Shown here: in pieces, positions 1 to 64,000 of the stretch
Layout of the letters: every line of letters starts with the position of its first letter
Position numbering within the stretch: the first letter of the stretch is position 1
Assembly: GCF_002261475.1 (NCBI RefSeq)
Contig: NZ_NEVN01000013.1
Location: forward strand, 186,001 to 250,000
Length of the DNA: 64,000 nucleotides
Direction: 5' to 3'
DNA from: Bordetella genomosp. 5
GTDB taxonomy: Bacteria > Pseudomonadota > Gammaproteobacteria > Burkholderiales > Burkholderiaceae_B
The notes under the pieces: generated by a model
What the model was told of the DNA's origin: nothing
What the model saw: only the letters and a program-made list of their open reading frames with translations
The model's database searches: none
Made by a program: the position numbers and the translations under genes

Positions 1-659
1 AAGTGCTCGACGCCATGCCGGTGCAGCTCTTCGCCTGGAGCGATCAGGCCGAGGTCATGGCGCGCGGCGTGGCGCTGGATGCCGACGGCGACTTCGTGTG
101 GGCCGACCGGCCCGCCGAAGCGGCGCTGACCCAGGCCGTGACCCCGCGCATGCCGCCGCTGCCGGGATACGTGTCCGAGATCAACTTGCAGGCCGAGGCC
201 TGGATGCGCGGCGTCGGGCAATGGCTCGCGCGCGGCGCGGCGCTGCTGTTCGACTACGGCTTTCCGCGCCACGAGTATTACCACCCGCAGCGCGCGGGCG
301 GCACGCTGATGTGCCACCTGCGCCACCACGCGCACGCCGATCCGTTCGTCGCCCCCGGGCTGCAGGACATCACGGCCCACGTCGATTTCACGGCCATGGC
401 CGATGCGGCGCTCGAGGGCGGCCTTGACGTGCTGGGGTACACCTCGCAGGCGCGCTTCTTGATGAACGCCGGTGTGCTGGAAGCGCTCGCGCGCATCGAC
501 CCCTCGGATACCCGCGCCTATGCGCAGCTGGCCGCCCCGGTGCAGAAGCTGCTGTCGGAAGCCGAGATGGGCGAGCTGTTCAAGGTGCTGGCGGTGGGCC
601 GGGATATCCCCGGCGGCCTGATGGGCTTTCGCCGGGGCGACCGCCGCGGCGCGCTGTGA
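1..659 (+). CDS. MidA-type SAM-dependent methyltransferase (DUF185), C-terminal part
   Basis: The gene enters from the left edge, so only its last 218 or so residues are visible. The apparent GTG at base 3 is an internal Val of the family motif that reads LDAMPVQLF, not a start. Further on, the motif FDYGFPRHEYYHP and the segment LQDITAHVDFTA match the DUF185/MidA (COG1565) methyltransferase family, whose mitochondrial member NDUFAF7 methylates an arginine of complex I. The bacterial substrate is generally unknown. The usual length is about 380-400 residues, so nearly half of the protein, including the SAM-binding glycine motif, lies outside the window. It converges on the cca gene across a repeat-filled gap. 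Confidence 0.85.
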   Translation, partial: VLDAMPVQLFAWSDQAEVMARGVALDADGDFVWADRPAEAALTQAVTPRMPPLPGYVSEINLQAEAWMRGVGQWLARGAALLFDYGFPRHEYYHPQRAGGTLMCHLRHHAHADPFVAPGLQDITAHVDFTAMADAALEGGLDVLGYTSQARFLMNAGVLEALARIDPSDTRAYAQLAAPVQKLLSEAEMGELFKVLAVGRDIPGGLMGFRRGDRRGAL

Positions 660-662
660 GAA

Positions 663-740
663 GTGCGGCCGGCCAGGTGCGGCCGGCGAGGCGCGGCTGG
701 CGAAGCGCGGCCTGCTAAATCGGCCCGCGCGGCCTGCTCA
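663..740. repeat. 14-bp tandem repeat, site 1 (about 5 units)
   Basis: Four consecutive 14-base units, close to GTGCGGCCGGCGAG, run from 663 to 718. A fifth unit at 727-740 follows an 8-base spacer. The array fills the convergent gap between the methyltransferase and cca. The same unit recurs, in the opposite orientation, after the Anbu gene (9186-9315) and, in this orientation, between xerC and the TonB receptor (28058-28183). Confidence 0.8.
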
Positions 741-742
741 CC

Positions 743-1852
743 TCAACGCTGAAGCGCGTCCAGCGCCTGAAGCCGCGCTTCGTGCAGCGCCGGCTTGATG
801 CGCGCCGGATCTCCGGCGCAGGCGCGCGCGATGGCGCCGGCATCCACCCCCCGGACCGCGTCGAGCGCGGCCTGCCAGGCCGGCACATCCACCGGCGTGA
901 CCACCGCCGCCGCCTGCAGCAGCTCGACGAATCGCTGCGGCTTGCGCAGCCCGTCGCACTGCTCGATGAGGGCGAGCCGCGCAGCGGCTTGCTCCGCCTG
1001 TGGCAGCGCCTGCAACACCGCCGGCAGCAGACGCGCCTGATCGGCGCATTCGGTCGGCACGCGCAGTCGCTGCGACAAGCCATCGCGATCGGTGGCATGA
1101 CGGCTCATCAGGGCGTAGCGGCCCGCGAGCGGCAGGCCGGCGTCCGCGGCCCGATCCAGATCGGCCGCGGCCTCGCGCCAGGCTTCGAGCTGCGGCATGA
1201 CGCGCGGCAGCGCGCCGGTCTCGGCCAGGACCTCCAGCATGCGTGCGGGGCGCGGCAACATAAGCGCGCGTGAGAGTTCTTTCCAGACCCGTTCGGGCAC
1301 CAGCGCGTCGGCCTCGCCCGCCTCGACCATGTCGCGGCAGAGCCGCAGCGTTTCGGGGGCCACGCCGAACTCGCCGAAGCGCGCGGCGAAGCGGCCCAGG
1401 CGCAGGATCCGGACCGGATCTTCGGCGAACGCCGGGCCCACATGGCGCAGGATGCGCGCGCGGATATCGGCCTGACCGTCGAGCGGATCGACCAGCTCGC
1501 CCTCGGGCGTGCGCGCGATCGCATTGACGGTGAGATCGCGCCGCTGCAGATCCTGTTCGAGCGTGACGTCGGTGCCGGTATGGAAGGTGAAGCCCTTGTA
1601 GCCCACCCCCGACTTGCGCTCGGTGCGCGCAAGCGCGTATTCCTCTTTGGTGCGCGGATGCAGGAACACCGGAAAATCGCCGCCCACCGGCAGGAAACCG
1701 CGCGCGGTCATGTCGGCCGGCGATGCGCCCACCACCACCCAATCGTGGTCGCCCGCGGGCTGGCCGAGCAACTCGTCGCGCACCGCGCCGCCCACGATGT
1801 ACACCTGCAGACCATCGATGGCGGGATCGGCGTGCGCAGCGCCCGCGCTCAT
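743..1852 (-). CDS. cca: CCA-adding tRNA nucleotidyltransferase
   Basis: Adds or repairs the 3' CCA end of tRNAs from CTP and ATP. The N-terminal nucleotidyltransferase core shows [10 protein letters not shown], the metal-binding DHDW (DxD), [10 protein letters not shown] and [16 protein letters not shown], all class II CCA-enzyme motifs. At 369 residues it is shorter than the E. coli enzyme of about 410. I see no C-terminal HD phosphohydrolase motif, so it is probably a CCA-only form. The start ATG overlaps the stop codon of the upstream lytic transglycosylase gene by four bases (ATGA), so the two are co-transcribed and probably translationally coupled. This pairing is familiar in Bordetella-type genomes. 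Confidence 0.93.
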
Positions 1853-4002
1853 TGCCCTGCCTTGGCGGCCACCACCGAAGGCGGCACGATCTTGCCCAGG
1901 CGCTCCTTGAGCGACTGCGGCTGACCGCTGAAGAGCGCGGCGTAATAAACCGCGTTGGACATCACGCTCTTTACGTAGATGCGGGTTTCGTGGAACGGGA
2001 TGGTTTCGGCGAACACCGCGCCCTCGACCGGATGCGTGAAGGTCGCGCGCCAGTTGCGCGGCCGGCCCGGCCCGGCGTTGTAGCCCGCGCTGGCCAGCAC
2101 CTGCGATCCATCCAGATCGCGCAGCACCATGTTCAGATACTGCGTGCCGAGCTCGGTGTTGACGTCGAAATCATTCACGCTGCCGGGCGTGAAATCCTGC
2201 ATGCCGATCTTGCCCGCCACCCACTTGGCGGTGGCCGGCATGAGCTGCATCAGGCCCGACGCGCCCGCGTGCGAGCGGGCATCCATGATGAAGCGCGATT
2301 CCTGGCGGATCAGGCCATAGACCCAGGCCGGATCGAGCTCGATGGCGCGCGCCTTGGCGCTGACCTTGCCCTCGAAGGGCGCGATGAAGCGCTGCGTGAA
2401 GTCGAACTCGCGCTGAGTGCGTTCGGAGGTGTTGACCACGCGGTCGAAGATGCCCTCGGCGCGGGCCAGCTCGGCGGCGGCGAACAGCTGGCGATCGGTC
2501 ATGCCGCGAATCGAGAAATTCCATTCGGGCACGGCCTCGGCGCGCCAGCCCATGCGGAACATATAGATGGCGCGTTGCAGACCCGGATTGGCGCGCGCCT
2601 CGGCCATCTCGGCGTCGGTGACGGCGGCCGGGCGTGCCGGCACCGTGATGCGGCGGCCGAGCTCCTCGGTGGCCAGCTGACCATAGAAGTCGAAGCCGTC
2701 GGCGATGCTGGCAAAGCCGCGCTGGGCCTCGTCCTTGCGGCCGAGCGCGAGCTCGCCGCGCGCCTTCCAGTACACCCACACCGGCTCGGCCTGCTGGTCC
2801 GCCGTCATGGTGTTGATCGAGGCGATGACCCACGGCCAGTCGATGCGCGGCTGACGCAGCGCCGAGCGCACCTTCCAGGCGTGGTTGTTGTCCGTCATGG
2901 CGATGTGACCCGCCTCGCGATACCACGCGTCGGCGCGCGGATCGAGATTGATGGCCGCCACCAGCGCGTATTGGCCGCGCACCCAGGCCTGATAGGGCTT
3001 GGCGAGATGGCGCGACCACTCGCGCGTGAGATACGAATCGGCCACGCTGATGTCGCCGCGCGCCAGACGCGCCAGGGCCAGCCCGACGAGCTCTTTTTCG
3101 TTGCGGCCGACCGGCGACTTGTCCTGGCGCACCAGCCACTTCATCGGGTCTTTCATCATCGCGTCGTAGGTCTTCATGTCCTGCGGCTCGAAGATGTACG
3201 TCGCGAGCTTGCGCGCATCGGTGGTGCGATTGACCTCGAGCGCATCGCGCATCTGCGGCTGGATCTGGTCCCAGCCCAGCACGCCATCGGCCACGAGCTG
3301 GTCGTAGAGCGACCAGCACTGCGAACCCGAACCGAATGCGGCCTGCGCCTGCGCGGCGGTGGCGCGCTGGCCGGTCATGTGGCGCGCCAGCAGCGTGGCG
3401 CACTGCACCTGCGAATTACCGGCCTGCACGGGCGCGAGCTTGCGGATGGTTTCGAAGTCGCCGCTGCGCGCGGCCGCCTGAATCCAATCGCCGCGCAAAC
3501 GGTCTTCGAGATAGCTGCCCGCGTTGGCGTTCAGGAAGCGGTTGAGCTCGGCCACGGGGCGTTTGCCGCCCGGCGGGCTCCAGAGCTGGTAGCGCAGCAA
3601 CCAGTATTCGGGGTAGATGGCGAGCACATCGCCCTTGGCCTGCGGCACCATGGCCGCGAGCACCGACCATTGTTTGCGGTTGTTGGCCTCGCGGGCCGCC
3701 ACCACGGCCTGCGAGGCGGCGGTGTCGGGCGACGGCGGCAGACCGGCCAGCACGGCGGCCGGGACGGCGATGGGCCGGCGGGCCTGATCGTCGGGCAGAC
3801 TGGACTGCAGGGTGAGCGCGGCGGGCTCCGCGGCGGCGGGCGCCTGGGCGCGCTGCTGCGCATCGACGGGCGCACAGGCGGCCGTAAACAGGGTGAGAAT
3901 CGGCAAGGCGCGACGCCACGCGGGGAGCTGCGCCCCGCCGGCGGATTTCTGATACCTTTGCGACTCAAGCACCTGCTTCTGTTGCCTGATTGCCTGATCC
4001 AT
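1849..4002 (-). CDS. slt: Soluble lytic murein transglycosylase (Slt70 family)
   Basis: Periplasmic enzyme that cleaves glycan strands of peptidoglycan with formation of 1,6-anhydromuropeptides. The 717-residue length fits the Slt70 family: a long alpha-superhelical region, then a C-terminal goose-lysozyme-like domain. The catalytic Glu is about residue 568 in RQESRF, followed by [17 protein letters not shown] and [11 protein letters not shown]. The N-terminus has about 30 polar residues, RR, then a short hydrophobic stretch ending in FTAAC. That could be an export signal with a weak lipobox, but the true start may lie further in. It is divergent from the cyclo-ligase gene with only 23 bases between starts, so the promoters must overlap. 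Its 3' end overlaps cca. Confidence 0.9.
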
Positions 4003-4025
4003 AGCCAGCCCCCCTGCCGAACCGC

Positions 4026-4703
4026 ATGCACAACGAAAATTATGCAGAGAATACCGCAGTCGCGTTACGTACGCGATTGCGCCAGGCCCGCGCCGCGCTG
4101 CCCGAAGAGGCGCGCGCCCGTGGCGCTCTGCTCATGCGCGCCCGGCTGTTCACCTGGTCCAATCTGGCACGCGAGGCCCTGGCCGAGGCCGGGCAAGCGC
4201 TCAAGCGCATCGCCGCGTTCTGGCCCCTGGCCGACGAGCCCGATCTGCGCCCCCTGCTCGAGCAATGGGTGCTGGCCGGATACGAGGTCTGCCTGCCGGT
4301 GATCGCGCAGCGCGACGCTGCGCTCGAATTCCGTCTCTGGACCCCCGACGCCGCCATGCGCGCGGGCGTGCATGGCATCGCCGAACCGGCCGATGGCGCC
4401 GTGGTGCAGCCGGACGTGATCCTGGTGCCGACGCTCGGGTACACCCTGGCGGCCGATCGTCTGGGTTACGGCGGCGGCTACTACGACCGCACCCTGGCGG
4501 CGTTGCATGATCAGGGCATCGACCCGATCACGATCGGCGTTGCCTGGACCGAAGGCCTGCTGCCCGACGACTACGCGCCCGCCGCGCATGATTTTCCGCT
4601 CGACGCCATCCTGACCCCCGAGGGCTGGATGCCGGACGCCCCGCTGGGCACGGGCGGGACGGCCCAGGGCAGCGCCGGCGTACAGCGCTTCCTGCTGAAC
4701 TGA
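4026..4703 (+). CDS. fau: 5-formyltetrahydrofolate cyclo-ligase
   Basis: Converts 5-formyl-THF to 5,10-methenyl-THF with ATP, returning a storage or side-product folate to one-carbon metabolism. The family signature GYGGGYYDRTLAAL is in the C-terminal half, preceded by DVILVPTLGYT. The N-terminal RTRLRQARAAL matches the usual start of the family. At 225 residues it is slightly longer than the 180-200 typical of the family, with a short unmatched C-terminal tail. In many proteobacteria 6S RNA sits beside this gene, but nothing resembling 6S RNA is visible here. A GC-rich hairpin follows the stop. Confidence 0.92.
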   Translation: MHNENYAENTAVALRTRLRQARAALPEEARARGALLMRARLFTWSNLAREALAEAGQALKRIAAFWPLADEPDLRPLLEQWVLAGYEVCLPVIAQRDAALEFRLWTPDAAMRAGVHGIAEPADGAVVQPDVILVPTLGYTLAADRLGYGGGYYDRTLAALHDQGIDPITIGVAWTEGLLPDDYAPAAHDFPLDAILTPEGWMPDAPLGTGGTAQGSAGVQRFLLN

Positions 4704-4711
4704 ACCCCGCT

Positions 4712-4733
4712 CCGGCGCGCCTGCCTGCGCCGG
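4712..4733 (+). terminator. GC-rich hairpin after the cyclo-ligase gene
   Basis: CCGGCGC and GCGCCGG form a 7-bp perfect stem around an 8-base loop, 8 bases after the stop codon. There is no T-run, so it is at best a weak intrinsic terminator. The rest of the gap to 4975 is very GC-rich and holds the sigma-54-type promoter described next. Confidence 0.35.
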
Positions 4734-4882
4734 GGACGCACCACATCGAGGCCGGGCCGGTGCCCGATTCCGTGCCGCGCCGGCCTGCGCGCCGCCACGC
4801 GCGCCGCGCGGCCGCCCCATCGCGGCGCATGGCCGCCCGCGCGTACGCCGCGCGCCTGATCCTGGCTCCATGCCGTGCAAAG

Positions 4883-4900
4883 CTGGCATGGCTGTTGCTT
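4883..4900 (+). promoter_or_regulatory. Sigma-54 (RpoN)-type promoter of the Anbu cluster
   Basis: The sequence CTGGCATGGCTGTTGCTT fits the sigma-54 consensus TGGCAC-N5-TTGC, with GG at 4885-4886 and GC at 4897-4898 separated by exactly 10 bases. It lies 76 bases upstream of the first ATG of the ATP-grasp / alpha-E / transglutaminase / Anbu run, a sensible distance for a start near 4910. A clear AGGAG at 4966-4970 precedes the ATG at 4976. No enhancer (NtrC-like) site was identified by eye. Confidence 0.6.
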
Positions 4901-4975
4901 GTGCCCATGACATGAATAAAGGCGTCTGCATGACGCCCGCGCCGCCCCGCGGCGCCATACCCAGCAGGAGATGCC

Positions 4976-6406
4976 ATGCTCGATGCCGTCACGCGGCCCG
5001 TCGCCTTCGACGAGATGTACGACACCCAGGGAAAGGTGCGCCCGCATTACCGCGCCTTCGCCCAATGGCTGGCCGGCGAACCCCCGGACGCGATGAGCGC
5101 GCGGCAGATCGAGGCCGATCTCAACTTCCGCAAGGTAGGCATCACGTTCTCGGTCGCGGGCGACGCCGCAGGCACCGAACGCCTGATCCCGTTCGATCTG
5201 GTGCCGCGCATCATTCCCGCCGAAGAATGGCGCCGGCTCGATGCCGGCCTGAAGCAGCGGGTCCGCGCGCTCAACCGCTTCATCCACGACATCTATCACG
5301 ACCACGACATCGTGCGCGCCGGCATCATTCCGGCCGAACAGGTCTTTCTGAATGCGCAGTACCGTCCCGAGATGCAGGACATCGACGTGGCCGAAGGCAT
5401 CTATTGCCACGTGGCCGGCGTGGACATCGTGCGGGCCGGCGCGGGCGAGTTCTACGTGCTCGAGGACAATCTGCGCGTGCCCTCCGGCGTGTCGTACATG
5501 CTCGAAAACCGCAAGATGTCGATGCGGCTGCTGCCGGAGGCGTTTTCGCGCATCAAGATCCAGCCGGTGGCGCACTATCCCGACCTGCTGCTCGACAACC
5601 TGCGCGAGGTGGCGCCGAACGTGAGCGACGAGCCCACCGTGGTGGTGCTCACCCCCGGCATGTACAACTCCGCCTACTTCGAGCACGCGTTTCTGGCGCA
5701 GCAGATGGGCGTGGAGCTGGTCGAGGGCCAGGATCTGTTCGTGGACCAGAACACGGTGTACATGCGCACCACGCGCGGCCCGCGCCGCGTCGACGTGATC
5801 TACCGCCGGCTCGACGACGACTTCCTCGATCCGCTGTCGTTTCGCGCCGACTCCGTGCTGGGCGTGCCCGGCCTGCTGTCGGCGTACCGCGCCGGCCGCA
5901 TCACGCTGGCCAATGCCATCGGCACCGGCATCGCCGACGACAAGTCGACCTATCTGTACGTGCCGGACATGATCCGCTTCTATCTCGGCGAAGAACCCAT
6001 CCTGTCGAACGTGCCGACCTGGCAATGCGCCCGCTCCGACGAACTCTCGCACGTGCTGGCCAACATGCACGAGCTGGTGGTCAAGGAAGTGCACGGCGCG
6101 GGCGGCTACGGCATGCTCGTGGGCCCGACGGCCACGCGGGCGCAGGTCGAGGCCTTCAAGGATCGCGTGCGCGCCAACCCGGCCAACTACATCGCGCAGC
6201 CCACGCTGGCCCTCTCGACCACGCCGACTTATGTCGAGGCAGGCGTGGCGCCGCGTCATGTGGATCTGCGCCCGTACGTGCTGTGCGGCAAGGACATCCG
6301 TACCGTGCCGGGCGGCCTGTGCCGCGTGGCGCTCGTCGAAGGCTCGCTGGTGGTCAACAGCAGCCAGGGCGGCGGCACCAAGGACACCTGGGTGCTGGAA
6401 GACTGA
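4976..6406 (+). CDS. Circularly permuted ATP-grasp protein (Anbu cluster)
   Basis: A 476-residue protein of the circularly permuted ATP-grasp family (DUF404/DUF407 type), recognisable by EDNLRVPSGVS at residues 163-173, the middle segment VYRRLDDDFLDPLSF, and the C-terminal KEVHGAGGYGML and SSQGGGTKDTW. ATP-grasp enzymes make carboxylate-amine bonds through an acyl phosphate. In Anbu clusters this protein has been proposed to build a peptide or amide modification, but no substrate is established. AGGAG precedes the ATG at good spacing. It leads a four-gene run with the alpha-E gene only 16 bases downstream, and the sigma-54-type promoter at 4883 is its likely control point. Confidence 0.9.
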   Translation: MLDAVTRPVAFDEMYDTQGKVRPHYRAFAQWLAGEPPDAMSARQIEADLNFRKVGITFSVAGDAAGTERLIPFDLVPRIIPAEEWRRLDAGLKQRVRALNRFIHDIYHDHDIVRAGIIPAEQVFLNAQYRPEMQDIDVAEGIYCHVAGVDIVRAGAGEFYVLEDNLRVPSGVSYMLENRKMSMRLLPEAFSRIKIQPVAHYPDLLLDNLREVAPNVSDEPTVVVLTPGMYNSAYFEHAFLAQQMGVELVEGQDLFVDQNTVYMRTTRGPRRVDVIYRRLDDDFLDPLSFRADSVLGVPGLLSAYRAGRITLANAIGTGIADDKSTYLYVPDMIRFYLGEEPILSNVPTWQCARSDELSHVLANMHELVVKEVHGAGGYGMLVGPTATRAQVEAFKDRVRANPANYIAQPTLALSTTPTYVEAGVAPRHVDLRPYVLCGKDIRTVPGGLCRVALVEGSLVVNSSQGGGTKDTWVLED

Positions 6407-6422
6407 CTCGCGGAGAACCGAC

Positions 6423-7367
6423 ATGCTGAGCCGAACCGCCGACCATCTGTTCTGGATGTGCCGCTACATCGAACGCGCCGAGAACACCGCGCGCATGCTG
6501 GACGTGAACCTGCAGATGTCGCTGCTGCCGCAGGATCCGCTCACGCGGGACAACTCCTGGCGCGCGCTGCTGCGCATCTCCGAGCTGCAACACGGGTATC
6601 GCGACAAGTATCCCGAGGTCACGCCGGAAAGCGTGCTGCATTACATGGTGCGCGACCCCGACAATCAATCGTCGATCTACGCCTGCCTGCGTTCCGCGCG
6701 CGAAAACGCCCGCGCCGTGCGCGGCAGCCTCACCACCGAGGTCTGGGAAACCTACAACACCACCTGGCTCGATCTGCAGAAGCGGTTGCAGGGCGACCAG
6801 CTCGAGCGCAACCCGGGCGAGTTTTTCGAGTGGGTGAAGTTCCGCTCGCATCTGGCGCGCGGCGTCACGGTCGGCACCATGCTCGAAGACGAGGCCATGG
6901 TGTTCCTGCGGCTGGGCATGCACCTGGAGCGCGCCGACAACACGGCGCGGCTGCTGGACGTGAAGTTTCACGAAGGCGAAGACGCCGACCAGGGCGTGAA
7001 CAGCGAGTTTTACCGCTGGTCGGCCATTCTGAGCTCGGTGTCGGGCCTGGAGGTGTATCGCAAGGTCTATCGCGACGTCATCACGCCGGACCGGGTGGCC
7101 GAGCTGCTGATCCTGCGCGCCGACATGCCGCGCTCGCTCGTGGCATCGATCGGAGCGGTCTCCGACGATCTCGCGCGCGTGTCGAACCAGCGCTCGGCCG
7201 AGACGGAACGCCGCGCCGGCATGCTTTGTGCGGAGCTGCGCTATGCCCGCGTCGAAGACATTCTGCGCGGCGGCGGTCTGCACCGCTTTCTCGAACGCTT
7301 CCTGGATCGTGTGAACGATCTGGGCAATCGCGTCAGCCAGGACTTCCTGCTGCCACTGTCGGTCTGA
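6423..7367 (+). CDS. Alpha-E domain protein (DUF403, Anbu cluster)
   Basis: A 314-residue all-helical alpha-E protein. The family is nearly always found next to the circularly permuted ATP-grasp gene and often a transglutaminase-like gene. The sequence contains an internal echo: ERAENTARMLDVN starting at residue 17 and ERADNTARLLDVK starting at residue 169, which suggests a duplicated helical unit. The start at 6423 is chosen because MLSRTADHLFWMCRYIERAENTARM is the conserved beginning; the open frame upstream is a shadow of the ATP-grasp gene. GGAG lies just before the ATG. The function is unknown; a partner or peptide-handling role with the ATP-grasp protein is inference. Confidence 0.9.
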   Translation: MLSRTADHLFWMCRYIERAENTARMLDVNLQMSLLPQDPLTRDNSWRALLRISELQHGYRDKYPEVTPESVLHYMVRDPDNQSSIYACLRSARENARAVRGSLTTEVWETYNTTWLDLQKRLQGDQLERNPGEFFEWVKFRSHLARGVTVGTMLEDEAMVFLRLGMHLERADNTARLLDVKFHEGEDADQGVNSEFYRWSAILSSVSGLEVYRKVYRDVITPDRVAELLILRADMPRSLVASIGAVSDDLARVSNQRSAETERRAGMLCAELRYARVEDILRGGGLHRFLERFLDRVNDLGNRVSQDFLLPLSV

Positions 7368-7383
7368 CGCCCCCGGAGCCCCC

Positions 7384-8187
7384 ATGAAACATTTGATCCG
7401 CCACGTGACGCGCTACCGCTACACAGCGCCGGTGAGCTACAGCATTCAGGTGTTGCGCCTCACGCCCCGGCTCGACGATCACCAGCGTGCGCTGCGCTGG
7501 CACATCGAAGCGCCGGGTCCGCTCGCCGAACAGGTCGACGCCTACGGCAATATCACGCACACCCTCACGCTCACGCGGCCGCACGATGAGATCGAGCTGC
7601 GCGTGACCGGCCATATCGAGATCGACAACCTGCCCGAGGGCCGCCTGCACCACGACGACAGCCGCCTGCCGCTGCACGCTTTCTGCGTGCAGACGCCGCT
7701 CACGCAGAGCGTCGCGGCCATCCATGACTTCACCCGGGCCGTGCTGCCCGGCGGCATGCACACCCCCGCCGATGCGCTGGCGCTGGCCGAGGCGATCTGC
7801 GGCCGCGTGGCCTACGAGCCCGGCACCACGGATGTGACCACCGCGGCCGAAGAGGTGCTCGCCCTGGGCCACGGCGTGTGCCAGGACCACGCGCATCTCT
7901 ATCTGGCCTGCGTGCGCGGCATGGGCCTGCCCGCGCGCTATGTGAGCGGCTATCTCTACACCGAGGCCGAGCACGCGGCCAGCCATGCCTGGGTCGACGT
8001 CTGGCTGGCGGGACAGGGCTGGGTCAGCGTGGACGTCACCAACCGCCAGTTCGCGTCGGATTGCCACTGCCGCCTGGCGGTGGCGCGCGACTACGATTCC
8101 GCCTCGCCGGTGCGCGGCGTGCGCAGCGGCGGCGGCGAAGAATCCATGAGCGTAACGGTGCAGGTCCAGCAGGCCGCGCAGCAGTAG
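7384..8187 (+). CDS. Transglutaminase-like cysteine protease (Anbu cluster)
   Basis: A 267-residue protein with an N-terminal beta-strand region (HVTRYRYTAPVSYSIQVLRLTP) followed by a transglutaminase-like core. The likely catalytic triad is Cys166 (GHGVCQDHAHL), His201 (SHAWVDVW) and Asp217 (SVDVTN). Such bacterial proteins are usually predicted peptidases or amidases rather than cross-linking enzymes. It begins 16 bases after the alpha-E gene with a GGAG ribosome-binding site, and Anbu follows about 90 bases later. The context suggests it makes or removes a modification that feeds the Anbu chamber, which is inference. Confidence 0.9.
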   Translation: MKHLIRHVTRYRYTAPVSYSIQVLRLTPRLDDHQRALRWHIEAPGPLAEQVDAYGNITHTLTLTRPHDEIELRVTGHIEIDNLPEGRLHHDDSRLPLHAFCVQTPLTQSVAAIHDFTRAVLPGGMHTPADALALAEAICGRVAYEPGTTDVTTAAEEVLALGHGVCQDHAHLYLACVRGMGLPARYVSGYLYTEAEHAASHAWVDVWLAGQGWVSVDVTNRQFASDCHCRLAVARDYDSASPVRGVRSGGGEESMSVTVQVQQAAQQ

Positions 8188-8278
8188 GATTCGAGGGACG
8201 CAACACTGGCCGCCCCGTGCGCGCCGGCGCGCCCCTCCCCTACAATATCGGGGCACGATTTTCGTCCTCCCTGTTTCC

Positions 8279-9145
8279 ATGACCTACTGCATCGCCGCCC
8301 AACTCGACCAAGGCCTGGTCTTTCTGTCCGACTCGCGCACCAATGCGGGCGTGGACCAGATCAGCATCTTCCGCAAGCTCAGTGTGTTTGAGCTGCCGGG
8401 CGAGCGCGTCATGGTGCTCATGACCTCGGGCAATCTGGCGGTGTCGCAGGCGGTGGTCAATACGCTGGCCCAGGAAGACGCCAATCGGGCCGATTCGATC
8501 TGGCGCGTGCCGAACATGTTCGAGGCCGCGCGCCGGGTCGGCGATGCGGTACGTCAGGTTCATGCGCGCGACGCGGCCTCCCTGCATGACCAGGGCGTGG
8601 AGTTCAACGTCAACCTGATCTTCGGCGGCCAGATCGGCCAGGAGCGCTGCCGGCTGTTCCAGATCTACGCGGCCGGCAACTTCATCGAAGCCACGCCGGA
8701 ATGCCCGTACTTCCAGATCGGCGAGTCCAAGTATGGCAAGCCCATCCTCGACCGCGTGCTGCAGCCCGACACCTCGCTCGACGAGGCCGCCAAGTGCGCC
8801 CTGATCTCGATGGATTCGACCTTGCGCTCCAACATCTCGGTCGGCCTGCCGCTCGATCTGCTGGTTTACGAAGCCGACAATCTGCGCGTGACGCACTTCG
8901 CCAGCATCGATGATCACAACGAGTATTTTTCGATGATCCGCAGCTCCTGGGGCGAACGCCTGCGCCAGGTGTTCGCCGAGATCCCGGATCCGCTCTGGAC
9001 CCGCCCGGATGGCCCGGACTCGCTGGTGCCGGCCCACCGCGAGCATCAGCCGGTGCGCATCGCGCCCGTCGGGCTCAACACGAGCGGCGACTACGCGACG
9101 CCGCAGGCCCTGGCCCAGGGCAGCCCGGGCCAGCAGCCGACCTGA
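8279..9145 (+). CDS. Anbu, proteasome-like Ntn-hydrolase
   Basis: A 288-residue proteasome-type peptidase of the Anbu (ancestral beta-subunit) family, close in fold to HslV. The N-terminus MTYCIAAQLDQGLVFLSDSR places a Thr directly after the initiator Met, so Met removal exposes the catalytic Thr without a propeptide. The following SDSRTNAGVDQISIFRK and MTSGNLAVSQAV are typical of Anbu. Published family structures show open helical or lock-washer assemblies. There is no strong Shine-Dalgarno before the ATG and a TACAAT-like box lies about 30 bases upstream, so an additional internal promoter is possible. The same window also has hslVU (38.2-40.1 kb). Confidence 0.92.
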   Translation: MTYCIAAQLDQGLVFLSDSRTNAGVDQISIFRKLSVFELPGERVMVLMTSGNLAVSQAVVNTLAQEDANRADSIWRVPNMFEAARRVGDAVRQVHARDAASLHDQGVEFNVNLIFGGQIGQERCRLFQIYAAGNFIEATPECPYFQIGESKYGKPILDRVLQPDTSLDEAAKCALISMDSTLRSNISVGLPLDLLVYEADNLRVTHFASIDDHNEYFSMIRSSWGERLRQVFAEIPDPLWTRPDGPDSLVPAHREHQPVRIAPVGLNTSGDYATPQALAQGSPGQQPT

Positions 9146-9151
9146 GCGACG

Positions 9152-9170
9152 CGCGCCCTTCGCGGGCGCG
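9152..9170 (+). terminator. GC hairpin after the Anbu gene
   Basis: CGCGCCC, a 5-base loop TTCGC, then GGGCGCG form a perfect 7-bp stem starting 7 bases after the Anbu stop. No T-tract follows, so termination efficiency is uncertain. Confidence 0.4.
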
Positions 9171-9185
9171 TCTGGACGAGTCCGC

Positions 9186-9315
9186 CTCACGGATCACGCC
9201 TCGTTGGTCACGCCTCGCCGGGCGCACCTCGCTGGCCGGCCGCACCTCGCCGGCCGCCCCTCGCCGGGCGCACCTAGCCGGCCGCACTTAGCCGGCCGCC
9301 CCTAGCCGGGCGCCC
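9186..9315. repeat. 14-bp tandem repeat, site 2 (about 9 units, reverse orientation)
   Basis: Units close to CTCGCCGGCCGCAC, the reverse complement of the unit at sites 1 and 3, run from 9186 to 9315. Two diverged units come first (9186-9213), followed by seven clearer ones with one 4-base insertion near 9228. It occupies most of the first half of the gap between the Anbu gene and the next Bug gene. Confidence 0.8.
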
Positions 9316-9460
9316 CACGTTATCCCCATACGGGGCAACCCGCATTTCGCGCTCGCTAAGCAGCGCTTCGGTAAAGCCAAATTCCCCTGCCGCCGTCCCT
9401 GTCCGACACTAGCCGATCCCTGCCGCCACGTCCGGCGGGTCACAAGAACAGGAGCGAGAC

Positions 9461-10441
9461 ATGGAATTTCCCCGTATCCGCACGGCCGTCCTGGCCGGCG
9501 CGCTGGCGCTGACTGGCCCGGCCCTGGCCCAATCGGGCTTTCCCACGCATGCCATCACGCTGGTGGTGCCCTTCGCCGCGGGCGGGCCCACCGATGTGGT
9601 CGCGCGTGCGCTGGGCGCCTCCATGGCCAAGACGCTGGGCCAGAGTATCGTCGTCGAGAACCGCACCGGCGCGGGGGGCACCCTGGCGCCGAACTTCGTG
9701 GCGCGCGCCAATGCCGACGGCTACACCTTGCTGATCCACCACAACGGCATGGCGACCGCGCCGGCGCTGTATCGCAAGCTGCCCTACGATCCGCTCAAGG
9801 ACTTCGCCTACGTGGGCCAGGTCGCGGATGTGCCCATGACCGTGCTGGCGCGCAAGGATCTGCCGCCCAGCGATCTGGGCGGCTTCATCAAGTATGCGCG
9901 TGAACAGGGCAGCAAGATCAACCTCGCCAACGCCGGGCCGGGCGCGGTGTCGCAGCTGTGCGGCATGCTGCTGCAGGAGGCCATCGGCACGCAGTTCACC
10001 ACCATCCCCTACGCCGGCACGGCGCCCGCGATGAGCGCGCTGCTGGGCCAGCAGGTGGATGTGCTGTGCGACCAGACCACGCAGACCATTCCGCAGATCA
10101 AGTCGGGCAACGTGAAGTTCTACGGCGTCACCACGCTGGACCGCATCAAGGCGCTGCCCGACGCGCCCACGTTGCAGGAAGGCGGGCTCAAGGGCTTCGA
10201 GGTGAAGGTGTGGCACGGCATCTATGCGCCCAAGGGCACGCCGCCCGCCGCCATCGACAAGATCAACGCGGCGCTGCGCGCGGCGCTCGAGGATCCCGCG
10301 TTCACGCAGCGCATGGCCGAGCTGGGCGCCGAGATCGTGCCGCCCGCCAAGCGGACGCCACAAGGCCTGCAAAGCTGGCTGCAGGCCGAGACGGACAAGT
10401 GGGGTGCGATGATCCGCAAGGCGGGCGTCTACGCCGACTGA
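9461..10441 (+). CDS. Bug-family (tripartite tricarboxylate transporter) solute-binding protein
   Basis: A 326-residue periplasmic receptor of the Bug/TctC family, hugely expanded in Bordetella-type bacteria. The signal peptide is short and ends ALAQS. The mature part begins with the family motif FPTHAITLVVPFAAGGPTDVVAR, followed by ENRTGAGGTLAPNFVARANADGYTLL. Known Bug proteins bind carboxylates, amino acids or nicotinate-like compounds; the ligand here cannot be read from sequence. No TctA/TctB membrane genes lie nearby. It stands alone, and a strong bidirectional terminator separates it from metF. Confidence 0.92.
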   Translation: MEFPRIRTAVLAGALALTGPALAQSGFPTHAITLVVPFAAGGPTDVVARALGASMAKTLGQSIVVENRTGAGGTLAPNFVARANADGYTLLIHHNGMATAPALYRKLPYDPLKDFAYVGQVADVPMTVLARKDLPPSDLGGFIKYAREQGSKINLANAGPGAVSQLCGMLLQEAIGTQFTTIPYAGTAPAMSALLGQQVDVLCDQTTQTIPQIKSGNVKFYGVTTLDRIKALPDAPTLQEGGLKGFEVKVWHGIYAPKGTPPAAIDKINAALRAALEDPAFTQRMAELGAEIVPPAKRTPQGLQSWLQAETDKWGAMIRKAGVYAD

Positions 10442-10458
10442 AGCCGCTGGGCGCGCAG

Positions 10459-10494
10459 CATGCAAAACGGCACCCGAGGGTGCCGTTTTGCATG
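10459..10494. terminator. Strong bidirectional terminator between Bug and metF
   Basis: A 16-17 bp perfect stem CATGCAAAACGGCACCC / GGGTGCCGTTTTGCATG with a minimal loop. The AAAA/TTTT block inside the stem can serve transcripts from both directions. It follows both the Bug gene and the convergent ahcY-metF operon. Confidence 0.85.
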
Positions 10495-10509
10495 GAAGGC
10501 CGGGATCGT

Positions 10510-11352
10510 TCAGAGATCGAGGTTCTTCCAGATGGACAGCGTGGCGTCGCCCTGGTTGAGCGTGTAGAAATGCAGGCCCGGCGCGCCGTTGTCGAGCAGG
10601 GTCTGGCACAGCTCGGTCACCACCTCGGCGCCGAACGCGCGGATCGAGGCCTTGTCGTCGCCGAACTCGGCCAGACGCAGCCGGATCCAGCGCGGCAGCT
10701 CTGCGCCGCACATCTCGGAGAAGCGCGACAGCTGGCTGTAGTTGGTGATGGGCATGATGCCCGGCACGATCGGCACGGTCACGCCACGCGCGCGCGCACG
10801 ATCGACGAAGTCGAAGTACGCATCGGCGTTGAAGAAATACTGCGTGATCGCGGCGTTGGCGCCGGCCTGGACCTTGGTCACGAAATGATCGAGGTCCACG
10901 GTCGGGCTGACCGCCTGCGGGTGCATCTCGGGATAGGCCGCCACTTCGATGTGGAACCAATCACCGGTTTCTTCGCGAATGAAGCGCACCAGGTCGCTGG
11001 CATAGCGCAGCTCGCCGGCGTCGCCGCCCATGCCCGAAGGCAGGTCGCCACGCAGGGCCACCACACGCTTGATACCCTCGGCGCGGTAACGCGCCAGGAT
11101 CTCGCGCAGCTGGTCGCGCGTGGCGCCGATGCACGACAGATGCGGCGCCGCGTCGCACCCCAGATTGGAGAGCGTGCGAACCGTATCGGCCGTGCCTTCG
11201 CGCGTCGAGCCGCCCGCGCCGAACGTGACGCTGACGTACTTCGGCTGCATCGCCAGCAACTGCTTGGCCGCGCGCACCAGGCGCTCTTGCGCCGCGATGT
11301 CTCGCGGCGGAAAGAACTCCAGGCTGAGCGCGGGAGGGGTGGTCTGAGTCAT
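10510..11352 (-). CDS. metF: 5,10-methylenetetrahydrofolate reductase
   Basis: FAD enzyme making 5-methyl-THF for methionine synthesis. At 280 residues it is typical of the bacterial catalytic domain without the eukaryotic regulatory part. It shows the N-terminal SLEFFPPR, then VSVTFGAGGSTREGT, PSGMGGDAGELRYASDLVRFI and PGIMPITNYSQL. It is the last gene of the ahcY operon: its ATG overlaps the stop of the small membrane protein gene as TGATG. Joining SAH hydrolysis to methyl-THF supply under one SAH riboswitch is the expected methyl-cycle logic. Confidence 0.96.
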   Translation of the reverse strand: MTQTTPPALSLEFFPPRDIAAQERLVRAAKQLLAMQPKYVSVTFGAGGSTREGTADTVRTLSNLGCDAAPHLSCIGATRDQLREILARYRAEGIKRVVALRGDLPSGMGGDAGELRYASDLVRFIREETGDWFHIEVAAYPEMHPQAVSPTVDLDHFVTKVQAGANAAITQYFFNADAYFDFVDRARARGVTVPIVPGIMPITNYSQLSRFSEMCGAELPRWIRLRLAEFGDDKASIRAFGAEVVTELCQTLLDNGAPGLHFYTLNQGDATLSIWKNLDL

Positions 11353-11687
11353 CAGGGAATCAACTTGGTCAGCAGACCGGAGATGAGGCTATACAGGATC
11401 GCCCCGGCCACGGCCCACCAGAAGCCATTGACCTGGAACCCGCGCAGCACGGAGCCGGCGAACCAGAACAACAGCGCGTTGAGGACGAGCAGGAACAATC
11501 CGAGGGTCACGATCGTGATGGGCAGCGTGAGCAGCACCAATACCGGCTTGACCAGCATGTTGAGCAGGCCCAGCACCAGCGCCGCGATGAGCGCGGAACC
11601 GAAGCTTGCCACCGCGATGCCGGGCAAGAGGTACGCCACGGCCAGCAAGGCCACGGCGTTCAGGATCCAGACGAGTATCAATGCCAT
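11352..11687 (-). CDS. Small four-helix membrane protein (phage holin IV-like, PF04020 type)
   Basis: A 111-residue, almost wholly hydrophobic protein with about four predicted membrane spans, including MALILVWILNAVALLAVAYLLPGIAV at the start and a Trp/Phe-rich third segment. It resembles the widespread 'phage holin family' membrane proteins, which are mostly not phage genes. It sits between ahcY and metF in the same operon and overlaps metF by one base. Its role in the methyl cycle is unknown; this position recurs in related betaproteobacteria as far as I recall. Confidence 0.8.
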   Translation of the reverse strand: MALILVWILNAVALLAVAYLLPGIAVASFGSALIAALVLGLLNMLVKPVLVLLTLPITIVTLGLFLLVLNALLFWFAGSVLRGFQVNGFWWAVAGAILYSLISGLLTKLIP

Positions 11688-11758
11688 GATCGTTCTCCTG
11701 TGAGTAGCGAGGCCCGCGCCACTGCGGCGCGGGCTCTGCCCCTTATTGTGCTACAGGA

Positions 11759-13177
11759 TCAATAGCGGTAGTGACCCGGCTTGAAGGGGCCTTCGACCGG
11801 CACGCCGATGTAGTCGGCCTGGGCCTGCGACAGCGTGGAGAGGTTCACGCCCAGCTTCTTCAGATGCAGGCGCGCGACCTTTTCGTCGAGGTGCTTGGGC
11901 AGCACATAGACCTGACCCGAGGTGTAGGCTTCGTTGCGCGTGAACAGCTCGATCTGCGCGATGGTCTGGTTGGCGAACGACGAGGACATCACGAACGAGG
12001 GGTGGCCGGTGGCGCAGCCCAGGTTCACGAGACGGCCCTTGGCCAGCAGGATGATGCGCTTGCCATCCGGGAAGATGACGTGATCGACCTGCGGCTTGAT
12101 CTCTTCCCATTGCAGGTCTTCGATCGAGGCGACGTCGATTTCGTTGTCGAAGTGGCCGATGTTGCAGACGATGGCCTGGTCTTTCATGGCGTCCATGTGG
12201 GCGCGCGTGATGACGTTGTAGTTGCCGGTGGCGGTCACGAAGATGTCGGCGTGCTTGGCCGCTTCTTCCATGGTCACGACCTTGAAGCCTTCCATCGCGG
12301 CCTGCAGGGCGCAGATCGGATCGATTTCGGTGACCCACACCTGGGCGCGCAGCGCGACCAGCGCCTGGGCGCAGCCCTTGCCCACGTCGCCGTAGCCGGC
12401 CACGACCGCGACCTTGCCCGCGACCATCACGTCGGTGGCGCGCTTGATGCCGTCGACCAGCGACTCACGGCAGCCGTACAGGTTGTCGAACTTCGACTTG
12501 GTGACGGAATCGTTGACGTTGATGGCGGCGAAGGCCAGATCGCCCTTCTGGGACATCTGGTACAGACGATGCACGCCGGTCGTCGTTTCTTCGGTCACGC
12601 CCTTGACCTCGGCCAGACGGGCCGAGTACCACTTCGGATCACGCGCCAGCGTTTCCTTGATGGCGGCGAACAGCACGCGCTCTTCTTCGCTGCCCGGCTT
12701 GGCCAGCACCGAGATGTCCTTCTCGGCCTTGGCGCCCAGGTGCAGCAGCAGGGTCGCGTCGCCGCCGTCGTCCAGGATCATGTTGGCGTGACGGTCTTGC
12801 GGCCACTCGAAAATCTTGTGGGTGTACTGCCAGTACTCTTCGAGGGTTTCGCCCTTGATGGCGAACACGGGGGTGCCGGTCGCGGCGATGGCGGCGGCGG
12901 CGTGGTCCTGGGTCGAGAAGATGTTGCACGAGGCCCAGCGCACTTCGGCGCCCAGGGCCACCAGCGTTTCGATCAGCACGCCGGTCTGGATGGTCATGTG
13001 CAGGCTGCCGGCGATGCGGGCACCCTTGAGCGGCTGGCTGGCGGCGAATTCTTCGCGGATCGCCATCAGGCCGGGCATTTCGGTTTCGGCGATCGCGAGC
13101 TCGCGGCGGCCCCAGCCGGCCAGGCCCATGTCGGCGACGATGTAGTCGGCAACGGATTTGTCGGTCACTGCATTCAT
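11759..13177 (-). CDS. ahcY: S-adenosylhomocysteine hydrolase
   Basis: Splits SAH to adenosine and homocysteine with bound NAD, removing the product inhibitor of methyltransferases. It shows [15 protein letters not shown], the NAD-binding [13 protein letters not shown], and the conserved C-terminus KPGHYRY. The start at [14 protein letters not shown] gives 472 residues and has GGAG nine bases upstream. The open frame extends 39 residues further, but that part is untranslated leader lacking family similarity. Control is by the SAH riboswitch at 13299-13419. The holin-like gene and metF follow in the same direction. Confidence 0.97.
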
Positions 13178-13298
13178 GGTGTGAAACTCCACGTGGATAA
13201 GGTCAACGGCATTGGTCATCGCAACCGGCCGGACAACGCGAAGCACACACCGGAATCCTCGGCGCGCAATCGCCTTTCCCGCCCGAAGCGACAAAGGT

Positions 13299-13419
13299 GA
13301 GCGCCGTTGCTGCTGCCAGACCGCGATGCGATCCGACTGAACAAGGATTCCTGAGCCTGGCGATCCTGGCGCGGCGGGTGCATGGCACTCACCGGCGGTT
13401 CGTCGCAGCGCTCCTCAGG
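13299..13419 (-). ncRNA. S-adenosylhomocysteine (SAH) riboswitch
   Basis: Read on the minus strand, the leader contains, in order, CCTGAGGAGCGCTGCGACG, then GCCAGGCTCAGG, then AACGGCGCTC. These are the conserved blocks of the SAH riboswitch: GAGGAGCGCUGC pairs with the 3' GGCGCUC and CCAGGCUC pairs with the 5' CCUGAG. It ends about 120 bases before the ahcY ATG. SAH riboswitches turn expression on when SAH accumulates, which matches the gene it precedes. A variable stem of about 50 bases lies in the middle. Confidence 0.9.
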
Positions 13420-13472
13420 GATTGCGCCATTGTAGCGTCTGGGCGAGGGGCGCGAAAACCCCGAATAACATG

Positions 13473-14513
13473 TCATGCGCTCTGGATGCTCGGCTCGCTC
13501 CAGGCGGCGCGGCCGTCGATCGGGACGAGGGCGGCGAGCAGGTCGTGGGCGATGGCGTCCCAGGTGCGGGTGAGCGCATGGGCGCGCACCGTGGCGCGAT
13601 CCAGGGTCAGGGCCTGCGTGCAGGCGCGGGCGAGGTCCGCGTCGATGTATCCGGTGACGCCGTTGCGCACCACGGCGCGCGGCGCTTCGGTATCGAAGGC
13701 GGCCACCGGCGTGCCGCACGCCATGGCCTCCAGCATCACCAGGCCGAAGGTATCGGTCAGGCTCGGAAAGACGAACACGTCCGCGGCGCTGTAGAACGAC
13801 GGCAGTTGCGCGTCGGCCTGCGGCCCCAGGAAGTGCGCGTTGGGAAACTTCTTGCGCAGCCGCGCCTCGTCGGGCCCGCCGCCCGCCACCACTTTGCTGC
13901 CCGGGATGTCGAGCGACAGAAACGCGTCGAGGTTCTTCTCGCGGGCCACGCGGCCGACCGACAGATAGACCGGCCGCGGCAGGTGGGCGAACGCATCGCG
14001 CTCGACCGGCTGAAACTTCTGCCCGTCGACCCCGCGCGACCACACCTGCAGATTCGTGAGACCGCGCGATGCGACGATGTCGCGCACCGTCGGCGTGGGC
14101 ACCAGCACGCGCTGCGACGGCCGATGGAACCAGCGCATGAAGCGCCACGGCAGCGACGCCGGGATGCCCATGCGGGCCTCGAGATACTCTGGGAACATCG
14201 TGTGAAAGCCCGTGGTGAAGCGCCAGCCGCGCGACAGCGCCATGCGGCGCGCCGCCAGCCCCAGCGGGCCCTCGGTCGCGATGTGCAACGCGTCGGGCAC
14301 CGTGTCGCCCAGCACGCGCCGCAGCTGGCGGCGAGGCTGGATGCACAGGCGCAATTCGGGTTCGGACGGGGCGGGAATGGTGCGGGCGCCCTCGGGGCTC
14401 ACCACCAGAACGTCGTGGCCCCACTCACGCAGGAGCCGCAACATCGCGGTCCAGGTGCGGACCACGCCATTGACTTGAGGATGCCAGGCATCCGTGACGA
14501 GAACGATGCGCAT
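13473..14513 (-). CDS. Glycosyltransferase family 4 (mannosyltransferase-like)
   Basis: A 346-residue GT-B fold glycosyltransferase. The N-terminal MRIVLVTDAWHPQVNGVVRT is the acceptor-side signature seen in PimB/MgtA-like enzymes. The C-terminal FPSLTDTFGLVMLEAMACGTPVAAF contains the EX7E nucleotide-sugar motif. WSRGVDGQKFQP between the domains is also typical. It probably adds a hexose to a lipid acceptor; donor and acceptor are not determinable. It stands alone upstream of the ahcY leader, with its stop about 50 bases from the riboswitch. Confidence 0.85.
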   Translation of the reverse strand: MRIVLVTDAWHPQVNGVVRTWTAMLRLLREWGHDVLVVSPEGARTIPAPSEPELRLCIQPRRQLRRVLGDTVPDALHIATEGPLGLAARRMALSRGWRFTTGFHTMFPEYLEARMGIPASLPWRFMRWFHRPSQRVLVPTPTVRDIVASRGLTNLQVWSRGVDGQKFQPVERDAFAHLPRPVYLSVGRVAREKNLDAFLSLDIPGSKVVAGGGPDEARLRKKFPNAHFLGPQADAQLPSFYSAADVFVFPSLTDTFGLVMLEAMACGTPVAAFDTEAPRAVVRNGVTGYIDADLARACTQALTLDRATVRAHALTRTWDAIAHDLLAALVPIDGRAAWSEPSIQSA

Positions 14514-14587
14514 GGGTAGGACCTGTCGTGAGCGATGGCACGATTAGGCCTACGGCAGATGACATGCCAAAGACAGGCGGGCCGGGC

Positions 14588-14926
14588 TCAGGGCCGGCGC
14601 GGATAGCCCTGCGCCAGGATGCGGGTCCAGACGGCCTGCTTCTCTTCTTCGGTCATGAAGACCCAGTTGGCGACTTCCATGGCGCTGCGTCCGCAGCCAC
14701 GGCAGATCTCGTCGAACAGGGTCGAGCAGATGGCAACGCAGGGCGAATCGGTGGCCGTGAACGCCCGGTCGGCGCCGGTGCGCCCGGCCGGGGCGCTTGC
14801 GCCCACGGCAGTGCCGCCGCCCGCGCCGTTGCCCGCCCCCGCCGGCTCGTTCACGTCGGCACGGCGGATCTCGGTCACGCTAAATTCGGGGTCGGAAGAG
14901 GCGTTGCGCCGGGGGGCTCGATTCAT
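14588..14926 (-). CDS. DUF1289 protein (small Cys-rich)
   Basis: A 112-residue protein whose second half carries the DUF1289 motif SPCVAICSTLFDEICRGCGRS followed by EVANWVFMTEEEKQAVW. The four Cys probably bind a metal or cluster. The function is unknown. The N-terminal 50 residues are Ala/Gly-rich, low in complexity and poorly conserved, so the true start may be internal. It lies between two unrelated minus-strand genes with small gaps. Confidence 0.75.
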   Translation of the reverse strand: MNRAPRRNASSDPEFSVTEIRRADVNEPAGAGNGAGGGTAVGASAPAGRTGADRAFTATDSPCVAICSTLFDEICRGCGRSAMEVANWVFMTEEEKQAVWTRILAQGYPRRP

Positions 14927-14961
14927 CGGCGAAGCTTACCATTCGCGCTCCGGCCCCTATT

Positions 14962-15867
14962 TCATACCCCTGCCGCCGGAGCGTGTATGCCGAAGAACGC
15001 CAGCGCCTCGTCGCGCACCGCGTCGGCCGCCTCCTCGGGCAGGTAGTGCGCGGCGTCCAGCGCCCGGCCGTCGACCTCGCGGCAGACCGCCCGCCAGAGA
15101 TCGAGCACCGCGAAATTGCGGCCGACCGCGCCGCGCTCGCCCCACAGCACCCGCACCGGCATCGCCAGGCGTTCGCCCGCCGCTCGGCCGGCCCGGTCGT
15201 GCTCCAGATCGACGGTGGCCGAGGCCCGGTAGTCTTCGCAGATGCCAGTGGCCCAGCCGGGCAGACGCGCGCAACGCTCGTAATCGGCGAGCGCCTCGGG
15301 CGTGAAATGCGCCAGCCCGCCCGGCCGTCCGCCCATCACCGACCGGACATAGAAAGCGGGATCGTGGCCGATGAAGGTTTCGGGACCCGGCGCCGGCTGG
15401 ATCAGCCAGAACCAATGAAAGTACGCCTGCGCGAAGGCCCGCGTGGTGCCTTCGTACATGTCGAGGGTGGGCGCGATGTCGAGCAGCATCATGGCCTGAA
15501 CGGCCTCGGGCCGATCCAGCCCCAGACGGTGCGCGACCCGGGCGCCGCGATCGTGCGCCAGCACGCTGTAGCGCGGCAGGCCGAGCGCCTGCATGAGCGC
15601 GTGCATGTCGGCCGCCATGGTGCGCTTGGCGTGCGCCGAGTGATCGGGCGACGCGGGCGGCTTGGCGCTGTCGCCATAGCCGCGCAGATCCGCGGCCACG
15701 CAGGTGTAGCGCTCCGTGAGCGCGGGCCACAGGCGCTGCCAGATCAGATGATTTTGCGGATGACCATGCAGCAACAGCAGCGCCGGGCCCTGGCCCGCGG
15801 TGCGGGCGGCGATCTCGATGCCGTTGACCTGATAATGGCGTAGCGGCGCGTCCAGCAATTCACTCAT
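14962..15867 (-). CDS. Alpha/beta hydrolase of the haloacetate (fluoroacetate) dehalogenase type
   Basis: A 301-residue alpha/beta hydrolase. Nucleophile Asp106 sits in the motif HDRGARVAHR, with Arg107 and Arg110 where fluoroacetate dehalogenases bind the substrate carboxylate. His151-Trp152 (YFHWFWL) matches the halide-pocket His-Trp pair, a Tyr in CEDYRAS matches the third halide ligand, and His274 (AHYLPEE) is the likely catalytic His. These residues make a haloacetate dehalogenase more likely than an epoxide hydrolase, though the substrate is inferred. It overlaps leuD by four bases and ends the Bug-leuC-leuD operon. The open frame upstream of 15867 is a shadow of leuD. Confidence 0.8.
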   Translation of the reverse strand: MSELLDAPLRHYQVNGIEIAARTAGQGPALLLLHGHPQNHLIWQRLWPALTERYTCVAADLRGYGDSAKPPASPDHSAHAKRTMAADMHALMQALGLPRYSVLAHDRGARVAHRLGLDRPEAVQAMMLLDIAPTLDMYEGTTRAFAQAYFHWFWLIQPAPGPETFIGHDPAFYVRSVMGGRPGGLAHFTPEALADYERCARLPGWATGICEDYRASATVDLEHDRAGRAAGERLAMPVRVLWGERGAVGRNFAVLDLWRAVCREVDGRALDAAHYLPEEAADAVRDEALAFFGIHAPAAGV

Positions 15868-16529
15868 GCGGTTTCCTTGGCAGTCTGGTCCAGCCGCGCG
15901 CGAACCCGCGCCGCGGCATCCTGCAACCAGGGCTGGCGCTGCCGGTGCGCAGCTTCGAAGCGCGTGATCTCCGGCAGTTGGCGCAGCGTGGCGCCGATCA
16001 TGTCCAGCCCCTCGGCCACCATGCCACGCTGACGCGCCGACATCGCAAAATCGTAGCGCACGTCGTCGCCCGCCCGCACCTGACCCGCCAGCACGTCGAT
16101 CTCGAGTTCGCAGGTGTCCGGCCGCGCCACCCGGCCGAGCAGCGCCTGCACCTGCGCGTCGGGCAGACGGATCAGCAGCAGGCCGTTGTTCATCGCGTTG
16201 GCATGAAAGATCTCGCCGTAACTCGGCGCGATGATGGCGCGCACGCCGAACTGCTGCAGGCCCCACACCGCGTGTTCGCGGCTGGAGCCGCAGCCGAAGT
16301 TCGGTCCGGCCACGAGGAACGCGGGCTGGCGCCAGGGCGCCTGATTGAGCACGAAGTCGGGGCGCGGCGCGCCGCTGGCGTCGAAGCGCAGGTCGTAGAA
16401 GAGCCCGCGGTCCAGACCCGCCTTGTCGATGATGCGCAAGAATTGCTTGGGCATGATCTGGTCGGTGTCAAGATTCGAATACGGCAGCGGCGCGGCCACA
16501 CCACGCAGCACGGTAGAGGAAGAGGTCAT
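15864..16529 (-). CDS. leuD: Isopropylmalate dehydratase-type small subunit
   Basis: A 221-residue swivelling-domain subunit of the aconitase superfamily. It shows PYSNLDTDQIMPKQFL near the start and NFGCGSSREHAVWGLQQFGVRAII in the middle, the LeuD signature. It overlaps leuC by four bases and the dehalogenase-like gene by four bases. With no leuB or leuA nearby and a Bug receptor upstream, it may serve a catabolic hydroxy-acid dehydratase rather than leucine synthesis. That alternative is inference. Confidence 0.88.
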   Translation of the reverse strand: MTSSSTVLRGVAAPLPYSNLDTDQIMPKQFLRIIDKAGLDRGLFYDLRFDASGAPRPDFVLNQAPWRQPAFLVAGPNFGCGSSREHAVWGLQQFGVRAIIAPSYGEIFHANAMNNGLLLIRLPDAQVQALLGRVARPDTCELEIDVLAGQVRAGDDVRYDFAMSARQRGMVAEGLDMIGATLRQLPEITRFEAAHRQRQPWLQDAAARVRARLDQTAKETA

Positions 16530-17965
16530 CGCGCGGCTCCCGCGGCTAGCTGCGCATCGATCGTGCGCACGTCGGTGATGCGGCCGGTGAGGGCCGCCGC
16601 CGCGGCCATGGCCGGGCTCATCAGGTGGGTCCGGCCGGCGCGTCCCTGCCGTCCCTCGAAATTGCGATTGGTGGTCGACGCGCAGCGCTCACCCGGCGCC
16701 AGCATGTCGTCGTTCATGGCCAGGCACATCGAGCAGCCGGGCTGGCGCCATTCGAACCCGGCATCGATCAGGATGCGATCCAGGCCTTCGTCGTGCGCCT
16801 GATCGCGCACCGCGCCCGAGCCGGGCACCACCATCGCGCGCACGCCCGGCGCCACATGGCGGCCCTGCACGATCTCGGCCACGCTGCGCAGGTCTTCGAT
16901 CCGCGCGTTGGTACAGGACCCGATGAAGACGCGGTCGATGGGCACGCCCGCGATGGGCTGGCCCGCCTGCAGCCCAACGTAGTCGAGCGCCTTGCGCGCG
17001 GCCAGCGCCTGCAGCGCATCTCCCGCGGCCTCGGGATCCGGCACGACGGCGTCCACCGGCAGGGCCTGATCGGGGCTGGTGCCCCAGGTCACATACGGGG
17101 CGATGCCGGCCGCATCGATCGTGAACTCGCGGTCGTACACGGCGTCGGCGTCGCTGTGCAACGACGCCCAGCTGTGGCGCGCGTCCCGCAGCTCTTCGGG
17201 CGTGAGGTGCAGCGCGCGGGCACTCACGTAGGCATCGGTGATGGCGTCGGGCGCGATCAGGGCCGCGCGCGCGCCGGCCTCCACCAGCATATTGCACACC
17301 GTCATGCGCGCCTCGGCCGAAAGCGCGGCGATGGTCGTGCCGCACAGCTCCACCGCGTAGCCCACCGCGCCCTGCGCGCCGATACGATGCACGATGTAGA
17401 TGACCAGGTCCTTGGCGCTCACGCCCGGGCCCAGCGCCCCGTCCACGCGCACCCGCATGTTGCGGGCCACGCGGTACACGAGGGTCTGCGTGGCCAGGAT
17501 GTGCTCGACCTCGGAGGTGCCGATGCCGAAGCCCAGGGCGCCGAGCGCGCCGTAGGTGGTGGTGTGGCTGTCGCCGCAGAGCACCACCATGCCCGGCAGG
17601 ATCATGCCGTGTTCGGGCGCGATGACATGCTCGATGCCCTGCAGCGGATCGGTGGTGTCGAACAGCGCGATGCCCTGCGCATCGCAGTTGCGCTTGAGGT
17701 TGCGCGCCTGCAGCGCGGCGTCGTCCTGCACGATCACGCGATCGCGCGCCGCCACGGGGTGGGTCGGAATCACATGGTCCACCACCGCCATCTGCTGGCG
17801 CGGCCGCAACACCTCGCGGCCCCGCGCGGCCAGCCCCGAAAAGGCCTGCGGGCTGGTGTACTCGTTCATGATGTGCAGATCGACATAGAGCAGCACATGC
17901 TCGTCGTCGAGCCGTGCCACCTCGTGCGAGGCCACCAGTTTGTCGTAGAGGGTGCTGCCGGTCAT
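16526..17965 (-). CDS. leuC: Isopropylmalate dehydratase-type large subunit
   Basis: A 479-residue [4Fe-4S] aconitase-family subunit. Cluster-ligand motifs are FIGSCTNARIEDLR and QPGCSMCLAMN; HTTTYGALGALGFGIGTSEVEH and NRNFEGRQG are also present. The N-terminus STLYDKLVASHEVARLDDEH departs from the biosynthetic LeuC of betaproteobacteria. It is the second gene of an operon starting with a Bug receptor, opposite a LysR gene. A paralogue acting on an imported hydroxy-diacid, such as a methylmalate, is possible. The name leuC is given by family only. Confidence 0.88.
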   Translation of the reverse strand: MTGSTLYDKLVASHEVARLDDEHVLLYVDLHIMNEYTSPQAFSGLAARGREVLRPRQQMAVVDHVIPTHPVAARDRVIVQDDAALQARNLKRNCDAQGIALFDTTDPLQGIEHVIAPEHGMILPGMVVLCGDSHTTTYGALGALGFGIGTSEVEHILATQTLVYRVARNMRVRVDGALGPGVSAKDLVIYIVHRIGAQGAVGYAVELCGTTIAALSAEARMTVCNMLVEAGARAALIAPDAITDAYVSARALHLTPEELRDARHSWASLHSDADAVYDREFTIDAAGIAPYVTWGTSPDQALPVDAVVPDPEAAGDALQALAARKALDYVGLQAGQPIAGVPIDRVFIGSCTNARIEDLRSVAEIVQGRHVAPGVRAMVVPGSGAVRDQAHDEGLDRILIDAGFEWRQPGCSMCLAMNDDMLAPGERCASTTNRNFEGRQGRAGRTHLMSPAMAAAAALTGRITDVRTIDAQLAAGAAR

Positions 17966-18022
17966 GGCCGTTCCTTGCTGCGTGATGAGGGATCGGCGGG
18001 CACGCCCGCCGGATCCGGGTGA

Positions 18023-19045
18023 TCAGTTGGCGGTGATGCCCGCTTCCTTGACGATGACGGCCCAGCGCTGCATCTCGTCGGCCACCAACTTGTCGGTCTC
18101 GGCCGGCGTGGAAACGAGCGGATCGAAGCCTTCGCGCGCCATGCGCTCGGCCAGTGCCGGCTGCGCCAAGGCGCGGCCGAGCGTGGCGTTGAGCTTCTCG
18201 ATCACGGCGTCGGGCGTGCCGGCCGGCGCGCTCACCACGAACCAGGTGGTGAAGGCGTAATCGGGCAGACCGGCCTCGGCGATCGTCGGCACGTCGGGCA
18301 GCAGCGGCGAGCGCTTGGTGCCGGTCACGCCGAGGGCGCGCAGCTTGCCGGCCTCGACCTGCGGCCGCGCCGCCGACAGCACCGGAAAGCTCATCTGCAC
18401 CTGGCCGCTGATCGTGTCGACCATGGCCGGACCGCCGCCTTTGTAGGGCACGTGCAGGATCTGCGTCTTCGAGACCGACTTGAACAGCTCGGCCGCCATG
18501 TGGAAGGTGCTGCCCGTGCCCGCCGAGCCGAAGCTCCAGGTGTTGGGCGGCTGACTGCGCAACTGGCTCAGCAGCGACTTCAGGTCCTGCGCCGGCAAGT
18601 CGCGCGTCACGGTCAGCACGTGTTGCGACGTGCCGATCGTGCCCACGCTGCGCAGGTCCTTGCGCGTGTCGAACGGCATCTCGGCGAAGAGTGCCGGATT
18701 GATGGCCAGCGACATGGTGTTGATGGCGAGCGTGTAGCCGTCGGGTTTGGCGCGCGCCACGGCCGCCATGCCGATGTTGCCGGACGCGCCGGCGCGGTTT
18801 TCGATCACCAGGCTCTGGCCCAACTCCCGGGCCCAGGCATCCGACACCAGGCGCGCGGCAATGTCGACGCTGCCACCGGGCGCGAACGGCGCGACCAGCG
18901 TGATGGCGCGCGCCGGAAACGCGTCGGCGGCCGCGGCCGGCGCGCTCAGGGTGGCGAGAGGCAGTGCGGCGGCCAGCATCAGCGGCGCGCCCAGGCGGTG
19001 CGCGCGGGGCCAGGCACAGGTCCAACGGATCCAGCTCTTGTTCAT
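18023..19045 (-). CDS. Bug-family solute-binding protein of the leuCD operon
   Basis: A 340-residue periplasmic receptor with a long signal peptide (hydrophobic LMLAAALPLATLSAPAAAADA), then FPARAITLVAPFAPGGSVDIAARLV and ENRAGASGNIGMAAVARAKPDGYTL. It is the first gene of the operon; leuC follows after 57 bases. The pairing of a Bug receptor with an aconitase-family dehydratase suggests a carboxylate ligand that the dehydratase then converts, which is inference. It is divergent from the LysR gene over an AT-rich 136-base promoter region. Confidence 0.92.
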   Translation of the reverse strand: MNKSWIRWTCAWPRAHRLGAPLMLAAALPLATLSAPAAAADAFPARAITLVAPFAPGGSVDIAARLVSDAWARELGQSLVIENRAGASGNIGMAAVARAKPDGYTLAINTMSLAINPALFAEMPFDTRKDLRSVGTIGTSQHVLTVTRDLPAQDLKSLLSQLRSQPPNTWSFGSAGTGSTFHMAAELFKSVSKTQILHVPYKGGGPAMVDTISGQVQMSFPVLSAARPQVEAGKLRALGVTGTKRSPLLPDVPTIAEAGLPDYAFTTWFVVSAPAGTPDAVIEKLNATLGRALAQPALAERMAREGFDPLVSTPAETDKLVADEMQRWAVIVKEAGITAN

Positions 19046-19181
19046 GGTCTTGTCTCCGGAATCGCCGGCCTGCGGGCGGAATGCCGCGGCCGGTCTGCTC
19101 GTGGAACCAGTGTATAAGCCTATTCAGAACTTATAATTAACAAGAGAAAAAACCTTTCTTAAATTTGATTTATAAATACCG
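19046..19181. promoter_or_regulatory. AT-rich divergent control region, LysR gene / Bug operon
   Basis: The last 80 bases (19105-19181) are strikingly AT-rich against the surrounding DNA and contain TATAATTAAC and ATTTGATTTATAAAT. This is the expected place for LysR-type T-N11-A sites and for both promoters. No single palindrome stands out enough to name the operator. Confidence 0.55.
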
Positions 19182-20105
19182 ATGGACGGGCTCTCGGATC
19201 TGGCGTTCTTCTCCTTGCTGGTGCGGCACGGCAATCTGTCGGCCGCCGCGCGCGAGCTCGGCCTGACGCCGCCCGCGGTCAGCACCCGGCTGGCCAATCT
19301 GGAGCGGCGGCTAGGCGTGCGGCTGCTCAATCGCACCACGCGCCGCATCAGCGTCACCGCCGAAGGCGAGCTTTACCTCGCCGACGGCGCGCGCATCCTG
19401 GCCGACCTCGATGCCCTCGAGCGCCGCGTCACCAACACCCGCGAGCGGCCGCAGGGGCTGCTGCGCATCAACGCGACCTTCGGGTTCGGCCGCACGCATC
19501 TCGTGCCGGCCATCGCCGATTTCGCGCGCGACTATCCCGACGTGGAGGTGCAACTGCACCTGTCGGATCGGCCCGTGAACCTGCTCGATGAAGGCTACGA
19601 CGTGGCGATCCGCTTCGGCACGCTGCCCGATGCACGGCTGGTGGCGCGGCTGCTCGCCTCGAACCGCCGGCTGCTTTGCGCGTCACCGCAATACGTGCGG
19701 GCCCATGGCGAGCCGCGCACGCCGGCCGATCTCGCCCGTCATCGCTGCATCGTGATCCGCGAAGACGAACTCGCCTACGGCACCTGGCACCTGCAGTCGG
19801 GCCAGCGCAGCGAGACCATCAAGGTGCGCGGCGCCCTGTCATCCAATGACGGCGAGAGCGCGCTCGCGTGGGCGCTGGCGGGCCACGGCGTGGTCATGCG
19901 GTCGGAATGGGAGGTCATGGCGCACCTGCGCGCCGGCCGTCTGGTCGAGGTGCTGCCGGGCTGGCGCACGCCGCCCGCCGACATTCACGCGCTCTATCCC
20001 GAACGGCTGCACCTGCCCGCCAAGACCCGCGTGCTGATCGATTTTCTGGCGGAGCGCTTCGCGAGCCGCGTGCGCACGCCGGGCGGTCCGGCGGAGGTCT
20101 GGTAG
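19182..20105 (+). CDS. LysR-family transcriptional regulator
   Basis: A 307-residue regulator: N-terminal winged helix LAFFSLLVRHGNLSAAARELGLTPPAVSTRLANLERRLGVRLLNRTTRRISVT, then a periplasmic-binding-type effector domain. It is divergent from the Bug-leuCD-dehalogenase operon and is its probable regulator, sensing the imported acid or a breakdown product. Its 3' end meets the GntR gene six bases away in convergent orientation. Confidence 0.93.
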   Translation: MDGLSDLAFFSLLVRHGNLSAAARELGLTPPAVSTRLANLERRLGVRLLNRTTRRISVTAEGELYLADGARILADLDALERRVTNTRERPQGLLRINATFGFGRTHLVPAIADFARDYPDVEVQLHLSDRPVNLLDEGYDVAIRFGTLPDARLVARLLASNRRLLCASPQYVRAHGEPRTPADLARHRCIVIREDELAYGTWHLQSGQRSETIKVRGALSSNDGESALAWALAGHGVVMRSEWEVMAHLRAGRLVEVLPGWRTPPADIHALYPERLHLPAKTRVLIDFLAERFASRVRTPGGPAEVW

Positions 20106-20111
20106 GCGCGC

Positions 20112-20780
20112 TCAGTCGTCGGTGCCGCGCGCCACCAGTCGCAGCACCAGATCACGCGCCGAGGCCAGATGCGCCTCGGTCATGGCCCGCGCGTGCGCCC
20201 CGTCGCGGGCGCGGCAGGCGCGCAGGATCGTCTCGTGTTCGTGCTGGAAGGCGGGCGTCTCGGCCAGCACGCGGCGTTGCAGCCGCTCGTAGCGTTCGAT
20301 CTGGATACGCTGGTCGCGGATGGCCTGGACCTGACGCGCATTGCCGCAGGCGCCATAGAGAATCTCGTGAAACTCGCGGTTCAGCGCGTGCTGCCGCGCC
20401 GCCGTACCCGCCTCGCCCAGCTGACGGTGCACGCGCTCGGCGCGCGCCAGCGTCACGTCGTCGATCCGGCTCACCGCCCGCTCGATGGCATCGCCCTCGA
20501 GCAACATGCGCAGCGCGTAGATGTCGCGCACATCGTCGGCGTGCAGCGTGCGCACCACCGCGCCGCGATGGCGCTGCGTCTGCACCAGCCCCTCGTGTTC
20601 GAGCCGCTGGATCGCCTCGCGCATGGGCACGCGGCTGACCGCGAAACGCTCGGCCAGATCGCGCTCCACCAGGCGCGCACCGTCGGCCAGCTCGCCGCGG
20701 CAGATCATGTCGCGCAGCGCATCGGCCAGTGCGTCGGCGGCCGACCCCGTGCCGACGGCCTTGGCGGGCAGCCGGTTCAT
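20112..20780 (-). CDS. GntR/FadR-type (FCD) transcriptional regulator
   Basis: A 222-residue regulator from the chosen start MNRLPAKAVGTG. The winged-helix part is LADALRDMICRGELADGARLVERDLAERFAVSRVPMREAIQRLEHEGLV, and the all-helical FCD domain holds the conserved FHEILYGACGN and HEHETILRACRARD. Metal-binding Asp/His residues of FCD domains appear to be present. The open frame continues 28 residues upstream through the operator region, so that part is unlikely to be coding. A perfect TGGTATACCA lies 53 bases upstream, suggesting control of itself and the divergent OsmC-like gene. Confidence 0.9.
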   Translation of the reverse strand: MNRLPAKAVGTGSAADALADALRDMICRGELADGARLVERDLAERFAVSRVPMREAIQRLEHEGLVQTQRHRGAVVRTLHADDVRDIYALRMLLEGDAIERAVSRIDDVTLARAERVHRQLGEAGTAARQHALNREFHEILYGACGNARQVQAIRDQRIQIERYERLQRRVLAETPAFQHEHETILRACRARDGAHARAMTEAHLASARDLVLRLVARGTDD

Positions 20781-20832
20781 GATCGCCTCGCGCTGAGAAA
20801 GGAAATGTCGGACGCTTTGTTCATCTGGCAAA

Positions 20833-20842
20833 TGGTATACCA
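20833..20842. promoter_or_regulatory. Palindromic operator TGGTATACCA (FCD/GntR type)
   Basis: A perfect 10-base palindrome in the 112-base gap between the GntR gene and the OsmC-like gene. FadR/VanR-type regulators typically bind TNGTATACNA-like sites, so this is the probable operator of the adjacent regulator. Confidence 0.7.
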
Positions 20843-20892
20843 AATGGCGTACTATTTCAGGCACCGCGCTGCGCGCTCTGTCCTATAAAGCC

Positions 20893-21372
20893 ATGGCTCA
20901 CGAACATCGTTATCGCGTCGACACGATCTGGACCGGCAATACCGGCACCGGCACCTCGAGCTACCGCGACTACGCGCGCGATTACCGCCTGAGCGCGGCG
21001 CGCCGGCCCGACATCGCCGGCTCGTCGGACCCGGCATTCCGCGGGGATCCCACCCGCTGGAACCCGGAAGACCTGCTGCTCGCCTCGGTGAGCGCCTGCC
21101 ATCAGCTTTGGTATCTGCACCTGTGCGCCGACGCGGGCATCGCGGTGCTGGCCTACGAGGATGCGGCCGAGTCGACCATGGTGGAGGGCGACGCGCAGAC
21201 CGGCGGGCACTTCACGCAGTTCGTGCTGCGTCCGCGCGTCACGGTACGCCCCGGCGACGATCTCGCGCTCGCCCATCGTCTGCACGAGGCCGCCCACGCG
21301 CAATGCTTCGTGGCGAACTCGCTCAAGACCCCGGTCCTGTGCGAGCCCACGATCACGCCCGCGCCGCGATAG
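20893..21372 (+). CDS. OsmC/Ohr-family protein
   Basis: A 159-residue OsmC-superfamily protein with the two redox cysteines at Cys69 (SVSACHQLWYL) and Cys138 (HAQCFVANSL). The family reduces organic or fatty-acid hydroperoxides with lipoyl or thiol donors. The N-terminal half (GNTGTGTSSYRDYARDYRL) resembles the OsmC subgroup rather than classical Ohr. It is divergent from the GntR gene with the TGGTATACCA palindrome between them, so it is more likely metabolite-controlled than under OhrR. Confidence 0.85.
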   Translation: MAHEHRYRVDTIWTGNTGTGTSSYRDYARDYRLSAARRPDIAGSSDPAFRGDPTRWNPEDLLLASVSACHQLWYLHLCADAGIAVLAYEDAAESTMVEGDAQTGGHFTQFVLRPRVTVRPGDDLALAHRLHEAAHAQCFVANSLKTPVLCEPTITPAPR

Positions 21373-21401
21373 CGCCGGCGCCGGCACGCGGCTACGCGCG
21401 C

Positions 21402-22073
21402 TCAGACCCCGAGCAAGTTCTCGCGTACGTGCACCAGGTGGCGCCGCACCTGCGCCATCGCGCGTTCGGCATCGCGATCTTTGAGGGCGTCGACGATGGC
21501 GCGGTGTTCCTCCTGATAGGCCTGCCGCCGTTCAGGCGTGAGGCTCTTGCGCTTGAGCGCGCCCCATGAGGCTTGCGACCGCGCCGCGGTCATGAGTGCG
21601 AACACGTTCTCGATGAACTGATTGTGCGTGGCCGTGGCCATACGCTCATGCAGCCGCGCGTCCCACACCTCGAACGCTTCGAAACTCTCGGCTGCCTCGG
21701 CACGGTCACAGGCCTCCTCGAGCAGGGCGAAATCGGCCGGCGTGGCGTACTGCACGACCAGGGCGGCGATGGCGGGTTCGAGCACGAGACGCGCCGCCAT
21801 CAACTCGGCCGGGCTGGTGGACAGCGCTTCGGTACGCAGCGCCTGGGCCGTCTGCACGAGATGGTCCGAGGCATTCACGTACGTGCCGCTGCCCACCCGC
21901 TGCGAAATCAGCCCCTGCTCTTTCAACTGCTGCAAGGTGCGCCGCACCGTGGATCGGCTCAGGCCGTATTGATCGCACAGCGCGCGCTCGGTGGGCAGGC
22001 GATGGCCTGCCGGCCAGGCGCCCGTGTGCAGATGATCCAGGATGGCCGCACGCATGGCGGAGGCTTTGTCCAT
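21402..22073 (-). CDS. Second GntR/FadR-type regulator
   Basis: A 223-residue regulator with winged helix HLHTGAWPAGHRLPTERALCDQYGLSRSTVRRTLQQLKEQGLI and a FCD C-terminal domain (ERMATATHNQFIENVFALM). It is unlike the neighbouring GntR gene at the sequence level. It is convergent with the OsmC-like gene and separated from metK by that gene's terminator. No target gene is obvious from context. Confidence 0.9.
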   Translation of the reverse strand: MDKASAMRAAILDHLHTGAWPAGHRLPTERALCDQYGLSRSTVRRTLQQLKEQGLISQRVGSGTYVNASDHLVQTAQALRTEALSTSPAELMAARLVLEPAIAALVVQYATPADFALLEEACDRAEAAESFEAFEVWDARLHERMATATHNQFIENVFALMTAARSQASWGALKRKSLTPERRQAYQEEHRAIVDALKDRDAERAMAQVRRHLVHVRENLLGV

Positions 22074-22102
22074 CGGAAGCAGCTACGCGCTCGATCAGAA
22101 CG

Positions 22103-22139
22103 AAAAAGCCCCGCGACTCACGAAGAGCCGCGGGGCTTT
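22103..22139 (-). terminator. Intrinsic terminator of metK
   Basis: On the minus strand, AAAGCCCCGCGG pairs with CGCGGGGCTTT (11 bp, 13-base loop) followed by TTTTT. It lies 15 bases past the metK stop. Confidence 0.85.
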
Positions 22140-22153
22140 CCGCCAATCGGAAA

Positions 22154-23317
22154 TCAGGCCGATTTCTTCAGGGCTTGCACCTTGTCGGTGGCTTCCCAGG
22201 TGAACTCGGGCTCCGAGCGGCCGAAGTGGCCGTAGGCGGCGGTCTTGCTGTAGATCGGGCGCAGCAGATCCAGCATGTTCACGATGCCCTTCGGACGCAG
22301 GTCGAAGTGCTCGCGCACCAGCTTGGCGATCTGGTCGTCGGGGATGACGCCCGTGCCTTCGGTGTAGACCGTGATGTTGATCGGTTCGGCCACGCCGATG
22401 GCGTAGCTGACCTGCACCTGGCACTGGCGCGCCAGGCCGGCGGCCACGATGTTCTTGGCCACGTAACGGGCGGCGTAGGCGGCCGAGCGGTCGACCTTGG
22501 ACGGATCCTTGCCCGAGAAGGCGCCACCACCGTGGGGGCATGCGCCGCCGTAGGTGTCGACGATGATCTTGCGGCCGGTCAGGCCGCAATCGCCTTGCGG
22601 GCCGCCGATGACGAAGCGGCCGGTCGGGTTGACCAGGAACTTGGTCTGCGGCGTGATCAGGCCTTCGGGGAAGCAAGGCTTGATGATGTCTTCGATCACC
22701 GCTTCGCGGATGGCTTCCTGGGTGATTTCGGGCGCGTGCTGGGTCGAGAGCACGACCGTGTCGACTTCGACCGGGCGGCCGTCGACATAGCGGAACGTGA
22801 CCTGCGACTTGGCGTCCGGGCGCAGCCAGGGCAGACGGCCGTCCTTGCGCAGCTCGCTCTGGCGCTGCACCAGGCGGTGCGAATACCAGATCGGCGCGGG
22901 CATCAGGTCGGGGGTTTCGTCGCAGGCGTAGCCGAACATCAGGCCCTGGTCGCCAGCGCCCTGGTTCAGGTAGTCCTCGGAGGTGCGATCCACGCCCTGG
23001 GCGATGTCGGGCGATTGCTTGTCGTAGGCGACCAGCACCGCGCAACCCTTGTAGTCGATGCCGTAGTCGGTGTTGTCGTAACCGATGCGGCGGATCGTGT
23101 CGCGGGCGACCTGGATGTAGTCGACGTTGGCGGTCGTGGTGATTTCACCGGCCAGGACGACGAGACCGGTGTTGCACAGCGTTTCGGCGGCGACACGCGC
23201 GTTGGGGTCCTGGGTGAAGATGGCGTCCAGAATCGCGTCGGAGATCTGGTCAGCGACCTTGTCGGGGTGACCTTCGGAGACGGATTCGGAAGTGAAGAGA
23301 AAATCGTTGTTGGCCAC
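22154..23317 (-). CDS. metK: S-adenosylmethionine synthetase
   Basis: Makes SAM from methionine and ATP. The 387-residue protein shows [22 protein letters not shown] at the N-terminus, the loop [24 protein letters not shown], and [23 protein letters not shown]. It is the source of SAM for the cycle whose later steps (ahcY, metF) lie 10 kb away under the SAH riboswitch. It is divergent from the lipid A acyltransferase gene over a 298-base gap with several hairpins in the metK leader. Confidence 0.97.
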
Positions 23318-23615
23318 AGATGCGTCCTTCAGAGCCGGCCAAGCCGGTGCACAGGTTGAACGAGGCGCGTTGCGCCCCGGATCGGGTTCCCTGGCGGGAG
23401 GTCATCTGGGCGCGACGCTTTAGCGGATTTGGCATGGCACAAGCCATGTCGTCGCCCCGCAAGTTGTCGGTTAACTCGGCGACCTGCCGATTTTAGGCGA
23501 AAATGCAGGGTTTATGCTCAGAGGACAGCGGGAGTTCCGGCCCTGTTCTTCGTTCTGGCGCCGCGACGTGGCGCCCGCGCGCGTGCCGTCCGTCCGTTAT
23601 CGCCGTATTTTCCTC
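23318..23615. other. metK / lpxL divergent gap with hairpin-rich metK leader
   Basis: On the metK side, perfect short hairpins occur at 23335-23347 (CCGGC/GCCGG), 23364-23376 (GGCGC/GCGCC) and 23433-23448 (CATGGC-ACAA-GCCATG). I could not match the leader to SAM-I, SAM-II or SAH riboswitch consensus. The open frame that extends the acyltransferase gene to 23514 is probably not coding. Confidence 0.5.
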
Positions 23616-24482
23616 ATGCTGATTGCCCTGTTCCGCCTGATCGCCGCCCTGCCGCTGCCCGTGCTGCACGCGGGAGGCCGCGTGCTGGGCCGCCTCGCCT
23701 ACGCCTGGCCCGGCAAATACCGCCAGCGCCTGCGCGCCAACGCCGCGCAGGCCGGCTACGACTCGCCCGCCTTCGCGCGCCGCGCCGCCGGCGAGATCGG
23801 CGCCATGATCGTCGAAATGCCCAAGGTCTGGTTCCGCAACGAAGACAGCCTGGCCAAGGTTATTTCGGACGACAACGATGTGGTGAGCCAGGCGCGCGCC
23901 GAAGGCCGCGGCATTCTGTTTCTCACGCCGCACCTGGGCTGCTTCGAGATCACGGCGCGTTATCTGTCGCGCCAGATGCCCATGACGGTGATGTTCCGCC
24001 CGCCGCGCAAGCAGATCCTGGCGCCGCTCCTCGAAACCGCGCGCAACAGCTCGGCCGTCAACGCCGTCCCGGCCACCATGCAAGGCGTGCGCGAATTCGT
24101 GCGCGCGCTGCGCCGCGGCGAGTCGGTCGGCATGCTGCCCGACCAGGCGCCGGGCGTGGGCGACGGCGTCTGGGCGCCATTCTTCGGCCGCATGGCGTAC
24201 ACCATGACGCTGCCGGGCAAGCTCGCGAGCCAGACCGGCGTGGCCGTCATTCTCACGGCCGGCGAGCGCCTGCCGGGCGGGCGCGGCTGGCGCATCCACT
24301 ACGTGCGCGTGCCCGAGCCGCTGCCCGCGGATCCGGCCGCCCAGGCCGCGCTGTTCAATCAGTCCATGGAAACGCTGATCCGCCGCTTCCCCCAGCAATA
24401 TCTGTGGGGCTACAACCGCTACAAGACGCCGCGCGGCGCGCCGCCGGCCCCGGCCGACGCCCCGGCCACCGCCACGCAATGA
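23616..24482 (+). CDS. lpxL: Lipid A acyltransferase (LpxL/HtrB family), first copy
   Basis: Adds a secondary acyl chain to lipid A at the inner membrane from acyl-ACP. A hydrophobic N-terminus (MLIALFRLIAALPLPVLHAGG) anchors it. The catalytic HX4E motif is His106-Glu111 in TPHLGCFE. The start at 23616 gives 288 residues, the family norm; an in-frame ATG at 23514 would add 34 unrelated residues. The stop overlaps the next gene's ATG (ATGA). Two adjacent lpxL-type genes are also found in Bordetella. Confidence 0.9.
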   Translation: MLIALFRLIAALPLPVLHAGGRVLGRLAYAWPGKYRQRLRANAAQAGYDSPAFARRAAGEIGAMIVEMPKVWFRNEDSLAKVISDDNDVVSQARAEGRGILFLTPHLGCFEITARYLSRQMPMTVMFRPPRKQILAPLLETARNSSAVNAVPATMQGVREFVRALRRGESVGMLPDQAPGVGDGVWAPFFGRMAYTMTLPGKLASQTGVAVILTAGERLPGGRGWRIHYVRVPEPLPADPAAQAALFNQSMETLIRRFPQQYLWGYNRYKTPRGAPPAPADAPATATQ

Positions 24483-25369
24483 GCACCTTCAAGACCCGCG
24501 CCCTCACCGGGCTGTTCACCTGGTTCGCGCGCCTGCGCCCGGCCAGCCGCCAGCGCGCCGGCGCGTTCGTGGGCTGGCTCGCGCTGCGGCTGGGCAAGTC
24601 GCGCGTTCGCATCGTGCGCAAGAATCTCGATCTCTGCTTTCCCGATGTCACCTCCGAGCAGCGCGAGCAATGGGTGCGCGAGCACTTCCGCGCGCTCGGC
24701 CAGTCCATCGTCGACCGCGGCGTGCTCTGGTACGGCAGCCCCGAGTCGATTCGCGAGATGGTCACGCAGACCGGCGCCGATCGCATCAACACGCTGGCGG
24801 CCTCGGGCCGCCCGGTGATCCTGCTGGCGCCCCACTTCATCGGGCTCGACGCCGCCGCCACCCGCCTGACCATGGAGGTGCCCAGCGGCGCCACCATGTA
24901 CACGCCGCAAAGCGACCCCGACGTGGACGCGATCGTGCGCGCCGGCCGCGCCCGCTTCAACGAGGTGTTTCTGGTGTCCCGCAAGGACGGCATCCGCGAC
25001 CTGATTCGCCATTTCCGCGAAGCGCGGCCGGTGTATTACCTGCCCGACATGGATTTCGGCCGCAACGGCTCGGTCTTCGTGCCCTTCTTCGGCGTCCAGG
25101 CCGCCACGCTGGTCGCCACCGCGCAGCTCGCGCGCAAATGGAACGCCGCGGTGCTGCCGATCCTGGACTTCTGGGATCCGGCCACCGGCAAGTATCACGT
25201 CGAGGTCCTGCCCGAGCTCGCCGATTTCCCCGGCGATGACTCGCTCGAAGACGCGACCGCGCGGCTGAACCGCGAGATCGAGGGCTGGGTGCGCCGCTGC
25301 CCCAGCCAATACTATTGGGTGCACCGCCGTTTCAAGACCCGGCCGCTGGGCGAGGCGAAGTTCTACTGA
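24479..25369 (+). CDS. Lipid A acyltransferase (LpxL/LpxM family), second copy
   Basis: A 296-residue paralogue of the preceding gene with HX4D at His119-Asp124 (APHFIGLD). It retains the conserved RKNLDLCFPDV near residue 45 and DMDFGRNGSVFVPFFG downstream. It overlaps the first copy by four bases, so both are made together. In Bordetella the two adjacent enzymes add different secondary chains, one of them a 2-hydroxy laurate; which copy does what is not decidable here. Confidence 0.9.
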   Translation: MSTFKTRALTGLFTWFARLRPASRQRAGAFVGWLALRLGKSRVRIVRKNLDLCFPDVTSEQREQWVREHFRALGQSIVDRGVLWYGSPESIREMVTQTGADRINTLAASGRPVILLAPHFIGLDAAATRLTMEVPSGATMYTPQSDPDVDAIVRAGRARFNEVFLVSRKDGIRDLIRHFREARPVYYLPDMDFGRNGSVFVPFFGVQAATLVATAQLARKWNAAVLPILDFWDPATGKYHVEVLPELADFPGDDSLEDATARLNREIEGWVRRCPSQYYWVHRRFKTRPLGEAKFY

Positions 25370-25408
25370 GCGCTGCTTTTGCCGGTCGGAATGGGCGATA
25401 ATCGTCCG

Positions 25409-26320
25409 ATGATCTGGAACTTCACCAAAATGCACGGCGCCGGCAACGACTTCGTCGTGCTCGACGGCGTGCGTCAAACCATCGACATGACGCCCGAACG
25501 CGCACGCGCGCTCGGCGATCGTCATTTCGGCGTGGGCGCCGACCAAATCCTGCTGGTCGAGCGCTCGACCCGCCCCGACGCCGACTTCCGCTACCGCATC
25601 TTCAATAACGACGGCAGCGAAGTCGAACATTGCGGCAACGGCGCGCGCTGCTTCGTGCGCTTCGTGCACGAGCAGGGTCTGTCCGACAAAAATCCGCTGC
25701 GCGCCGAGATCATGGGCGGCGCCATCCTGGTGCTCGACGAGTCCAGCGATCAGCAGGTCACGGTCGACATGGGCACCACCCGCTTCGAGCCCGAAGCGCT
25801 GCCGTTCGACACCACCGGTCTGGCGTCGCGCCAGCAGGCCCACGACACGCTCTACGAATTCCCGCTCGACGCGGCGCCGGGCTGGGCGCAAGCCGCCCTG
25901 CCGCGCAGTGTCGAGCTCTCGGCCATCGCGATTTCCAATCCGCATGTGGTCCAGATCGTCGAAGACACCGAGACGGCCCCGGTCGAGGTGATCGGCCCGA
26001 TGCTCGAATCGCATCCGCGCTTTGCCCGCCGGGTCAACGTCGGCTTCATGCAGATCATCGACCCGCACAACATCCGGCTGCGCGTCTACGAGCGCGGCGC
26101 AGGCGAAACCCTGGCCTGCGGCACCGGCGCCTGCGCGGCGGTCGCCGCCGGCGTGCGCCGCGGCCTGCTGGATTCGCCCGTGCGCGTGCAGACGCACGGC
26201 GGCGTGCTGACCATCAACTTCGACGGCCAGCACCTGCGCCTCACCGGGCCGGCCACGTCGGTCTTCAACGGCCAGGTCGACATCGATGCGCTGGTCTTCT
26301 CCATGGCCCTGAGCCGCTGA
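25409..26320 (+). CDS. dapF: Diaminopimelate epimerase
   Basis: Epimerises LL- to meso-diaminopimelate for lysine and peptidoglycan. The two catalytic cysteines are in [10 protein letters not shown] and [14 protein letters not shown]. The start at [15 protein letters not shown] matches the family; the frame is open ten residues further but lacks similarity. At 303 residues it is about 25 longer than the E. coli enzyme because of an insertion around residues 130-165 ([11 protein letters not shown] region). It continues the plus-strand run from the acyltransferases. Confidence 0.95.
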
Positions 26321-26353
26321 CGGCGCGCCGTCGCGTCCGCTAATCCCCGAGTC

Positions 26354-27034
26354 ATGTCCACTACCGCTCCCGCCTACTCCGCCCAAGAGATCGCCGACTT
26401 CCTGCAACAGAACCCCGGCTTCTTCGAAGCGCACGCCGAGGTGTTCTCCACGCTGCAGATCCCGAGCCCGCACGGCAACCGCGCGATCTCGCTGGCCGAA
26501 CGCCAGATCCTGACGCTGCGCGAACGCACGCGCACGCTCGAATGGCGCCTGAACGAACTCATCGGCAACGCCGGCGACAACGAATCCATCAGCGCGCGCA
26601 TCACCTCGTGGTGCGCGCGGCTGCTCGCCGAAGACCAGGCCGCGCACGTGCCGGGCGAGATCGCCCTCGGCCTGGCCGAGCAGTTCGACCTCGACCACGC
26701 CGCCCTGCGTCTCTGGAACCTCACCGCGATCCCGGCCGACGGCTACGGCGCGCCGGTCTCCGAAGACGTGCGCGCCTTCGCCGACAGTCTCAAGACGCCG
26801 TATTGCGGCAACGACACCGAGTTCGAGGCGGCCTCGTGGCTCGACGGCAAACCGCGCTCGCTGGCCCTGGTGGCGCTGCGCGCCACGCCCGATGCCGACG
26901 CCTTCGGTCTGCTGGTGCTGGGCTCCGACGATCCGGCCCGGTTCACGCCGGAGATGGGCACGGCCTTTCTCGAAACCATCGGCCGGCTCGCTTCGGCGGC
27001 CGCCCAGCGGCTCGCGCGCACCCCGCGCGCCTGA
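26354..27034 (+). CDS. DUF484 (GAF-like) family protein
   Basis: A 226-residue protein with the DUF484 opening AQEIADFLQQNPGFFEAHAEVFSTLQIPSPHG and ISLAERQILTLRER, then a GAF-like C-terminal half. The function is unknown. The dapF / DUF484 / xerC order is conserved in many beta- and gammaproteobacteria. It ends 20 bases before xerC. Confidence 0.88.
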   Translation: MSTTAPAYSAQEIADFLQQNPGFFEAHAEVFSTLQIPSPHGNRAISLAERQILTLRERTRTLEWRLNELIGNAGDNESISARITSWCARLLAEDQAAHVPGEIALGLAEQFDLDHAALRLWNLTAIPADGYGAPVSEDVRAFADSLKTPYCGNDTEFEAASWLDGKPRSLALVALRATPDADAFGLLVLGSDDPARFTPEMGTAFLETIGRLASAAAQRLARTPRA

Positions 27035-27054
27035 GCCCCGTCACAGGCGCCCCC

Positions 27055-28029
27055 ATGACCGCGCCCGCCGACGACACGATCGCGCTCACCGAGCCGATGC
27101 AGGCCTGGCTGACGCATCTGCAGACCCAGCGCCGTTATTCCGACCACACGCTGTCGGGTTACCGGCACGAGCTGCGCCGTCTGGTGCAGCTGCTCGCCGC
27201 GGCACGCGTGACGCCCGAAGGCGTGGCGAACGGCCACATCCGCCAGTTCGTCGCCCGCCTGCATGCCCAGGGCCTGGGGCCGCGCAGCCTGGCACGCACG
27301 CTGGCCGCCTGGCGCGGCTTCTATCAGTGGTGGGCACCAACGGCGGGTCTGGCCGGCAATCCGGTCTCGGGCGTGCGCGCGCCCAAGGCGCCCCGCGCCC
27401 TGCCCAAGGCCCTGTCCGTCGAACACGCCCAGGCGCTGCTAGACCACGCCCCCGCGCGCCTGGCCACCGATCCCGCCGGCAAGCGCGACCACGCGATGTT
27501 CGAGCTGTTTTATTCGAGCGGGCTGCGGCTGTCGGAGCTGGTGGGCCTGGATTTCGAATACCGCAAATCGGCGCAGCATGAGTCACGCGGCTGGCTCGAT
27601 CTGGCCGAAGGCGAAGTGATCGTGCTGGGCAAAGGCGGCAAACGCCGCAGCGTGCCGGTGGGCGCCTCGGCCCGCACCGCGCTCGCGCAATGGCTGGCCG
27701 TGCGCGATCAGCTCGCGCGCGACCCCACCGAAGCGGATGCCGCCGCGCTATTCGTCGGCGCACGCGGCGCACGCATCTCGCCGCGCGTGGTGCAGGCGCA
27801 GCTGGCCGCGCAGGCGCTCGCCGCCGGCCTGCCCTCGCACGTGCATCCGCATGTGCTGCGCCACAGCTTCGCCAGCCACGTGCTGCAGTCCGCACAGGAT
27901 CTGCGCGCGGTGCAGGAGATGCTGGGCCACGCCAACATCTCCACGACCCAGGTCTACACCCGGCTCGACTTCCAGCACCTGGCGCGCGCCTACGACCAGG
28001 CGCATCCGCGCGCCACGCGCAAACGCTGA
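27055..28029 (+). CDS. xerC: Tyrosine recombinase XerC
   Basis: Resolves chromosome dimers at dif together with XerD. The 324-residue protein has an N-terminal SAM-like DNA-binding domain (LQTQRRYSDHTLSGYRHELRRL) and a catalytic domain with Arg158 (SGLRLSEL), His266/Arg269 (HVLRHSFASH), and nucleophile Tyr301 (TTQVYTRLDF). The start MTAPADD follows a weak ribosome-binding site. Its place after dapF-DUF484 marks it as the housekeeping XerC, not a mobile-element integrase. Confidence 0.94.
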   Translation: MTAPADDTIALTEPMQAWLTHLQTQRRYSDHTLSGYRHELRRLVQLLAAARVTPEGVANGHIRQFVARLHAQGLGPRSLARTLAAWRGFYQWWAPTAGLAGNPVSGVRAPKAPRALPKALSVEHAQALLDHAPARLATDPAGKRDHAMFELFYSSGLRLSELVGLDFEYRKSAQHESRGWLDLAEGEVIVLGKGGKRRSVPVGASARTALAQWLAVRDQLARDPTEADAAALFVGARGARISPRVVQAQLAAQALAAGLPSHVHPHVLRHSFASHVLQSAQDLRAVQEMLGHANISTTQVYTRLDFQHLARAYDQAHPRATRKR

Positions 28030-28057
28030 AGCTTTCCCCGGCGGGTCGCCCGTCGAC

Positions 28058-28183
28058 GTGCAGCCGGCCAGGTGCGGCCGGCGAGGTGCGGCCGGCTAGG
28101 CGCGGCCGTCGAGGTGCGGCCAGCCAGGTGCAGCCGGCCAGGCGCGGCCGGCCAGGCGCGGCTGGCGAGGCGCGGCCGGCCAG
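28058..28183. repeat. 14-bp tandem repeat, site 3 (9 exact-length units)
   Basis: Nine head-to-tail 14-base units with no length variation, consensus G(T/C)GCGGCCGGC(G/C)AG. Substitutions are confined to a few positions. The array lies in the convergent gap between xerC and the TonB receptor gene. It is the cleanest of the three arrays in the window. Confidence 0.9.
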
Positions 28184-28203
28184 GCCTCGCCGCCTTCCTT
28201 CCA

Positions 28204-30381
<2,178 letters not shown>

Positions 30382-30396
30382 CGCCCTGCTCCCTGG

Positions 30397-30435
30397 ATGT
30401 TATATAGTTTCAACAAGGCCGGAATGATATAACAT
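30397..30435 (-). promoter_or_regulatory. Paired Zur-box-like sites upstream of the TonB receptor
   Basis: ATGTTATATAGT at 30397-30408 and ATGATATAACAT at 30424-30435. The second is the exact reverse complement of the core ATGTTATATCAT found at 35300-35311 between znu and zur. The first overlaps a TATAAC -10-like element on the minus strand about 20 bases before the ATG. Confidence 0.7.
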
Positions 30436-30463
30436 TCTTTTTCCAACGCAAGCCATGCGCAGC

Positions 30464-30500
30464 AAAAAAGCGGCGCGGGATCGCTCCCGGCACCGCTTTT
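30464..30500 (-). terminator. Terminator of the znu operon
   Basis: An imperfect stem (AAAAGCGG-CGCGGGA with TCCCGG-CACCGCTTTT, loop TCGC) with a run of T on the minus strand. It lies 60 bases after the NicO gene stop; the T-rich right side could also act on plus-strand transcripts. Confidence 0.7.
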
Positions 30501-30561
30501 CAAGGCCTCACGCGCGATCGCGCATGGCCGGTAGACACTCAGAATCGAATGCGGGCGGCGC

Positions 30562-31692
30562 TCAATTCAGCGCAAGCTGTCCGCCCAGCAGCAGGATGCC
30601 GACGGCCAGCACGAAGACGGCGGCCAGTGCGTCGATCAGATAACGCAGCCTTGCGGCGGCCGGCGACGAGAGCCGGGCACCCAACCGCACCGCGCCCGCG
30701 CGGGCCCAGGCCGCCAGCATCGTGAGCACGGCCACGGTCAGGCCGGTGCCAACGCCCATGGCCAGGGCGGCCGCCACACCGGCGATAAAAAAGCCCTGCG
30801 CCAGCGCGAACACCAGCACGATCAGCGCGCCGCTGCACGGGCGCAAGCCCACCGCCGCGATCGCCGCCGTCGCACGGCGCAGATCCAGCTTGCCGGAAAC
30901 GGCGTCGGCGGGCGCCACATGCGCGTGACCGCAACCACAATCGTCGTGATGGGAGTGGGCGTGCTCGTGCGCATGTGCATGCGCGTGACCATGCGGCTGC
31001 ACAGGCATCGGCTGGTCCGCATGTCCGTGCCGGTGCCCATGCTCATGTGCGTGCGCATGCTCATGATCATGACCGGCGTGATGGACATCACCGCCATGAG
31101 CGCCATGCGCATGGCTCGCGGCGCGCGCCGGCAACAGCGGGCGCACCGCCTTGCGCCACACCAGCCACAGTCCCAGCGCCACGATGAGGCCATACGAGAC
31201 CATCTCGAGCCAGGCCGTGGCGCGGTTCATGCCGGCGGCGGTCACGCTCAGCACCCAGCCCAGCACCGCCACCATGACGATGGCGACCAGTGCCTGCAAC
31301 AGCGCCGACACCAGGGCGAGGATCGCGCCATTGCGCGCCGTCTGCCGGTTCGCCACCACATAGGCCGCGATCACGGCCTTGCCGTGCCCGGGCCCGAGCG
31401 CATGAAAGACCCCATAGGCGAAGGACAGGCCGAGCAGCAGCCAGGCTGCCGTGCCGTCGGCCTGCCAGGCGCGCACCGCGCCGGTCAGCTGCCGATAGAA
31501 GTGGGATTGCCACGCCGCGATCTGGCCGAAGACCCCGGACATCCAGCCCGGGCCGGCGCCGCCGGACTCGGGAACGCCGAAAGGATGGGACTGAGCCCAC
31601 GCAGCCTGCGCCAGGCCCAGCGCCAGTACCGATCCGCACAACCACAACACCGCGCGCCAGAGACGCGCGCGGGAATCCTGCCTTACGAGCAT
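30562..31692 (-). CDS. NicO/RcnA-type nickel-cobalt(-zinc) membrane permease
   Basis: A 376-residue membrane protein with about seven spans. The first transport motif GVFHALGPGHGKAVIAAYVV and the later GLRPCSGALIVLVFALAQGFF are the NicO/RcnA signatures. A cytoplasmic or periplasmic loop of about 60 residues is almost all His, Asp, Ala and Gly (AHEHGHRHGHADQ and similar). RcnA exports Ni and Co in E. coli; here the gene is last in a znu operon, so a zinc role in the periplasm or envelope is likelier. It overlaps the DUF1007 gene by ten bases. Confidence 0.85.
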   Translation of the reverse strand: MLVRQDSRARLWRAVLWLCGSVLALGLAQAAWAQSHPFGVPESGGAGPGWMSGVFGQIAAWQSHFYRQLTGAVRAWQADGTAAWLLLGLSFAYGVFHALGPGHGKAVIAAYVVANRQTARNGAILALVSALLQALVAIVMVAVLGWVLSVTAAGMNRATAWLEMVSYGLIVALGLWLVWRKAVRPLLPARAASHAHGAHGGDVHHAGHDHEHAHAHEHGHRHGHADQPMPVQPHGHAHAHAHEHAHSHHDDCGCGHAHVAPADAVSGKLDLRRATAAIAAVGLRPCSGALIVLVFALAQGFFIAGVAAALAMGVGTGLTVAVLTMLAAWARAGAVRLGARLSSPAAARLRYLIDALAAVFVLAVGILLLGGQLALN

Positions 31693-32369
31693 GTCACCTC
31701 GATACGATGGGTGAGGCCCTTGGTGATGGCGTAGAGCTCATCGGGCAAGGCCTCCGGGTCGGCGGGGATCGCCGCCAGTTGCTGCATGGTCTGCCAGTCG
31801 AGTTCGCGCGGCTTCTGGTAGCGCTGCTTGCAGCCGGCCGGCGCCTGCGCCATCGTGATGGCGCCGGGCGCGTCGAAGGCGTAGGCCACGAAGTAGGTCG
31901 GATCGTAGATGTCGATCTGCACCCCGTCGGGGCCGACCTTGGCCGGCGTCGCGAGCGGCAGCTCGAACGACAACGCCAGACGGCCCTTCTCCCACGTGAC
32001 CCGCGCATCGCGCGGCGGGCCGTAGGTCTGCATGGCCTCGCGCACCGTCACGCGCGTGAAGTAGTGCGAGATTGGTTCGCCCAGTGCCTTCATCCAGTCG
32101 TCGGCCATGCCACGCAGGATCTCGGGCGAGAAGCTGCCATCGGCCTGCTTCTTGAGCCCCTGCGTGGCGTAGGTGCCGAACATTTCATCGAACTGCCAGT
32201 GTTCGCGCACGGCCGCCAGCCGGCCCTGCGCATCGAACACCACGGTGGCGCGGGCGTCGATCCACATGTGCGGATGCGCCTGCGCCGGCGCGGCGGTCAT
32301 CATGAGGAGGGCCGCCGCCCCGGCAGCGCTCAGCGCCGCAACGCCGCGGCGAGTTGATCCACGTTCCAT
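31683..32369 (-). CDS. DUF1007 periplasmic protein (zinc cluster)
   Basis: A 228-residue exported protein: signal peptide with AALLMMTAAPAQA, then HPHMWIDARATVVFD, which is the hallmark DUF1007 start with a His-x-His at the mature N-terminus. DUF1007 genes regularly accompany NicO-type permeases and znu genes and probably bind metal in the periplasm. The start overlaps the end of znuA by 40 bases, which is long, so a later start is possible but would lose the signal peptide. Confidence 0.82.
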   Translation of the reverse strand: MERGSTRRGVAALSAAGAAALLMMTAAPAQAHPHMWIDARATVVFDAQGRLAAVREHWQFDEMFGTYATQGLKKQADGSFSPEILRGMADDWMKALGEPISHYFTRVTVREAMQTYGPPRDARVTWEKGRLALSFELPLATPAKVGPDGVQIDIYDPTYFVAYAFDAPGAITMAQAPAGCKQRYQKPRELDWQTMQQLAAIPADPEALPDELYAITKGLTHRIEVTCS

Positions 32370-33439
32370 TCAAACATCCCGAGATAGGTAGCGCCCGGCT
32401 GCCCCGGCTGGGACAACGCATCGGAATAGAGCGTACCACCCACCTTGGCGCCCGTTTCGCGCGCGATCTGCTCGACCAGGCGCGGGCTGGAGATGTTTTC
32501 GACAAACAGCGCGGGCACCTGTTCCTTGCGCACTTGGGCGATGATGCGCGCGACGTCGGCGGCCGAGGGTTCGGACTGCGTCGACAGGCCTTCGACCGGG
32601 ATGAAGGTCACGCCATAAGCGTCGCCAAAATAGCCGAACGCGTCGTGCGAAGAAACAATCTTGCGGCGCGCCGGATCGATGGCGCCGAGTGTTGCGCGCG
32701 TCTTGGCGTCGAGGGCTTCGATACGCGCGACGTAGGCGTCGGCACGCTGACGGTAGGCCTGCGCATGGGCAGGATCCACGGCCGCCAGGCCGCGCTCAAT
32801 GTTGCGCACGTAGATCACCGCATTGCGCAGATCCTGCCAGGCATGCGGGTCCAGCACGTGATGATGCGCGCCGTGCTTGTGCGCATCGTCATGCTTGTGC
32901 TCGTGCTTGTCGGCGCCGGCCTTGGCGCCATGATCGTGGTCGTGCTTGTGATCGTGGTCGTGGTCGTGGTCGTGCTTGTGATCATGATCGTGGTCGTGGT
33001 CGTGGTCGTCATGATCGTGATCGTGATCGCCGTCGTGCTCGTCGCCCCCCTCGAAGCGGCGCACCTTCACGCCCTCGGCGGCCACCACGGTCTGGCCCTT
33101 GAAGCCCGCCGCCTGCGTCAGGCGCGGCAGCCAGGTTTCGAAGTCGATGCCATTGACCACCAGCAGCCGGGCCCGCGCCAGTTCGCGCGCATTGCCCGGC
33201 GTCGGCTCATAGGTGTGCGCATCGCCATCGGGCCCGACGAGCGTGGTCACCGACACGTTGTCGCCGCCCACTTCGCGCACCATGTCGCCCAGGATCGAAA
33301 AACTGGCGACCACCGGCACGGTCTGGGCGGCGGCGCCCGCCCCCCACAACGCGGCGCCCGCGGCGAGCGCCAGCGCGGCACTGCGTCGTCCTGCCCATGC
33401 CCAGGCCGCGCCCGTTGCGCGGCGTGCGTTCTTGTTCAT
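32330..33439 (-). CDS. znuA: Zinc ABC transporter substrate-binding protein
   Basis: A 369-residue cluster A-I metal receptor. Signal peptide ends GAGAAAQT; then VVASFSILGDMVREVGGD and the His ligands in DGDAHTYEP, HHHVLDPHAWQD and SSHDAFGYF. Between the first two lies a very long charged loop (about residues 130-190) of His, Asp and Lys, longer than in E. coli ZnuA. The start MNKNARRAT overlaps the znuB stop (ATGA). The upstream open frame is a shadow of znuB. Confidence 0.95.
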   Translation of the reverse strand: MNKNARRATGAAWAWAGRRSAALALAAGAALWGAGAAAQTVPVVASFSILGDMVREVGGDNVSVTTLVGPDGDAHTYEPTPGNARELARARLLVVNGIDFETWLPRLTQAAGFKGQTVVAAEGVKVRRFEGGDEHDGDHDHDHDDHDHDHDHDHKHDHDHDHDHKHDHDHGAKAGADKHEHKHDDAHKHGAHHHVLDPHAWQDLRNAVIYVRNIERGLAAVDPAHAQAYRQRADAYVARIEALDAKTRATLGAIDPARRKIVSSHDAFGYFGDAYGVTFIPVEGLSTQSEPSAADVARIIAQVRKEQVPALFVENISSPRLVEQIARETGAKVGGTLYSDALSQPGQPGATYLGMFEWNVDQLAAALRR

Positions 33440-34338
33440 TGCATCTCTCCCGTGATTCGCGTGCCGCGGCGGCGATGACGCAGCCCCAGCCATATGCCAC
33501 CCAGCGGCCCGATGGCCACCGAGCCCAGATAGATGACCCCGGCGGCCAGGATGATGGCGGGCGAGGCCGGTAGATCGAAGTGAAACGACAGCAACAGACC
33601 GACGACGCACGAGGCCATCGCCAGCGCCGTGGCCAGCGCGATCTGGCCGCCCACGCTGCGGGCCCAGAACCGCGCGCTCGCGGCGGGCAGCATCATCAGC
33701 CCCACCACCATCAGCGTGCCCAGCACCTGAAAGCCGCCGACGAGATTGAGCACCACCAAGGTCAGAAACACGCCGTGCGCCCAGGCGCCGGCACGGCCCT
33801 GCATGCGCAGGAAGCCGGGGTCGAAGCATTCGTAGACGAGCGGGCGATAGACCAGTGCCAGGGCCAGCAACGTGACCGACGCCACGCCGGCCGCCATATA
33901 GAGCGCGTCGTCGTTCATGCCCAGCACCGTGCCGAACAGCACGTGCATCAGGTCGGTACTGGACCCGCGCAGCGACACCAGGATCACGCCCAGTGCCAGC
34001 GAAATGAGATAGAAGGCGGCGAAGCTGGCGTCTTCACGCAGCGGCGTGAGCCGGGTGACCAGCCCCGAGAGCAGCGCCACCGCAAGACCGGTAAGGATGC
34101 CGCCCGCCATCATCGCGCTCACCGACAGGCCGGCGAGCAGATAGCCCGCCGCGACGCCCGGCAGGATCGCGTGCGACATCGCATCGCCCATGAGGCTCAT
34201 GCGGCGCAGCACCAGAAACACGCCCACCGGCGCGGCGCCCGCCGCCAGGGCCAGCGCGCCGGCCAGGGCGCGGCGCATGAAGCCGAACTGCACGAAGGGA
34301 TCGGCCAGCGCGTGCACGACGGATGCCCACAGCGTCAT
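33436..34338 (-). CDS. znuB: Zinc ABC transporter permease
   Basis: A 300-residue ABC-3 family permease with about eight spans. Characteristic VGVFLVLRRMSLMGDAMSHAILPGVAAGYL near residue 40 is the family signature. The ATG at 34338 overlaps znuC's stop (ATGA) and the stop overlaps znuA's ATG, so the three are translationally coupled. Sequence further upstream in this frame belongs to znuC's antisense shadow. Confidence 0.95.
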   Translation of the reverse strand: MTLWASVVHALADPFVQFGFMRRALAGALALAAGAAPVGVFLVLRRMSLMGDAMSHAILPGVAAGYLLAGLSVSAMMAGGILTGLAVALLSGLVTRLTPLREDASFAAFYLISLALGVILVSLRGSSTDLMHVLFGTVLGMNDDALYMAAGVASVTLLALALVYRPLVYECFDPGFLRMQGRAGAWAHGVFLTLVVLNLVGGFQVLGTLMVVGLMMLPAASARFWARSVGGQIALATALAMASCVVGLLLSFHFDLPASPAIILAAGVIYLGSVAIGPLGGIWLGLRHRRRGTRITGEMQ

Positions 34339-35036
34339 GGCGCCTCCGCGTCGAGGGCCACGACGGTCGGCGCCCAGGCCTGCACCCGCCCCACCCCTTC
34401 CTCGCGCCCGAGCAGCAGCGTCTGATCGAAATAGCGCCGGGCCACCGCACGGTCGTGCAGCACGGCGATCACCGTGCGCCCCTCGGCATGCAGCTCGCGC
34501 AGCAGCCCGCAGAGCGAATGCACGGTCTCGCGGTCGACCGCGGCGAACGGTTCGTCGAGCAGCAGCAACTGCGCATCCTGCACCAGCAGGCGCGCGAACA
34601 GGGCGCGCTGCAGCTGCCCGCCCGACAGCGTATCGAGGCGGCGGCCCGCCAGGCTCTCGATGCCGGTGCGCTGCAACGCCTCGGCCACGCGCCGCCGCTC
34701 GGTCGCGTCCATGCCGCGCCAGGCGCCCGTGCGGCACCACGCGCCCATCGCGACCAGCTCATGAACGTCGATCGGAAAACCGAGATCCAGTTCGGCGCGC
34801 TGCGGCAGCCAGGCCTGCGCCACGGCGCGCGCCGCGGGCCGGTCGAGCGACCCCGAGAGCGGCGCGAGCGCGCCGGCCAGGCCCTTCATCAGCGTGGACT
34901 TGCCCACGCCGTTCGGGCCGAGCACGGCCGTCATCGAGCCGCGCGTGAAGCCGCCACTGACGCCACGCACCACGGCCTCGCCGGCCCAGCCGAAATCGGC
35001 GCGGTCCAGCGTGAGCAACGCATCCGCCGTCGTCAT
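34335..35036 (-). CDS. znuC: Zinc ABC transporter ATP-binding protein
   Basis: A 233-residue ATPase with Walker A GPNGVGKSTLMKGLAG, signature LSGGQLQRALFARLL, Walker B LLLLDEPFAAVD and switch His (AVLHDRAVARR). The start MTTADALLTLDRADF is supported by the ATGA overlap with the 46-residue ORF upstream; the open frame continues 86 codons upstream but through that small ORF's region. It precedes znuB. Confidence 0.94.
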   Translation of the reverse strand: MTTADALLTLDRADFGWAGEAVVRGVSGGFTRGSMTAVLGPNGVGKSTLMKGLAGALAPLSGSLDRPAARAVAQAWLPQRAELDLGFPIDVHELVAMGAWCRTGAWRGMDATERRRVAEALQRTGIESLAGRRLDTLSGGQLQRALFARLLVQDAQLLLLDEPFAAVDRETVHSLCGLLRELHAEGRTVIAVLHDRAVARRYFDQTLLLGREEGVGRVQAWAPTVVALDAEAP

Positions 35037-35173
35037 GCCGCCCCCGGGCCCATCGCCCAGGCGATCAGCAGCCAGATCAGCGCCACCGCGACGGCGGCGC
35101 CGAGCAGGCGCCGCCAGGCCGGTTGGCGCAGCAGGGAAAAGGCAGGACGGACGGGAGGGGGAGAAGACGACAT
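35033..35173 (-). CDS. Small single-span membrane protein leading the znu operon (46 aa)
   Basis: The minus strand from an ATG at 35173 encodes 46 residues: a polar start MSSSPPPVRPAFSLLRQPAW, two Arg, then a single hydrophobic segment (LLGAAVAVALIWLLIAWAMG) and stop. The TGA overlaps the znuC ATG as ATGA, exactly like the other junctions of this operon, and a GGAG-like GGAGAAG lies a few bases upstream or within. It is downstream of the Zur-box-like palindrome. I do not recognise a family. A translated, zinc-regulated membrane peptide is likely but inferred. Confidence 0.6.
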   Translation of the reverse strand: MSSSPPPVRPAFSLLRQPAWRRLLGAAVAVALIWLLIAWAMGPGAA

Positions 35174-35297
35174 GGCGGACCGGCGCAGCGGACAGATGGG
35201 CGCTGCCAGCAAGGGCCACGCGGGAACAAGGAAAAACGCGGCGCCGGGGCGCCGCGCAAAAAGTGCGCGCCGTGCCGGTGGACCGGCGCACCAAATA

Positions 35298-35316
35298 TTA
35301 TGTTATATCATAACAA
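35298..35316. promoter_or_regulatory. Zur-box-like palindrome between znu operon and zur
   Basis: TTATGTTATATCATAACAA contains TGTTAT-ATC-ATAACA, a perfect 6-base inverted repeat with a 3-base centre, in an AT-rich island. It is placed to control both the znu operon (minus) and zur (plus) and shares its core with the site at the TonB receptor promoter. Confidence 0.8.
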
Positions 35317-35433
35317 TACGACTTGCCAAACGGGTCTTTGGCGCGAAGCCCTGCGTTTTCTGCTACCTTCGCGTCATTCCGGTCCGCCCTTGCGCTCTCT
35401 TTTCAATCGCGGCCCGGTTCACCACAGAACGCC

Positions 35434-35940
35434 ATGTCCGCCACTTCCCGTACCTCCCGCGCCGATCACGTCAGCGAGCAACTGCGCCTGGCCGACACGC
35501 TGTGCGCCGAGCGCGGACGGCGGCTCACCCCGATCCGCCGCAAAGTGCTGGAGTTGCTCCTGCGCGAAGGCCGCAGCCTGAAGGCCTATGAGCTGCTGGA
35601 GGCGATGCGCGCCGTGCATCCCGGCGCGGCGCCCCCCACCGTGTATCGCGCGCTGGACTTCCTGATGGAAGAGGGCCTGATCCACCGGCTCGACGCCGTC
35701 AATGCCTGGACCGCCTGTCACGACGCGGCCGGCGCGCCGCACGACCTGCTGGTGGTCTGCACGGGCTGTGGCGCCGTGGCCGAGGTCAGCGACCCCGCCA
35801 TGAGCCGCCAGCTGGCCGAGCGCGTGGCCCAGACCGGCTTCGCGCTGGCCACGCACGAAACCGAGATCCGCGCGCTGTGCCCGCAGTGCCAGAAAGACCC
35901 GGCCAAGGCCGGCGCGGCACACGCCCATCACCACCACTGA
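35434..35940 (+). CDS. zur: Zinc uptake regulator (Fur family)
   Basis: A 168-residue Fur-family repressor that binds DNA with zinc. The winged helix is LTPIRRKVLELLLREGRSLKAYELLEAM with PPTVYRALDFLMEEGLIH. The structural zinc site is Cys109/Cys112 (CTGCG) and Cys149/Cys152 (CPQCQ). The C-terminus ends in a native His tail (AHAHHHH). The start MSATSRTSRADHV is chosen over the in-frame upstream ATG near the Zur box. It is divergent from znu and shares its operator, so it is probably autoregulated. Confidence 0.94.
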   Translation: MSATSRTSRADHVSEQLRLADTLCAERGRRLTPIRRKVLELLLREGRSLKAYELLEAMRAVHPGAAPPTVYRALDFLMEEGLIHRLDAVNAWTACHDAAGAPHDLLVVCTGCGAVAEVSDPAMSRQLAERVAQTGFALATHETEIRALCPQCQKDPAKAGAAHAHHHH

Positions 35941-36313
35941 GGCGCCCCGCGCGCGCCCAGGCACGAAACGTGCTGCCTCTGGCTCTTGAATTGGCCAGAT
36001 TTGCCCCCATTTGACCGGATCAACCGATACCTGGCTGCTTACGGGGCATCATCTGCACCCATCCCGGCCCAGGGTTGCCACGGGTTTGCCCGTGACTGCC
36101 GACTGTGCTGTAATCCTGCGTCCGGTCGCGTATGCGACCCCTTGCAGCCCCAATATCGAGCCGCGCTGCCGCGTCCTGCGAAGGACACAGCAAAGTGACG
36201 GCAAGCCCGCCGGCCCGCAAGTCTCCGAGATCCGCTCTCAGACACCCGCGGCGCCCGCCGGCCCGCCCCACGATCTGGCCATGCGCGGCCCGAACCTAGC
36301 CTCTAGCACCGCC
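35941..36313 (+). other. 373-base leader/intergenic stretch before the GTPase gene
   Basis: After the sigma-32-like promoter come three perfect short hairpins: 36079-36094 (CACGGG/CCCGTG), 36124-36139 (GGTCGC/GCGACC) and 36173-36186 (GTCCT/AGGAC), each with a 4-base loop. I could not match it to a known riboswitch. An in-frame ORF extending the GTPase upstream to 36011 has no family similarity. Confidence 0.5.
35985..36013 (+). promoter_or_regulatory. Sigma-32-like promoter upstream of the COG0523 GTPase
   Basis: CTTGAA at 35985-35990, a 14-base spacer, then CCCCATTTG at 36005-36013 is close to the heat-shock (sigma-32) consensus CTTGAA-N13-15-CCCCATNT. The start point near 36020 would give a leader of almost 300 bases before the GTPase ATG. 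Confidence 0.6.
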
Positions 36314-37420
36314 ATGAACACCCCGCGCAGTTTGGACAAAATGGTTCCCGTCACCATCCTCACCGGCTTCCTCGGTGCAGGCAAGACCACCCTGCTCAAG
36401 CGCATCCTGACCGAATACCACGGCAAGCGCCTGGCCGTCATCGAAAACGAATTCGGGCCGGAAAGCATCGACAACGACCTGCTGGTGCAGGACAGCAACG
36501 AAGAAATCATCGAGCTGTCCAACGGCTGCATCTGCTGCACGGTGCGGGGCGACCTGATGCGCACGCTGGCCGATCTGCGCACCAAGCGCGAAGCCGGCGA
36601 GCTGACCTTCGAGCGCGTGATCATCGAGACCACCGGCATGGCCAACCCCGGCCCGGTGTGCCAGACGTTCTTCATGGATGACGAGATCGCCGAGTACTAC
36701 CGTCTCGACGCCGTCATCACCGTGGTCGATGCCAAGCACGGCATGGCCACCCTCGACGCCCAGGAAGAGGCCCAGAAGCAGGTCGGTTTCGCCGACCGCA
36801 TCCTGGTCTCCAAGAAAGACCTGGTCAACGATGTCGACTACGAAGCGCTGCGCGCCCGCCTGGTGCAGATCAACCCGCGCGCGCCGATCACCCCGGTGCA
36901 CTTCGGCGAAGCCGACCTGAAGTCGATCATCGACATCAGCGGTTTCAACCTGAACTCCATCCTCGACATCGATCCGGAGTTCCTGGCCGACGAGCACCCC
37001 GACGCCAAACACGAGCACGACCACGATCATGGCCATGGCCACGATCACGGTCACGACCATGACCACGACTGCGGCGCACACTGCGATCATGGCCATCATC
37101 ACCATCATCACAAGCACAACGACGACATCGGCGCGTTCGTGTTCCGCTCGAACAAGCCGTTCGATCCGGCCCGCCTCGAAGAATTCCTGGGCGGCGTGGT
37201 GCAGGTGTATGGCCCCGACCTGATGCGCTACAAGGGCATCCTGTACATGAAGGGCATCAACCGCCGCATGTTGTTCCAGGGTGTGCACATGATGATGGGC
37301 GCCGAGCCCGGCAAGCCCTGGACCTCTTCGGAGAAGCCCTCGACGAAAATGGTCTTCATTGGCCGCAAACTGCCGCAGGAGATTTTCACCCGCGGTCTTG
37401 AGCAGTGCCTGGTGGGCTGA
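36314..37420 (+). CDS. COG0523 (CobW/ZNG1-type) GTPase, zinc metallochaperone candidate
   Basis: A 368-residue G3E-family GTPase. P-loop GFLGAGKTT at residues 18-26, the metal-binding CICC at 72-75 (NGCICCTVRGDL), switch ETTGMANP, a His-Asp-rich insert at about residues 232-269, and a CobW C-terminal domain (FRSNKPFDPARLEEFL). Family members deliver zinc or other metals to client proteins using GTP. Its place after zur and the His-rich insert argue for zinc rather than cobalamin. dksA follows 137 bases later. The chosen ATG follows a long leader with hairpins. Confidence 0.88.
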   Translation: MNTPRSLDKMVPVTILTGFLGAGKTTLLKRILTEYHGKRLAVIENEFGPESIDNDLLVQDSNEEIIELSNGCICCTVRGDLMRTLADLRTKREAGELTFERVIIETTGMANPGPVCQTFFMDDEIAEYYRLDAVITVVDAKHGMATLDAQEEAQKQVGFADRILVSKKDLVNDVDYEALRARLVQINPRAPITPVHFGEADLKSIIDISGFNLNSILDIDPEFLADEHPDAKHEHDHDHGHGHDHGHDHDHDCGAHCDHGHHHHHHKHNDDIGAFVFRSNKPFDPARLEEFLGGVVQVYGPDLMRYKGILYMKGINRRMLFQGVHMMMGAEPGKPWTSSEKPSTKMVFIGRKLPQEIFTRGLEQCLVG

Positions 37421-37557
37421 AACAAGCCCGCCGCACAATAAAGCAACCCAGTAGAACCGTACTGCGAGGATCCCTGGCGCACGTACATCAAGGTTATACG
37501 GCCAGCCGGAATGCGCCGGAAGGCGGGATCTGGATCGATTCATAGTGGAGTGTTTTC

Positions 37558-38022
37558 ATGGCTACGAAGGCAGCAACCAAAAAAGCAAGCAAGTCGACGA
37601 ACGAGGCGACGACTGATCTGCCCAGCGAACAGGATTTGCTGGCCATGTCCGAAGCCGACTACATGAACGACCGCCAGCTGGCGTTCTTCAAAGAGCGGCT
37701 CAAACAACTCGAACAGGACATCCTGGCCAACGCCGGCGAGACCACCGAGCACCTGCGCGAAACGCAGTTCGTACCCGATCCGGCCGACCGCGCCACGATC
37801 GAAGAAGAGCACGCGCTCGAGCTGCGCACCCGCGATCGCGAGCGCAAGCTGCTCAAGAAGGTGCAGCAGGCCATCGCCCGCATCGACAGCGGCGAATACG
37901 GCTGGTGCGAAGAAACCGGCGAGCCGATCGGCGTGCCGCGTCTGCTCGCGCGCCCCACGGCCACCCTGTCGCTCGAAGCCCAGGAACGCCGCGAGATGCG
38001 CCAGAAGCTGTACGGCGACTGA
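37558..38022 (+). CDS. dksA: DksA-family RNA polymerase-binding regulator, Cys-poor form
   Basis: A 154-residue secondary-channel regulator that works with ppGpp on rRNA and amino-acid promoters. The coiled-coil region holds ADYMNDRQLAFFKERL and the C-terminal domain GEYGWCEETGEPIGVPRLLARPTATLSLEAQE. Where E. coli has four zinc Cys, this protein keeps only Cys117; the others are Thr120, Ser138 and Ala141. Such a finger cannot hold zinc in the usual way, and this form is common in alpha- and betaproteobacteria. It lies between the zinc GTPase and hslV and has its own terminator. Confidence 0.92.
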   Translation: MATKAATKKASKSTNEATTDLPSEQDLLAMSEADYMNDRQLAFFKERLKQLEQDILANAGETTEHLRETQFVPDPADRATIEEEHALELRTRDRERKLLKKVQQAIARIDSGEYGWCEETGEPIGVPRLLARPTATLSLEAQERREMRQKLYGD

Positions 38023-38055
38023 TCCTCCGATCGTCACAGTTTTTTACGCCACACA

Positions 38056-38093
38056 GGGCTATGCTGGTTCTCCAGCATGGCCCTTTGTCTTTT
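38056..38093 (+). terminator. Intrinsic terminator after dksA
   Basis: GGGCTATGCTGG-TTCT-CCAGCATGGCCC, a 12-bp stem with one G-U pair, followed by TTTGTCTTTT. It isolates hslVU from the dksA transcript. Confidence 0.88.
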
Positions 38094-38155
38094 GGGAAGC
38101 GCCCGCGCAGGCCGCGGATCGCGGCGGGCCTCGCCAGGGCGATGGCACTCGACAG

Positions 38156-38189
38156 TTGTCTTGAAATCGCGCCGACCATCCCCAGCTAA
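38156..38189 (+). promoter_or_regulatory. Sigma-32-like heat-shock promoter of hslVU
   Basis: TTGTCTTGAAA with CTTGAA at 38160-38165, a 14-base spacer, and CCCCAGCTA at 38180-38188. It lies about 20 bases before the hslV ribosome-binding site AAGGAAGG. hslVU is sigma-32-controlled in other proteobacteria. Confidence 0.72.
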
Positions 38190-38210
38190 GACCTTCAAAG
38201 GAAGGAACGC

Positions 38211-38750
38211 ATGGAACAATTTCACGCCACTACCATCGTCTGCGTCCGCCGGGGCAATCACGTCGCGCTGGGCGGCGATGGTCAGGTCACGCTGGGCAAC
38301 ATCGTCATCAAAGGCACCGCGCGCAAGATCCGCCGCCTGTACCACGACAAAGTGCTGGCCGGTTTTGCCGGTGCCACCGCCGATGCCTTCACGCTCCAGG
38401 AGCGCTTCGAGGCCAAGCTCGAAAAACACCAGGGCCACCTGATGCGCGCCGCCGTCGAGCTCACGCGCGACTGGCGCACCGACCGCGTGCTGCGCCGTCT
38501 CGAAGCCATGCTCATCGTGGCCGACGTCGAGCACACGCTGGTGCTCACCGGCAACGGCGACGTACTCGAGCCCGAACACGGTCTGGCCGCCATCGGATCC
38601 GGCGGCGCCTATGCGCAATCGGCCGCGCTCGCGCTGCTGCGCAACACCGAACTCGCGCCGGAAGTCATCGTCAAACAGTCGCTGGAGATTGCCGGCGACC
38701 TGTGCATCTATACCAACCAGAATCACGTGATCGAGACGCTGGGCGGCTGA
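38211..38750 (+). CDS. hslV: ATP-dependent protease HslV, peptidase subunit
   Basis: A 179-residue proteasome-like peptidase that forms a double hexamer capped by HslU. The precursor MEQFHA is removed to expose Thr7 of [35 protein letters not shown] and the C-terminal [13 protein letters not shown] are conserved. It is separated from hslU by 30 bases. It is the second proteasome-type peptidase in this window after Anbu; the two share the N-terminal Thr logic but not partners. Confidence 0.97.
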
Positions 38751-38780
38751 CGCCCCCGCGCCCGGAAGGACCCGACCGCC

Positions 38781-40115
38781 ATGTCCGCATCGAACATGAC
38801 CCCCGGAGAGATCGTCTCCGAACTCGACAAATACATCATCGGCCAGAACCGCGCCAAGCGTGCGGTTGCCGTGGCGCTGCGCAACCGCTGGCGCCGCCAG
38901 CAGGTCGCCGAGCCGCTGCGCCACGAGATCCATCCCAAAAACATCCTGATGATCGGCCCCACCGGCGTGGGCAAGACCGAGATCGCGCGCCGTCTGGCCA
39001 AGCTGGCCAACGCGCCCTTCATCAAGATCGAAGCCACCAAGTTCACCGAGGTGGGTTATGTGGGCCGCGACGTCGACACCATCATCCGCGACCTGACCGA
39101 ATACTCGATCAAGCAGACGCGTGAGATCGAGATGCGCCGCGTGCGCTCGCATGCCGAAGACGCCGCCGAAGACCGCATTATCGATGTGCTCGTGCCGCCG
39201 CCCCGCAACGCCATGGGCACGCCCGAGCGCGGCGAAGACAGCACCACGCGCCAGACCTTCCGCAAGCGCCTGCGCGAGGGCCTGCTCGACGACACCGAGA
39301 TCGAGATCGAGATCGCCCAGGCCGCGCCGCAGCTCGACGTGATGACCCCGCCGGGCATGGAAGAGATGGCCGAGCAGCTGCGCGGCATGTTCGCCGGCAT
39401 GGCCCGCGACAAGACCAAGCCCAAGAAGATCAAGATCAAGGAAGCCCTCAAGCTCATCACCGAGGAAGAAGCGGCCAAGCGCGTCAACGAAGACGACATC
39501 AAGACGGCCGCGATCGCCAACGTCGAGCAGAATGGCATCGTGTTCCTCGATGAGATCGACAAGATCGCCGCGCGCCAGGAATCCGGCGGCGCCGAAGTCT
39601 CGCGCCAGGGCGTGCAGCGCGACCTGCTGCCGCTGGTCGAAGGCACCACGGTGAACACGCGCTACGGCATGGTGCGGACCGATCACATCCTGTTCATCGC
39701 GTCGGGCGCGTTCCACCTGGCACGTCCGTCGGATCTGATCCCCGAACTGCAGGGCCGCTTCCCGATCCGCGTCGAGCTCGACTCGCTGTCGGCCGACGAT
39801 TTCGTGCGCATCCTGTCCGAGACCGACGCGTCGCTGGTCAAGCAGTACACCGCCCTGCTCGAGACCGAAGGCGTGACGCTCGACTTCACCGACGAAGGCA
39901 TCAAGCGGCTCGCGGAGCTGGCCTTCTCGGTCAACGAGCGCACCGAGAACATCGGCGCGCGCCGTCTGTACACGGTGATGGAGAAGCTGCTCGACGAGCT
40001 GTCCTTCGACGCCACCGCCAGCAGCGGTCAGGCCGTAAAGATCGACGGCGCCTACGTGGATGCCCAGCTGGCCGAAACCGCCAGCAGCCAGGATCTCGCG
40101 CGCTACGTGCTGTAA
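38781..40115 (+). CDS. hslU: ATP-dependent protease HslU, ATPase subunit
   Basis: A 444-residue AAA+ unfoldase. [17 protein letters not shown] at the N-terminus, Walker A GPTGVGKT (Lys65), pore-loop GYVGRD, I-domain from about residue 110 to 240, Walker [12 protein letters not shown], and C-terminal ARYVL that inserts into HslV. Full length. A strong terminator follows at 40165. Confidence 0.97.
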
Positions 40116-40164
40116 CGCAACGCCGCGACATCAGCGGGCCCCGCGCGGGCCCGCAGCACCAACG

Positions 40165-40191
40165 ACAAGGCCCGGCATTGCCGGGCCTTGT
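40165..40191 (+). terminator. Terminator after hslU
   Basis: ACAAGGCCCGGC-ATT-GCCGGGCCTTGT, a perfect 12-bp stem with 3-base loop. It may also serve the convergent CusF-like gene. Confidence 0.8.
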
Positions 40192-40271
40192 GCATGAAGG
40201 GTCGCGCGTCAGGCGCCGCAGGCCAACGCGTCGTGCGTCACGCCGCGTGCGTCAAACGCCGTGCGCCAGGA

Positions 40272-40577
40272 TTATTTGGAAATCGCCGTGACGATGTACC
40301 GCCCATCCTTGCGGGTGGCGGTGAACGACACTTTGTCGCCGGCCTTGATATCGGCGAGCAGCTTGGGCTCGGCCTGATACACCAGGGTCATGGCGGGCAG
40401 GTCGAGCGCGGCGATCGCATCGTGCTTGATCGTCACCGTGCCGGCAGCCGGGTCGATGCGCCGGACTTCGCCGCTGGCGCTGGCCTGCTGGGCGAACGCC
40501 ATGGGCGTGGCCAGGCTCACCACGGCCATGGCCGTGGTCATGGCGAACGTCGAACCGAGTTTGCGGGAAAAGCCCAT
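40272..40577 (-). CDS. CusF-like periplasmic protein, atypical metal site
   Basis: A 101-residue exported OB-fold protein from the start MGFSRKLG, with a signal peptide ending MAFAQQ. It matches the CusF/CusX (copper-binding periplasmic) family: SGEVRRIDPAAGTVTIKHDAI, LPAMTLVYQ, then LADIKAGDKVSFTATRKDG. CusF of E. coli binds Cu(I) with a His, Trp and two Met. Here the His (KHDAI) and the first Met (PAMT) remain but Trp is Leu and the second Met is Leu. Metal binding may be weakened or altered. No cus efflux genes adjoin it. Confidence 0.82.
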   Translation of the reverse strand: MGFSRKLGSTFAMTTAMAVVSLATPMAFAQQASASGEVRRIDPAAGTVTIKHDAIAALDLPAMTLVYQAEPKLLADIKAGDKVSFTATRKDGRYIVTAISK

Positions 40578-40703
40578 CTGTACCTCCAAAACAGCGGTGC
40601 GCCGTGGCGCACCCACCTACACAGCATAGCGTTTATGCAGCGGCTCCGACCCTGTGCAAACGCAACAAGTCTGACCATATTTATACCGTACCGCACCGCG
40701 TCT

Positions 40704-40746
40704 CCCGGCGCCCGGCGCCCGGTGCCCGGTGCCCGGGTGCCCGGCG
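40704..40746. repeat. 7-bp GC tandem repeat
   Basis: Six copies of CCCGGCG or CCCGGTG, one with an extra base, between the CusF-like gene and the adenosyltransferase gene, ending about 40 bases before the latter's ATG. Confidence 0.8.
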
Positions 40747-40788
40747 CACTAAAATAGCGGCCCGGATTTCATTCTGCAAGGATTCGTC

Positions 40789-41349
40789 ATGGCCAACCGC
40801 TTGTCCGTCATTGCCACCCGCACCGGAGACGATGGCACCACCGGCCTGGGCGACGGCACGCGCACGCCGAAAGACGATGCGCGGGTCATCGCCATGGGCG
40901 ATGTCGACGAGTTCAACAGCACGCTCGGGCTGCTGCTCTGCGAAGAACTGCCCGCGGATGTCGCGACCGACCTGCTGACGATGCAGCACGATCTCTTCGA
41001 CATGGGCGCCGAGCTATGCATTCCGGGCCACGTCGCGGTGGCTCCTGAGCAGGTGGCGTTCCTGGACGCGCGGCTGGCGCACTACAACGCCAATCTGCCG
41101 CCCTTGCGCGAATTCATACTGCCCGGCGGCAGCCGCGCCGCCGCCCTCGCCCACCTGGTGCGCACCAGCGCGCGCCGCGCCGAGCGTGCCGTCATCGCGC
41201 TGGCCCGCCAGGCTTCGGTCAACGCGCCGCTGCGCCAGTACCTCAATCGCGCCTCCGACCTGATGTTCGTGCTGGCGCGGTACGTCAATCAGGAAAAGGG
41301 CCTGCCCGACGTGTGCTGGACCAGCCGCAATTCGCGCGTGCAGCCCTGA
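40789..41349 (+). CDS. Cob(I)alamin adenosyltransferase, PduO type
   Basis: A 186-residue enzyme making adenosylcobalamin from cob(I)alamin and ATP. N-terminal TRTGDDGTTGLGDGTRTPKDDARV is the ATP-binding signature, followed by FILPGGS and RTSARRAERAVIAL and the closing NRASDLMFVLARYVN. Full length for PduO-type enzymes. It stands alone, with no cobalamin biosynthesis genes or riboswitch nearby, so it probably serves salvage and a B12 enzyme elsewhere. Confidence 0.95.
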   Translation: MANRLSVIATRTGDDGTTGLGDGTRTPKDDARVIAMGDVDEFNSTLGLLLCEELPADVATDLLTMQHDLFDMGAELCIPGHVAVAPEQVAFLDARLAHYNANLPPLREFILPGGSRAAALAHLVRTSARRAERAVIALARQASVNAPLRQYLNRASDLMFVLARYVNQEKGLPDVCWTSRNSRVQP

Positions 41350-41483
41350 CATCCACGCGGCGGGCCCGGCCAGGGCCTGCCCCGCGTCGTCGTCATTTGT
41401 TTTTGTGAGAGTGTTGCCCCTCACCGTGTGCATCACTACGGCTTCCGTCCGCGCGATCCGCGCTTTCCTGAAGCCAGCACACG

Positions 41484-44387
41484 ATGTCTCCTATCCAGGC
41501 TCTTTCCCGCGCCGGCGCTCGCCGGGCGAGTGCGTTTCTCATCGTTCTGATCCTGTCGGCCTGCGGTGGTGGAGGCGGAGGAAGCGGCGGGGGTGGTAGC
41601 GGCGGTGGTGGCGCAGGCGGCGGAGCCACGACCGGTGGCGCGACCGGAGGCGCGACGGGAGGCACGGCCGGAGGCACGGCAGGCACAACCGGAAGCACCG
41701 GAGGAGGAGGCACCGGCAGCGCAGGAGGCACCGACAGCGCCGCCAGCACGAACACCGCGCCCACCCCCAGCGTTCCGACCTCCAGCGCGCCGGCCGAGGA
41801 GGCGCCGAACAACGCGGGAGATCCCCTCGCGGCGCCCGCCCCGACCGCGGCCAACTTCAATGCCCAAGGCGTACGCATCGGCGTCCTCGACGGCGGCTTC
41901 AACGGCGACGGTATCCTCGACCACCCCGCCGCCGTGGCCGCCGCCTTGCAGGAGATCATCGCGCCCGAAGACGCCGAGCTCGGCTCGCACGGCGCGATCG
42001 TCAGCCGGGTGATCGGCGGTCGGGACATCGGCGACGGCTTTCCTCAGGGGCTCGCCCACGGCTTCAGCCTGTACCAGGCCAACGCGGGCGCCATCGTGAC
42101 CGAGGCCATGCTGAGCAACCGGCTGGGCGCGTTCGCCGCGCGCAACGTGAGGATCGTGAACAACTCCTGGTCACTGCCGTCCGACCCTGCCTTCCTGCTG
42201 CCCGATGGCGATCAAACGCGGCCCGACTCGCTCATGGTGACCACGCTGTTTCCGCCGCTGCGCACGGCTGTCCTCACCAACGGCATGCTGCTGATCTGGG
42301 CCGCCGGCAACGAAACGCAGGACAATCCTTATCTGATGGCCGGCGCGCCCGCCGTCGACCCTACGCTCGAGCGCGGCTGGCTCGCCGTCGTGCAGCTGCA
42401 GGCCGACAACACGCTCTCGCCCTGGTCCAATGCCTGCGGCGTCGCGGCCAACTGGTGCCTCGGCGCGCAGGCCCCCAACAACCTGCGCGGCACCTCGTTC
42501 GCGGCCCCGGTCGTCACGGCCGTGGCCGGCCTGGTCTCGCAGGCCTACCCCTGGATGGACAACAGCGCGCTGCGCCAGACCATCCTGTCCACCGCTGACG
42601 ACCTCGGCAATCGCGCGCTGTACGGCTGGGGACGCGTGAATCCCGAGCGCGCGGTGCGCGGGCCGGCCCGGTTCGACACCGGGCTCACGCTCGGCGGCAA
42701 CTTCGTGGCCAACTTCGATGCCGTGCAGTCCACCTTCTACAACGACATCGCGGGCAATGCCGGCCTCGACAAGCTCGGCACCGGCACCCTGATCCTCACG
42801 GGCAGCAACACGTACGCGGGCGCCACGAACGTGCTGGGCGGCACGCTCGGGCTCTCCGGCAGTCTAGCCGGCGACGTGAACGTCGGCGCCGCCGGCACGC
42901 TGCTCGCCAAGGGCGGCGTGGTGAATGCCTCGGTCAACAACGGCGGGCGCACCGAGGCCCGCGGCACCGGCCTGCACATCACGGGCGACTACACGGCCCA
43001 GGACACGTCGACCACCGCCGTGCAGCTCGGCAGCATCATCACGGTCGGCAGAACGGCCACGCTGGCCGGTTCCACGTTGCAGGTCCTCAAGCCCGAGGGC
43101 AGATACGTGGTCAGGTCGCGCGAAACCGTCCTTCGGGCTGGCAGGCTCGAGGGCACGTTCAGCAGGGTCACGGCCGAGAACGGCCTGCTGTACGACGTCA
43201 GCGCCCGCTACTCGGCCACCCAGGTGGAACTCGACACCCAGCGGCGCAACGTCGCGCACGCGGCACAGGATTTCTTCGGCGCCGACGCTACCCGCCAGTC
43301 CGCCGGACACGCCGTCGAGACGGCCTTCCGGGCGGCCGACGCGAAGGTCCAGGGCGCGGCGAGCAGCGCGTCGGACGCCTTCGTCGCCGCCGCGGCCAAG
43401 CTGCAATCCGTGGCTTCGCGCACCGCACTGGGCAACACGCTCGACAGCGTGAGCGGACAGATCTTCGCCTCGTCCCAGGCCCTCGCCTTCCAGCAGTCGC
43501 AAACCGTCGACCGCGCGCTGACGCACCGTCTGGACAGTCTGGCGTCGGCCATGGCCGGGCCGGGTGCCTGGCTGAACCTCACCGGCGCCGCCGGCACGCT
43601 GGCCCAATCGGGATTCGCCCGCGCGGACACGCGCCTGTTCGCCGCACAGGCGGGCGCGGATCAGCGCGTCGGCCCGAGCACCGTGCTCGGCGGCGCCTTC
43701 ACCTGGTCCGACGCCAACGCACGCTTCGATCGCCATGGCGGCGGCGCCACCAGCCGTGGTCAGGGCGTGTCGCTATACGGCCGCCAGGGCGACGACACCG
43801 GCCCGTACCTCGCGGGCCGCGTGGGTTACGACTGGCTGCGCGCCGACGTCAGGCGCGAGATTCTGGCCGGCGATGCGCGGCGCGTGGCCACCGCGCGCCA
43901 GGATCGGATGGCGAGCGCCTACGCCGAGCTCGGCTATACCTTCGCAGATGACGACGACCGCCTGACGCCCTTCGTCGGCGTCTCCTACGATCGTCTGCGA
44001 CGCGGGCGCGTCGACGAAAGCGGCCATGCGTTCGGTCTGAAGGCCGCCGCCGCGACGCACGCGCAGGCGGGGGCCGCGAGCGGCATGCGTTTCAGATGGA
44101 AGCCCGGCAGCTGGGCCGGACGCGATACTGTGTTTTCGGCTTATGCGGCCTATCGCTATGCCAACGCCGAACGCCTCGATTTCACGGCCGCCTTCACGGG
44201 CGCGCCGGACGCCACGTTCCGGGTCCAGGGCATCGGACTACGACGCCACAGCGGCTGGGCCGGCGTGGGCGCGGCCAGCGGGCTCGATGAACGGCTGTCG
44301 TGGTTCGTGCATTACGACGTGCAGGCCAGCGCGGGCGGCGTCGCGAATCACGTGCTCTCGGCCCGCATGCGCTACCGCTACGACTGA
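41484..44387 (+). CDS. Subtilisin-like autotransporter lipoprotein (SphB1-like)
   Basis: A 967-residue type V secreted serine protease. The signal peptide ends in a lipobox (LILSAC, Cys27), followed by about 70 residues almost entirely of Gly, Thr, Ala and Ser. The S8 domain has Asp136 (GVLDGG), His169 (SHGAIVS) and Ser338 (RGTSFAAP). One passenger repeat (KLGTGTLILTGSNTYAGATNVLGGTL, about residues 430-460) precedes a linker and a beta-barrel ending ARMRYRYD. This lay-out matches Bordetella SphB1, a surface lipoprotein that matures filamentous haemagglutinin. Its substrate here is unknown; no FHA-type gene is in the window. Confidence 0.9.
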   Translation: MSPIQALSRAGARRASAFLIVLILSACGGGGGGSGGGGSGGGGAGGGATTGGATGGATGGTAGGTAGTTGSTGGGGTGSAGGTDSAASTNTAPTPSVPTSSAPAEEAPNNAGDPLAAPAPTAANFNAQGVRIGVLDGGFNGDGILDHPAAVAAALQEIIAPEDAELGSHGAIVSRVIGGRDIGDGFPQGLAHGFSLYQANAGAIVTEAMLSNRLGAFAARNVRIVNNSWSLPSDPAFLLPDGDQTRPDSLMVTTLFPPLRTAVLTNGMLLIWAAGNETQDNPYLMAGAPAVDPTLERGWLAVVQLQADNTLSPWSNACGVAANWCLGAQAPNNLRGTSFAAPVVTAVAGLVSQAYPWMDNSALRQTILSTADDLGNRALYGWGRVNPERAVRGPARFDTGLTLGGNFVANFDAVQSTFYNDIAGNAGLDKLGTGTLILTGSNTYAGATNVLGGTLGLSGSLAGDVNVGAAGTLLAKGGVVNASVNNGGRTEARGTGLHITGDYTAQDTSTTAVQLGSIITVGRTATLAGSTLQVLKPEGRYVVRSRETVLRAGRLEGTFSRVTAENGLLYDVSARYSATQVELDTQRRNVAHAAQDFFGADATRQSAGHAVETAFRAADAKVQGAASSASDAFVAAAAKLQSVASRTALGNTLDSVSGQIFASSQALAFQQSQTVDRALTHRLDSLASAMAGPGAWLNLTGAAGTLAQSGFARADTRLFAAQAGADQRVGPSTVLGGAFTWSDANARFDRHGGGATSRGQGVSLYGRQGDDTGPYLAGRVGYDWLRADVRREILAGDARRVATARQDRMASAYAELGYTFADDDDRLTPFVGVSYDRLRRGRVDESGHAFGLKAAAATHAQAGAASGMRFRWKPGSWAGRDTVFSAYAAYRYANAERLDFTAAFTGAPDATFRVQGIGLRRHSGWAGVGAASGLDERLSWFVHYDVQASAGGVANHVLSARMRYRYD

Positions 44388-44398
44388 GCCCGGCGCTA

Positions 44399-44446
44399 CC
44401 GCGATCGATCGCGGCACGCCGAGGCAGCGGCCCGCAGGGCGGGCCG
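44399..44446. terminator. Two hairpins between autotransporter and lipA
   Basis: The perfect palindrome CCGCGATCGATCGCGG (44399-44414) and CGGCCCGC-AGG-GCGGGCCG (44428-44446). They sit in the 65-base convergent gap. Without T-runs they are weak candidates for a shared terminator. Confidence 0.45.
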
Positions 44447-44452
44447 TCCGGC

Positions 44453-45451
44453 TCAGTTCACGCCGGCGGCGTGGGCCTGTTCGTCGGCGTGGTACGAAGA
44501 CCGCACCATGGCGCCCACGGCGGCATGCGAGAAGCCCATCGCGTAGGCCTCGCGCTCGAACATCGCGAAGGTGTCGGGATGCACGTAGCGCAGCACCGGC
44601 AGGTGATGCTCGGACGGCTGCAGGTACTGGCCGATGGTGATCATGTCGACGTTGTGCTCGCGCATGTCACGCATGACCTGCAGGATCTCTTCGTCGGTTT
44701 CGCCCAGGCCCAGCATCAGGCCCGACTTGGTCGGCACCTCGGGATGCAGCTTCTTGAACTCGGCCAGCAGCTTGAGCGAGTGCATGTAGTCCGAACCCGG
44801 ACGGGCCTGCTTGTACAGGCGCGGCACGGTTTCGAGGTTGTGGTTCATCACGTCGGGCGGGCCGGCGTTGAGAATGGCCAGCGCGCGATCCAGACGGCCG
44901 CGGAAATCGGGCACCAGCACTTCGATGCGGGTGTTGGGCGAGAGCTCGCGGATCTGCGTGATGCAATCGACGAAGTGAGCGGCGCCGCCATCGCGCAGAT
45001 CGTCGCGGTCGACCGAGGTGATCACCACGTACGACAGCTTGAGCGCGCCGATCGTGCGCGCCAGGTTGCGCGGCTCTTCGGTGTCGAGCGGGTCGGGGCG
45101 GCCATGGCCCACATCACAGAACGGGCAGCGGCGCGTGCACTTGTCGCCCATGATCATGAACGTGGCCGTGCCCTTGCCGAAGCATTCGCCGATGTTGGGG
45201 CACGAGGCCTCTTCACAGACCGTGTGCAGATTGTGCTCGCGCAGGATGCGCTTGATGTCGTAGAAGCGCGAGCCCGGAGCGGCGGCGCGCACGCGGATCC
45301 ACTCGGGCTTTTTCAGGCGTTCGGCCGGAACGATCTTGATCGGAATGCGCGCGGTCTTGGCTTGCGACTTCTGCTTCTGCGTGGGGTCGTAGGCCGGGGC
45401 GGCGGCCTGCGCTTCCTTCGAGGGATCGGGAGACTCGACGATCTGGGACAT
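44453..45451 (-). CDS. lipA: Lipoyl synthase
   Basis: Radical-SAM enzyme inserting two sulfurs into octanoyl side chains of lipoyl domains. The 332-residue protein has the auxiliary-cluster [12 protein letters not shown] motif, the SAM-cluster [13 protein letters not shown], and the C-terminal [10 protein letters not shown]. The N-terminal 50 residues are a Gln/Ala/Lys-rich extension common in betaproteobacteria. It is last in the run dacC - dat - DUF493 - lipB - lipA, 58 bases after lipB. Confidence 0.97.
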
Positions 45452-45509
45452 GAGGCACCTTCAGGCCCGGGCGGCGAACGGCCGGGCGGTCTGGGGAAAA
45501 AAAGGCATT

Positions 45510-46238
45510 TTACTCCCCCGCCGTCGCGAGGCCGGATCCGGCCCGCGCCGACGGGGCGCGACAGGTGGCGGGCGGCAGGCCCGCCGGGGGCTGGGCAGCG
45601 CGGCTTTGCGCGGCATCGATCGCGCGGGCCAGTGCCGCCGCGAGCTCGCGGGCCAGCACCTCGCCCACGTCACGCGGACCGGCCACGACACCGCACGCCG
45701 CCATATCGACGGTGCGCAGGCCTTCGTAGCCACAGGGATTGATGCCGTCGAAGGGCGTCAGGTCCATGGCGACGTTGAGTGCCACGCCGTGATAGGCGCA
45801 GCCGTTGCGGATCTTGATGCCCAGCGCGGCGATCTTGGCCAGCTCGTCGCCGCCCTGCGCGACGTACACGCCCGGCGCGCCGGGCTTGCGACAGGACTCG
45901 ATGCCGTGCCGCGCGAGCGTGGCGATGGTGGCGTCTTCGAGCAGCGCGACGTACTCGCGCACGAACAGGCCGGCGCGGCGCAGGTCGAACAGCGTGTAGG
46001 CCACGACCTGGCCCGGCCCGTGATACGTGACCTGACCGCCGCGATCGCAATGCACGACCGGCACGCAACCGGGATTGAGCAGGTGGGCGGGGCTGCCCGC
46101 CTGGCCCAGCGTGTACACCGGCGCGTGCTCACAGAGCCAGATCTCGTCGGGCGTGGCGGGCTGGCGCGCCGCCGTGAAGGCGCGCATGTCGTGCCACACC
46201 GACGCGTAGTCGGCGGGCGCATCGAGCCACGTGATCAT
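45510..46238 (-). CDS. lipB: Octanoyl-[ACP]:protein octanoyltransferase
   Basis: Moves octanoate from ACP to lipoyl domains, the step before LipA. The 242-residue protein shows [22 protein letters not shown], the substrate Lys in [22 protein letters not shown], and the catalytic Cys in MAACGV. The last 25 residues are an Ala/Arg-rich tail without similarity. It is 24 bases after the DUF493 gene. Confidence 0.96.
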
Positions 46239-46262
46239 CCGTGCGATTCCGGCCGCCAGCGC

Positions 46263-46535
46263 TTACAGGACGATGGACACCATGGGGTGGCCATGCAGCG
46301 CGCGGTACAGCGCGTCGAGCTGCTCGCGCGAGGTGGCGCGCACGGTGAACGTGAGGCCGAGGTAGTTGCCGCCCTTGCTGGGCCGCATCTCGACCGACGC
46401 GGGATCGAAGGCGGGATCGTGCTCGAGCACGATGGCGGTGAGCGTCTGGGCGAATTCCGGATGCTGCTTGCCCATCACCTTGATGGGGAAGTCGGACGGA
46501 TATTCGATGAGGGATTCTTCGGGGGGGATATTCAT
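46263..46535 (-). CDS. DUF493 (YbeD) family protein
   Basis: A 90-residue small protein: LIEYPSDFPIKVMGKQHPEFAQTL, then SKGGNYLGLTFTVRATSREQLDALYRALHGHPMV. It has a ferredoxin-like fold and resembles ACT domains in the solved E. coli member. Its position before lipB is conserved from E. coli to Bordetella, which suggests a regulatory link to lipoylation; no function is proven. Confidence 0.92.
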   Translation of the reverse strand: MNIPPEESLIEYPSDFPIKVMGKQHPEFAQTLTAIVLEHDPAFDPASVEMRPSKGGNYLGLTFTVRATSREQLDALYRALHGHPMVSIVL

Positions 46536-46619
46536 GGTGTGGACCAGCCTCTGCGAGAGCCTGCCCGCGTGGCACGGCCACCGCCGGGCGGCGCATGCCG
46601 CCCGGGCGACGTGAAACGG

Positions 46620-47486
46620 CTACAGGGCAGCGATGCGGGCATCATAACCCGCGCGCAGCCGTGCAAAAACAGGGCCGGGCTTGCCGGTGCCCACGGGCTT
46701 GCCGTCGAGCTGCGTGACGGCGAGCACTTCTTTGGTGGCCGAGGTGATGAGGATCTCGTCGGCGGACTCGACCTCGGCGCGCGGCAGGGCGCGCATCTCG
46801 AACGGGATGCCGGCTTCCTGTGCGAGCTCCGCCATCAGGCCGTACCGGATCCCTTCGAGGATCAGGTTGTTCTTGGGCGGCGCCAGCAGCGTGCCGTTGC
46901 GCACGACCCAGATATTGGCCGACGCGCCTTCGCTCAGGAAGCCATCGCGGAACTGCAGCACCTCTTCGACGCCCGCGTCGACGGCGGCCTGCTTGGCCAG
47001 CACGTTGCCGAGCAGGGACACCGATTTGATTTCGCAGTGCAGCCAGCGTTCGTCGGGGATCGAGATGGTGCTGACGCCGCGCTCGCGCTGCGCCTGGCCG
47101 GGCGGCACGTAGGGCGTCGCCATGCCGAACAGGGTGGGTGTGACGGGCTCGGTGGGAAAGCCGTGGTCGCGCTTGGCGACGCCGCGCGTGACCTGCAGGT
47201 AGATGAGACAGGTGGGCGCTTCGGAGCGGATCACGAGCTGATCCACCAGGGCGACCCAGCCCGCGTGCTCGAGCGGGGCGGGGATGCGGATGGCCTTGAG
47301 GCTGCGCGCCAGCCGCGCGAGGTGCTCGTCCATGCGGAACACCTTGCGGTTGTACACCGGCACCACTTCGTAGATGCCATCGCCAAAAATGAAGCCGCGG
47401 TCGAGAACCGAAATCTTGGCTTCGTCGAGCCGTGTGAACTCGCCGTTGAGATACACCTGGCTGTCGCCCGGCATGCCCGGAATCAT
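46620..47486 (-). CDS. D-amino acid aminotransferase (class IV)
   Basis: A 288-residue PLP fold-type IV aminotransferase. SVLDRGFIFGDGIYEVVPVY is the N-terminal signature, the PLP Lys is in HCEIKSVSLLGNVLAKQ, and FRDGFLSEGASANIWVV and EEILITSATKEV follow. The pattern suits D-alanine/D-amino acid aminotransferase (dat), and the position next to a D,D-carboxypeptidase supports a D-amino-acid role. A branched-chain specificity cannot be excluded. The start MIPGMPGD lies in the 188-base gap after dacC. Confidence 0.88.
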   Translation of the reverse strand: MIPGMPGDSQVYLNGEFTRLDEAKISVLDRGFIFGDGIYEVVPVYNRKVFRMDEHLARLARSLKAIRIPAPLEHAGWVALVDQLVIRSEAPTCLIYLQVTRGVAKRDHGFPTEPVTPTLFGMATPYVPPGQAQRERGVSTISIPDERWLHCEIKSVSLLGNVLAKQAAVDAGVEEVLQFRDGFLSEGASANIWVVRNGTLLAPPKNNLILEGIRYGLMAELAQEAGIPFEMRALPRAEVESADEILITSATKEVLAVTQLDGKPVGTGKPGPVFARLRAGYDARIAAL

Positions 47487-47674
47487 GGAATGCTCCTGAG
47501 GGATGTGGCGGCGAGCCGGCCCCGGCTCGCCTCGCCGCAGGACCGGATGCCGGGGCGGCCGGCACGGCGGGCGACCTGGCGGCAGCCACGCGGGCGGCAC
47601 GCGCCGTGGCGCGGCCCTGCATCGCGCAGCTTACACCCGGCGGACGCCGTTGCCCACGGCGCCCGGCTCAGGCA

Positions 47675-48934
47675 TTACTGGAACCAGCGCTTGACCGTGT
47701 CGACCATGCGGCCGAAGAAGCCGGCGCGTTCGACATCTTCCTGCACCACCAGCGGCTCGACACGCAGCACCTTGTTGTCGAGCGTGAGTTGCAGCGTGCC
47801 GACCTGCTGGCCCTTGGCGAGCGGGGCGACGAGCGGATCCGTGCGCTGCGCCACCGGCTTGATCTCGCCGGCCTTGCCGCGCGGCACCGAGAGCACGACC
47901 GGATTCGGCGGGCCCAGCTTGACCGTCTCGACCTTGCCTTCCCAGACGCGCGCGTCCAGGCCCGGCTGCGCCTTGTCGTAGAGCTTGACCGTGTCGAAGT
48001 TCTGGAAGCTCCAGTTGAGCAGCTTCAGGCTTTCTTCGGCACGCGTGGACTCGCTGTCGGCGCCCAGCAGCACCGTGAGCACACGGCGATCACCGCGCAG
48101 CGCCGTCGACACCAGGCAATAGCCGGCGGAGTCGGTGTGGCCCGTCTTCATGCCATCGACCGACGGATCGGCCCACAGCAGGCGGTTGCGGTTGGGCTGC
48201 GTGATCTTGTTGTACGTGTAGCTGCGCTGCTTGTAGTAGTGGTAGTACTCGGGGTGATCGGCCACCAGGTGCGCGGCCAGCGTGGCCAGGTCGCGCGCGC
48301 TGGTGATGTGCTGCGGATCGGGCAGGCCGGTGGCGTTCATGAAGTGGGTGTCCTTCATGCCCAGCCGCTGCGCCTGCTCGTTCATCAGCGCGGCGAACGA
48401 GGCTTCGCTACCGCCCACGGCCTCGGCCAGCGCGACCGAGGCGTCGTTGCCCGACTGCACGATCATGCCCTGGATCAGTTCGTCGACCGTGACGGGTTTG
48501 CGCGGCTCGATGAACATGCGCGAGCCGCCCGTGCGCCAGGCGTGCTCGGAGACCGGCACCTGCTGATCGAGCGTGAGGCGCTTTTCGTCGAGCGCATTGA
48601 AGACCACATACGCCGTCATGATCTTGGTGAGCGACGCGGGCTCGACCTTCATGTCGGGATTGGAGCTGGCCAGCATCTGGCCGCTGCCGACGTCGATGGT
48701 GACCCAGGCCTTGGCCGCGATCGTCGGCGCGGGCACCGCCGAGAGCTCGCCCACGGCCACCGTCGGGGCTGGCGCGGCGGTCGTGGTGGCCGGCGCGGGC
48801 GCGGCCGTCTGCTGTGCCTGCACGGGAACGCTGGCGGCCAGCATGGCGGCCAGAACAGCACCCGTGAGCACGCGGCGCGCGAAAACGGTAGGAGCGGTGG
48901 CGGAGGAATCTGCGGAGAGGGGCAAGGTCTTCAT
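47675..48934 (-). CDS. dacC: D-alanyl-D-alanine carboxypeptidase (PBP5/6 type)
   Basis: A 419-residue low-molecular-mass penicillin-binding protein that trims the terminal D-Ala of stem peptides. Ser101-x-x-Lys104 (ASLTK), SGN (VQSGNDAS) and KTG (DGMKTGHTD) are all present. The signal peptide ends VPVQAQQ, and a Pro/Ala/Thr-rich stretch follows. A C-terminal amphipathic helix (FFGRMVDTVKRWFQ) would anchor it to the outer face of the inner membrane. It heads the run leading to lipA. Confidence 0.95.
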   Translation of the reverse strand: MKTLPLSADSSATAPTVFARRVLTGAVLAAMLAASVPVQAQQTAAPAPATTTAAPAPTVAVGELSAVPAPTIAAKAWVTIDVGSGQMLASSNPDMKVEPASLTKIMTAYVVFNALDEKRLTLDQQVPVSEHAWRTGGSRMFIEPRKPVTVDELIQGMIVQSGNDASVALAEAVGGSEASFAALMNEQAQRLGMKDTHFMNATGLPDPQHITSARDLATLAAHLVADHPEYYHYYKQRSYTYNKITQPNRNRLLWADPSVDGMKTGHTDSAGYCLVSTALRGDRRVLTVLLGADSESTRAEESLKLLNWSFQNFDTVKLYDKAQPGLDARVWEGKVETVKLGPPNPVVLSVPRGKAGEIKPVAQRTDPLVAPLAKGQQVGTLQLTLDNKVLRVEPLVVQEDVERAGFFGRMVDTVKRWFQ

Positions 48935-49060
48935 CGGCTACGAATGGGGGGGAAAGAGGCGCCGGCTCTGGTGGTCGGCTCGAGGCACATAATTATAGGC
49001 AGCGTATCCGACAGCCCCCGGCGGGGAATGTTCCGCAACATGCAACCCGATGCTACGCGT

Positions 49061-49714
49061 TCAATCCAGTGCGACTTTGAGGCGGGCCTGCACGAGCTGG
49101 CGCAGCGATAGCAGCTTGCCGTGGAAGAAATGCGATGCGCCCGGAATCACGACCAGCGGCAGGTTGCGCGGCCGCGCCCAGTCCATCGCTTCGGCCAAGG
49201 GCACGACTTCGTCGGTCTCGCCGTGCACCAGCAGCGCATCCTCGGGCAGCTGCACCTCGCGGAACTGGAAACGGCCGACGGCCGGTCCCATCAGCATGAC
49301 GGCGGACGGCGCGCGTGCCGCGTCCTGCTCGGCCAGCGTGGCATACACCTGCGCGGCCACGGCGGTGCCGAAGGAAAAGCCGCCCAGCACCCACGGCAGA
49401 TCCGCGAGTTCGGGATGCTGTTCCCGCACCTGCTCGACCAGGCCCAGCATGTCTTCGGTTTCGCCGACTGCCTTGTCGAAGGTGCCTTCGGAGCCGCCCA
49501 CGCCGCGGAAATTGGGGCGCACCGCGAGCAGACCGTGCTGCACGCAGGCCCGCGCGATCGTGGTCACGACCTTGTTGTCGCGTGCGCCGCCCTGCAGGGG
49601 ATGCGGGTGCAGGACCAGTGCCCAGCCACGCGGCGCGTCGTCGGGCCAATCCAGGGCACATTCGATGCGGCCGGCGGCGCCGGTGAACGAGGCGATATCA
49701 GTACGGGCAGGCAT
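49061..49714 (-). CDS. Small alpha/beta hydrolase
   Basis: A 217-residue alpha/beta hydrolase with ALVLHPHPLQGGARDNKVVTTIA and GGFSFGTAVA (nucleophile Ser), a late Asp (GETDEVVPL) and His (ASHFFHG). It belongs to the compact family often annotated as 'alpha/beta hydrolase of KAT/CocE-like fold'; the HPHP motif is typical. The substrate is unknown. It follows the lipoprotein gene with 53 bases between and may belong to the same transcript. Confidence 0.8.
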   Translation of the reverse strand: MPARTDIASFTGAAGRIECALDWPDDAPRGWALVLHPHPLQGGARDNKVVTTIARACVQHGLLAVRPNFRGVGGSEGTFDKAVGETEDMLGLVEQVREQHPELADLPWVLGGFSFGTAVAAQVYATLAEQDAARAPSAVMLMGPAVGRFQFREVQLPEDALLVHGETDEVVPLAEAMDWARPRNLPLVVIPGASHFFHGKLLSLRQLVQARLKVALD

Positions 49715-49767
49715 GGCGGGGCGAACTCGGTAAGCAGTGAACGAAGAGGAATGGTAACCGGCGCCCG

Positions 49768-50421
49768 CTAAGGCGCCGCCCGCGCAGGTGCGGCCGCTGG
49801 CGGCAGCGTGCGCGCCAGCCAGGCGGCGATCTCGTCGGCGGCCGCGTCGGTGGCGCGGCGCAGTGCCTGCACGCCGCCCGGCGCATCCTGGGTGGCGGCC
49901 GGCACCGCGTGGGCCACGCGCACCTGACCCAGCACCTTGCGGTTCTGCACGGCGATGGCCTGCAGCACGATGCGGCCTTCGCTCTGCTGGCCATCGGTGG
50001 CGAAGACCTGCTCGAAGCGCATCAGCGTGACCTGCACCTGGATCGCGGCCGGGATCGCGCTGTCGGCCATCACCGGGCCTTCGCGCGACAGCCGGTCGAT
50101 CAGGCGCTCGCGCACCAGCGTGGCGGGCGGCTGGCTCCAGCGATAGGTCGCGTACGAGCGCGGGCTCGCGCTCTCGCCCACGCGCCACACCACGCCGCTG
50201 TCGTTGAGCGCGGGCGCGGCCGTATAGGCGAGCTGGATCGGCACGCGGGCCGGCAGCGGCGCGCCCGTCGTGGGCGCGCTGTCCGGACCGAGGTCGAACA
50301 GCGTGGGGGAATCGGCCACGCGGCCCACGCTGCAGCCGGCCAGCAGCAGCGCCGCCAGCAGGACCGGCGCGGCCAGGAATGCGCGCGGGCGCATCGAAGA
50401 ATGCATACTCATCGGCTTCAT
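49768..50421 (-). CDS. ABC-type transport auxiliary lipoprotein (PqiC/DUF330 type)
   Basis: A 217-residue lipoprotein with lipobox LLLAGCS at the end of the signal peptide, and the PF03886-type body (SPTLFDLGP, WSQPPATLVRERLIDRL, QVTLMRFEQVF). Such proteins are outer-membrane partners of MCE-type lipid transporters, as PqiC is to PqiAB. It overlaps the MCE gene by four bases. In this cluster it takes the position MlaC holds in the Mla system. Confidence 0.85.
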   Translation of the reverse strand: MKPMSMHSSMRPRAFLAAPVLLAALLLAGCSVGRVADSPTLFDLGPDSAPTTGAPLPARVPIQLAYTAAPALNDSGVVWRVGESASPRSYATYRWSQPPATLVRERLIDRLSREGPVMADSAIPAAIQVQVTLMRFEQVFATDGQQSEGRIVLQAIAVQNRKVLGQVRVAHAVPAATQDAPGGVQALRRATDAAADEIAAWLARTLPPAAAPARAAP

Positions 50422-51344
50422 CTCCCAAATCCGGCGAAGCCGGCCTCGCCCGGGCCGGGCGCCGCGGGCGCCGGTCCGAACAGAATCGATTGCGGGGTGT
50501 CGCCCACGTTGCGCAGCGTGCGGTTGGCGCTGCGCGCGGCCGAGTCGACGCTGCGCGCCATGTTGGTCATGGCGGGCAAGGTTTCCTGATCCAGCCGCGA
50601 CGCCGCATAGGCGATGTCCTGCAGGCTCGAGGTGGCGAGCGACAGCGGCCCATTGGGCGCGTTCAGACGCGCCACCGCCTCGCGCGCCGACTGCGCCAGC
50701 AGGCCGATCTCGCGCGAGCTCTTGTCGATCGAATCGACCAGCGGCCCCGCCTTGGCGAGGGCCGGCCCGAGTTCGCGGCTGGCATCCTTGAGCTGCGCCG
50801 TGATGGCGGTGACGTTGTTCAGCGCTTCGGTCAGTGCCTGCACGTTCTGCGGGCTCACGATGTTGCGCAGCTGCTCGGCGGTCTGCTCGAAGTTGTTCAG
50901 CAGCGCCCCGCCGCGCTGTTCGACGCGCTCGAGAAACCCGGGGCGCAGCGGAATCGTGGCCGGACGCTCCTCGGTGGACGCCAGCCGGCGGCCGGAGCTG
51001 CCGTCGTCGCGCAGATCCACGTTGGCCAGACCGGTCACGCCCTGCACGCCGATCTCGGCCCAGGTGGACGCGGTGATGGGCGTGGTGGGCGCGACACCGA
51101 TGCGGATGCGCACCTGGCCCGGCCGCTCGGGATTGAGGCCGAGCGACTGCACCTTGCCCACCGGCACGCCCTGATAGCGCACGGCCGATTGCGCCGACAG
51201 GCCGCTCACCGGCGTGGTCGACACGATCTCGTACACCGTGACGGCGGCGCGGTCGCGGCCGACCCAGATGGCGATCAGCGCGGCGGCCACCAGCAGTACC
51301 AGTGTGAACGCGCCCGCCAGCAAGGCGTGACTACGATTTTCCAT
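50418..51344 (-). CDS. MCE-domain (MlaD-type) lipid transport protein
   Basis: A 308-residue periplasmic protein with one N-terminal membrane span (ALLAGAFTLVLLVAAALIAIWVG) followed by an MCE domain (SVRYQGVPVGKVQSLGLNPE, TVTGLANVDL-like region) and a long helical tail with repeated amphipathic stretches. It would form a hexameric ring linking the permease to the outer-membrane lipoprotein. It overlaps the ATPase gene by 14 bases. Confidence 0.9.
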   Translation of the reverse strand: MENRSHALLAGAFTLVLLVAAALIAIWVGRDRAAVTVYEIVSTTPVSGLSAQSAVRYQGVPVGKVQSLGLNPERPGQVRIRIGVAPTTPITASTWAEIGVQGVTGLANVDLRDDGSSGRRLASTEERPATIPLRPGFLERVEQRGGALLNNFEQTAEQLRNIVSPQNVQALTEALNNVTAITAQLKDASRELGPALAKAGPLVDSIDKSSREIGLLAQSAREAVARLNAPNGPLSLATSSLQDIAYAASRLDQETLPAMTNMARSVDSAARSANRTLRNVGDTPQSILFGPAPAAPGPGEAGFAGFGR

Positions 51345-52170
51345 TGCCCGGCTCCTTGGGTGCCAGATCTCCCAGCGCGCGGCGGCCGCGCTCGCCCAGG
51401 AAAAAGCTGTGTATGAAGGGGTGATCGACTTTCAGCACCTCGGGCACCGTGTCGCAGACGATCACGCGTTTCTCGGCCAGCACGGCAACGCGCGTGGCCA
51501 GCGCCAGCAGCGTGTCGAGATCGTGCGTGACCATCACGACGGTGAACCCGAGCTGCCGATGCAGCGCACGGATCAGGTCGACGAATTCATCGGAGCGCAC
51601 GGGATCCAGCCCGGCAGTGGGCTCGTCGAGAAAGAGCAATTCGGGGTCGAGCGCCAGCGCGCGCGCGAGCGCCACGCGCTTGACCATGCCGCCGGACAGA
51701 TCGGAGGGGTTCTTGCCCGCGTCCTGCGCGGTCAGGCCCACCATCGCGAGGCGGCTCATCACCACATCGCGCACCAGGTCCTCGGGAATGGTGCGCAGCT
51801 CGCGCAACGGCAGGGCCACGTTGTCGAACACGGTCAGCGCCGAAAACAGCGCGCCCGCCTGAAACAGCATGCCCCAGCGCGTGGAGAGCCCCATGCGCTC
51901 GCGCGGCGTCAGCCCCGCGAGCGGATGTCCCAGCACTTCGACCGTGCCGGCCGCGGGCGGGTTCAATCCCAGCAGCGTGCGCAGCAACACCGTCTTGCCC
52001 GAGCCCGAGCCGCCCACCAGCGTCATGATCTCGCCCGGATAGACGGTGAGGTTGAGCCTGTCGTGCACCACGTGGTCGCCGAAGGCCGTGCGCAGGCCCT
52101 GCACCGCAATCACGGGGCGCACGGTGAGCTCGGACTCGGCGAACAGGCGTGCTTGGACGGCGGTGTTCAT
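51331..52170 (-). CDS. MlaF-type ABC transporter ATPase
   Basis: A 279-residue ATPase with Walker A GGSGSGKTVLLRTLLGL, signature DLSGGMVKRVALARALAL, Walker B LLFLDEPTAGLDPV and MVTHDLDTLLAL. Similar to MlaF and PqiB-associated ATPases of lipid carriers. The chosen start MNTAVQARLF overlaps the permease stop (TGATG); the very long open frame upstream is the permease in another frame. Confidence 0.92.
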   Translation of the reverse strand: MNTAVQARLFAESELTVRPVIAVQGLRTAFGDHVVHDRLNLTVYPGEIMTLVGGSGSGKTVLLRTLLGLNPPAAGTVEVLGHPLAGLTPRERMGLSTRWGMLFQAGALFSALTVFDNVALPLRELRTIPEDLVRDVVMSRLAMVGLTAQDAGKNPSDLSGGMVKRVALARALALDPELLFLDEPTAGLDPVRSDEFVDLIRALHRQLGFTVVMVTHDLDTLLALATRVAVLAEKRVIVCDTVPEVLKVDHPFIHSFFLGERGRRALGDLAPKEPGNGKS

Positions 52171-53300
52171 CAGATCCTCAACAGGCTCAGCACGATCGCG
52201 AACAGCGCGTCGACCAGGATCACGCCGGTGATGGCCGTCACCACCGATGCGGTGGTGCCGCGCCCCAGGCTTTCGGTGTTGGGCTGGATGCGCAGGCCGA
52301 AGTGGCAGGCGATCAGGGCGATGAGGACGCCGAACGTCACGCCCTTGGCGACGCCGATCCAGTAGTTGGTGAGCGTGATGGCATCGGGCAGCGACTTGAG
52401 GAACCACTCGGCCGACACGCCCAGCTGCGCCTGCGCGGCCAGCATGCCACCGAGCAGCGCCATCGCATCGGTCCAGATCACGAGCAGCGGCATCGTCACG
52501 GCGAGCGCGACCACGCGCGGCAGGATCAGGCGCTGGCTCTGCGAGATGCCCATGACCCGCATCGCATCGAGCTCTTCGGTGACGCGCATCACGCCGATCT
52601 GGGCCGTGATGGCCGAGCCGGAGCGGCCGGCCACCAGAATGGCCGCGAGCACCGGGCCCAGTTCGCGCACGATGGAGACCCCGAGCAGACGCACGATGAA
52701 GCGGTCCGCGCCGAAGAGCTGCAGCTGCTGCGCCGACAAGTAGGAGAGCACCACGCCGATCAGGAAGCCGACCAGCGCGGTGATGCCGAGCGCCTGCGCG
52801 CCTGTGCGATAGATCTGTGCCGAGATTTCGCGCCACGGCGCCCGCGCGGGCCGCGCCAGCATGGCGCCGAAGTCGAGCACGAGCTGGCCCAGCATGATGA
52901 GCAGGACGTAGCCATGATGCGCGGCGTCGAAGATCGCCTGACCGATCGCGCGGATCCAGCCCAGGCGATCCGTCGGGGGCTCGGGCGGGCACGGCTCGCC
53001 GCGATGGCGCGCCAGGGTATCGAAGACGTCGCGCTGACCGTCGGTCAGGCGGACGCGCTCGGGCAGCCGCTCGCCCCAGGCCCGCCACAGCACGGTGGCG
53101 CCGATGGTGTCGAGCCGGCCGATATCGCGCAGATCCCAGCGGGCATCCTTGCCGGCGCGGGCGAGCAGGGCCCGGCGCGTCTGGACCTCGCCGGGTGCCG
53201 ACAGGGCCTCGATGCTCCAGTCGCCGGCCACCACGCAAACGCCGCTGTCCAGCCGCAATGGCTGGGCGGGACGCGCGGCGGTATGGGGGTTTTGATGCAT
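52170..53300 (-). CDS. MlaE-type permease with fused N-terminal STAS-like domain
   Basis: A 376-residue protein: residues 1-105 look like a STAS domain (LDSGVCVVAGDWSIEAL, then WDLRDIGRLDTIGATVLWRAWG), followed by an MlaE permease with about five spans (ALGITALVGFLIGVVLSYLSAQQL, SGSAITAQIGVMRVTEELDAMRVMG). In the classical Mla system the STAS protein MlaB is separate; here it is fused. The start at 53300 is one of two in-frame candidates; 53345 would add 15 residues. Neither has a clear ribosome-binding site. It is divergent from birA. Confidence 0.88.
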   Translation of the reverse strand: MHQNPHTAARPAQPLRLDSGVCVVAGDWSIEALSAPGEVQTRRALLARAGKDARWDLRDIGRLDTIGATVLWRAWGERLPERVRLTDGQRDVFDTLARHRGEPCPPEPPTDRLGWIRAIGQAIFDAAHHGYVLLIMLGQLVLDFGAMLARPARAPWREISAQIYRTGAQALGITALVGFLIGVVLSYLSAQQLQLFGADRFIVRLLGVSIVRELGPVLAAILVAGRSGSAITAQIGVMRVTEELDAMRVMGISQSQRLILPRVVALAVTMPLLVIWTDAMALLGGMLAAQAQLGVSAEWFLKSLPDAITLTNYWIGVAKGVTFGVLIALIACHFGLRIQPNTESLGRGTTASVVTAITGVILVDALFAIVLSLLRI

Positions 53301-53384
53301 GTATCGTCGAACACTGAACCGTAAGTCGCACCGTAACAGAATCATATACGGCCCGCCCGGGTCGAGTGACCTACAATCCCGCCC

Positions 53385-54224
53385 ATGTCAGTACCCGCCA
53401 GCCCCCTCGCCTTGCCCGCGCCCGACGAATTGGCGCGCGCGCTCGCTGCCCGCCTGCCCGGATTCCAGGACATCGCCTGGGTTGCCGAAACCGGCTCCAC
53501 CAACGCCGATCTGATGGAACGCGCCCGCGCCGACGCCGGACCGCGGCCGTGGCTGCTGGGTGCGCACGCGCAGCAGAGCGGCCGCGGCCGCGCGGGCCGC
53601 GCCTGGGCCAATGCCGTGGGCGACACGCTGATGGTGTCTTGTGCCTACGAGATCCGGGTGCCGCCCGCCCGGCTGCCGGCGATTTCGCCGCTCGCGGGCC
53701 TGGCCGCCTGCGAGGCCCTGCGCGGGCTTTCCGGCTCGGCCGGCCTGTGCGTGAAGTGGCCGAACGACGTGCAATGGCACGACGCCAAGCTGGCCGGCAT
53801 TCTGGTCGAGTCGGTCCGCACGCCCGGCACCGACTCGCACACCGTCGTGATCGGCATGGGCGTGAATCTGCGTGCCGCCGCCGCGCTGAGCGCGTCGCTG
53901 GGCCGCGAGGTGGCCGACTGGAGCCAGGTCACGGCGCACAGCCCGAGCGCGCCGGCCCACATCGCCGACATCGTGGCCGCGCTGGCCCTCGGCTGGCAGG
54001 ACGCCATCACCGAGCTCGAGCGCGACGGTTTCGAAGCCTTCCAGGCCCGCTATGCCGGCCTCGACGCGCTGATCGGCCGTCCGGTCACCGTGCAGGATCA
54101 GGGCCGCGTGCTGCATGAAGGCGTGGCCTGCGGGCTCGACGGATTGGGCCGCCTGCAGGTCCGCACCGAGCACGACACGATCACCGTGTCGGTCGGCGAG
54201 ATTTCCGTGCGGGCCCGCGCATGA
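53385..54224 (+). CDS. birA: Biotin-[acetyl-CoA-carboxylase] ligase
   Basis: Attaches biotin to carboxylase carrier proteins. The 279-residue catalytic form shows [41 protein letters not shown] and GMGVNLR. It has no N-terminal helix-turn-helix, so unlike E. coli BirA it is not a repressor. The coaX ATG overlaps its stop. Confidence 0.96.
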
Positions 54225-55027
54225 GCCCCGTCGCCCTGCCCTCGCTCACCCTGCTGATCGACTCGGGCAACAGCCGCCTGAAGATCGGCTGGCTGCGCGC
54301 CGACGGCGCACGCGAACCCGAGCCGCTCGCGTTCGACAACCTCGATTTCGAAGCCTTGGGCCGCTGGCTCGACACGCTGCCCGAACGCCCGGCCCAGGCC
54401 GTGGGCGTGAACGTGGCGGGCGCGGCGCGCGGCCAGGCGATCGCCGACACCCTGGCCCGCTGCGGCTGCGCCGTGCAGTGGCAGCACTCGCGCCGCGACG
54501 CGCTCGGACTGCGCAACGACTACGCCAAGCCCGAACAGCTCGGCGCCGACCGCTGGGCGGCCCTGCTGGGCCTGCTCTCGCGGCTGCCCGCCGGGCATCC
54601 GCCCGCGATGCTGGCCTGCTTCGGCACGGCCACCACCCTCGACACGATCACGCCCGACAATGTCTTTCCGGGCGGCCTGATCCTGCCCGGCCCGGCCATG
54701 ATGCGCGCGTCGCTCAAGCACGGCACGGCCAACCTGCCGTTGGCCGAAGGCCCGGTCGCCGACTTCCCGATCAACACCTTCGAGGCCATCACGAGCGGCA
54801 TCGCGGCGGCGCAGGCCGGCGCGGTGGTGCGTCAATGGCTGGCCGCGAGCCAGCGGCACGGCGCCCCCGCCGAGATCTATGTGGCGGGCGGCGGCTGGCC
54901 CGAGGTGCGCGATGAAACCGAACGCCTGCTGGCCGAGGTCGGCGCGGTGACCATGCCGCGCGTGCTGCAGGGGCCGGTGCTCGACGGGCTGGCCGCCCTG
55001 GTCACCCACGGCGCGGTTCAGGCATGA
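54221..55027 (+). CDS. coaX: Type III pantothenate kinase
   Basis: First step of coenzyme A synthesis. The 268-residue protein has [13 protein letters not shown], the [11 protein letters not shown] motif and [12 protein letters not shown], the three ASKHA-fold signatures of CoaX. Its pairing with birA is conserved in Bordetella-type genomes, linking two cofactor steps. Confidence 0.96.
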
Positions 55028-55071
55028 GCCGTGCTGCAACCCCCAATTCCGATTACCAGGGACGCTGATCC

Positions 55072-55254
55072 ATGCGCATTCTGTTCTTCCTGATCGTGCT
55101 GGCCAACGTGTGGGCCTATGGCCTGGGTCAGGGATGGCTGGGCATCCGGCCCGACGACGAAGGCCGCGACTACCGTCGCGCCGCGCAGGAACTCAACGCC
55201 GATCGCGTGGCCGTGCTGCCGCTCGCGGCGGGCAGCCAGGGCCGCGCGCCCTGA
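55072..55254 (+). CDS. Small exported or anchored protein, possible SPOR remnant (60 aa)
   Basis: A 60-residue protein with a hydrophobic N-terminus (MRILFFLIVLANVWAYGLGQGWLG) followed by GRDYRRAAQELNADRVAVLPL. This resembles the anchor plus linker that opens SPOR-domain proteins found after coaX in related bacteria, but the SPOR domain is missing. It could be a truncated remnant or a genuine small protein. It begins 45 bases after coaX with GGGA before the ATG and ends four bases from the convergent waaA stop. Confidence 0.6.
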   Translation: MRILFFLIVLANVWAYGLGQGWLGIRPDDEGRDYRRAAQELNADRVAVLPLAAGSQGRAP

Positions 55255-55258
55255 GCGT

Positions 55259-56551
55259 TCATTCTTCGCGCCGCGCGGGCCTGAGCCAATCCGAAATCGC
55301 CGCCACGGTGCGCGCCACCGCGCCGGCATGCGCGCTGGTCCAGCGGCGCGCGGCGTCGGCCCTGGCCGCCAGGGCCGGCGCATCGCGCAGCCAGGCCTGA
55401 GCCAGCGCCACCGCGCCGGCGGCATCCGCAGCGCGTTCGGCCGCACCGGCCTCGATGGCATCGGCCACCGCCTGCTCGAAATTGTGCGTATGCGGCCCCA
55501 CGATGACGGGCGTGCCTGCCGCGCAGGCTTCGATGAGGTTGTGCCCGCCCAGTGGCGCGAAGCTGCCCGCCACGATGGCCACGTCGGCGCAGGCGTAATA
55601 GAACGGCATCTCGCCGAGCGAGTCCCCCACCACCACGTCCACCGCCGCATCTGGCACGCCGGGATGCTCTGAGCGGCGCGCGACGCGCAGTCCGGCGTCG
55701 CTCAGATGACGCGCCGCCTCGTCGAACCGGTGCGGGTGCCGCGGAATCAACAGAAACAGCGCGCGCGGCGCCTGCGCCCGGGCCGCCGCGATGGCCGCCG
55801 CGAACGGCGCGTCTTCGCCCTCGCGCGTGCTGGCGATCGCGATGACGGGACGATCGCACGCCGCCCGCCACTGCCGGCCCACCTCGAGCTGTGCCGCGGG
55901 CAGGCTCACATCGAACTTCAGATTGCCGATTACCTGGATGCGCGTCGCGCCGGCCTCGGCCAGGCGCGCGCCGTCGTCCGCGGTCTGCACCAGCACGCGG
56001 TCGAGTCCGGCCAGCGCCTCGCGCATGACCTCGCCCTGGCGCCTGGCGCGGCGCAGCGAGCCGGGCGAGAAACGGCCATTGACCAGCGCCATCGGCACGG
56101 CCACCTCGCGCGCGGCGGCCAGCACGTTGGGCCAGATCTCGCGCTCGACGATCAGGCCGCAACGGGGCCGCGTGGCCGCCAGAAAGCGCGCTGCCGCCGC
56201 CGGAAAATCGTAGGGAAGCCAGGTCTGGCGCAACTGCCCGCGCGCGATCGCGGCCTCGAACAGCCGTGCGCCTTCGGCGCGGCCGGTGGCGGTCATGTGT
56301 GTGAGCAGCAGCGGCAGGCCGGCGTCGAGCAGGGCCTGGATCAGGGGTTGCGCGGCGCGGGTCTCGCCCAGGCTGACCGCGTGCACCCAGACCGGCGCAT
56401 CGTCGCGGGCAGCCTCGGCGGGCACGTGACCGAAACGCTCGCGGCCGAGGATGTCCCATTGACCCGGCGTGCGGCGCGCGCGGCGCCACATGAAGAGCCA
56501 GAGCAGCGGCGCCAGCGCGCGCAGGGCCAGGGTATAGCCGCCGCGCCGCAT
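55259..56551 (-). CDS. waaA: 3-deoxy-D-manno-octulosonic acid (Kdo) transferase
   Basis: Inner-membrane GT30 enzyme adding Kdo to lipid A. The 430-residue protein has VWVHAVSLGETRAAQPLIQALL with the conserved ExE region, EREIWPNVLAAAREVAVPMALVNGRFS, the CMP-Kdo binding IPRHPHRFD and APLGGHNLIEACAAGTPVIVGP. Full length. It follows waaC with a single-base gap. Confidence 0.96.
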   Translation of the reverse strand: MRRGGYTLALRALAPLLWLFMWRRARRTPGQWDILGRERFGHVPAEAARDDAPVWVHAVSLGETRAAQPLIQALLDAGLPLLLTHMTATGRAEGARLFEAAIARGQLRQTWLPYDFPAAAARFLAATRPRCGLIVEREIWPNVLAAAREVAVPMALVNGRFSPGSLRRARRQGEVMREALAGLDRVLVQTADDGARLAEAGATRIQVIGNLKFDVSLPAAQLEVGRQWRAACDRPVIAIASTREGEDAPFAAAIAAARAQAPRALFLLIPRHPHRFDEAARHLSDAGLRVARRSEHPGVPDAAVDVVVGDSLGEMPFYYACADVAIVAGSFAPLGGHNLIEACAAGTPVIVGPHTHNFEQAVADAIEAGAAERAADAAGAVALAQAWLRDAPALAARADAARRWTSAHAGAVARTVAAISDWLRPARREE

Positions 56552-56552
56552 C

Positions 56553-57572
56553 TCAGGATGCCGCCAGGGCCTGTTCCACCGAGGCCATCACGGCCTCGCG
56601 CGACGGCGAGGCGCCGCGATCGCCCAGGCTGGCCGTGAAATTGGAGCCGACCAGCGGCGTGCGCACCGGCGTGGAGGCCCGGTAGATGCCGATGGTGGGA
56701 CGGCCGAGCGCGGCCGACAGATGGGTCAGACCGCTGTCCAGGCCCACCATCAGGCGCGCGCCGGCCAGCATGCGGGCCACGGACGTGAGATCCATGCGGG
56801 GCAGGATCTCCACGCCTTCCATGCCCGACACCAGCGCGGCCGCGCGCTGGGTTTCCTGTTCGTTGCCCGCCAGCAGGCGCAGCGTGCAGCCGGCGCCCTG
56901 CAGGCGGCGGAACACCGCGCGCCAATCGTCTTCGGGCCAGAGTTTGTCGTCGCGGCTCGCCGACGGCATGATGATCGCGTAGCCGCGATCGCTGTTCACA
57001 TGATGCAGCCGGCGGCCGTCGTCGCCACCGATCGTGAGCTCCGGCAAGGGATCGGTCATGGGACGCGCGAACCCCTGCAGACCGAAATCGGGCGAGCCGG
57101 CGTAGGTATAGCCGAAGGTCTGCGCGGCCAGCTTGCGCTGGCGGATGACGGCGGGTTGCCAGAACTCGACGCGATGGCGCACGTTATAGAAGAGCGAGGC
57201 CAGCGGCTCGCGCGCCGAACGCCAGTCCAGCCCGTGACGCACGCCGTGCGTCTGGCGCACCAGCCAGGCGGATTTGAGCAGCGCCTGCATGTCGAGCACG
57301 ATGTCGTAGGGTTCGGAGCGCAGGCGTTCGCGCAGTTCGGCGCGCTCGCGGCGCACCTGCTCGGACCACCAGGCTTTGCGCCAGCGGCGATGCGCGACTT
57401 TGATGACGTTGGTCACGGCGGGATGCCATGCCGGGATCTCGGCGAACGCTTCTTCCGCGATCCAGTCGATCTTGGCGTCGGGGACATGCCGGGCGATGTC
57501 GGAAATCGCGGGCAGCATGTGCACCAGGTCGCCGAGCGAGGAGGTGCGGACGATCAATATGCGTGTAGCCAT
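56553..57572 (-). CDS. waaC: Heptosyltransferase I
   Basis: GT9 enzyme adding the first heptose to Kdo-lipid A. The 339-residue protein opens with TRILIVRTSSLGDLVHMLPAISDIARHVP and ends with MVGLDSGLTHLSAALGRPTIGIYRASTP. The ATG at 57572 is preceded in frame by TTG, which is not needed. It is divergent from the O-antigen ligase gene. Confidence 0.94.
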   Translation of the reverse strand: MATRILIVRTSSLGDLVHMLPAISDIARHVPDAKIDWIAEEAFAEIPAWHPAVTNVIKVAHRRWRKAWWSEQVRRERAELRERLRSEPYDIVLDMQALLKSAWLVRQTHGVRHGLDWRSAREPLASLFYNVRHRVEFWQPAVIRQRKLAAQTFGYTYAGSPDFGLQGFARPMTDPLPELTIGGDDGRRLHHVNSDRGYAIIMPSASRDDKLWPEDDWRAVFRRLQGAGCTLRLLAGNEQETQRAAALVSGMEGVEILPRMDLTSVARMLAGARLMVGLDSGLTHLSAALGRPTIGIYRASTPVRTPLVGSNFTASLGDRGASPSREAVMASVEQALAAS

Positions 57573-57907
57573 CAATAAAGGACGCGCCGCGGTGACGGCT
57601 TAGGGTTCGAGAGTGCTCGAAATGTACAACAATTAGCTACGGGGCTGAAGCGCGGGAGGTGCCGCTCGGGCGTGCACTTTTTCGGTGCGCGCGCCATGAC
57701 GCCCCGTGAGCGGCGGAATCAGGGACATGGCGACCAGAACCCGGGGGCCGAGACAATCGGGCACCAGGCTGGCTTGGTCGCCCCTCACGCCTTCCTTATA
57801 ATCGCGTTCTTAGTCCGGCACGCGCCGGGCGTCCGGATCCGCCACGAGCGCAGACCGGCACACCAGTGGGCCATGCCCGAATCACGGCGAACGCGCCCGA
57901 ACACCGA
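57573..57907. other. 335-base divergent gap, waaC / O-antigen ligase
   Basis: Contains the probable ligase promoter at 57774-57802 and a GC-rich stretch without coding signs. Nothing else was recognised. Confidence 0.6.
57774..57802 (+). promoter_or_regulatory. Sigma-70-type promoter of the O-antigen ligase gene
   Basis: TTGGTC at 57774-57779, a 17-base spacer and a perfect TATAAT at 57797-57802, 106 bases before the ATG. Confidence 0.6.
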
Positions 57908-59185
57908 ATGTTGAAACGCACGCCCATCTGGCTATTTGTTAGCGCGCTCGCGCTCATGCCAACCCTCATGCTCTCGACTTCGACGGGAGGAAGCAAGGCT
58001 TATTACATTCTCCTGCTGGGATCGCTGGTACTCATCCTCATGATGCCGGGCTCGCAGCGTGCGATTCAGCGCCAGGACCGCCTGCTCTGTGCGGCCTTCG
58101 CCCTGCCCTTGCTGGCCGCGATCGTGAGCGCCGCCGCGAATCACGTCTGGAGCGACGTGAACTTCGAACGCGGCTTCAGGCTGGCCCTCGGCGCGCCGCT
58201 GATGCTGCTGGCGATGCAATACATCGGGCAGGAGCGCCTGCGCCATGCCCTGTGGGGCGTGATCCTGGCCGGCGTGGTCTCGACCGCCTGTGTGGTCGCG
58301 CTGATCTTTCCCGACTTCACCGAACGCCCCCTGACGCCCGCGTTCAATGCGGTGACATACGGCAATCTGATGCTGCTGATGGCGGTCATCGCCCTCTTTT
58401 CGATCCCGATTCCGCTGCTGCCCAACGCGCGCCTCGACAAGGCCCTCAAGCTGCTGACCGCGACGGCGACGTTCATCGGCTTCATTCTGACCCAGACGCG
58501 CAGCGGCTGGATCGCCCTGCCCATCTTCATCGTGCTGGCGCTGGTGTTGTTCACGCGCATGCGCCATCCGCTGCGGCTGGGCGCCGCGCTGCTGTGCCTG
58601 CTGCTGGGCGTGCTCGCGCTCGGCTCGCTGAACCCGACCCTGCGCGACCGGGCCGAGCTGATCCTGAGCGAGACGTCGGAATGCATGACGGACAACGCCA
58701 CGGCGGATACCTCGATCTGCGTGCGCCTGCAGCTCTGGCGCAGCTCGCTCGAGATGGCGGCCCGCCACCCGCTCACCGGCGTGGGCAGCGGCGCCGCGTT
58801 CCAGCAGTCCCTGCGCGAGGCGCAGCAACGCGGCGAGGTATCCGAGTACGTCGCGTCCAATTACGGCGAACCGCACAACGACCTGATCGAGGCCGTCGCG
58901 GTCAATGGCGCGCTGGGCGCGATCGCGCTGCTGCTGCTGTATTTCGTGCCGGCCGGCGTGTTCCTGCGCCGGCTCGTGACCCTGCAGGCCATGCCGCTGC
59001 GGGCGGCGGCCGCGATGGGCGCCGCCACCTGTCTGGGCTTCGCCATCTTCGGCCAGACCGAACTGATGTTCCGCGGCATGCGCACGGTCGGGTTCTACGT
59101 GGTGCTGGTCATGCTGTTCGCCGCGCTCTCCAGCGCCAGACCGGCTCGTCCACATACCGGAGCGCAAGACCCCGGCGCGGCCTGA
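57908..59185 (+). CDS. waaL: O-antigen ligase (WaaL/Wzy_C family)
   Basis: A 425-residue integral membrane protein with about ten spans and a large periplasmic loop. The Wzy_C signature region holds RSGWIALPIFIVL, then ITGVGSGA-like LTGVGSGAAFQQ and GEPHNDLIEAVAVNGALGAIALL. It joins O-polysaccharide to lipid A core, consistent with the neighbouring waaA and waaC. Wzy-type polymerases and other ligases share this fold, so the exact reaction is inferred from context. The start MLKRTPIWLF follows a weak ribosome-binding site. Confidence 0.82.
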   Translation: MLKRTPIWLFVSALALMPTLMLSTSTGGSKAYYILLLGSLVLILMMPGSQRAIQRQDRLLCAAFALPLLAAIVSAAANHVWSDVNFERGFRLALGAPLMLLAMQYIGQERLRHALWGVILAGVVSTACVVALIFPDFTERPLTPAFNAVTYGNLMLLMAVIALFSIPIPLLPNARLDKALKLLTATATFIGFILTQTRSGWIALPIFIVLALVLFTRMRHPLRLGAALLCLLLGVLALGSLNPTLRDRAELILSETSECMTDNATADTSICVRLQLWRSSLEMAARHPLTGVGSGAAFQQSLREAQQRGEVSEYVASNYGEPHNDLIEAVAVNGALGAIALLLLYFVPAGVFLRRLVTLQAMPLRAAAAMGAATCLGFAIFGQTELMFRGMRTVGFYVVLVMLFAALSSARPARPHTGAQDPGAA

Positions 59186-59248
59186 GCGTGCCCGTGACAC
59201 TCCTGATATTTGAGCGTACAGTGGTTCAAAACATATCAGGAGACAGCC

Positions 59249-59818
59249 ATGCGCATTGCCGATGCCCAATGGATTCCCTCCACGCAGCACCAGACCTGGG
59301 ACGCCTTGCTCGACCCGGCGGTGCTGCAGAAATGTCTGCCGGGCTGCGTTCAGATCACGCAACGCACCCCGAGTGAATATCACGTGGCGATCCACGCCAA
59401 GTTTCCCGGTATCGACGCCCAATACGAGGGCGAGGTACTGCTCTCCGAGCTAAAACCGCCCCATTCGCTGTCGCTTGCCTTCGAAGGCAAGGGCCCGGCC
59501 GCCGGCATGGCCATCGGCACCGCCCAGGTCACGCTCTCCGACAAAGACCGCGGCACGCGCGTGGCCTACACGGTGGCGGCCATGGCGGGCGGCAAGCTGG
59601 CCGAATGCGGCGAGCCGCTGATCCTCAAGGCCGGCGGCAAGATGGTCGAGCGCTTCTTCGCCAATTTCATCGACCACATGGCCGCGCAGCCCCGGCTCGA
59701 GCCGCCCCCGCCGCCGCCCGAACCCGAGCCTCGCGGCCTGGCCAACTCGCGCTGGTCCTGGGTCGCGGCCCTGGTGGTGGTCGTCGTGCTGGTGGGATAT
59801 CACAGCTTGTTCAAATGA
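59249..59818 (+). CDS. CoxG/SRPBCC-type protein with C-terminal membrane anchor
   Basis: A 189-residue protein of the CoxG (SRPBCC lipid-binding fold) family: MRIADAQWIPSTQHQTWDALLDPAVLQKCLPGC is the hallmark opening. A Pro-rich linker leads to a C-terminal span (VAALVVVVVLVGYH). CoxG recruits CO dehydrogenase to the membrane, but no cox genes are nearby and solitary CoxG-like genes are common. AGGAG precedes the ATG. Confidence 0.85.
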   Translation: MRIADAQWIPSTQHQTWDALLDPAVLQKCLPGCVQITQRTPSEYHVAIHAKFPGIDAQYEGEVLLSELKPPHSLSLAFEGKGPAAGMAIGTAQVTLSDKDRGTRVAYTVAAMAGGKLAECGEPLILKAGGKMVERFFANFIDHMAAQPRLEPPPPPPEPEPRGLANSRWSWVAALVVVVVLVGYHSLFK

Positions 59819-59847
59819 GCGCAAGGCAGCGGTGATATCCTTTTCGC

Positions 59848-61278
59848 ATGAGCGCCCCATCACCCACCCCTGCCGAATCCGTTCCCCCTACGCCCCCCGC
59901 TCACTCGCGCCATGACCTCCTGATGGCCATGGCCGGGGTGGCCGCCACCGTGGTTCTGGTGGCCTTCGATTCCACCATCGTCAGCACCTCGATGCCCCGG
60001 GTGGCCGCCGCGCTCAACGGCATGGCGCTCTATGCCTGGGTGGGCACGGGCTACCTGCTCGCCACCGCCGTCTCGATCATGATCTTCGGCCGGCTGGGCG
60101 ACATGTTCGGGCGCAAGCCCCTGATGCTCGTGTCGGTGGCCGTGGTGGCGCTGGGCTCGATCGCCTGTGGCCTGTCGCAGTCGATGGAGCAGCTGATCGC
60201 CTTCCGCACCCTGCAGGGGGTCGGCGGCGGCATGATGATCGCGACCGCCTTCGCCGCGCCGGCGGATCTGTTCCCCGACGCGCGCGAGCGGGTCCGATGG
60301 ATGGCGATGGTGTCGGCGGCCTTCGCCATGGCCAGCGGCATCGGGCCGGTGCTGGGTGGCGCCGCCACGCAGGCGCTGGGCTGGCGCGCCGCGTTCTTCA
60401 TCGCGCCGATCGCCGCCGCGGCCGCCTTCTTTCTGCTGTGGCGCTATTTCCCCCGCATCCCGCCCGCGCACTCGGGCAGCGCCCGCATCGATTGGGTGGG
60501 CGCCATACTGCTGGTGATCGGCGTGGGCGCCCCGCTCGCCGCGCTGGAGCTGGGCTTCGCGCCGGGCGACCGCGCCCATCCGATGCTGGCGGCCGCGCTC
60601 GCGGTGGCCGGCGTGGCCGCGCTCGGCATTCTGCTGCCCTACGAACGCCGCACCACCAACCCGATCTTCCCGTTGCGCGTGCTGGCCGGTGCTGAACCGC
60701 GCCTGCTCAATCTCGCGGCGGTCGCGGTGGGCGCGGTGATGTTCATCCTGATTTTCTACAGCCCGCTGCTGCTGCAGAACGAGCTGCACTACTCGCCCAG
60801 CCAGGCGGGCCTGGTGCTCACGCCGCTGGTGGCCGCCATCCCGCTGGGCAGCATCGTCAACGGCCGCCTGTTTCCGAAGCAGACCGAGCCGCAACGCCTG
60901 ATGGTGTTCGGCGCGCTGCTGCTGGCCGTGGGCTCGGCCATGGTGCTGGCGATCGGCACCGACACGTCGGTGTACTGGATCATCGCCGCCTTCACGGTCA
61001 ATGGCACGGCGCTGGGTTTCCTGCTGCCCAACCTCACGCTGTTCATGCAGATGCTCAGCGAACGGCGCGACGTGGGCGTGGCCTCGGCCCTGGTGCAGAC
61101 CACGCGGGCGGTGGGCAGCGCGGCCGGCACCGCGCTGGTCGGGATCGCCATCACGCATTCCTCGGTCCTGTCCGGCGTGCGCGCCGGCCTGATACTCTGC
61201 GTCCTGCTCTCGCTCGGCGCCGCCGTGGTGGCGCATCGCGTCAAGATGAAAAACCTGATGATGCGACGCGCGAGCTGA
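59848..61278 (+). CDS. MFS exporter, DHA2 (EmrB/QacA) family
   Basis: A 476-residue, 14-span drug:proton antiporter. VAFDSTIVSTSMPRVAAAL is the motif in span 1, GRLGDMFGRKPLML is motif A, and AFRTLQGVGGGMMIATAF is motif B/C of DHA2 proteins. The substrate is unknown. It begins 30 bases after the CoxG-like gene and may share its transcript; the DMT transporter follows 47 bases later. Confidence 0.9.
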   Translation: MSAPSPTPAESVPPTPPAHSRHDLLMAMAGVAATVVLVAFDSTIVSTSMPRVAAALNGMALYAWVGTGYLLATAVSIMIFGRLGDMFGRKPLMLVSVAVVALGSIACGLSQSMEQLIAFRTLQGVGGGMMIATAFAAPADLFPDARERVRWMAMVSAAFAMASGIGPVLGGAATQALGWRAAFFIAPIAAAAAFFLLWRYFPRIPPAHSGSARIDWVGAILLVIGVGAPLAALELGFAPGDRAHPMLAAALAVAGVAALGILLPYERRTTNPIFPLRVLAGAEPRLLNLAAVAVGAVMFILIFYSPLLLQNELHYSPSQAGLVLTPLVAAIPLGSIVNGRLFPKQTEPQRLMVFGALLLAVGSAMVLAIGTDTSVYWIIAAFTVNGTALGFLLPNLTLFMQMLSERRDVGVASALVQTTRAVGSAAGTALVGIAITHSSVLSGVRAGLILCVLLSLGAAVVAHRVKMKNLMMRRAS

Positions 61279-61324
61279 TCGCCCCGGCCGCGCGGCCGCC
61301 CTCTCCTCTTCTGTCGTCATCATC

Positions 61325-62206
61325 ATGCAGCGTCGTGATCTCCTCGAGTTGCTGGCCCTGGCCGCCGTCTGGGGCGGCTCGTTCCTGTTCATCCGCGTCG
61401 CCGTTCCCGAATTCGGTCCGGCGGCCCTGATCGAGCTGCGCGTGGGCCTGGCCGCGCTGTTCCTGCTGCCGCTGGCCATCGCGCGCCGCCGCCTGCCCGT
61501 CATCGCGCGCCACTGGAAGGCCATCCTGGTGGTGGGCGCGCTCAACGCCGCCCTGCCGTTCCTGCTCTATGCCTACGCGGCCCAGTCGCTGGGCGCGGGC
61601 TTCCTGTCGGTGGCGAACGCCGTCACGCCCGTGTGGGGCGCGGTGATCGGCTGGATCTGGCTGCGCGACCGGCTGCCCGCCGCCCGCGTCGCGGGGCTGA
61701 TGCTGGGCTTCTGCGGCATCGTGGTGCTGGTCTGGGACAAGCTCGATTTCAGCGCCGGCGGCACCGGCTTCGCCGTGCTGGCCGCGATCTCGGCGCCGAT
61801 CTTCTACGGTGTCGCCGCCAACTGGACCAAGCGTTACCTCACCGGCGTGGATTCGCTGTCCAGCGCCACGGGCAGCATGCTGGGCGCGGCGCTCGTGCTC
61901 GCGCCGCTCGCGATCATGTACTGGCCCGAGCAGCCCGTCTCGTTCGAGGCGTGGCGCGCCACGGTGCTGCTGGCCGTGGTCTGCACCGGCATGGCCTACA
62001 TCGTGTTTTTCCGCCTCATCGCCGTGCTGGGGCCCACCGCGGCGGTCAGCGTGACCTTCCTGGTGCCGGTATTTGGGGTGTTGTGGGGCGTGTGGCTGCT
62101 CGACGAGGCCCTGACCCCGCAGATCCTGGCCGGGGCCGGCGTGATCCTGGCGGGCACCGCGCTGGCGCTCGGGCTGGTGCGGCTGCCGGGCCGCCGCCCG
62201 GCCTGA
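61325..62206 (+). CDS. EamA/DMT-family permease
   Basis: A 293-residue, ten-span permease made of two EamA halves: LLELLALAAVWGGSFLFIRVAVPEFGP in the first and MLGAALVLAPLAIMYW with FLVPVFGVLWGVWLLDEAL in the second. Members export metabolites or amino acids. The ATG follows a weak ribosome-binding site. It converges on the phospholipase gene. Confidence 0.9.
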   Translation: MQRRDLLELLALAAVWGGSFLFIRVAVPEFGPAALIELRVGLAALFLLPLAIARRRLPVIARHWKAILVVGALNAALPFLLYAYAAQSLGAGFLSVANAVTPVWGAVIGWIWLRDRLPAARVAGLMLGFCGIVVLVWDKLDFSAGGTGFAVLAAISAPIFYGVAANWTKRYLTGVDSLSSATGSMLGAALVLAPLAIMYWPEQPVSFEAWRATVLLAVVCTGMAYIVFFRLIAVLGPTAAVSVTFLVPVFGVLWGVWLLDEALTPQILAGAGVILAGTALALGLVRLPGRRPA

Positions 62207-62230
62207 ACGGCGGGCCGCGGCCTCCGGACC

Positions 62231-63442
62231 TCAGTACTGGCCGGTGCGGCCGGTGAGCGCCACGCCGATGCGCAGCACCGTATAGGCCACCGTATCGATG
62301 GCGCGCCACCACCAGGCGCGGCGGCGGTACTCGATCGGGCGCACGAAACGCCCGCCTTCCTCGATCGCGGTTTCGAGCCGCGTCTGCAGATCCCAGGCGA
62401 AGGGCTGATCGTCGACCACCACATTGGCCTCGCGCGCCAGCAACAGGCTGAACGGGTCGAGGTTGGATGAGCCCACCGTCGCCATGTTGTCGATGACGGC
62501 GACCTTGGCGTGCAGATAGCCCGGCATGTATTCGTAGATCTCGATGCCGTCGCGCAGCAGCTGGTCGTAGAGCGCGCGCGTGGCGTAATACTGCATGTAG
62601 TACTCGGGCTTGCCCTGCAGCAACAGCCGCACCCGCACGCCGCGCGAGGCGGCCTGGGCCAGCGCCTTGCGGAACTGATGGCCCGGAAAGAAATAGGCGT
62701 TGGCGATGAGAATGTCGCGCCGCGCATGCTCGATGCCGTACAGATAGGCGCGTTCGAAGGTCTGACGATGGCGCAGGTTGTCGCGCAGGATCAGCGCGCC
62801 CCGCAGGGTGCCGCAAGGCGCCGCGTGCAGGTGGCGCGGCTTGCGCAGCCGCAGCCGGCGCCAATCGCTCGGGTGACGCCGCACGCGGGCCCAGTTCAGC
62901 CGCACCCAGAGCAGATCCTGGGCGTAGATGATCTCGGGCACGAGCGGGCCGCACACGCGCACCGCGAAATCGAACCGCGGCGCCGGGATGTGATCGTGTT
63001 CGTCGAGATCGTCGAAGTCGTCGACCACGTTGATGCCGCCCACGAAGGCCGTGTGGGCGTCGATCACCGTCACTTTGCGATGCAGGCGGCGCAGGCGGCT
63101 GCGCGAAAACCGGAGCCGGCCCCACCAGCGCGGCTCGGGGCGGAAGATGCGGCATTGCCCGCCGGCGGCCACGATGCGCTCGCGCACCGCCTCGGCCGTG
63201 CCCGCGCTGCCAAAACCATCGATGACCACGCGCACCTTGACGCCGCGCTGGGCGGCGCGCTCGAGGCTGTCGAGCACGCGGCGGCCGGTGCGGTCGAACA
63301 CGAAAATGTAGGTCTCGAGGTGCACGCTGGTGTGCGCGGCATCGATCGCCGCGCACAGGGCGGGGAAGAAATCCGCGCCATTCTGCAGCAGGTCGATCTG
63401 GTTGCCCTCGGTCCAGTGAATCCGGACGATGCTGGGTTTCAC
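62231..63442 (-). CDS. clsB: Cardiolipin synthase B-like phospholipase D protein
   Basis: A 403-residue PLD-superfamily enzyme with two HKD motifs: His121 (HRKVTVIDAHTAFVGGIN) and His311 (HAKVAVIDNMATVGSSN). The first follows HLETYIFVFDRTG near the start. It makes cardiolipin from phosphatidylglycerol and another phospholipid. The start is a GTG at 63442 whose GTGA overlaps the stop of the upstream endonuclease-like gene; this matches the E. coli ybhP-clsB (ybhO) pair. The open frame further up is the neighbour's shadow. Confidence 0.9.
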   Translation of the reverse strand: MKPSIVRIHWTEGNQIDLLQNGADFFPALCAAIDAAHTSVHLETYIFVFDRTGRRVLDSLERAAQRGVKVRVVIDGFGSAGTAEAVRERIVAAGGQCRIFRPEPRWWGRLRFSRSRLRRLHRKVTVIDAHTAFVGGINVVDDFDDLDEHDHIPAPRFDFAVRVCGPLVPEIIYAQDLLWVRLNWARVRRHPSDWRRLRLRKPRHLHAAPCGTLRGALILRDNLRHRQTFERAYLYGIEHARRDILIANAYFFPGHQFRKALAQAASRGVRVRLLLQGKPEYYMQYYATRALYDQLLRDGIEIYEYMPGYLHAKVAVIDNMATVGSSNLDPFSLLLAREANVVVDDQPFAWDLQTRLETAIEEGGRFVRPIEYRRRAWWWRAIDTVAYTVLRIGVALTGRTGQY

Positions 63443-64000
63443 GGCAGCTCGAGCTCCGTCAGGAGCGGCGCATGATCCGAGAGCTTGGCCCATTCGCGCC
63501 CACGCAGCACCCGTGCGCTGCGCACGGCGAAGCCGCGCTGATAGATGCGATCGAGGCGGAACCACGGAAACACCGCCGGGAACGTGCGGGGCGGTGGCAG
63601 CGGGCAGTAGGCGCCGCCCATGCCGAGCTGGTTCTGGCGCTCGAGCATGGTGGTGCTGCCGGGCACGCCGCGCAGCACATTGGTGAGGCGGCGCATCGAA
63701 TCGCGCAGGCGCGGCAGATCGCCGCCGGCCGTGCGCGGCGCATGCGAAAACACTTCGTACAGGCCCAGCTGCTGCACGAACATGGGCGCGAGCCGGTCGC
63801 CCCAGTCGTTGAAGTCACCGGCGATCAGCAGCGGCGCGCCGTCGGGCACCTCGCGCTTGATGCGTTCGGTGAGCAGCTGGATCTGCCGCGCGCGGCTGCC
63901 GGCAAACAGCCCCAGATGCACGACGAAGCAGTGCACCTCGGTGCCGCCCACGTCGATGCGCGCATGGAGCATGCCGCGCTGCTCGAGGCGGTGATCGGAG
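63439..64000 (-). CDS. Endonuclease/exonuclease/phosphatase-family protein (YbhP-like), C-terminal part
   Basis: The gene enters from the right edge. The visible 187 codons carry HCFVVHLGLF, LIAGDFNDWGD and a closing SDHAPLLTELELP, the catalytic His/Asp/Asn residues of the EEP fold. The frame continues through the ATG at 63972 (reading SDHRLEQRG upstream), so that Met is internal. It is paired with the clsB-like gene as ybhP is with ybhO in E. coli. The role is unknown. Confidence 0.88.
   Translation of the reverse strand, partial: SDHRLEQRGMLHARIDVGGTEVHCFVVHLGLFAGSRARQIQLLTERIKREVPDGAPLLIAGDFNDWGDRLAPMFVQQLGLYEVFSHAPRTAGGDLPRLRDSMRRLTNVLRGVPGSTTMLERQNQLGMGGAYCPLPPPRTFPAVFPWFRLDRIYQRGFAVRSARVLRGREWAKLSDHAPLLTELELP

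Follow-up and report, generated by a model that had tools for sequence, protein, structure and literature searches.

A conserved sigma54-type promoter candidate upstream of the Anbu operon suggests a role in nitrogen starvation

The window, a 64-kb stretch of the Bordetella genomosp. 5 genome, carries another instance of a bacterial gene set that is already known, centres on a proteasome-like enzyme, and has yet to be explained functionally. The four-gene run at 4976–9145 is the published "Anbu operon" and not a new system, as its families and conserved gene order match. The strongest functional clue is a nitrogen-type promoter, which was missed by the initial annotation; read from its sequence, the control DNA suggests that cells may switch the operon on when nitrogen runs short. 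We favor, with a probability of roughly 0.6, a nitrogen-starvation module of amide-bond ligase and hydrolase that is probably read by sigma54 and serves nitrogen salvage, with Anbu as an optional peptidase.

Gene content and catalytic residues

The cluster spans exactly 4976–9145 and comprises four genes on the forward strand in the order ATP-grasp, Alpha-E, transglutaminase-fold hydrolase, and Anbu, with intergenic gaps of 16, 16, and 91 bp. The first gene (4976–6406) encodes a circularly permuted (CP) ATP-grasp ligase of 476 aa (PF14403, E 4.7e-169; PF04174, 8.9e-156) with the solved homologue 3n6x (3.7e-221). It is followed by genes for an Alpha-E protein of 314 aa (6423–7367, ATG at 6423; PF04168, 8.9e-99), a transglutaminase-fold cysteine hydrolase or transferase of 267 aa (7384–8187; PF01841, 3.4e-23; PF08379, 1.9e-21), and Anbu, a proteasome-family Ntn hydrolase of 288 aa (8279–9145; PF00227, 8.8e-07). 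The complete cluster described by the initial annotation was thus confirmed, with all four families present, co-directed, separated by short gaps, and intact in their catalytic residues. A family scan placed a 5-formyltetrahydrofolate cyclo-ligase and a TctC receptor on either side. An anti-phage defence system was rejected, as none of the four proteins matched a PADLOC model at E ≤ 0.01.

Five PDB entries matched Anbu at E ≤ 0.001 (best 5loy, 7.1e-99); three bear the name Anbu, and of the two listed as Peptidase, 5lox is called Anbu in PMC8665760. Thr2, Asp18, and Lys33 (counting Met) were invariant in an alignment of 24 sequences from named loci. Among 86 Anbu proteins (the window and 85 further genomes), Asp18 and Lys33 were each found in 86 and Thr2 in 85, the sole exception being Ser; the expected nucleophile pattern of an N-terminal Thr after Met removal, Asp17, and Lys32/33 is present. 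The window protein bears a C-terminal extension, and 27 of the 86 sampled proteins have at least 273 aa. Anbu shares the Ntn-hydrolase fold family, the Thr nucleophile, and the Asp and Lys residues with HslV–HslU and the 20S proteasome, but its cluster encodes no ATPase unfoldase partner, as the initial annotation had stated. The host has its own HslV–HslU pair at 38.2–40.1 kb of the window, apart from the Anbu cluster (hslV, 38211–38750; hslU, directly after it at 38781–40115 and recognised from its sequence). Anbu has been the subject of three structural studies, according to PMC8665760, and still had no known function in the papers cited here.

The predicted Alpha-E structure is all-helical (pLDDT 92.0, pTM 0.90), and the protein is an internal tandem duplication whose halves each carry an ER motif (half against half, BLASTP 4e-07, hhalign probability 98.2); a clear PDB match was not found for this protein. 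Cys166, His201, and Asp217 of the transglutaminase-fold enzyme were invariant in an alignment of 31 sequences from named loci, on which the triad assignment rests; a regular expression for the hydrolase motifs proved too narrow (32/88 loci) and was set aside. Its model had a pLDDT of 94.7, and its best PDB match was 3isr (E 6.8e-20).

The operon of Pseudomonas aeruginosa, Pseudomonas putida, and Yersinia bercovieri matches the window in its four families and in their order (PMC5666114 and PMC6376114, which cite Iyer et al. 2009), and its Anbu has the catalytic Thr, Asp, and Lys in common with that of the window. The window locus differs in the C-terminal extension of Anbu and in a candidate promoter within the gap preceding it. 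The Burkholderia cenocepacia cluster I35_5080-83 resembles the window in its DUF404/407 (ATP-grasp), DUF403 (Alpha-E), and transglutaminase-like genes, but a further, large protein with a transglutaminase domain is encoded there, and Anbu is not among the genes named in the passage of PMC5491218 that describes it. Of 80 named loci, 9 contained a complete CP-ATP-grasp/Alpha-E fusion, which joins two of the window's domains in one chain of 816–908 aa; the host genome has no such fusion, and its single Alpha-E and single CP-ATP-grasp are encoded by separate genes.

A sigma54-type site upstream of the ATP-grasp gene

Promoters read by sigma54 have GG at -24 and GC at -12 (consensus TGGCAC-N5-TTGCW); T or C was accepted at the sixth position in scoring. 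The sequence TGGCATGGCTGTTGCT (4884–4899, forward strand) matched the strict pattern with 8 of 8 points, starting 92 bp and ending 77 bp before the ATP-grasp ATG. As a sequence match, it is a promoter candidate only; it is the single strict match within the 64-kb window, where 0.13 were expected. Genome-wide, the strict pattern had 25 matches compared with 2 for the reversed control, and several of them stand ahead of genes for nitrogen scavenging, glnA and glnK-amtB among them. The ORFs downstream were scanned for 19 of the 25 sites. In 12 cases the site was followed by a gene for glutamine synthetase, P-II (with an ammonium transporter gene next), an amidase (two cases), an ABC-type solute-binding protein (seven cases), or sigma54 itself; five sites preceded genes with no obvious connection to nitrogen (sulfate permease, aldehyde dehydrogenase, phosphoglucomutase, dicarboxylate symporter, and a GAF/PAS protein), and the remaining two preceded ORFs of no family.

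Sites upstream of ATP-grasp recurred in 20 of 66 loci (0.43 expected) and 30 of 71 loci (0.53 expected), with most of the sampled loci lacking one (scores below 7 in 46/66 and 41/71). Beyond the host's own order, a score of 7 was reached in only 9 of 47 loci, and the sigma54 control is therefore lineage-bound. Some loci have the site merely 18–35 bp ahead of the assumed start, so that the start may have been misassigned in these loci, unless the leader is very short. A terminator-like stem at 4868–4891 overlaps the candidate, and the site could accordingly be read as part of the terminator hairpin of the upstream gene. This reading is very improbable: the hairpin is weak and its T tail poor, the sigma54 pattern is rare by chance, and most loci of the host's own family retain a site 46 to 118 bp ahead of the ATP-grasp start in a surrounding sequence that differs. 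A site right before Anbu was rejected, as none of the same score was found within 400 bp directly before Anbu in any of 86 loci, whether without (0/23) or with (0/63) a co-directed upstream ATP-grasp.

The enhancer palindrome of NtrC has the consensus TGCACC-N5-GGTGCA. The host genome encodes an NtrC above the NCBI cut-off, and NtrC-like palindromes were enriched across loci (42 of 134 compared with 6.1 expected), reaching at least 10/12 in relatives such as L033, L034, L128, and L144. The best palindrome of the window scored 9/12, which 32% of shuffles also reached and which is thus not significant; NtrC may activate the candidate promoter. Published data on relatives point the same way, as far as the portions cited here report. 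PP_2685-2688 of P. putida rise under nitrogen limitation (PMC7801951; also PMC3325844, for PP_2685-2687). Both PP_2685 and PP_2688 are expressed more strongly with nitrate than with ammonium, and nitrogen depletion elicits a response from the promoter of PP_2688 (PMC8050072). In B. cenocepacia, NtrC and sigma54 both target the cluster of DUF404/407, DUF403, and transglutaminase-like genes (PMC5491218), and in marine metagenomes these domains track urea-metabolism domains (PMC3597751).

A promoter candidate before Anbu and the co-occurrence of the genes

A single gene run need not mean a single transcript, because a second promoter candidate lies in the 91-bp gap before Anbu. The candidate -10 box TACAAT (8241–8246, forward strand) starts 38 nt before the Anbu ATG; of 109 loci, 37 had TANAAT between -60 and -18 of the Anbu ATG, where 2.8 were expected, and in 33 of the 37 it lay at -32 to -41. 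A matching -35 element was not recognised for this box, and a full -35/-10 promoter within 4600–9600 was rejected, as a simple sigma70 scan found none. Judged by the conserved box, a separate, weak housekeeping promoter probably serves Anbu in addition. Expression data were not used to support this promoter, as the induction of Anbu itself is inconsistent across the reported P. putida values: 1.12, 4.81, and 1.45 against 11.04–37.31 for the other three genes in three columns of PMC7801951, 11.1 against 6.6 and 7.1 in PMC3325844, and a log2 nitrate-over-ammonium ratio of 4.44 for PP_2685 against 3.99 for PP_2688 in PMC8050072.

Among 299 sampled genomes (counts uncorrected for kinship), Anbu was present in 115, of which 113 also had Alpha-E, whereas 58 of the 171 Alpha-E genomes had no Anbu; by genus, Alpha-E accompanied Anbu in 74 of 75. 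The two genomes with Anbu but without Alpha-E belong to one genus, and both also lack CP-ATP-grasp. A co-directed ATP-grasp within 5.5 kb upstream was absent from 23 of 86 Anbu loci, of which 9 had ATP-grasp elsewhere in the fetched stretch and 14 had none there. These three departures do not support one indivisible system.

Anbu might act apart, as a constitutive peptidase that shares only neighbourhood and regulatory history with the other three genes. The conserved -10 box, the 23 Anbu genes that have neither a co-directed upstream ATP-grasp nor a sigma54 site, and the constitutive moderate expression stated in section 14 of PMC5666114 are in line with such independence; the near-constant presence of Alpha-E argues against it, as does the fact that, of the genomes with Anbu and no ATP-grasp in the fetched stretch, only G241 is without Alpha-E. 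We consider it unlikely.

Proposed function

In the favored nitrogen-starvation module, the first three genes would form the core. The ATP-grasp enzyme would spend ATP to make an amide (peptide or isopeptide) bond, with Alpha-E probably as its partner or substrate carrier, and the transglutaminase-fold enzyme would break or transfer such a bond; Anbu would be an optional peptidase acting on the products of the core or on released material. Since a sigma54 promoter of the nitrogen-scavenging set probably reads the run in the host genome, nitrogen salvage is its most likely role: peptides or amines inside the cell would be conjugated and recycled when ammonium is short. A fully specified version, a machine that makes and unmakes an amide conjugate under two separate controls, a sigma54/NtrC switch for the core and a constitutive promoter by which Anbu would already be in place before starvation, with Alpha-E as substrate carrier for the ligase, is put forward tentatively.

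A sharper form of the favored explanation, overlapping with it, is a small-molecule pathway in which the ligase turns an amine or peptide into an amide, of the gamma-glutamyl type or another, that both hydrolases (Anbu being one of them) then split for nitrogen, with no protein tagged. Putrescine use via gamma-glutamylation is a precedent. The sigma54-type sites of the host before amidases, amide/urea- and peptide-type binding proteins, glnA, and glnK-amtB fit such a pathway, as does the association with urea-metabolism domains reported in PMC3597751. The flanking genes, however, provide no evident oxidase or transaminase step, and Anbu most resembles proteasome-type particles, which would be unusual enzymes for splitting a small amide; we regard the pathway as a real possibility that falls short of even odds.

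The initial annotation had proposed modification-linked proteolysis, which is also one of the published hypotheses: ATP-grasp and Alpha-E would tag proteins with a peptide or amino acid, the transglutaminase-fold enzyme would trim or remove the tag, and Anbu would degrade the protein without an unfoldase. Part of this stands, as an ATP-dependent amide-bond enzyme adjoins two amide-bond hydrolases in four co-oriented genes with intact active sites, and Anbu depends closely on Alpha-E (113/115); the tag and the tagged substrate are unsupported. A degradation role is favored in section 14 of PMC5666114, citing the ring and proteasome-inhibitor binding, whereas the Y. bercovieri operon proteins formed no complex and Anbu peptidase activity was not found in the experiments described in PMC6376114. 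No tag is known, Alpha-E often occurs without Anbu, and Anbu occasionally occurs without Alpha-E and CP-ATP-grasp, so we regard the proposal as doubtful.

For the nitrogen-starvation module that we favor, the conserved nitrogen-type promoter tells under which condition the substrate should be sought. Under the two-promoter layout, assays in rich medium are predicted to detect Anbu but little of its partners.

Gene content of the Anbu cluster

The four-gene run at 4976–9145 (forward strand) comprised an ATP-grasp gene (4976–6406), Alpha-E (6423–7367), a transglutaminase-fold hydrolase (7384–8187), and Anbu, a proteasome-family Ntn hydrolase (8279–9145), with intergenic gaps of 16, 16, and 91 bp; gene calls and family assignments bore out the positions and identities in the initial annotation. 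For Alpha-E the ATG at 6423 was taken as the start; read mechanically to its greatest length, the same frame begins at 6231. The run is flanked by genes for 5-formyltetrahydrofolate cyclo-ligase (4026–4703, upstream) and a TctC-type receptor (9461–10441, downstream), neither of which is an obvious partner. The host genome encodes a single Alpha-E and a single circularly permuted ATP-grasp (CP-ATP-grasp). A 14-bp GC-rich tandem repeat formed three arrays of related-looking units in both orientations (665–712, 9213–9313, and 28050–28185), one of them just 3' of Anbu. Farther along the window were a large subtilase-type autotransporter-like ORF (41484–44387, judged by eye) and one 2-kb block of unusual AT skew (−0.30, 60001–62000).

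It had been proposed in the initial annotation that ATP-grasp and Alpha-E make a peptide or amide product, that the transglutaminase-like enzyme could trim it, and that Anbu could degrade tagged protein or peptide. The same operon has already been described, and tagging and degradation hypotheses listed, in the accessible parts of PMC5666114 and PMC6376114, which trace the idea of peptide synthesis back to Iyer et al. 2009; section 14 of PMC5666114 favours protein degradation and holds peptide synthesis less likely. The proposal is therefore a restatement of a published hypothesis.

A sigma54-type site upstream of ATP-grasp

The strict pattern TGGCAY-N5-TTGCW, modelled on the sigma54 consensus, matched the window once (0.13 expected), at 4884–4899, ending 77 bp ahead of the ATP-grasp ATG. 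Genome-wide (5.2 Mb), 25 matches were found vs 2 for the reversed control. ORFs behind 19 of these sites were scanned with Pfam, six sites, including that of the window, being omitted. Twelve sites preceded genes for glutamine synthetase, P-II followed by an ammonium transporter, two amidases, seven ABC-type solute-binding proteins (loci L207, L208, L209, L211, L215, L217, and L220), and sigma54 itself; the other seven preceded a sulfate permease, an aldehyde dehydrogenase, a phosphoglucomutase, a dicarboxylate symporter, a GAF/PAS protein, and two ORFs without a family. NtrC was found above its curated cut-off, its gene ending some 2.6 kb away from the site that precedes glutamine synthetase.

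Conservation was evaluated in two locus sets, both counting the window. The first took a single Anbu region from each genus in the phylum sample (75 loci and 74 genera, not counting that of the host; genome G344 gave two), ten loci from further genera of the host's family, and two regions from another genome of that family, G003, in which Anbu had no match; the second comprised 80 named related loci, nearly all titled Burkholderiales. Loci were left out where the start of ATP-grasp was unusable or the DNA before it too short. A score of at least 7 of 8 against TGGCAY-N5-TTGCW within 300 bp 5' of ATP-grasp was reached by 20 of 66 usable loci in the first set and 30 of 71 in the second, where shuffled sequence gave expectations of 0.43 and 0.53; the sets are not fully independent (L070 and L149 each lie on a 21,214-base contig, and species may overlap elsewhere). 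The 20 first-set matches were distributed over the host's family (8), another family of the order (3), and other orders or classes (9, of 47 usable there). In a position control, none of 86 loci scored at least 7 in the 400 bp directly 5' of Anbu. In some second-set loci the start codon may be misplaced, because the site lies just 18–35 bp before it.

An NtrC-like palindrome (at least 10 of 12 against TGCACC-N5-GGTGCA) was found within 450 bp upstream of ATP-grasp in 42 of 134 usable loci (6.1 expected), 22 of which also had a sigma54 score of at least 7. Upstream of ATP-grasp in the window no palindrome reached 10; the best scored 9 of 12, matched by 32% of its own shuffles.

Anbu as a probable accessory of the ligase–hydrolase core

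Of 299 genomes sampled from the phylum, 115 had Anbu and 171 had Alpha-E (both 113, Anbu only 2, Alpha-E only 58, neither 126; Fisher p = 1.2e-35, kinship ignored). Both Anbu-only genomes, which also lack CP-ATP-grasp, belong to one genus, and thus 74 of 75 Anbu genera have Alpha-E. A co-directed ATP-grasp was absent within 5.5 kb 5' of Anbu in 23 of 86 loci: in nine of these the fetched stretch contained ATP-grasp at another place (divergent, downstream, or some 6 kb upstream), and in the other 14 it contained none. By these counts and loci, Anbu is an accessory whose genome almost always encodes Alpha-E as well, while Alpha-E often occurs without Anbu. In the sample of the host's family, Anbu was found in 16 of 61 genomes; G463, the only other genome of the same genus there, had neither Anbu nor CP-ATP-grasp. 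The closest Alpha-E among named records was that of Bordetella pseudohinzii (81%; very near records may be left out).

A TACAAT hexamer in the 91-bp gap, 38 nt 5' of the Anbu ATG, is a candidate −10 box, and suggests that Anbu could be expressed independently of its partner proteins. Of 109 loci, 37 had a TANAAT box at −60 to −18 of Anbu where 2.8 were expected, and in 33 of the 37 it lay at −32 to −41. In a subset drawn from Bordetella, Achromobacter, and the host's family, 10 of 14 loci had the box (0.18 expected); L149, a locus of that family outside the subset, was positive too. No −35 element was recognised for the candidate in a simple promoter scan of 4600–9600. As the P. putida expression reports, in their accessible parts, disagree over induction of Anbu itself (PMC8050072, PMC7801951, PMC3325844), they are compatible with or without a separate promoter.

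Features of the encoded proteins

Alpha-E was confidently modelled as all-helical (pLDDT 92.0, pTM 0.90, 90 sequences) and is a tandem duplication with homologous halves (BLASTP 4e-07; hhalign probability 98.2, E 4.3e-14), each with an ER motif (Glu17-Arg18 and Glu169-Arg170) invariant in the 90 sequences; a PDB search gave no match at E 0.001. The hydrolase residues Cys166, His201, and Asp217 were invariant across 31 aligned sequences. Its model (pLDDT 94.7) best matched, over nearly full length, 3isr, a putative cysteine protease of Cytophaga hutchinsonii (E 6.8e-20, TM 0.79), followed by TgpA and then transglutaminases; the model and matches are compatible with both hydrolase and transferase chemistry. 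A solved homologue of ATP-grasp is 3n6x, named a putative glutathionylspermidine synthase. An 816-aa ATP-grasp/Alpha-E fusion was seen in another locus (L101, 14562–17009), inside a stop-free frame of 1687 codons.

Anbu Thr2, Asp18, and Lys33 were invariant across 24 aligned sequences. Among 86 Anbu proteins (the phylum sample with each genus represented by a single genome, the second G344 copy, ten more of the host's family, and the window), Asp18 and Lys33 were present in all and Thr2 in 85, with one Ser. A C-terminal extension (8999–9142) adds about 48 residues beyond the part matching solved Anbu 5loy; 27 of the 86 proteins had at least 273 aa, and LQxLAQ near the C-terminus was kept in the 24-sequence consensus. 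The window also carries hslV (TIGR03692, above its cut-off) and hslU (recognised by sequence) at 38211–40115, and besides Anbu the genome therefore keeps the classical proteasome relative together with its unfoldase.

Proposed role in nitrogen metabolism

The sigma54-type promoter site and its conservation were computed in this analysis; in the accessible parts of the papers found by searching, there was no account of cross-genus sequence conservation of the operon promoter or of a −10 box before Anbu, though either may be in print. Most likely, nitrogen shortage would switch on the core of ATP-grasp, Alpha-E, and hydrolase by way of sigma54 and probably NtrC; ATP-grasp with Alpha-E would form an amide bond, which the transglutaminase-fold enzyme would then break or transfer, and Anbu, of which there would also be a basal amount, would cut the resulting peptide. 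The amide-bond chemistry is family knowledge. Nitrogen responses in P. putida have been published (accessible parts of PMC7801951, PMC3325844, and PMC8050072), and thus a link between Anbu and nitrogen was already known. Regarding the substrate and purpose of the four-gene module, we infer that it would serve nitrogen salvage, a purpose supported by these responses, by the dependence of a related B. cenocepacia cluster on NtrC and sigma54 (PMC5491218, accessible part), and by an association with urea metabolism in metagenomes (PMC3597751, accessible part).
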